A DNA stretch of 22,521 nt from positions 1 through 22,521 of IMG/VR virus record IMGVR_UViG_3300037487_001070. One strand, given 5' to 3'. Each line of letters starts with the position of its first letter. Within the stretch, counting starts at the first letter, position 1. The position numbers and the translations under genes were made by a program. The notes under the pieces were generated by a model. The model saw only the letters and a program-made list of their open reading frames with translations, ran no database searches and was not told the origin of the DNA. Source of the DNA: a virus. Shown here piece by piece: positions 1 through 22,521 of this stretch.

Positions 1-72
1 ACCTAGACCAAGACACCGACCCAGACCTAGACCAAGACACCGACCCAGACCTAGACCAAGACACCGACCCAG
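1..72. repeat. 24-bp minisatellite, three perfect copies
   Basis: Three identical head-to-tail copies of a 24-bp unit (1-24, 25-48, 49-72) are visible, and the array may continue left of the window. The unit length is a multiple of three, so it is translated as an 8-residue repeat. On the minus strand it reads GSVSWSRS inside the ORF starting at 121; on the plus strand it reads LDQDTDPD in a frame that stops at 90-92. Perfect identity between copies suggests recent expansion or ongoing slippage. Confidence 0.95.
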
Positions 73-121
73 ATTCACAGCTATACCTATAGACACCACA
101 GTACTTCATTGTTTTATTCAT
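1..121 (-). CDS. Leftward ORF with 8-residue repeats, cut by window edge
   Basis: I do not recognise this protein. An ATG at 121-119 is preceded on the minus strand by an AAAAAGGT ribosome binding site at good spacing, like the other leftward genes here. It begins MNKTMKYCGVYRYSCES and then reads at least three copies of GSVSWSRS until the window ends. It would be the last visible gene of the leftward operon, 74 bp after the preceding stop. The caveat is that the opposite strand is also open through the repeat, as an acidic LDQDTDPD repeat ending at 92, so this could instead be antisense to the tail of a rightward gene. The start site and gene direction favour the leftward reading. The product could be a Ser/Trp/Arg-rich tail of unknown role. 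Confidence 0.45.
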   Translation of the reverse strand, partial: MNKTMKYCGVYRYSCESGSVSWSRSGSVSWSRSGSVSWSR

Positions 122-195
122 TTTTTACCTTTTTTATTTTTGCGCTTACCTTGTCTAATAAATATATTTTTTTGTCTTTTCTTAAAGAATAGATA

Positions 196-480
196 TTATG
201 TAATTTTTTTAACAGAATCAACATAACTAACCGCATAACTAACCGCGCCGCTTTCTGTAATAAGCCACTCTGCGCGCGATGTAATTTTTTTAACAGAATC
301 AACATAACTAGCCGCGTCGCTTTCTGTAATAAGCCACTCTGCGCGCGGGTTATTGCTTGCCTTAAAAATTCCGGGGATTTTCTCCTCTCTAGCTTTTCTG
401 GTTAGAGCGTTAACTGTGGTATTTTCACCAGCTTCTCTAAGCATGTCGTGCAAATTATTTAAGTTTTTGAATTCATTCAT
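196..480 (-). CDS. Excisionase/HTH_17-like small protein with duplicated C-terminus
   Basis: This 94-residue protein resembles small phage winged-helix DNA-binding proteins of the excisionase/MerR-like type. Residues 22-62 carry the pattern of a recognition helix region, VNALTRKAREEKIPG, followed by a wing and the terminal helix AEWLITESDAASYV. The wing-and-helix part is then repeated at residues 69-94 with an internal AVSYAVSY doubling, from the 69-bp tandem duplication. The ATG has an AGGA site about ten bases upstream. It lies 18 bp after the pentapeptide gene and is probably cotranscribed with it. The likely role is DNA binding, as a regulator or directionality factor; no integrase is present in the window to pair it with. 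Whether the second copy folds or is a disordered tail cannot be told. Confidence 0.72.
   Translation of the reverse strand: MNEFKNLNNLHDMLREAGENTTVNALTRKAREEKIPGIFKASNNPRAEWLITESDAASYVDSVKKITSRAEWLITESGAVSYAVSYVDSVKKIT
198..347. repeat. 69-bp tandem duplication with nested 12-bp duplication
   Basis: Copy one (279-347, 69 bp) and copy two (198-278, 81 bp) are adjacent. Once a 12-bp insert is removed from copy two, they differ at only about two positions. The insert is itself a direct duplication of 12 bp around 222-245. Both lengths are multiples of three, so the duplications extend the HTH protein encoded at 196-480 by 23 and 4 residues without shifting frame. Confidence 0.93.
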
Positions 481-498
481 TTTTTTATATTCCTGTAT

Positions 499-840
499 TT
501 AGAATTTAGTTGAGACAATAAGTGTATCGTTTAAATTAGCATCGATTAAGTTAGCATCTCTTAAATCAGCACAGCTTAAATCAGCATCTCTTAAATCAGC
601 ATCGATTAAGTTAGCACCGATTAAGTTAGCACGCCGTAAATTAGCACCGATTAAATTAGCATTGCTTAAATCAGCACGCCTTAAATCAGCACCGATTAAG
701 TTAGCATCTCTTAAATCAGCACAGCTTAAATCAGCACGCCTTAAATCAGCACGCCTTAAATTATATTTTTTCAAATCATTGCTTTTGATTGCTGATAATT
801 GTTCTTCATCGTTTAGTTCTGTGAATAGTTGTTTAGTCAT
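499..840 (-). CDS. Pentapeptide-repeat protein
   Basis: Residues 27-106 consist of about sixteen uninterrupted five-residue repeats of the A(D/N)LXX class, such as [15 protein letters not shown] and ANLID, which in known families form a right-handed quadrilateral beta-helix. The 26-residue head ([18 protein letters not shown]...) is not repetitive. I chose the ATG at 840 because GAGAAG lies just upstream, whereas the GTG at 852 has no binding site. With about four coils it is much shorter than Qnr or MfpA gyrase-binding proteins, so DNA mimicry is possible but unproven. It sits in the leftward accessory operon, after a GC-rich hairpin. The function of phage pentapeptide proteins of this size is generally unknown. 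Confidence 0.9.
523..762. repeat. 15-bp repeat array coding the pentapeptides
   Basis: About sixteen 15-bp units encode the five-residue repeats. A higher-order repeat is also present: the 44-bp blocks at 543-586 and 693-736 are identical and exactly 150 bp apart. This shows block duplication of ten pentapeptides or gene conversion within the array. Confidence 0.88.
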
Positions 841-873
841 TTTTCTTCTCACGAGTTAATAATTATGTTGTTA

Positions 874-895
874 CCCGCGCCACTGTGAGCGCGGG
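874..895. terminator. GC-rich hairpin; terminator only for rightward transcripts
   Basis: A 7-bp perfect stem, CCCGCGC (874-880) with GCGCGGG (889-895), has an 8-base loop. On the plus strand it is followed closely by a T run (900-905), giving a rho-independent terminator pattern for rightward, that is antisense, transcription. On the minus strand, where the flanking genes lie, there is no T run, so there it may act as an RNA-stability or processing hairpin between two genes of the operon. Confidence 0.55.
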
Positions 896-906
896 AGTGT
901 TTTTTA

Positions 907-1167
907 TTACTTAATTGCAGTAAGAAGGCTTTCATCAGTGGGAAACCACGGAGCGTCTGTTGGCGTGGTATAGTAGCGGCAATCGTCCCCATACCAGCTA
1001 ACAATTTTTGTTACCGTTCTTTCACCTATTTTTACCCCGTAGGAATTTGTGAAAAAAACCTTTTCCCCAATTTTGAATTTTGGATTGATCGCTTCACGTT
1101 CTCTTAGTTCTATTTTATATTTTTCATACGCTGTCAATGCTAATTCCTGTCCTCGTACCATTTTCAT
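907..1167 (-). CDS. Small phage protein of unknown function
   Basis: I do not recognise this 86-residue protein. It begins MKMVRGQELALTAYEKYK, has a charged helical first third, and then a segment rich in Val, Lys and aromatic residues (FKIGEKVFFTNSYGVKIGE) that looks like a small beta-barrel of the kind seen in KOW/SH3-like folds. It ends TDESLLTAIK. The ATG at 1167 is preferred because AAAGGTG lies seven bases upstream; the alternative GTG at 1176 is part of that binding site. Its 5' leader is nearly identical to that of the preceding gene, which suggests matched translation levels. It belongs to the leftward operon and is probably cytoplasmic, as there is no signal peptide or membrane segment. 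Confidence 0.78.
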   Translation of the reverse strand: MKMVRGQELALTAYEKYKIELREREAINPKFKIGEKVFFTNSYGVKIGERTVTKIVSWYGDDCRYYTTPTDAPWFPTDESLLTAIK

Positions 1168-1198
1168 TGTTTTCACCTTTTTGTTGTTGTTTTTTAGT
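1161..1198 (-). promoter_or_regulatory. Duplicated translation leader, copy 2
   Basis: Reading leftward this element is ACTAAAAAACAACAACAA, then an A-rich AAAGGTG ribosome binding site, then AAAACAATG and the first codons of the gene ending at 907. It matches the leader at 1379-1417 except for one A in the homopolymer. The CAACAACAA tract is unstructured and A/C-rich, typical of translation-enhancing leaders. The stop codon of the preceding gene lies inside it. Confidence 0.75.
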
Positions 1199-1385
1199 AT
1201 TCGTACTCTGGGTACCCTGCATTGAGTTCTTCTAAGTATAAAGTTGCGTCAGCGCTTAATTCTTGTTCCTCGCTGTGAAGTATTTTGCAATCTTCACACA
1301 TGTTCAAAATGTAGCTTTTCACTTGATGTGATTGTGCTAGTTTGTTAGTGCAAAAATTTATTTCACAGTGACTTAATGTTTTCAT
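1194..1385 (-). CDS. Small Cys-containing phage protein, possible zinc binder
   Basis: This 63-residue protein is not recognised. It contains HCEINFC near the N-terminus (residues 6-12) and CEDC near residues 30-33, four cysteines plus nearby histidines that could bind zinc. The C-terminal third is acidic and ends in the tyrosine-rich PEYEY. The ATG at 1385 has AAAAGGTG upstream. It is the first gene after the leftward promoter at 1437-1465 and so probably the most strongly transcribed of the operon. Small acidic phage proteins in this position are often early host-takeover or anti-host factors, but nothing in the sequence shows that here. Confidence 0.75.
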   Translation of the reverse strand: MKTLSHCEINFCTNKLAQSHQVKSYILNMCEDCKILHSEEQELSADATLYLEELNAGYPEYEY

Positions 1386-1417
1386 TGTTTTCACCTTTTT
1401 TGTTGTTGTTTTTTAGT
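1379..1417 (-). promoter_or_regulatory. Duplicated translation leader, copy 1
   Basis: This is the 5' leader of the first gene in the leftward operon and nearly identical over 38-39 bases to 1161-1198. It carries the CAACAACAA tract and the AAGGTG site just before the start. One copy probably arose from the other, placing the same initiation signal in front of two unrelated genes. Confidence 0.75.
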
Positions 1418-1436
1418 CACAATTGACTATATACAC

Positions 1437-1465
1437 ATGATATATGATATATGATCGATTGTCAA
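1437..1465 (-). promoter_or_regulatory. Sigma-70-type promoter for the leftward operon
   Basis: On the minus strand a perfect -35 TTGACA (1465-1460) is followed after 17 bases by TATCAT (1442-1437), a five-of-six -10 match. Transcription would start near 1430, about 45 bases before the ATG at 1385. The spacer contains a direct repeat of ATATGAT, and TTGAC/GTCAA arms at 1424-1428 and 1461-1465 flank the core, so an operator overlapping the promoter is plausible. The HTH protein just upstream (1490-1723) is a candidate regulator. Confidence 0.72.
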
Positions 1466-1489
1466 CACTTTATTTTATTTATTTTTCAA

Positions 1490-1723
1490 TTATTTGCTCC
1501 ACCATCGCCATCCCTTTCTATCTCCCCCCCGATTTCCTATTTTTTTAAAGTTGATTATGTAATTAATAGCTGCGTCTTCGTTCATATACCAGCATTGACC
1601 CAACTTGTGCGCCGAGGGTATTAAGCCGAGTTTTGCATGTCTATATAGCGTTTGACGCACTACTTTAATGCCGCGCTTTTCGAGTATTTCTTTTACTTTT
1701 AATAATTTTATTGTTTTGATCAT
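1490..1723 (-). CDS. AlpA/excisionase-like HTH regulator
   Basis: This 77-residue protein fits the MerR-like helix-turn-helix family that includes AlpA and phage excisionases. Residues 8-50 give the typical order: LLKVKEILEKRG, then a recognition helix VVRQTLYRHAKLGLIPSAHK, then the wing motif GQCWYMNEDAAINYI. A basic tail with GGDRKGWRWW follows. It lies directly upstream of the leftward promoter at 1437-1465 and downstream of a region rich in palindromes, so autoregulation or control of the operon is likely. The start has only a weak binding site. It could be a repressor/activator of early genes or a directionality factor; with no integrase visible, regulation is the safer guess. Confidence 0.78.
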   Translation of the reverse strand: MIKTIKLLKVKEILEKRGIKVVRQTLYRHAKLGLIPSAHKLGQCWYMNEDAAINYIINFKKIGNRGGDRKGWRWWSK

Positions 1724-2020
1724 ATTCTGAATAGCACGTAGTGAGTGAGTGTAAAGTTTTCTAACTGTTCAATTATTGACCAATTGTGCAAATATTGCCC
1801 ATTATAGCCTGTTCTATAAATACAATTTATCGATAAGTCACTATTGATAGATAAAACTGATCGTCCCAAGTTATCTCAAGTTATCTCAAATTGATCAATT
1901 AAGAATTGATATTCAAGCGATAAATCGGAAATTGGATAGAATATAAGACTATACAATAGACTAAAATTGTGCTATGTGGTACTATAACTAAATTAGTTAA
2001 TGTATTTAAAGAGGTTAAAT
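1724..2020. promoter_or_regulatory. Divergent intergenic control region
   Basis: This gene-free, AT-rich stretch separates leftward accessory genes from rightward packaging genes. It holds a perfect 12-bp palindrome AATTGATCAATT (1889-1900), a tandem direct repeat AAGTTATCTC (1868-1877 and 1878-1887), a palindrome TTATCGATAA (1827-1836) and an ATTGACCAAT variant at 1775-1784. On the minus strand a perfect -10 TATAAT (1806-1801) could serve the HTH gene, though its -35 is poor. On the plus strand TACAAT at 1952-1957 is a possible -10 without a good -35. The repeated ATTGA(T/C)CAAT half-sites are good candidates for operators of the neighbouring HTH protein. Confidence 0.5.
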
Positions 2021-2287
2021 ATGACTGGAATGCGTGGCTGTCAAGTTTGTAATTGGGTAGCTTCAGGGAAAAAGCCGAATTGTAGAATGCTAGCACCAGC
2101 AAAGTGCAATTGCTTGCCGTGGGACGATAAACTTAAGCCCAAGCGCGGTGGCGCTGCTATTAATGAAATCATTGATAAACTTGCAAAAAAAGAGCTTGGA
2201 GAGTCTATAGATATTCTTAAATTAAAGGAATTTGACGATACTGTTGATAAGAAGCGCCGTGGTAGACCACCGAGGGTGCAGTTGTGA
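2021..2287 (+). CDS. Cys-rich AT-hook protein upstream of the terminase
   Basis: I do not recognise a family for this 88-residue protein. The N-terminal half has clustered cysteines (GCQVC near residues 6-10, then single Cys and CNC) that suggest a zinc site. The C-terminus is the basic KKRRGRPPRVQL, whose RGRP core is an AT-hook minor-groove-binding motif. I start it at the ATG at 2021 because AAAGAGG lies just upstream; the ATG at 2000 has no such site. Its stop overlaps the GTG of the small terminase by four bases, so the two are translationally coupled. Coupling and the DNA-binding tail suggest a role in recognising or presenting DNA for packaging, which is inference. Confidence 0.78.
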   Translation: MTGMRGCQVCNWVASGKKPNCRMLAPAKCNCLPWDDKLKPKRGGAAINEIIDKLAKKELGESIDILKLKEFDDTVDKKRRGRPPRVQL

Positions 2288-2574
2288 CGACAGCGGCTAA
2301 GAAAAAGAATACGCATCACGCACGTTTTAATGATGTAATGAGTATACTCGAAGCAATGAATTATAACCCGATTGAGTCTTTAGTTAAGGCTGCTCAAAAC
2401 GAAGAACTGGATTGGCCTGTACGCATGAAAGCAATGTGTATTGTAGCTGATAAGAGTGTACCGTCTTTGAAAGCTATTGAACACAAAACAGACGAATCGC
2501 AGCATTATGATATGATGAGTAAGCTTACAGCTAACATGCTTGAGCTTGAGGATAAATATAGGAGTGAGTACTAA
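2284..2574 (+). CDS. Terminase small subunit-like protein
   Basis: This 96-residue protein has the short helical signature seen in many podovirus small terminase subunits: a flexible basic start, then NYNPIESLVKAA, a short acidic linker, WPVRMKAMCIVADKSVPSLK and AIEHK. Small terminases bind the packaging start site and deliver DNA to the large subunit. The start is GTG at 2284, supported by GAGGGTG five bases upstream and by overlap with the previous stop. It is shorter than P22 gp3 (162 residues). The large subunit gene follows after three small genes, which is unusual spacing but normal order. Family assignment rests on pattern and position, not on a catalytic motif. Confidence 0.65.
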   Translation: MTTAAKKKNTHHARFNDVMSILEAMNYNPIESLVKAAQNEELDWPVRMKAMCIVADKSVPSLKAIEHKTDESQHYDMMSKLTANMLELEDKYRSEY

Positions 2575-2798
2575 TGATTACCGCAGCAGCAGCAAAAGCA
2601 GTTAGTAATAGTTTCGATAGTGCGGAGGCTTTCGCATTAATTAGCACACAGATTGATTTAAGCGCATTGGCGGGTTATTTCAATTGTGCACTTTCTTTTC
2701 GGCCAGAGATGGCAACTATTGTCCCAGACATTGAGTTGCTAGGTTATGTTGTAACTACTGGTCCATCTATTATAACCGTAGATTGGTCGGCAGCTTAA
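2574..2798 (+). CDS. Small phage protein, first of a paralogous trio
   Basis: This 74-residue protein has no recognised function. Its start overlaps the small terminase stop (TAATG) and has GGAGTGA upstream. The end of the protein, LLGYVVTTGPSIITVDWSAA, matches the pattern GYxVxxx...IxW that also closes the proteins at 2819-3181 and 3168-3434. Many tailed phages carry small proteins of this general form. It is the most diverged of the three, with an Ala-rich helical start and no Cys cluster. No membrane segment or signal peptide is apparent. Its position between the terminase subunits suggests a role in packaging or an accessory insertion. Confidence 0.72.
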   Translation: MITAAAAKAVSNSFDSAEAFALISTQIDLSALAGYFNCALSFRPEMATIVPDIELLGYVVTTGPSIITVDWSAA

Positions 2799-2818
2799 TT
2801 AAATAAAAAGGTGAAGGT

Positions 2819-3181
2819 ATGTGGTTTGGTAAAAAGAAAAATCATTGCTATTCTTGCGAGTGCTTGGATTGCACTATAAAGAGGCCGGTTATACATTCAA
2901 GGGATGCTTTGCGGGTGTCGGCTAGTTATTCTTATAAGATAAAGGAAGCGGAAGATGAGCAGCTAAGGCTTGCTATTCATGAAATTGGTAGTCTAGTCAA
3001 GGGCGCAGCAGAGCGCGGTGCGAAGTCTGTGACTTATTGCGGCTATTTGAGTGATGAAGCGCTAGATTTTATTGTGAATGACTTAAGTTTTAATGTTGAA
3101 AAGATTGAAGATGAGCAGGCCATTGTTTATCCCAGGTCATTTTATCTGATAAAATGGGGTGAAAAAGATGCTGACAGCTGA
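2819..3181 (+). CDS. Small phage protein with Cys cluster, second of trio
   Basis: This 120-residue protein begins MWFGKKKNHCYSCECLDC, with four cysteines spaced C-x2-C-x-C-x2-C that could hold zinc. The remainder (residues 45-112) has the family pattern shared with its neighbours: a helix, IGSLVKGAAERGAKSV, an alternating segment, FIVNDLSFNVEKI and YLIKW. A strong AAGGTG site lies five bases before the ATG. Its last 14 bases overlap the start of the next gene. Function is unknown; the Cys module appears to be added to the shared domain. Confidence 0.75.
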   Translation: MWFGKKKNHCYSCECLDCTIKRPVIHSRDALRVSASYSYKIKEAEDEQLRLAIHEIGSLVKGAAERGAKSVTYCGYLSDEALDFIVNDLSFNVEKIEDEQAIVYPRSFYLIKWGEKDADS

Positions 3182-3434
3182 AGAGGCGCACAAGATAGCT
3201 TGTGAGGCGGCAGACAACGCTAGGTCGCTTGAGTTTGTCGAAATGATTGTGGAAGAGAAAATAAAAGCAGCAGCAGAAATGGGGAAGTTTGAAACAATTG
3301 TTCCGCCTAATTTTATTGCAGCAGCCGCTGACTTCCATCTTTTATATATTGTGGAGTATTTAGTTAAAAAGTTGGGTTATAAAGTTAGTGTGGATGTTCT
3401 TAGCACTTCCGCTGCTCTTACAATAAATTGGTAA
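3168..3434 (+). CDS. Small phage protein, third of trio
   Basis: This 88-residue protein starts MLTAEEAHKIACEAAD and ends KLGYKVSVD...LTINW, the clearest form of the small-protein pattern shared by the two preceding genes. I chose the ATG at 3168 because GGGGTG lies six bases upstream; the GTG at 3159 falls inside that site. It overlaps the end of the previous gene and ends three bases before the large terminase, so it is cotranscribed with packaging genes. Proteins with this pattern are common among phage hypothetical proteins and have no established role to my knowledge. Confidence 0.75.
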   Translation: MLTAEEAHKIACEAADNARSLEFVEMIVEEKIKAAAEMGKFETIVPPNFIAAAADFHLLYIVEYLVKKLGYKVSVDVLSTSAALTINW

Positions 3435-3437
3435 TTA

Positions 3438-4982
3438 ATGTCAATAATAACAGGTATAGAAAAAGACCCTCATGCGGCAGAGCTAAAAGCTAAGCTGCTC
3501 GGTTCTTTTCTGTTATTCACTCAAACATTCTTTAAGCTGCGTACAGGTCGTGATTTTACAGTGTCATCACCTGTTTCACGTGAACCGCATCAAATTACTA
3601 TAGCAAAGCAATTAACTGATGTATTTCATATGAGAGAGCGTCGAGTATGGATGACACTGCCCCCTGGTCATGGAAAATCTACATTTGTCAGTTACTTTAT
3701 ACCGTGGGCGTTCGCTCACTACCCAGATTGCCGTTTCATTTACATTTCTTATAGTGCGGACTTGGCAGCTAATCATACTGCAAACATTAAAGGCATAATG
3801 GAAATGCCAATGTATCGACACATGTTCGGCGTTGAAATAAGTCGAGAGAGTAGCGCAAAAGATAACTTTATGACAACGCATGGCGGGGCTGTAAAAGCAT
3901 TCGGTTCTGGCGGGGCTATTACCGGTCAAGATGCTGGATTACCTGATTTATCTAGATTTAGTGGTTGTGTGATGATGGATGATATGCACAAGCCGGATGA
4001 GGTTTTTAGCGATACAATGCGACAATCAGTAATTAATAACTACAACAATACGATTAAAACACGACCCAGATCACCCAACGTCCCGATGGTTGGTATTGGT
4101 CACGCGCTACATGAAGACGACTTACAAGCATTTTTATTAAATGGTAGGGATGGAGCGAAATGGAAGCATCTATTATTGCAAGCAGAAGATGGGGCTGGGA
4201 ATATATTAGCGCCAAATTTGATAAGCAGGGAAATGCTAAATGCAGAGAAACAGTTTAACGCATATGTTTATTGGGCGCAATATCAGGGAAAGCCGCAACC
4301 TGCGGGGGGTGGTATATTTAAGACTGATCATTTCGAGTTAATGGATTATTATCCAGATATGCTAGCAACATTCATCACGGCAGACACGGCAGAATCAACA
4401 AAAGACTACGCAGATTACAGTGTGTTCAGCTTCTGGGGACTCTATGAGATCAAGCATAAAGATAGAGCGACCGGTGAGCATGGGCTTCACTGGATTGACT
4501 GCATCCAACAGAGAATAGAACCTGCTGATCTGGAAGATGAGTTTATGGATTTTTACCGTAAATGCCTAGATTTTAAGAAAGAACCGCAGTTCGTTGCTAT
4601 CGAGAAAAAATCTAGTGGGACAACTCTAATATCAATATTAAACAAGATTAGAGGTTTTGATGTTAGAGATATTGCGAGAACTAAGGCAAGCGGTAGCAAG
4701 ACAGCAAGATACTTTGAAGCGCAGCCTTATGTTGCAAAAAGGTTGGTTTCTCTGCCAAAATATGGTAAGCATACCACCTTGTGTCTAGATCATATCGGCA
4801 AGATAACGGCTAATAACACTCATCAGCATGATGACATAGCAGACACAATGTATGACGCCATAAAGATAGGGTTGATTAACAAGTTACTGTTGAATCAAAT
4901 TAAAAAGCCGAAGACTGACACATTAGCAAAAGATTTAATGGGAAAATTTCATAAAATAAATAGACTCAGGGCAAATATATGA
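3438..4982 (+). CDS. terL: Terminase large subunit (TerL)
   Basis: This 514-residue protein is the ATP-driven DNA packaging motor and headful nuclease. The Walker A motif PPGHGKST lies at residues 75-82 and the Walker B motif CVMMDD at 177-182. The C-terminal RNase H-like nuclease shows its acidic residues in FITADTA (Asp316), VAIEKK (Glu389) and HQHDDIADT (Asp465/466). Length is close to P22 gp2 (499). The motor docks on the portal encoded next, and the nuclease cuts the concatemer. The start has only a weak binding site, but the previous gene stops three bases upstream, so translational reinitiation is likely. It overlaps the portal start by four bases (ATGA). All expected catalytic residues appear present. 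Confidence 0.95.
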   Translation: MSIITGIEKDPHAAELKAKLLGSFLLFTQTFFKLRTGRDFTVSSPVSREPHQITIAKQLTDVFHMRERRVWMTLPPGHGKSTFVSYFIPWAFAHYPDCRFIYISYSADLAANHTANIKGIMEMPMYRHMFGVEISRESSAKDNFMTTHGGAVKAFGSGGAITGQDAGLPDLSRFSGCVMMDDMHKPDEVFSDTMRQSVINNYNNTIKTRPRSPNVPMVGIGHALHEDDLQAFLLNGRDGAKWKHLLLQAEDGAGNILAPNLISREMLNAEKQFNAYVYWAQYQGKPQPAGGGIFKTDHFELMDYYPDMLATFITADTAESTKDYADYSVFSFWGLYEIKHKDRATGEHGLHWIDCIQQRIEPADLEDEFMDFYRKCLDFKKEPQFVAIEKKSSGTTLISILNKIRGFDVRDIARTKASGSKTARYFEAQPYVAKRLVSLPKYGKHTTLCLDHIGKITANNTHQHDDIADTMYDAIKIGLINKLLLNQIKKPKTDTLAKDLMGKFHKINRLRANI

Positions 4983-7288
4983 CGGTAATTATTGCAGATA
5001 GACGACTAACAAATGTAAAAGTTGATTCACAGCGTGGCAGGATTCAAGCTAACATTAGAGATTCTCATCAATATTTTCAAGATAACGCAAAGCGGTTTAA
5101 CTTCTTTAGACATTTTGTTTTCAAATCTTCTATGTCAAGCACAGAGGTTGCATTAAACCAAGAACTTAATCGACCGCAAATTGAGTTCAATATAATGGAA
5201 GCTAAGTTATCTAGATTGCTCGGCGAGTTCTCAAAACAAGAGCCTAATTTAAAAGTTAGTCAATCTGATGCTGCTCTTTCACCTGTTGACCCTGTGCTTA
5301 TTAATGTTATTGATGGTTATTGCCGCTCTATTTTCTTTGAGTCTAATAGAGACAATATGGAATATGAGATATATAGAGACATCATTACCGGCGGATATTC
5401 TGTGTTTAAAGTTTATACAGAATACTCACATGAAATGAGTTTTGACCAAAATATTGTTATTAAGCGTTGTTTTGATCCTACTTTAACGGGTTTTGATAAA
5501 ATGGCTGTAGACTCGCATAAGGGTGACGGCATGTTCTGCTTTGAGTGTTTCCCAAGAAATCGCGAAGAATTTGAAACAGAGTACGGAAAAGAAGCGACGG
5601 AAAAAATGAAGTTCCAGTCAAAAAAAGGAATGACTGATAAAGAGAGTTTAGATTTTAACTGGTCATATAGCAACGAAGATAAAGATATTGTAATGATTGT
5701 CGATTACTGGGAGAAAAAGAAAACAAAGGTTAAAATTGTAAAAGTAAGAATGCTTAGTGGTCGAGATGACGGCAGTTTTGAAGATCAAGTAATGACAATG
5801 AAAGAATATAAGGACATGATAAGTGACTGGGCTTTTCTAGCACCTCCGCCAGAAATCGTTGGAGAACCCAGAGAAACAGAAACTACAAGCATATGTAGGT
5901 ATCGGTTATGTGAAGACTCAATACTAGAATATGCAGAAACTGATTATAAGTATTTGCCGCTTGTGTTTTGTGATGGCAATAGTTTGATGTTACGTGGTGA
6001 AGATGGCACTGGATCAGCGCAGCAGATGACACGCCCAATGATGTATAATATGATTGGGTTGCAAAAGCTAAAAAACTTTATTGGCATAATGATAGCTAAT
6101 CATATAGAGAACACCCCGCAATCGCAATGGGTGGTGGCAAAAGAATCTATCCCCGAACAATATGTTGATGCGTGGGTAAAGCCGCAAGTTGCTTCTTTGC
6201 TAGTTATGAACGCATTCATGGAAGATGAGACGCAAACACCATTACCACCACCACAACTTGTACGACCAGTCCCATTACAAACGGAATTATTTCAGGCATT
6301 CATGGGATTAGATAGTTTAAGCCAAACTATTTTAGGTAGCTATGATTCATCATTGGGGATTAATGATAATCAATTAAGCGGTACAGCAATATCAAACGGA
6401 GCAACACAATCTAACGCAGCAACTACCCCATACATGGTCGGTTATATTCGTGCATTAAATAGAGCAGCAGAGATTATTGTTGATCTTATCCCTAAATACA
6501 TCGATTCTGAACGGTCATTGCCTATTCGTTCTTCTAATGGCGCAGAACAACGGGCTATTGTAAATGGTGAATACAGCATATCAGTTGATTATAACCCGCT
6601 TGATTTAAAGGTAAAGGTGGAAGCTGGTATTAACTTTGAACTACAGCGTAAAGAAGCATTTGCTACATTAATGGGTATGATGGAGAAGGTTGCGCCGATC
6701 GGTCAATTTATATCTACAGAGGAGGCCGGTATTGAAATGATACTAGATAATCTGGATATCAAAGGTATAGATGCCCTAAAGCAGAATATCAAACCGTTTA
6801 TGAAAAAGCAGCAAATGCAGATGCAGCAACAAATGGAAGAGCAAAAGCAGCAGATGCAGATGCAGCAACAGCAAGCCCAGATGCAAACTAAGATACTTGA
6901 GCAACAAGCTATGGCGCCTGCCATGCAGGCACAACAGAGAATGAAAGAAAATGAGATTAAAGAGTTGCAAGGATCAGCAAAATTAACTATTGAAGAGTAC
7001 GAGGCACTCACTCGTCGAATAGATGTTATGCGTAAAGCTAAATATGACGATGGCAAAATAGCGTTAGACTCGGCAAAAGCTGAAAGTGAAGATATTAAAA
7101 CAGCACTCGATGTAGTACAGTCTTCAATTAATGAGGAGAGAGGTATTGAGAAAGATATACGAGACTTTCATCACAAGGTTGGTCTAGAATCAGTTAAGGG
7201 TATGCACAAGACAATATCAGCACCGATTAAGTCGTCTACGGTGGTTATTAGCGAAAACAAAAAAGGTGAAGCAAGTGAAAATATATAG
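4979..7288 (+). CDS. Portal protein, P22-type
   Basis: This 769-residue protein is the dodecameric ring at the capsid vertex through which DNA is packaged and ejected. It resembles P22 gp1 (725 residues) in size, in position directly after TerL, and in sequence style, with SGTAISNGATQSN near residue 466 preceding the long helices. After residue 600 it has a strikingly Gln/Met-rich helical stretch (about 607-650, many QMQ repeats), then more charged helix; in P22 the equivalent C-terminal region forms the barrel that extends into the capsid. The ATG overlaps the TerL stop, with AGGG upstream. A terminator follows closely, which makes this the last gene of the packaging transcript. Confidence 0.92.
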   Translation: MTVIIADRRLTNVKVDSQRGRIQANIRDSHQYFQDNAKRFNFFRHFVFKSSMSSTEVALNQELNRPQIEFNIMEAKLSRLLGEFSKQEPNLKVSQSDAALSPVDPVLINVIDGYCRSIFFESNRDNMEYEIYRDIITGGYSVFKVYTEYSHEMSFDQNIVIKRCFDPTLTGFDKMAVDSHKGDGMFCFECFPRNREEFETEYGKEATEKMKFQSKKGMTDKESLDFNWSYSNEDKDIVMIVDYWEKKKTKVKIVKVRMLSGRDDGSFEDQVMTMKEYKDMISDWAFLAPPPEIVGEPRETETTSICRYRLCEDSILEYAETDYKYLPLVFCDGNSLMLRGEDGTGSAQQMTRPMMYNMIGLQKLKNFIGIMIANHIENTPQSQWVVAKESIPEQYVDAWVKPQVASLLVMNAFMEDETQTPLPPPQLVRPVPLQTELFQAFMGLDSLSQTILGSYDSSLGINDNQLSGTAISNGATQSNAATTPYMVGYIRALNRAAEIIVDLIPKYIDSERSLPIRSSNGAEQRAIVNGEYSISVDYNPLDLKVKVEAGINFELQRKEAFATLMGMMEKVAPIGQFISTEEAGIEMILDNLDIKGIDALKQNIKPFMKKQQMQMQQQMEEQKQQMQMQQQQAQMQTKILEQQAMAPAMQAQQRMKENEIKELQGSAKLTIEEYEALTRRIDVMRKAKYDDGKIALDSAKAESEDIKTALDVVQSSINEERGIEKDIRDFHHKVGLESVKGMHKTISAPIKSSTVVISENKKGEASENI

Positions 7289-7302
7289 CTTTAGTGATTT
7301 TC

Positions 7303-7335
7303 TAAAAAAATTAGCCGGTTAACTCCGGCTTTTTT
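7303..7335 (+). terminator. Rho-independent terminator after portal
   Basis: The stem AGCCGG (7313-7318) pairs with CCGGCT (7325-7330) around a TTAACT loop and is followed by a T run to 7335. An A run at 7304-7310 precedes it, so it could also terminate leftward transcripts. It separates the packaging genes from the scaffold and coat genes. Confidence 0.85.
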
Positions 7336-7353
7336 ACGTATAAAATAAATTAC

Positions 7354-7382
7354 TTGACATATATTAACTTATTGTGTACTGT
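7354..7382 (+). promoter_or_regulatory. Candidate promoter for scaffold and coat genes
   Basis: A perfect -35 TTGACA lies at 7354-7359. The base spacing allows TACTGT at 7377-7382 as a -10 (17-bp spacer), but that hexamer is only a three-of-six match, so activity may need a phage activator. Position directly after a terminator supports a new transcription unit. The 8-bp palindrome CTGTACAG (7379-7386) overlaps the -10 and could be an operator. Confidence 0.42.
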
Positions 7383-7394
7383 ACAGATATAAAG

Positions 7395-7436
7395 TTATCC
7401 ACAGTTTACTAATAGGTTATAAACAAGTTACTAACA
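7395..7436 (+). promoter_or_regulatory. DnaA-box cluster
   Basis: TTATCCACA at 7395-7403 is a perfect match to the bacterial DnaA box. TTATAAACA (7417-7425) matches seven of nine positions and TTACTAACA (7428-7436) six of nine, in the same orientation. The starts are 22 and 11 bp apart, about two and one helical turns. A very AT-rich stretch lies just upstream (7336-7394). This could be a DnaA-responsive promoter region or a replication-related site. Only the first box is strong. Confidence 0.5.
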
Positions 7437-7558
7437 GTGGTTTATCGCTACCTACCGCGCAAATAGGGCAAGAACGCAGATATGCGGGAAAATATCCGAT
7501 TACTAGCCGTAAGCTGGGCATAACCGTGATGGGGCAATAGTCAAAACGAGGTAAGATA
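7437..7558 (+). other. Leader upstream of the scaffold gene, no gene seen
   Basis: This part of the 270-bp gap is less AT-rich than its surroundings. It contains short hairpin possibilities such as CGCA-GATA-TGCG (7475-7486 region) and two loosely similar GGGCAA/GGGCAT segments. The only rightward ORF with an ATG, at 7482, is 13 codons long and lacks a clear binding site. It is probably the 5' leader of the scaffold-coat transcript; a structured RNA is possible but no known class is recognised. The GAGGTAAG site at its end serves the scaffold gene. Confidence 0.4.
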
Positions 7559-8323
7559 ATGGAACAAACGAACGTAACTGAACAAAATCAGCGTATTGAT
7601 GCACCTGTTGCGGAATCACCAAGTACTAGCCAGGCAGCGACTTCGCCAGTAGAAAAAATGATCCCGCAAAGCAAGGTTGATGAGATTGTACGCCATGCAA
7701 ACGCTAATGTTGCGCAGAAAGCAAGGCAAGACGCTATCGCGGAATATCAGAAACAGTATAGCCAGCAACAACAGCAACCAAGCACGAAGGAAAGCGCAGG
7801 AAGTAACGGCAATGACATTCAAGGCTTAGTGGCTAAGCAGGTCGAAGAGCAGATGCATAATTTACAACAAAGTTATGTGCAGCGACAGCATGAGCAGAAG
7901 GCCTATGAAATATCAAACCAGTTTAATGAAAGAATGGCAGCCGTTAAAGATGCTTACGAAGATTTTGACACAGTAACGCAAGATGTTGCGTTTTCACAGT
8001 TTCCTAATGCGGTGATGTCTTCGATGAATTTTGACAATACTGGCGATATTATGTATGAATTAGCAAATAACCCGTCAAAATTAGAAAATATTGAATCACT
8101 AGCAAGGAAAGACGCCGAAGCCGCCCAACGTGGGCAGCGGTCAAACATGGCAGCAAGAGAGATGTTAAAGATTTCTCAAGCTCTAAAAGTTAACCAATCG
8201 GCTAAAACAGCGAAAACAGCAAACGCACCGTTAAGCCATATCAAATCCTCTCCCATAGGCACGGATAATGGCGAGATGGACGTTAGCGATTTTATGTCTT
8301 TTTTTAAGAAAAAACGCCGATAA
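7559..8323 (+). CDS. Capsid scaffolding protein, P22 gp8-like
   Basis: This 254-residue, Gln/Ala-rich, highly charged and mostly helical protein lies between portal and coat, the scaffold position. It ends in the basic SDFMSFFKKKRR, matching the short C-terminal helical hairpin through which P22 scaffold binds coat protein. Residues 30-125 read as coiled coil with a QQQQQ linker near residue 75. Scaffold directs procapsid assembly and is then released. P22 gp8 is 303 residues, so this is a shorter form. GAGGTAAG lies seven bases before the ATG. It is the first gene after the terminator and promoter-like element, and so is probably coexpressed with coat at high level. Confidence 0.85.
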   Translation: MEQTNVTEQNQRIDAPVAESPSTSQAATSPVEKMIPQSKVDEIVRHANANVAQKARQDAIAEYQKQYSQQQQQPSTKESAGSNGNDIQGLVAKQVEEQMHNLQQSYVQRQHEQKAYEISNQFNERMAAVKDAYEDFDTVTQDVAFSQFPNAVMSSMNFDNTGDIMYELANNPSKLENIESLARKDAEAAQRGQRSNMAAREMLKISQALKVNQSAKTAKTANAPLSHIKSSPIGTDNGEMDVSDFMSFFKKKRR

Positions 8324-8376
8324 CTAACTCATAAAAAAGCCATTATCCAGAAATTAACTTTTTTGGAGTATTCACA

Positions 8377-9687
8377 ATGGCAATCCCTAACAATCAATTA
8401 CAGAACGTACAAACCTATCAAAAAGCCGAATTGGCTTGGATGTTAAACGAGTTTGTAGCTATTAGAACAGCTAATAAAAAGTTTAAAGACTTTAATAACG
8501 TTAGTGCCAACCTTGGCGATTCTGTTAGCTTTGATTTAGCGCCACGAGCATCAACAAAAAACGGCTTGGTAGTCTCTTCACAGCCTAGCGTTCAACGTGT
8601 CCAATCATTAATCTGTTCGCAAGCCGTACACTCATCGTCTGCATATTCTGACCAACAATTTATCTTCAATGTTGAAGACTATATGGATCGTTTCGGGATG
8701 TCTCGCGCTACCGAGCTTGGCAATGTTGTAGAGGCAGATATTTTATCCAATATTGTGTCAGGAACTCGCGTTAATAACCCCCAAGACCCACGTTTTGGTC
8801 AACCGGTTGATCCTACAAGTGGTCCTTTCCGCTTTTTTGGTGATGGTACTACACCGATTAACTCATATCGTCAGTTGGCACAAGCACAAGCAAACTTCCG
8901 TGATTTTGGTGCTGCTGATTATGATAAACAAGCAATTATCCCCATGACCAATGTGCCTGCCATTGTTGATAATGGTTTATCACAGTTCACGGTTAACCGA
9001 GGTAATGAGCAAGCAGAAAGCTGGCAATTTGCATCTGTAAACGGCTTTACCTATGCAGAATCAAATTTATTACCAACCCATGAGTCTGGCACGGTTGGTC
9101 AATCTGCTACTACATTAACACTAGTTAGCACTAATGACCCAACTGGAGCAAACATTACACAATTAACTTTCAGCGGAGCTTCTGCAAGTGATTTAAATGC
9201 ATTTAAAGCGGGTGATCTTTGTGTATTTAATGATGGCGTTTCAGGTGTTCCCAATATTCGCTTTAGAACATTTATTGGTCACAAGGTATCGCAGCAGTCT
9301 GTTCAATTTCGCGTAACTGCTGATGCGGATTCTAACGGCTCAGGCAATGTTACTATTAATATTTACCCTGCATTAAGTTCTATTTCTGGTTCTTTAGATC
9401 AAAACTTAAGTGTTGCGTTGCAACCTGGTATGCAGATTTTTACACTGCCAAGTCATAAAGCTGGTGTAATAATGTCTGGTAGTCCTTTGTATTTGGCGAT
9501 GCCGCGTCTGCCAGACCTAAGCCCATTTAATACGGTAACAACTACCGATAAAGATAGTGGTTGCTCTATTCGTCATTATTGGGGTGCTCAGTTCGGGCAG
9601 AACGTTCGGGCGTATGTATGGGACTTAATTTGGGGATCGACTCTTGTTGCTGAAAACAGTATGCGCCTTGCATTTCCATTAGACTAA
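8377..9687 (+). CDS. Major coat protein, P22 gp5-like
   Basis: This 436-residue protein is the main capsid subunit. Length (P22 gp5 is 430), position after scaffold and the start MAIPNNQLQNVQTYQKAEL fit the P22 coat family, an HK97-type fold. The segment from about 225 to 345 is rich in Ser, Thr, Gly and beta pattern and lies where P22 coat has its inserted I-domain, which aids folding. The final segment, from SHKAGVIMSGSPLYLAMPRLP onward, returns to the core fold and ends SMRLAFPLD. GGAG lies nine bases before the ATG. A 53-bp gap with no strong hairpin separates it from scaffold. Confidence 0.92.
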   Translation: MAIPNNQLQNVQTYQKAELAWMLNEFVAIRTANKKFKDFNNVSANLGDSVSFDLAPRASTKNGLVVSSQPSVQRVQSLICSQAVHSSSAYSDQQFIFNVEDYMDRFGMSRATELGNVVEADILSNIVSGTRVNNPQDPRFGQPVDPTSGPFRFFGDGTTPINSYRQLAQAQANFRDFGAADYDKQAIIPMTNVPAIVDNGLSQFTVNRGNEQAESWQFASVNGFTYAESNLLPTHESGTVGQSATTLTLVSTNDPTGANITQLTFSGASASDLNAFKAGDLCVFNDGVSGVPNIRFRTFIGHKVSQQSVQFRVTADADSNGSGNVTINIYPALSSISGSLDQNLSVALQPGMQIFTLPSHKAGVIMSGSPLYLAMPRLPDLSPFNTVTTTDKDSGCSIRHYWGAQFGQNVRAYVWDLIWGSTLVAENSMRLAFPLD

Positions 9688-9701
9688 TTAGGAGGTTTTA
9701 A

Positions 9702-10448
9702 ATGACTACTGCAAATTCTTTTTCACAGTTACCAGGTAACGTAACCCAACACTTATATATTGTTGGGTTAGGGCAGTCTGTTGATGACGTTGCATTACTT
9801 AGTGTAGCTGCTGGTCAGGCTAGAGATTCTACCAATTGCTTTGACATCGTAGTAGCCGAGCCGTTGGCAATTAATTTTGCTGCTGTCGGTGCTGGCGGCT
9901 TAGATACTGGAACGGTAGCTATTAATTCAGGTTACTATATCTATGTGCTTTATGATCAAACACAAGCGTTATTGCCCGCTGCTATTGCGTCTCTTAATTC
10001 AGTGACACCAGTTCTCCCAACTACTTTGGGCGTGGGTTATAGCCATTACCGTCAAGTTGGTTTTATTACTACTGATGGCTCTGCTGAACTTATTGCATCT
10101 ACAACATCAACTGGTGTTATTAGTAGCTTTGTACAGTTAAATACCCCTGTAGAAGTTTTATCTGCTGGTGTTGCAACAACTGCCACTGATGTAGATTTAT
10201 CTGCTGCTGTGCCTGCTGTTGGTGTTGCTCGAGTAACTCTACAGGTTGATTTTTTACCGGATGCCCTAGGTGATACAGCAACAATTGGCAATTATGAGAT
10301 GTCAGGTTTAGTTGCTGCTGTTATTCAATCAGAGCAAGTACAGACTTTAGTTATTGATGTTGCTGGTGTGCCGAGCATTTCTTATTTCCTAAGTACGGCA
10401 TCTGCTGCTTTAACTTTAACTGTGTTAGGTTATGAATCAACGCTTTAA
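9702..10448 (+). CDS. Putative virion surface or decoration protein
   Basis: The 248-residue protein is rich in Ala, Val, Ser and Thr with few charges, consistent with an all-beta structural protein. Residues 65-125 have the pattern GLDTGTVAINSGYYIYVLYD, then a stretch of small residues, then GYSHYRQVGFITTDGSAE, which recurs in many phage structural proteins of undefined function. A near-ideal AGGAGG site precedes the ATG, implying high expression, in line with a protein needed in many copies. It follows coat directly and precedes the gp4-like gene. A capsid decoration or head-fibre role is inferred from expression and position; it might also be a minor tail component. There is no signal peptide. 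Confidence 0.6.
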   Translation: MTTANSFSQLPGNVTQHLYIVGLGQSVDDVALLSVAAGQARDSTNCFDIVVAEPLAINFAAVGAGGLDTGTVAINSGYYIYVLYDQTQALLPAAIASLNSVTPVLPTTLGVGYSHYRQVGFITTDGSAELIASTTSTGVISSFVQLNTPVEVLSAGVATTATDVDLSAAVPAVGVARVTLQVDFLPDALGDTATIGNYEMSGLVAAVIQSEQVQTLVIDVAGVPSISYFLSTASAALTLTVLGYESTL

Positions 10449-10458
10449 GTGATAAAAA

Positions 10459-11169
10459 ATGTCTTATACAGTCGAAGAACTCATAACGCGTAGCTTTTAC
10501 CTTTCAAATATTGTTGCCAGAGAGCAGGAAACAGCCTCTGGTGATCAATTACATGATGGGTTGAATATGCTTAATGCTTTCTTGGCTGTAAAGACAGCAG
10601 ATAAGAGACTTATACCTTATTTTAAACCGTATGAATTTATAGCAATAATTGGGCAAGAAACTTATTTTATACCTGATTTAATTTCTACCGAAACATTAGC
10701 TTTTACAATTTCATCTGTTAGATATCCAATGCAGTTAGTTGGAAGAAATGATTTTTTTGGTACTGCACGCGCTAACAATGTATCGAGTTTACCATACCAA
10801 TATTTTGTAGAGAGAACCTTAGGCGGCGCTAATTTATCAATGTATTTTCCGCCTAACCAATCGTATGAGTTTACTTTGCATGGTAAATTTTCTCTTGCAA
10901 ATGTAGTGTTAAATCAAGATTTATCATTAACACTAGATCAATACTATTTAGATTATTTAAGGTATGGTTTAGCTGAATATATTTGTCAAGAATACAATAT
11001 TCAGTTTCAGCCACAGCAAGCAATGTATTTAAAGAGATTAGAAAAGACCATATATGATACGTCACCTATAGATTTTACAATGAAGAAGAAATCTACGCTT
11101 CAGCAAAAACAAGGGTCGGATATTTATGGACAGGTTAATATTGGTAAAGGATTTACTAGGGCTATGTAA
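10459..11169 (+). CDS. Head-closure / tail accessory factor, P22 gp4-like
   Basis: The first 45 residues (TVEELITRSFYLSNIV..., then DGLNMLNAFLAVK) match the helical start typical of gp4-type adaptor proteins, which bind under the portal ring and begin tail assembly. The protein has 236 residues against 166 in P22 gp4, with an added beta-rich middle and a basic C-terminal part. Its stop overlaps the ATG of the gp10-like gene by one base (TAATG). The gene order coat, gp4, gp10 supports the assignment. The binding site before the ATG is weak. P22 gp4 also has a cell-wall hydrolase activity; no such motif can be identified here. Confidence 0.75.
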   Translation: MSYTVEELITRSFYLSNIVAREQETASGDQLHDGLNMLNAFLAVKTADKRLIPYFKPYEFIAIIGQETYFIPDLISTETLAFTISSVRYPMQLVGRNDFFGTARANNVSSLPYQYFVERTLGGANLSMYFPPNQSYEFTLHGKFSLANVVLNQDLSLTLDQYYLDYLRYGLAEYICQEYNIQFQPQQAMYLKRLEKTIYDTSPIDFTMKKKSTLQQKQGSDIYGQVNIGKGFTRAM

Positions 11170-12698
11170 TGGCAGAACAAAAAAAAAATACGCCAACACA
11201 AAAGACCTTCCCGCTTGATATAGTAGGTTCATCTACTTATGGACGCGACCCTAAAGTAATGGCATCAAGAACGTTTAATATGATTACTGCCGACGGGTGG
11301 CTTGTTGATTATGCTGGTTACAAAAAAGTTTTAGATATAGCACCACAAGGTGTTGGTCGCGGATTATTTAATAGCATCCGTTCCAATAGACTTATTATTG
11401 TTATTTCTAATAAAGTTTATTCTGTTGGGGTATATTCCACGTCAAATGGAGATAATAGAAGTTATACAACAAAGTTAGTTGGTACTTTAAATAGTTATTC
11501 TGGCGATGTATTCATCGATGAAAATATCAATAACCAAATTGCAATTTGTGATAAACATGAAATTTATATTTATAACTATGTTGACGGATCATTTACATTA
11601 GCTACGTTGCCTATAGGATTTATTCCTGGTTATGTAAGATACCAAGATGGTTATTTTATAGCGCCTAATTTGGTATCATCACAATGGGCATTATCAGCAA
11701 TTAACAATGGTTTAAATTGGTTTTGGAATGCGGCAACGGGTGGCGCTGTTCTAGGGGCATTACAGACAAAGGCAGATTATGTTAAGGCAGCATTCCCAAT
11801 GCCAGGCAAGGGGAATTTGCTTCTGGTTATGGGTAATTTAGTTACAGAGTTATGGACTAACGTTGGTGGAGCAGTTTTCCCATATCAGAGGAGTTTTTCT
11901 CTTAATATTGATTATGGGTGTATAAATTCAGCAACAATTGCGGCTTCAGATACCATTGTTGCATGGCTTGGAGCTAATGAAAAAAGTGGCGCAGTAATTA
12001 TGTTTACCACTGGTGCTGATATTCAGCAAATATCTAGTGATGGAATTAATTATAGGTTTTCAAAACTTAAAAATCCAGAAAAATCAGTAGGTTTTTTCAT
12101 GAAATTAAGTGGTCATTTACTTTATCAATTAACTTTTTATGACCCAAAAGATAATTATACTGTAGTTTATGATTTTACTGATCAAAAGTTTTATGACGCA
12201 ACTGATGAAAACATGAACTACCACATAGCAAGAAAAGTGGCATTTTTCAATAATGAGTATTATTTTGTTAGCTTGAATGATGGAAACCTGTATCAAATGT
12301 CTGATAATTTATTTAATTTTGATTATGGGTATTTTACAGATGGATCACCTAAAGTTTATGAGATGCCAAGGGTTCGTGTTTCCAGTAATATGAGAACAGC
12401 AAACCAAAATAGATTTTCAATAAATAACGTTACTTTTACACTTGAGCAGGGTAGTGATATACAGAATGATAATAATGACCCTAACTACTTCCCTGGCATT
12501 GATATGTCAATGTCCAAGAATGGAGGAATAAGTTATGGTAGTTATTCTTGTCGTAAACCAATTTATAAAATAGGGAAAAGAGAAAATAGGTTAAATTGGT
12601 GGAGACTTGGAGTAGCTAATGATCTTGTTTTACAGTTTAGGTTTTTTGGTAAAGGAGCATGGAGAGCAACCAACGGAGAGGTCAATATTTTACAATGA
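11169..12698 (+). CDS. Packaged-DNA stabilisation protein, P22 gp10-like
   Basis: This 509-residue, beta-rich protein matches P22 gp10 (472 residues) in order and style. Gp10 forms the hexameric neck ring between gp4 and the needle and carries the tailspikes. Residues about 217-235 read LLLVMGNLVTELWTNVGG, followed by FPYQRSFSLNIDYG, a segment typical of the family's propeller-like repeats. The N-terminus FPLDIVGSSTYGRDPKVMAS and the Asn/Trp-rich C-terminus also fit. The start overlaps the gp4-like stop, and the stop overlaps the next ATG (ATGA), so these neck genes are translationally linked. Confidence 0.85.
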   Translation: MAEQKKNTPTQKTFPLDIVGSSTYGRDPKVMASRTFNMITADGWLVDYAGYKKVLDIAPQGVGRGLFNSIRSNRLIIVISNKVYSVGVYSTSNGDNRSYTTKLVGTLNSYSGDVFIDENINNQIAICDKHEIYIYNYVDGSFTLATLPIGFIPGYVRYQDGYFIAPNLVSSQWALSAINNGLNWFWNAATGGAVLGALQTKADYVKAAFPMPGKGNLLLVMGNLVTELWTNVGGAVFPYQRSFSLNIDYGCINSATIAASDTIVAWLGANEKSGAVIMFTTGADIQQISSDGINYRFSKLKNPEKSVGFFMKLSGHLLYQLTFYDPKDNYTVVYDFTDQKFYDATDENMNYHIARKVAFFNNEYYFVSLNDGNLYQMSDNLFNFDYGYFTDGSPKVYEMPRVRVSSNMRTANQNRFSINNVTFTLEQGSDIQNDNNDPNYFPGIDMSMSKNGGISYGSYSCRKPIYKIGKRENRLNWWRLGVANDLVLQFRFFGKGAWRATNGEVNILQ

Positions 12699-12979
12699 AA
12701 ATAGTCACGTTGGTCGAGCAAAAAATAGTAAAAGAGGATGGACACCCTACGCCATCGTTTCAGCAAACACTAGATATATTATTGCAACAAATGCAAATTA
12801 ATTTATCTGATGATGGATATGTTTTACCACAACAAACTACTGATGCTATTAATGGAATAGTCAATCCTAGTAACCCGAATGCAAAAGGCAATGGGACAAT
12901 TTGGTATGACACTACGTTAAATAAATTTGTTGGCTTAGAAAATAATATTTTAGTTTCATTTGATACAACTCCAATTTAG
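12695..12979 (+). CDS. Small neck/tail protein at the needle-gene position
   Basis: This 94-residue protein starts MKIVTLVEQKIVKEDG and ends in a segment GTIWYDTTLNKFVGLENN, a pattern used in many short phage tail or fibre modules. I prefer the ATG at 12695, overlapping the gp10-like stop, with GGAGAGG upstream; the ATG at 12659 sits too close to its GGAG. P22 has its tail needle gp26 (233 residues, long coiled coil) at this position, but this protein has no coiled-coil pattern and is far too short. It could be a structural plug, a chaperone or an unrelated small virion protein. The role is inferred only from place. Confidence 0.65.
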   Translation: MKIVTLVEQKIVKEDGHPTPSFQQTLDILLQQMQINLSDDGYVLPQQTTDAINGIVNPSNPNAKGNGTIWYDTTLNKFVGLENNILVSFDTTPI

Positions 12980-12990
12980 AGGTTTTTATT

Positions 12991-13812
12991 ATGTTCGGAA
13001 CATTAACTAGCGCGCTTGGTTTTGGAGGAGGGTCTGCGCAGAACCCTGCCGACATTGGAATGCAATACTTAAATCAGATTGCTCCAACAATTACCCCATA
13101 TTATCAGCCTTACATTGATGCGGGGCAACAATCGTTAGATAGCTTAATGAGAGAGTATGGATCACTGATGAATGATCCATCAGCAAGGATGAACCAAATC
13201 GGGTCCAGCTTTCAACAGTCACCAGGCTATGGCTTCCAATATGATCAAGGAATGAATGCAGCAAACGCAGCAGCTAGCGCTGGCGGAATGGCTGGAACTC
13301 CCGCACATCAGCAACAAGCGTCAACCATGGCTAATAATTTAGCTAATCAAGATTATTACAATTATTTAAATAATGCGACCGGTTACTATAATCAAGGATT
13401 AGGTGGGATGTCAGGTATTAATCAAATGGGGTATGGTGCATCGAATGAGCTAGCACAGTCATTAATGAGCGCACTGATGAGCCAAGGTGGCATGGGATAT
13501 AACGGTCAAGAAAATCAAAATGCCCAACAGCAACAGCAAGGTAATAACTTGATGGGAACACTGGGCGGCATAGCGGGCGGGTTAACCTCTCTATTTTCTG
13601 ACAAACGCCTTAAAAAAGATATTAAAAAAGTTGGTGAGAAAAATGGGCACAATATTTATCATTTTAAATACATTGATGCGCCAGAAAAAACATGGGAAGG
13701 CGTTATAGCTCAAGAGGTTGAGAGAATAGTACCAGAAGCAATTGTTCACATTGATGGATACCTTGGCGTTAATTATTCTATGCTCGGCTTAGAAATGAAA
13801 GAGGTTAAATAA
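12991..13812 (+). CDS. DNA ejection protein (gp7-like) with S74-type C-terminus
   Basis: This 273-residue protein has two parts. Residues 15-145 carry the pattern of internal virion or DNA-transfer proteins, with PYYQPYIDAGQQSLDSL, then SPGYGFQYDQGMNAAN and NQDYYNYLNNATG. After a Gly/Gln-rich linker, residues 202-265 read FSDKRLKKDI, GVIAQEV and GVNYSMLG, the signature of the Peptidase_S74 intramolecular chaperone domain usually found at fibre C-termini; Ser203 and Lys208 fit the autocleavage pair. It is the first of three ejection genes, in the order gp7, gp20, gp16 of P22. AGAGG lies eight bases before the ATG. Similar fusions occur in other podoviruses, so this is probably not unique. Confidence 0.8.
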   Translation: MFGTLTSALGFGGGSAQNPADIGMQYLNQIAPTITPYYQPYIDAGQQSLDSLMREYGSLMNDPSARMNQIGSSFQQSPGYGFQYDQGMNAANAAASAGGMAGTPAHQQQASTMANNLANQDYYNYLNNATGYYNQGLGGMSGINQMGYGASNELAQSLMSALMSQGGMGYNGQENQNAQQQQQGNNLMGTLGGIAGGLTSLFSDKRLKKDIKKVGEKNGHNIYHFKYIDAPEKTWEGVIAQEVERIVPEAIVHIDGYLGVNYSMLGLEMKEVK

Positions 13813-13814
13813 GT

Positions 13815-15080
13815 ATGGCTATTCAACCATTTAATTATGCAGCATTAGGCGCTGCTAATATGGGTCAAACTGATACTGCTGGTAGTTTTATGAAAGGGCT
13901 ACAAGCTGGCTCTATGCCTAAAAACATTAAACAAGAGCAAGAGCAGCGAGAACTTGCCAATGCATTAATGGCAATACAAAATCAATATGCCCCACAGATA
14001 AATGAATCTCAATTAGCCCAGCAAGGATCACAAACAAATTTAAATAACCAAAAAGCAAAATATTTGCCACTTGATTTTTTAATACAAGCCGTTAATTCAC
14101 AACGGGCAAATAATAGGTTTGGGGGATCATATCAATTAAATAAAGCATTGCAGGCAATGACACCAGCGCAAAGGGCGACTTGGCAAGCGCAGAATCCAGA
14201 AGCCTACAGCTCAATGGTTAATCAGATTGGTAATAATGTTCTTAATCCAATTGATGAAAATAAACAAGATTTATTAGGAGATGAATTAAAAAAACTTTTT
14301 GGTGGAAGTGGACAACAGATGCAATCATTTGCACCCGCTGATTCATTAACTATTCATCCAGATGATTATCCTAAATTAGCTAATTTATTAGGTGCATCAA
14401 CAGGTAACGGTCAGCCATTGCCAGTAAATAATAACCAACCGTTACCTGTTAACCCTGATATGATGTCTAAATTTAGTACGTCTCCTGAACAAGTCGATGA
14501 ATTAAAAAAAGCAGCTGAACTATCTGCAAACAAGGAATTGGTTACGACAAAAACCAGAAACCAATTGGAGGGTGGTATTCAATTAGAAGAGATGATGAAC
14601 TCACCAGAGATACAAGAAAAAGTAAAAAATGCATCATTATATGCTGGGGCATTGGGTAGCGGTAAGGCTGCCGTAGCGGCATTATCACAGAAAAACCCAG
14701 CGGCTTATGAGGATTACATATCATTTATTAATCAAGATATGCCATTGATAGCCAATAGAATAAAATCATTAGATGCTATGGGTACTACAGATAAGCAAAG
14801 AGAGGAACTAACAGCTACTTATAATAATACAATGAATGCCGCGACTTCTAACCCTAAACAATTTATTGAACAATACAACAAATTGGGAGAGGTTGTAGCT
14901 AGAGTAAGTAAATCAGTTTCAAAGTCAGCATCACCAGTTTTTCCTGATGATAGAATTCATGGTTTTAATCCAATAGCATCAATCAGCCAAGGAACTCAAG
15001 CAGATGCATTACAGAAAGTAATGTCGCCTAGTTCTGACGCAGTAAGAAAATATAACCCTGCTACTGGGAAAATAGAATAA
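13815..15080 (+). CDS. DNA ejection protein, gp20-like by position
   Basis: This 421-residue, Gln/Asn/Ala-rich and largely helical protein is placed between the gp7-like and gp16-like genes, as gp20 is in P22 (471 residues). It starts MAIQPFNYAALGAANMG, contains a long coiled-coil-like stretch (about 35-80), a low-complexity Asn/Pro linker near 195-215 with a doubled PLPVN motif, and a helical second half ending YNPATGKIE. Such proteins are stored in the capsid or neck and form part of the conduit across the cell envelope. It overlaps the next ATG by one base and follows the previous stop by two. Sequence similarity to gp20 itself is not evident by eye. Confidence 0.68.
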   Translation: MAIQPFNYAALGAANMGQTDTAGSFMKGLQAGSMPKNIKQEQEQRELANALMAIQNQYAPQINESQLAQQGSQTNLNNQKAKYLPLDFLIQAVNSQRANNRFGGSYQLNKALQAMTPAQRATWQAQNPEAYSSMVNQIGNNVLNPIDENKQDLLGDELKKLFGGSGQQMQSFAPADSLTIHPDDYPKLANLLGASTGNGQPLPVNNNQPLPVNPDMMSKFSTSPEQVDELKKAAELSANKELVTTKTRNQLEGGIQLEEMMNSPEIQEKVKNASLYAGALGSGKAAVAALSQKNPAAYEDYISFINQDMPLIANRIKSLDAMGTTDKQREELTATYNNTMNAATSNPKQFIEQYNKLGEVVARVSKSVSKSASPVFPDDRIHGFNPIASISQGTQADALQKVMSPSSDAVRKYNPATGKIE

Positions 15081-17020
15081 TGCCTAAACAGATTGATGTG
15101 CCAGGAATGGGAATTGTTGAATTTCCCGACGATATGACAGATGATCAAATAGTTTCAGCTATTCAAGCAAACTCTTCACAGGGAAATAGTCAGCAAACTA
15201 AAACACAACAGTTTTTAGCAGGATTAACCGATGAGAATTCCCCTGTTTCTTTTATTTTAGGTGCTGGTGACTCTGCGGCTAACCAAATGAGAAACGTAGC
15301 TAATTTAGCCCCATGGACTAATTTACCGGAGATTACCCCAAAATCTAAAGGAACGGCTTATGATTTAGGTGGTTTTGCTGGTGAAATGGCTGGTTTTATG
15401 GGGGGTGGTATAGGATTAAATGCAGCAAGAAAAGCGGCAGAAGCTGCCCCATTAATTGGCAAAGGCGCTGAATGGCTAGGCAAGAGTGGTTTATTGCCTT
15501 CCATGGCTAGGCTTGGCTCTGGTGGTGCTGTTTATGGTGGGGTAATGAACCCAGATGATAGGATGCTAGGTGCGGCATTAGGTGGAACGGTTGGCGCAGC
15601 TAGCCCAGCTATTGCTAAGGGCGTAAGTAAATTAATGCCCTCTAATTGGTCGAGCTTATTACCAGATCAGCTAAAAAGAAACCTTTCAACGGCAAAAGGG
15701 ACGGAGACTAACTTAGGAGCAGTTATTGGCTCACCCCAACTTAAAAATCAATATGAAAACATTTTATCTAATGTGCCATTTTCTGGGGCTAATGCTCAAA
15801 TGATGAGAACCAGTCAAGAGATAGAGAAAAGATCAAATGATATTTTGTCTAAATATTTAGGTAATACGTCACCCTTAGAAGTTGAGGATAAATTAGCCGC
15901 TTCTTTAATGAACGCATTTAAAGAACAAACAGCTTCAAAAAATGCTTTATACAAAACAGCTCAAGACATGGCACCAAAAGCGGGTTTTTCATTAAAAACT
16001 AACAAGTTAGGCGATAAAATATCAGAACACAAGGATGCATTGAGCGCAATGTCTCTTGATGCTCCTACAAAAGATCTTCTTCAGAAAGCTATGTCCCCCA
16101 TAAGAAGTCTAACGGGCGCTCCGAGCACGTCTCAGGTTGGGTTAAAAGAAGCTAATTTGTTGGCATCAAAATTAAATCATGCAGCAAAAAACTATGGGGC
16201 ATCTACAGTTCCTCAAGATAGGTTTAATGCTGATGTATTAGGTAGCTTAGGATCGGCTCTTAAGTCTGATATTAAGCAGTCTGTAAAAGATACTGGGAAT
16301 AAAGAATTTGTTAACCAATTTGCCAAAGCTGAAAAAAATTATAAGGATAATTTTTCTGGATTTTTAGATAAAGATATTTATAAGTTTTTAAATGGTGACA
16401 AAAAAGCCGAAGACATTCTTTCTACGTTTATAAAGACTGGAAAGAACACAGACAAAGGTGATCAGCTTAGCAAGTTAATGTCAAAACTAGACCCAGAGGC
16501 TCAAAATTTAGCTAAATATTCTTATTTGTCACGAGCAATGAAGGGTTCAGAAGACAAGCGAGAGGTTGGAGCTGGCGCATTAAAGTCATTATGGAAAGAT
16601 ACCAACTTAGGGCAAAAGCAAAAAAGAGCATTAATGCCTAATAAGGTAGAACGTCAACAAATGGACAAGTTGGCAGAATTGATTGAGCTTAACCCAAAGG
16701 CAATCCACCTCATGGAAAACCCACCAACTGGGCATAGATGGCTATCTGCTATCCCTTCTGGGATAGGTGCTGGCATAGGAGCAATTGCTGCTCATAGGGG
16801 TGAAAAATATAACTCTGGCGAAGGTGCATTGGCTGGCGCTTTGCTAGGAGCTGGGACATTAGGAGGATCAAGAGCCGCCGCTAAGTTACTGAGTTCAGAG
16901 TCATTAAGAAATGCCCTAGTTGCTAGAATGATAAAGCCAAAAGTTGCGTCAACAGGAATTAATACATTAGCCGGATCAGGATTGGCGCAGAGTTTAGCTA
17001 ACGCAATGCAGAACCAGTAA
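15080..17020 (+). CDS. DNA ejection protein, gp16-like
   Basis: This 646-residue protein is close in size to P22 gp16 (609) and is the last of the three ejection genes. Residues 5-29 read IDVPGMGIVEFPDDMTDDQI, a short N-terminal module common in phage internal virion proteins. Gly/Ala-rich hydrophobic stretches at about 85-180 and 555-600 (GIGAGIGAIAAH, LAGALLGAGTLGG) could insert into membranes, as expected for a protein that helps DNA cross the inner membrane; the centre is charged and helical. It starts by TAATG overlap. Its final 23 bases overlap the 3' end of the opposite-strand membrane-protein gene at 16998-17174. Confidence 0.78.
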   Translation: MPKQIDVPGMGIVEFPDDMTDDQIVSAIQANSSQGNSQQTKTQQFLAGLTDENSPVSFILGAGDSAANQMRNVANLAPWTNLPEITPKSKGTAYDLGGFAGEMAGFMGGGIGLNAARKAAEAAPLIGKGAEWLGKSGLLPSMARLGSGGAVYGGVMNPDDRMLGAALGGTVGAASPAIAKGVSKLMPSNWSSLLPDQLKRNLSTAKGTETNLGAVIGSPQLKNQYENILSNVPFSGANAQMMRTSQEIEKRSNDILSKYLGNTSPLEVEDKLAASLMNAFKEQTASKNALYKTAQDMAPKAGFSLKTNKLGDKISEHKDALSAMSLDAPTKDLLQKAMSPIRSLTGAPSTSQVGLKEANLLASKLNHAAKNYGASTVPQDRFNADVLGSLGSALKSDIKQSVKDTGNKEFVNQFAKAEKNYKDNFSGFLDKDIYKFLNGDKKAEDILSTFIKTGKNTDKGDQLSKLMSKLDPEAQNLAKYSYLSRAMKGSEDKREVGAGALKSLWKDTNLGQKQKRALMPNKVERQQMDKLAELIELNPKAIHLMENPPTGHRWLSAIPSGIGAGIGAIAAHRGEKYNSGEGALAGALLGAGTLGGSRAAAKLLSSESLRNALVARMIKPKVASTGINTLAGSGLAQSLANAMQNQ

Positions 17021-17174
17021 CTTTTTTTACATTATCAGCAATGGAGCTAACGGAAAAAGTAATAATAAATAGTAGGAATGTCTCAAGAGAGGGAATTGGG
17101 ACAGGAACAAAAGCAAGAAAATATGATCCTAAATAGCCGATTAAGAAGAAAGAAGTAAAAACGGTATATTTCAT
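16998..17174 (-). CDS. Antisense two-helix membrane protein, candidate exclusion factor
   Basis: This 58-codon gene lies opposite to all surrounding genes. The ATG at 17174-17172 has AAAAGGTGA just upstream, the same binding-site form as the leftward accessory genes. The protein begins MKYTVFTSFFLIGYLGSYFL and has two hydrophobic stretches, residues 5-25 and 33-46, separated by PVPIPS, then a polar basic tail with KKV and a final Arg. A helical hairpin with both ends in the cytoplasm is predicted. P22 keeps sieA, an opposite-strand inner-membrane superinfection-exclusion gene, in this interval between the last ejection gene and the tailspike. SieA is about 160 residues, so this is an analogue by position, not a homologue. 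A holin-like role is an alternative. No clear promoter is seen. Confidence 0.72.
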   Translation of the reverse strand: MKYTVFTSFFLIGYLGSYFLAFVPVPIPSLETFLLFIITFSVSSIADNVKKVTGSALR

Positions 17175-17201
17175 GATTCACCTTTTAATAGAGATTAGAT
17201 A

Positions 17202-19568
17202 ATGGCACTAGACAATCGATACATTGCAGCTTCAGACTTAGAGTTATATCTGGTCGATAAAACTACTGGCTTGCCCCTGTCTAACGGTACAGTAGAATTT
17301 TATTCCGACGTCAACAGAGCAAGTTTAAAACCAGTGTATACAATAAGTGGGGTATCGCCAAACTATTCATTTGTAGAGCTTCCAAACCCGTCTACACTTA
17401 GTGCTGTTGGTACATTCCAAGACGCAGGACAAAATAACGTTATTCCCTATTATTTCCCCTATAATGCGGACGGCGATACCGAGCTTTACTATATTGTAGT
17501 AAAAGATCAGAACGAAGTCGTTCAATTTACTCGTGAAGCATGGCCACCTAACGTTGACAATGGGTCTGGTGGTGATACGGCAAATGCTATTAACTATATC
17601 CCTAATGGGCAGTTTCTTGCCCATACTGATATACCAGAGGATTCATTGAATAATATTCCATTTGGTCAAATAACTCAACCTCAAACAGAAATAGCACAAG
17701 GAGGTTGGTATTTTAATCAAGATATTGGTACAAGTTCAATAAACAATGTTCAATTTTTCAGGTTTGGCGAGTTTTTATCAAACCCAGAAGCAAGTCCGCG
17801 CTATGCTGTTCAGGTTGTTTCAAACCTTCCAGATGCTTCAGATGCATATAAGGATATAAGAATCAGATTTGATGATGTTAATAAATTTTCATCAAATGAT
17901 ACAGAGTACACGATAACATTTAATGCTGTTACATTTAATAGTGGCGATTTCATACTAAAGTTAGATTTAATTAAAAACTTTGGTACTGGAGGTTCACCAT
18001 CACCAACTACAGTTACTACCTTATCACAATTCACAATAACGGGGAATGAAACAAAGTTTCAGCTTGTTTTTAATTTTGGCAGCAATGAAGGGGAAGGAAT
18101 AGGGGCTAACGATGATGATTATGTTGAACTTGCCTTTTCTTTCCCGATAAATATATCTTTTGGATCACAACTTACTGACTTTGCTTTATTTTCGGGAAGC
18201 CTTGCCTCACCATCTTTTCCACAAACAACGCAGCGTGATGTAATGTCACGCAGTTTAACACCACCAACACCTAACCCAGATGGGTCAGATTTATATTTGC
18301 CAATGGTTCTAACAAAAGAGGGTTATGGATATGACCAGAGCCAAGTTGGTTTAATTCAAGCAGCTCAATATGATATGCCAACGTCTTTATCGCCAGATAG
18401 TAATGTTATGCTGGCTGATGGTGCACAGTATTATGTTAATGGTTATTCTGATTTAGGCATCCCATTTTATAGGTTATGGAGCAAAGCCATATGGAATGAA
18501 ACATTAAAACAACCAAAATTTGGGACTGGTGATAATTTTGTAACCACAGCTATATTAAACTCTTCTTCATCTAGTTTATTTTTTGCATTTAATTCATTCG
18601 GCAATCCAATAGCGCCGATTGATGGAGGTACACTAACTGGCTTTACATTTAAAAGTATTAATGCCATTAGTGCACTTGGATATGGATTCAATGGTTATAA
18701 ATCCGGTCCTGACTCTTCTTTTATAATAGCAAATACTCCTGGTCATGTTCCTGTAAATCCTGCCGCAGGAACTTCAGGGTTTACTATTACTACCTATAGA
18801 AACCCCACTAGTGTATCATCATATTTAATGTTTTCAATTAAGGCTATTGCAGCGACAACATTAGCATCTAAATATTTTACTTTTGAGAGTTTCCCCGCAG
18901 TTCAATACTATATGTGGTTTACTGTAAATGGGGTTGGAGTTGATCCGGCATTAGCTGGAACTGGCATAAAAGTTGAATTATTATCAACATATACGGCTCA
19001 AGATGTATCAGAAATTATAACCTATGCAATAGCTGGTAAAAAAATAGAAGTAATAGAAATTACTAATGGAACAACAACACCACAAAACTCTTTTTTTCTA
19101 TTTACTACAACAAATGCTTCACAGTACTATGTTTGGTTTAATAAGGATAATTTAGGAACTGATCCAGATATAGCAGGAAGAATAGGAATAGAGGTTGCAA
19201 TACTAACTACTGATACGTCATCAATTGTTTCTTCTAAAACAATGGAATCTATCAATAAGGTTTATTTTAAATGTCCTAACTTGCAAGGAGCATTTTTAAG
19301 AGGATATGATCCTAATAAAATATGGGATTTAAATGAAGATTCTAGGTTTACTTTTGGTTCTGAAGGATATGGTAATATTTTAGGTTCTTTGCAAATAGAT
19401 GATATAATAGCTCATAGTCATACCTATGATTATAGGCAAAATTTATTACCACAAACTGGTAGCAGCACCAATTGCTGGGTAGGAACTACAACACAACAAA
19501 CTAATGAATTTGGTGGCGTAGAAACAAAGCCAACTAACTATAGCGTGAACTGGGTAATTAGATACTAA
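17202..19568 (+). CDS. Tail fibre / receptor-binding protein with collar-type tip
   Basis: This 788-residue protein begins with a beta-rich virion-attachment region (residues 8-110, LELYLVDKTTGLPLSNGTVEFY...). A sugar-binding-like beta domain may lie at about 130-340. Two related repeats near residues 556-610 and 628-680 share YYxWF, a Gly/Asp-rich GVDP or GTDP motif and a following IAG or LAG, in a form common in phage and marine bacterial adhesins. The C-terminus has the tail-collar pattern: LQGAFLRG near 694, HSHT at 738-741 (possible metal-binding histidines as in T4 gp12) and NYSVNWVIRY at the end. It probably binds the host surface. The start has only a weak GAGA site. Confidence 0.83.
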   Translation: MALDNRYIAASDLELYLVDKTTGLPLSNGTVEFYSDVNRASLKPVYTISGVSPNYSFVELPNPSTLSAVGTFQDAGQNNVIPYYFPYNADGDTELYYIVVKDQNEVVQFTREAWPPNVDNGSGGDTANAINYIPNGQFLAHTDIPEDSLNNIPFGQITQPQTEIAQGGWYFNQDIGTSSINNVQFFRFGEFLSNPEASPRYAVQVVSNLPDASDAYKDIRIRFDDVNKFSSNDTEYTITFNAVTFNSGDFILKLDLIKNFGTGGSPSPTTVTTLSQFTITGNETKFQLVFNFGSNEGEGIGANDDDYVELAFSFPINISFGSQLTDFALFSGSLASPSFPQTTQRDVMSRSLTPPTPNPDGSDLYLPMVLTKEGYGYDQSQVGLIQAAQYDMPTSLSPDSNVMLADGAQYYVNGYSDLGIPFYRLWSKAIWNETLKQPKFGTGDNFVTTAILNSSSSSLFFAFNSFGNPIAPIDGGTLTGFTFKSINAISALGYGFNGYKSGPDSSFIIANTPGHVPVNPAAGTSGFTITTYRNPTSVSSYLMFSIKAIAATTLASKYFTFESFPAVQYYMWFTVNGVGVDPALAGTGIKVELLSTYTAQDVSEIITYAIAGKKIEVIEITNGTTTPQNSFFLFTTTNASQYYVWFNKDNLGTDPDIAGRIGIEVAILTTDTSSIVSSKTMESINKVYFKCPNLQGAFLRGYDPNKIWDLNEDSRFTFGSEGYGNILGSLQIDDIIAHSHTYDYRQNLLPQTGSSTNCWVGTTTQQTNEFGGVETKPTNYSVNWVIRY

Positions 19569-19585
19569 ATACAGGGTAAAATATT

Positions 19586-19942
19586 ATGAAAATGAAAACA
19601 TTTAATATGGTAAGAGATATTAATGGATTTAATGGTTTTGGATTACCATTCTCAACACATAAATATCAATGCTTATTATATGCAGCAATTGAGGAGACTT
19701 TAGTAGTCCCCACAACTGGACGTTCTGAATATCCCAAGATTTTAGCTGTTTTTTCTACTGATCCAGGGGATTCAGTTTGGGTGGCTGTAAATGAAGTTGC
19801 AGAAGTACCAACTGGTTCTTTTTCCATGTCAACGTCAGAACTAAATCCGGCAGCTAGAATTTTAAATCAGGGTGATGTATTAAGTTTTATTACTTCTGAT
19901 ACTGTTGATCAGATAGGAGTTATTTTTTATGCCGTTACCTAA
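19586..19942 (+). CDS. Small conserved-type phage structural protein
   Basis: This 118-residue protein starts MKMKTFNMVRDINGFNGFGLP and contains KILAVFSTDPGDSVWVAVNE and a SELNPAAR segment followed by GDVLSFITSD. Small proteins of this pattern are frequent next to phage fibre genes, and their predicted form is a compact beta-sandwich. It may be a minor tail, fibre-linking or decoration protein; function is unknown. AGGG lies about nine bases before the ATG. It overlaps the following small gene by 14 bases, and both lie between two fibre genes in the same transcript. Confidence 0.78.
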   Translation: MKMKTFNMVRDINGFNGFGLPFSTHKYQCLLYAAIEETLVVPTTGRSEYPKILAVFSTDPGDSVWVAVNEVAEVPTGSFSMSTSELNPAARILNQGDVLSFITSDTVDQIGVIFYAVT

Positions 19943-20102
19943 TGGTCAAATAGGGGTAAAAGAAAACCCTTTAAAATATTCGCCTTTTACATTGCCAATA
20001 GAAACTGGTGTTAATTTTGCACCACCAGTATCAGGCTTTATGATTCTTGAGTCTGGTGATTATATGATAACAGAGTTTGGCTACTTTATGATTACGGAGT
20101 AA
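19929..20102 (+). CDS. 57-residue protein with MITE-type repeats
   Basis: This short gene starts with ATG at 19929, preceded by AGGAG within the end of the previous gene, and stops four bases before the next start. It begins MPLPNGQIGVKENPLKY and ends with three tandem near-repeats, SGFMILE, SGDYMITE and FGYFMITE, an alternating hydrophobic/polar pattern that would suit a small beta structure. Similar xLLLEDG-type repeats occur in small proteins near phage structural genes. The exact fit between the two flanking genes and the good binding site make it a real gene rather than spacer. The function is unknown; a small virion or fibre-attachment protein is possible. Confidence 0.75.
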   Translation: MPLPNGQIGVKENPLKYSPFTLPIETGVNFAPPVSGFMILESGDYMITEFGYFMITE

Positions 20103-20106
20103 AATT

Positions 20107-21660
20107 ATGGCAGATTTTAAATGGTCAAATAACTCGGAGTTTCCACCAATAGTAACCCCAAATGATACAGATCAATTTGTGGGATTATTTGGGGCAAATA
20201 ATGGGAAAATATCTTTAACTGATTTTATTTCTAATTATGTTGATATTAAAATAACGGTAGACCTACAAAACAACGTCACAGGAATTTTACCGGAGTTGAA
20301 CGGTGGTACTGGTAAAAGCACATACAATGATGGTGAATTGCTTATAGGAAAGTCTGATGGTTCTTTAGCTTCATCAACATTGACCGCCGGAACAAATGTA
20401 ACCGTATTAAATGGCGATGGGGATATAACAATATCCGCGAGTGGTGAACAAAATGTTGTCACCTCGTGGGGTGGATCATCAACCCCGCTTCCGATAACTT
20501 CTGGCACAGGTATAAGTATTATCGGAGGGGTTATATCTTCAACTGGTGATCAATCGGTGACAATGCAAGATGTTTACAACAATTCAATAACTGCAGGACA
20601 ATCCTCTGTAAACCTAACGGCTGGTAACACAATGCGTTACCTTTCGCCCAGCGCTGATGTTGGTGTTGAATTATTCCCGCAGATGACTTACGCTCAGTAT
20701 CAAGCATTTTTGCCGAAAAATAGCGAAGCAGCGTATGTCTCTGACTTAGACAGAATCGCGATAAATACGGGAACTTCTGGATCGCCGAGCATTCAGCAGC
20801 TTGCATATCTTGCGGACATTGCCTCAATTACGGCAGATGGCGCTATTGGAGAGTGTTATTTCAACAGCAACACGACAGAAACCGTTATGGTAGATACTAT
20901 TAATCCGGTTAAAGTCGCTGGAACGTATCTATCAGGTGAATTAATAAATATTTCACATTCAAATGGACGGCTGACAAACATAGGATTAAATCCTATCGTT
21001 CTCGCATTAAAAGTCTCAATGACCGTTTCTCTTGATTCTACGGTCGGAGAAATAGAGGGTAGTGTGTTCGTAAATGGCACTGCTAAGCAAAATAATGTTA
21101 TTCAACAGATAAGTATAGATGGTGATGCTCCGAGCCAAAAAACAATATCGCTTAGCGGAATAATCACATTGCAGCCAGCGGGATTTGCGGAAGTTTTTAT
21201 ACTTAATACTTTAGCAGTAAATAACCCTTTAATAAAATCGTTTAATTTTTTAATTCATACTATTGGCGCATCCTCAAGCGTTGCCGATGTTGAAAGCACG
21301 ACAAGTGGATTTTCCGTTTTCGGGTCAAGCGGGATGACAGGGATTGACATAACAACACAATCAGCAATTAGAGTTGGTAATTTAGTTTCCGCAAAAATAA
21401 CATATATTTTTACGGCAACTAGCACGGGTAATTATATTGATTTTAACCTTCCTTATGTCAACACTGATTTCACAACATCAGAGCAGGCTGGTGGTGTTGG
21501 AACAATAACCAGATTTGTAGAGGGATCGCCAGCATGGACGGGCAAAATAACCAAAATTAATTCTAAAATATCAACGAAAACCGTGAGATGCGAGTCTTCG
21601 TTAAGCGCGGGAACGGCGCCTCATATTGGATCAGTTTCATTCGACTACACAATATTATAG
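20107..21660 (+). CDS. Second tail fibre protein
   Basis: This 517-residue protein is a fibre-type structural protein. The first 45 residues (FPPIVTPNDTDQFVGLFGANNGKISLTDF) resemble N-terminal attachment modules of phage fibres. Residues 64-112 hold the common fibre motif GGTGKSTYNDGELLIGKSDG followed by SSTLTAGTNVTV and GDITISASG. The remainder is beta-rich, ending IGSVSFDYTIL. GGAG lies eight bases before the ATG. Base composition rises in GC after roughly the first 50-60 codons compared with upstream genes, suggesting that the distal, receptor-facing part was acquired by recombination. Whether it joins the virion with or instead of the 17202-19568 protein is not clear. Confidence 0.8.
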   Translation: MADFKWSNNSEFPPIVTPNDTDQFVGLFGANNGKISLTDFISNYVDIKITVDLQNNVTGILPELNGGTGKSTYNDGELLIGKSDGSLASSTLTAGTNVTVLNGDGDITISASGEQNVVTSWGGSSTPLPITSGTGISIIGGVISSTGDQSVTMQDVYNNSITAGQSSVNLTAGNTMRYLSPSADVGVELFPQMTYAQYQAFLPKNSEAAYVSDLDRIAINTGTSGSPSIQQLAYLADIASITADGAIGECYFNSNTTETVMVDTINPVKVAGTYLSGELINISHSNGRLTNIGLNPIVLALKVSMTVSLDSTVGEIEGSVFVNGTAKQNNVIQQISIDGDAPSQKTISLSGIITLQPAGFAEVFILNTLAVNNPLIKSFNFLIHTIGASSSVADVESTTSGFSVFGSSGMTGIDITTQSAIRVGNLVSAKITYIFTATSTGNYIDFNLPYVNTDFTTSEQAGGVGTITRFVEGSPAWTGKITKINSKISTKTVRCESSLSAGTAPHIGSVSFDYTIL

Positions 21661-21668
21661 AGAAAAAA

Positions 21669-22521
21669 ATGACTGTTAAAAAAAATATACCTCCGGTCTG
21701 GACGACCGCAGGACGACCATCCGCCCCAGTTCCGAATGGTACTAACGGATTTAATCAAGATACCGGTTTTTTTGAGAGAACAGGTGACGGCGGCGCGACA
21801 TGGAAAAGCTCTCCTGATTCTTCGGGTGCTGGTGCGACGGGGACGTGGGGTGTAAACATTTCTGGAAATGCTGCTACGGCTACCTTGTCGTCTAATGTGA
21901 CAACCAATGCGAACTTGACAGGAGTTGTGACGAGTGTAGGAAATGCAACGTCTATCGCGAATGACGCTATCACCAATCCCATGCTTTCAAACACTACTGT
22001 CACACCGGGTTCGTACGGATCACCAAGTCAGGTTGGAACTTTCACTGTTAACAGCAAGGGTATTCTGTCCAGCGCGTCCAATGACACGATAACCCCAGCT
22101 GCAATTGGTGCGCCGACGACAACAGGTACTGGAGCAACTGGAACTTGGGGCGTGAGCATATCTGGAAATGCTGCTACGGCTACCTTGGCGTCTAATGTGA
22201 CAACCAATGCGAACCTGACAGGCGTTGTGACCAGTGTTGGGAACGCTACTAGTATTGCGAATGGCGACATTACGAATGCTATGCTTTCAAATACGACCGT
22301 CACACCGGGTTCGTACGGCTCATCAAACCAAGTTGGAACTTTCACTGTCAATAGCAAAGGTGTTTTATCAAACGCTGGTAACGCAACGATCACACCAGCT
22401 GCGATTGGTGCGCCAACAACTTCAGGTACTGGAGCAACAGGAACTTGGGGTATAAACATTTCTGGAAATGCTGCTACGGCTACTTTGTCGAACAACGTGA
22501 CAACAAACGCAAACCTGACAG
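21669..22521 (+). CDS. Repetitive tail fibre protein, cut by window edge
   Basis: This ORF starts MTVKKNIPPVWTTAGRPSAP, then NGTNGFNQDTGFFER and GGATWKSS, a short N-terminal module common on phage fibre proteins. From residue 53 it consists of 100-residue repeats, each containing GATGTWG, SGNAATAT, TNANLTGVVTSVGN, NTTVTPGSYG and ITPAAIGA. At least 2.3 copies are present and the frame is still open at the right edge (284 codons seen). Such repeats form long trimeric shafts. It starts eight bases after the previous stop; the binding site is weak (AGAGAAAA). GC content is well above that of the capsid genes. The receptor-binding tip lies outside the window. Confidence 0.85.
   Translation, partial: MTVKKNIPPVWTTAGRPSAPVPNGTNGFNQDTGFFERTGDGGATWKSSPDSSGAGATGTWGVNISGNAATATLSSNVTTNANLTGVVTSVGNATSIANDAITNPMLSNTTVTPGSYGSPSQVGTFTVNSKGILSSASNDTITPAAIGAPTTTGTGATGTWGVSISGNAATATLASNVTTNANLTGVVTSVGNATSIANGDITNAMLSNTTVTPGSYGSSNQVGTFTVNSKGVLSNAGNATITPAAIGAPTTSGTGATGTWGINISGNAATATLSNNVTTNANLT
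21825..22521. repeat. 300-bp in-frame tandem repeat in fibre gene
   Basis: Units start at 21825, 22125 and 22425 with an exact 300-bp period; the third is cut by the window end. Long stretches, such as TCTGGAAATGCTGCTACGGC at 21861, 22161 and 22461, are identical at the DNA level, including synonymous positions, which points to recent duplication or gene conversion. The number of repeats beyond the window is unknown. Confidence 0.93.

Follow-up and report, generated by a model that had tools for sequence, protein, structure and literature searches.

The interval between genes 16 and 9 of phage P22 was named the 'ant moron' by Villafane et al. 2008 (PMC2629481), who noted that some P22-like phages lack it and that its content varies among others (PMC2629481). 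As a moron site it had been recognised in sixteen P22-like phages and prophages, and those who described it raised the question of whether no other point tolerates insertions or the site is what remains of a single ancestral insertion (PMC2629481). In the P22 genome (NC_002371), gene 16 ends at 13313, sieA occupies 13336-13830 on the minus strand and gene 9 starts at 16204; the antisense RNA sar is also found in this slot (NC_002371). SieA acts at the inner membrane, where it blocks DNA injection, and escape changes lie in the C-termini of gp16 and gp20 (PMC10883804). Another moron product, gp15 of HK97, is an exclusion protein that is predicted to sit in the inner membrane and to block DNA injection (as cited in PMC10883804).

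The window analysed here, i.e. the whole stretch of DNA, is a virus record of 22,521 bases with a P22-like late module. Three genes occupy the 7-20-16 position, the first of which matches the DNA-ejection family phrog_598, and the junction between the third of them and the tail gene is the subject of this work. The features are as follows:

Window late module: portal gene (phrog_156).
Window late module: coat gene (phrog_283).
Window late module: head closure gp10 gene (phrog_578).
15080-17020, plus strand: gp16-like ejection protein gene, 646 aa, third in the 7-20-16 order, assigned by position.
16998-17174, minus strand: ORF P0001, 58 aa, ATG start, MKYTVFTSFFLIGYLGSYFLAFVPVPIPSLETFLLFIITFSVSSIADNVKKVTGSALR, predicted two-helix membrane protein (ORF call, hydropathy, AlphaFold2).
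17178-17186, minus strand: predicted ribosome-binding site AAAAGGTGA, 3 nt 5' of the P0001 ATG (duplex energy).
17021-17201, no strand: variable slot, the 181-bp ejection-tail gap, absent in the relative L002.
17202-19568, plus strand: tail protein gene, 788 aa (phrog_4492, phrog_327 and homologues).
1437-1465, minus strand: near-consensus promoter (TTGACA-17-TATCAT, pointing left) ahead of the phage's own leftward genes.

The initial annotation had placed a 58-codon minus-strand frame in a 181-bp gap between rightward genes, in the interval and orientation in which P22 carries sieA. The frame, the gap (ejection stop at 17020, tail ATG at 17202) and the arrangement in NC_002371 all hold, and the positional analogy to P22 sieA is right and stronger than that annotation could know. 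Absent from it was the overlap of P0001 with the last 23 nt of the ejection gene; the ORF occupies nearly the whole gap.

The closest relative found, L002 (identities of 72% in the coat, 57% in the tail and 42% in the ejection protein), has an ejection gene that directly abuts the tail gene (gap 0), and the two genes overlap by 1 nt in L043, L056 and L057. A moron is expected to be present in one phage and missing from the corresponding junction of a relative, and this is the pattern seen against all four. The sequences before the tail gene start are alike in the window and L002 (agagattagataATG, agagaagataaATG); as L002 lacks the gap while the remaining junction is the same, the 181 bp were either gained in the window or lost in L002. 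As a separate observation, a 100-aa protein on the contig of L002 (L167:3925-4227, minus strand) matched, below threshold, YajC (E = 0.001), a host protein reported to be essential for P22 DNA injection (PMC10883804).

We consider P0001 to be probably a real gene. The strong binding site seen in the initial annotation was confirmed: the duplex of AAAAGGTGA with the 16S tail has an energy of -8.5 kcal/mol (the phage's own genes have a median of -6.2), which makes it stronger than in 84% of the window's own genes and unmatched among the 49 shadow ORFs of the window. A 16S-tail match of at least 6 nt precedes only 11 of the 848 ATGs in the window, and the core AAAAGGTGAA is common to AAAAGGTGA and the binding sites of two leftward genes with starts at 1385 and 1167, both downstream of the promoter at 1465. 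Those two successive genes, for which 1385 and 1167 are the better start codons, have near-identical leaders, AACAACAACAAAAA(A)GGTGAAAACAATG (window 1150-1410, minus strand), suggesting that the leader was duplicated or that the two are under common translation control. Further to the left, at the edge of the record (window 499-852, minus strand), lies a gene for a pentapeptide-repeat protein (PF00805, E = 6e-44).

The opposing explanation, that P0001 is no gene but an antisense frame arisen by chance in a non-coding spacer rich in purines, appears rather unlikely to us. It has in its favour that no homologues and no promoter were found (see below), that synonymous codon statistics of the 57 codons give no signal either way, and that the plus strand of the gap is rich in purines, which biases minus-strand codons towards hydrophobic residues. 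Furthermore, about 18 other antisense ATG shadow ORFs of at least 45 aa occur elsewhere in the window, several of them hydrophobic, and with such frames so frequent the length and hydrophobicity of P0001 by themselves are no proof; in some comparably sized slots (L062, L059, L113, L122 and L024), no ORF reaches 50 aa. Against chance stand the strong binding site at correct spacing, the excess of antisense membrane ORFs across the slots of related phages, described further on, and the length of the frame: of 5000 dinucleotide-shuffled versions of the region, 13 (0.26%) contained an ATG ORF of 58 aa or more on the minus strand, and 2 (0.04%) contained one that was hydrophobic as well.

The product of P0001 is probably translated and inserted into the membrane. 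Hydropathy is moderate in its two hydrophobic segments (Kyte-Doolittle values of 1.81 and 1.70 over 19 residues), and single-sequence AlphaFold2 predicted helices at residues 3-22 and 30-57 with a mean pLDDT of 79.7; K50, K51 and R58 make up a basic tail. Both the two segments, albeit moderate, and the basic C-terminal tail had been pointed out in the initial annotation, and its notion of a membrane protein much smaller than, and different from, the sieA product fits a protein that is small, probably membranous and without similarity to SieA.

Judged by the searches made, the protein is an orphan. No homologue was found among viral contigs, among plasmids or among the junctions retrieved via the ejection protein (which added the antisense hydrophobic ORFs of L193 and L201); tblastn against phages gave nothing better than E = 6, no match was obtained in PHROGs, Pfam, PADLOC, NCBIfam or PDB sequences, and Foldseek against viral structures returned E values of 5.5 or worse. 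One slot protein of the same size, in L150, was considered as a relative of P0001 (BLASTP without correction for composition, E about 0.05) and rejected after comparison with class-preserving shuffles (P = 0.15). Conservation in related phages, put forward in the initial annotation as a check, spoke cleanly neither for nor against the gene: L002 has no gap at this junction, and the searched collections hold no homologue. With no homologue found, coding and selection on the frame both lack evolutionary proof. An own promoter would be the trait of a moron, and P0001 runs opposite to the operon, but within about 250 nt of it the scan recognised no promoter pointing left; the scan equally missed the annotated promoter of P22 sieA.

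In its length of 58 aa, its pair of hydrophobic segments and its basic tail, P0001 resembles a class II holin in shape. The initial annotation had offered a lysis-timing factor as one option, and a holin, antiholin or other protein of that kind was considered here. Class II holins are small proteins with two transmembrane segments, and P0001 has two predicted helices of moderate hydrophobicity; a weak tblastn match to an annotated mycobacteriophage holin reached only E = 6. We regard this role as very unlikely. P0001 is antisense to the late genes and lies between ejection and tail genes with no endolysin at its side, and it thus departs from the late, co-directional expression beside an endolysin that characterises class II holins; no holin family matched it. 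A lysis role is further disfavoured because L002 has its probable lysis genes at another place and co-directional: its late strand carries, downstream of the tail genes, a GH108 endolysin gene adjoined by a small hydrophobic ORF without a family match.

To place the locus among its relatives, ejection-tail junctions of uncultivated P22-like phages were gathered via their coat, tail and ejection proteins, giving 113 records including the window. In 57 of them, at most 30 nt separate the ejection and tail genes, and 31 (23 non-redundant, window included) have a slot of at least 150 nt. Antisense ORFs of at least 50 aa were present in 15 of the 23 non-redundant slots, with 3.1 expected from shuffles, and antisense ORFs with a hydrophobic segment in 12 of the 23 (0.91 expected); the sense strand carried an ORF of that length in 7 of the slots (3.6 expected) and one with a hydrophobic segment in 3 (1.1 expected). 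Of 82 other late gaps in these records, 9 contained an antisense hydrophobic ORF (Fisher P = 7e-5 against the slot), an imperfect control because most of these gaps contain a sense gene. Antisense membrane ORFs thus recur in this slot among related phages, and the survey makes it most likely that P0001 is part of the known cargo hotspot, the 'ant moron'. Promoters of the form TTGACA-17-TATAGT run left into the antisense gene in L129, L136 and L142.

The occupants of the slot are diverse. In several phages they belong to an antisense family of 79-111 aa with an N-terminal TLxxYxDLxASGIPExQA motif, a coiled coil and a C-terminal hydrophobic segment, often in two or three tandem copies and weakly matching CCDC90-like PF07798 (below cut-off) and phrog_17872. 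Its members, all on the minus strand, are:

L129:3998-4279.
L130:4251-4505 and 4564-4896.
L134:4563-4898.
L136:3360-4137.
L140:4059-4896.
L153:4618-4905.

Also on the minus strand, three tandem and mutually similar ORFs of 60, 64 and 104 aa in L051 (18130-18814) have a coiled coil and a C-terminal hydrophobic segment and are weakly XhlA-like. An SPFH protein was found as well, and endonuclease VII-like HNH genes fill the slot antisense in L067 (18491-19114) and L020 (18648-19202), both on the minus strand. The sense strand carries YefM/YoeB-type toxin-antitoxin pairs, divergent from the antisense membrane gene:

L129:4398-4912, plus strand: YefM/Phd-type antitoxin with a YoeB- or RelE-like toxin.
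L135:4023-4548, plus strand: the same kind of pair.
L136:4252-4912, plus strand: ORF pair resembling a toxin-antitoxin pair.
L142:4335-4927, plus strand: ORF pair resembling a toxin-antitoxin pair, likewise divergent.

Antisense mini-proteins with two segments are encoded in L101/L183 (82 aa), L150 (59 aa), L193 (48 aa) and L201 (70-81 aa), the last two, in L193 and L201, being putative genes with weak start signals.

The unrelated leftward ORFs in distant phages, many of them small and membranous and some with leftward promoters, favour repeated acquisition. Such a slot could in principle be a general exchange site for unrelated, independently acquired antisense mini-membrane exclusion factors, each of minimal size, novel in sequence and matched to the neighbouring ejection protein, a generalisation that we hold to be doubtful.

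For P0001 itself we tentatively prefer the reading that it is a genuine small moron gene, the product of which, by analogy with P22 SieA, would form an inner-membrane hairpin blocking the injection conduit. It would be read leftward against the late operon of a P22-like podophage, as cargo, the leftward transcript would yield the 58-residue protein, and this would insert into the inner membrane as a helical hairpin; more speculatively, the hairpin might disturb the conduit that a related phage assembles from its ejection proteins on superinfection. Position and architecture are what suggest superinfection exclusion, and the mechanism is attractive because P0001 adjoins the 3' end of the gene for its likely gp16-like target, so that blocker and target would travel together.

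The diversity of slot occupants in relatives (SPFH, coiled-coil and membrane-segment proteins, toxin-antitoxin pairs, HNH nucleases), together with the want of any sequence link between P0001 and an exclusion protein, makes it a serious possibility that P0001 is genuine antisense membrane cargo with another role, such as host-membrane modulation, toxin-like host inhibition or defence against unrelated phages. To our knowledge, no antisense membrane gene of this slot other than sieA has been characterised. That sieA is an exclusion gene (PMC10883804) speaks against such other roles.

It is also conceivable that an antisense RNA element acts on ejection or tail messages and the ORF is incidental, as the 23-nt overlap with the 3' end of the ejection gene and the presence of sar in the P22 slot might suggest. 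This is highly improbable in our view: no Rfam family was detected in the window, the gap RNA (plus strand) folds no better than shuffled sequences (z = -0.43), and a strong translation start is present.

A point against the preferred reading is that the relatives of the window phage carry little sign of lysogeny: tyrosine integrase was found in none of 8 related records and S24 repressor in none of 11, HTH_3 in 1 of 11 and a small resolvase in 3 of 11, with a P22_Cro-like protein slightly under cut-off in one, many of the records being fragments. A single-protein scan of genomes for prophages with the window's tail returned none, and an alignment scan for that tail gave five MAG contigs, none of them close.

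Compared with known systems, P0001 shares with P22 SieA the slot, the strand relative to the late genes, the gp16 gene as neighbour and, by prediction, the membrane location. It differs in its size (58 versus 164 aa), in the overlap of 23 nt with the ejection gene (P22 sieA ends 22 bp beyond gene 16), and in that no promoter was recognised and lysogeny of the window phage is not established. There is no sequence similarity to SieA of P22 (type A; BLASTP E = 5.7) and the SieA motif FxRYPxEAxxFNK (PMC10883804) is absent, hence P0001 does not appear to be a SieA homologue. HK97 gp15 can be likened to it by description; it comes from a long-tailed phage and has a different target. The mini-proteins of L101/L183, L150, L193 and L201 resemble P0001 in slot, strand, small size and two hydrophobic segments, and those of L183, L193 and L201 also in overlapping the 3' end of the ejection gene, but they have no detectable homology to it (the best being L150) and their tails are unlike, acidic in L150 and long and charged in L183 and L201. 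With the 'ant moron', the locus has in common an interval of variable cargo that is absent in some relatives, and moron cargo in this slot is of an already known kind; it differs in that the phages are uncultivated and far more distant, the content is unrelated, and the window gap has no mnt, arc or ant. What is new is the tiny orphan protein and the extension of antisense membrane cargo to distant uncultivated P22-like phages, in which the slot ORFs, liable to be missed by gene callers, represent a set of candidate injection-blocking proteins. Should the 58-aa hairpin indeed exclude related phages, SieA would have a far smaller counterpart among exclusion proteins, and one that is easily tested.
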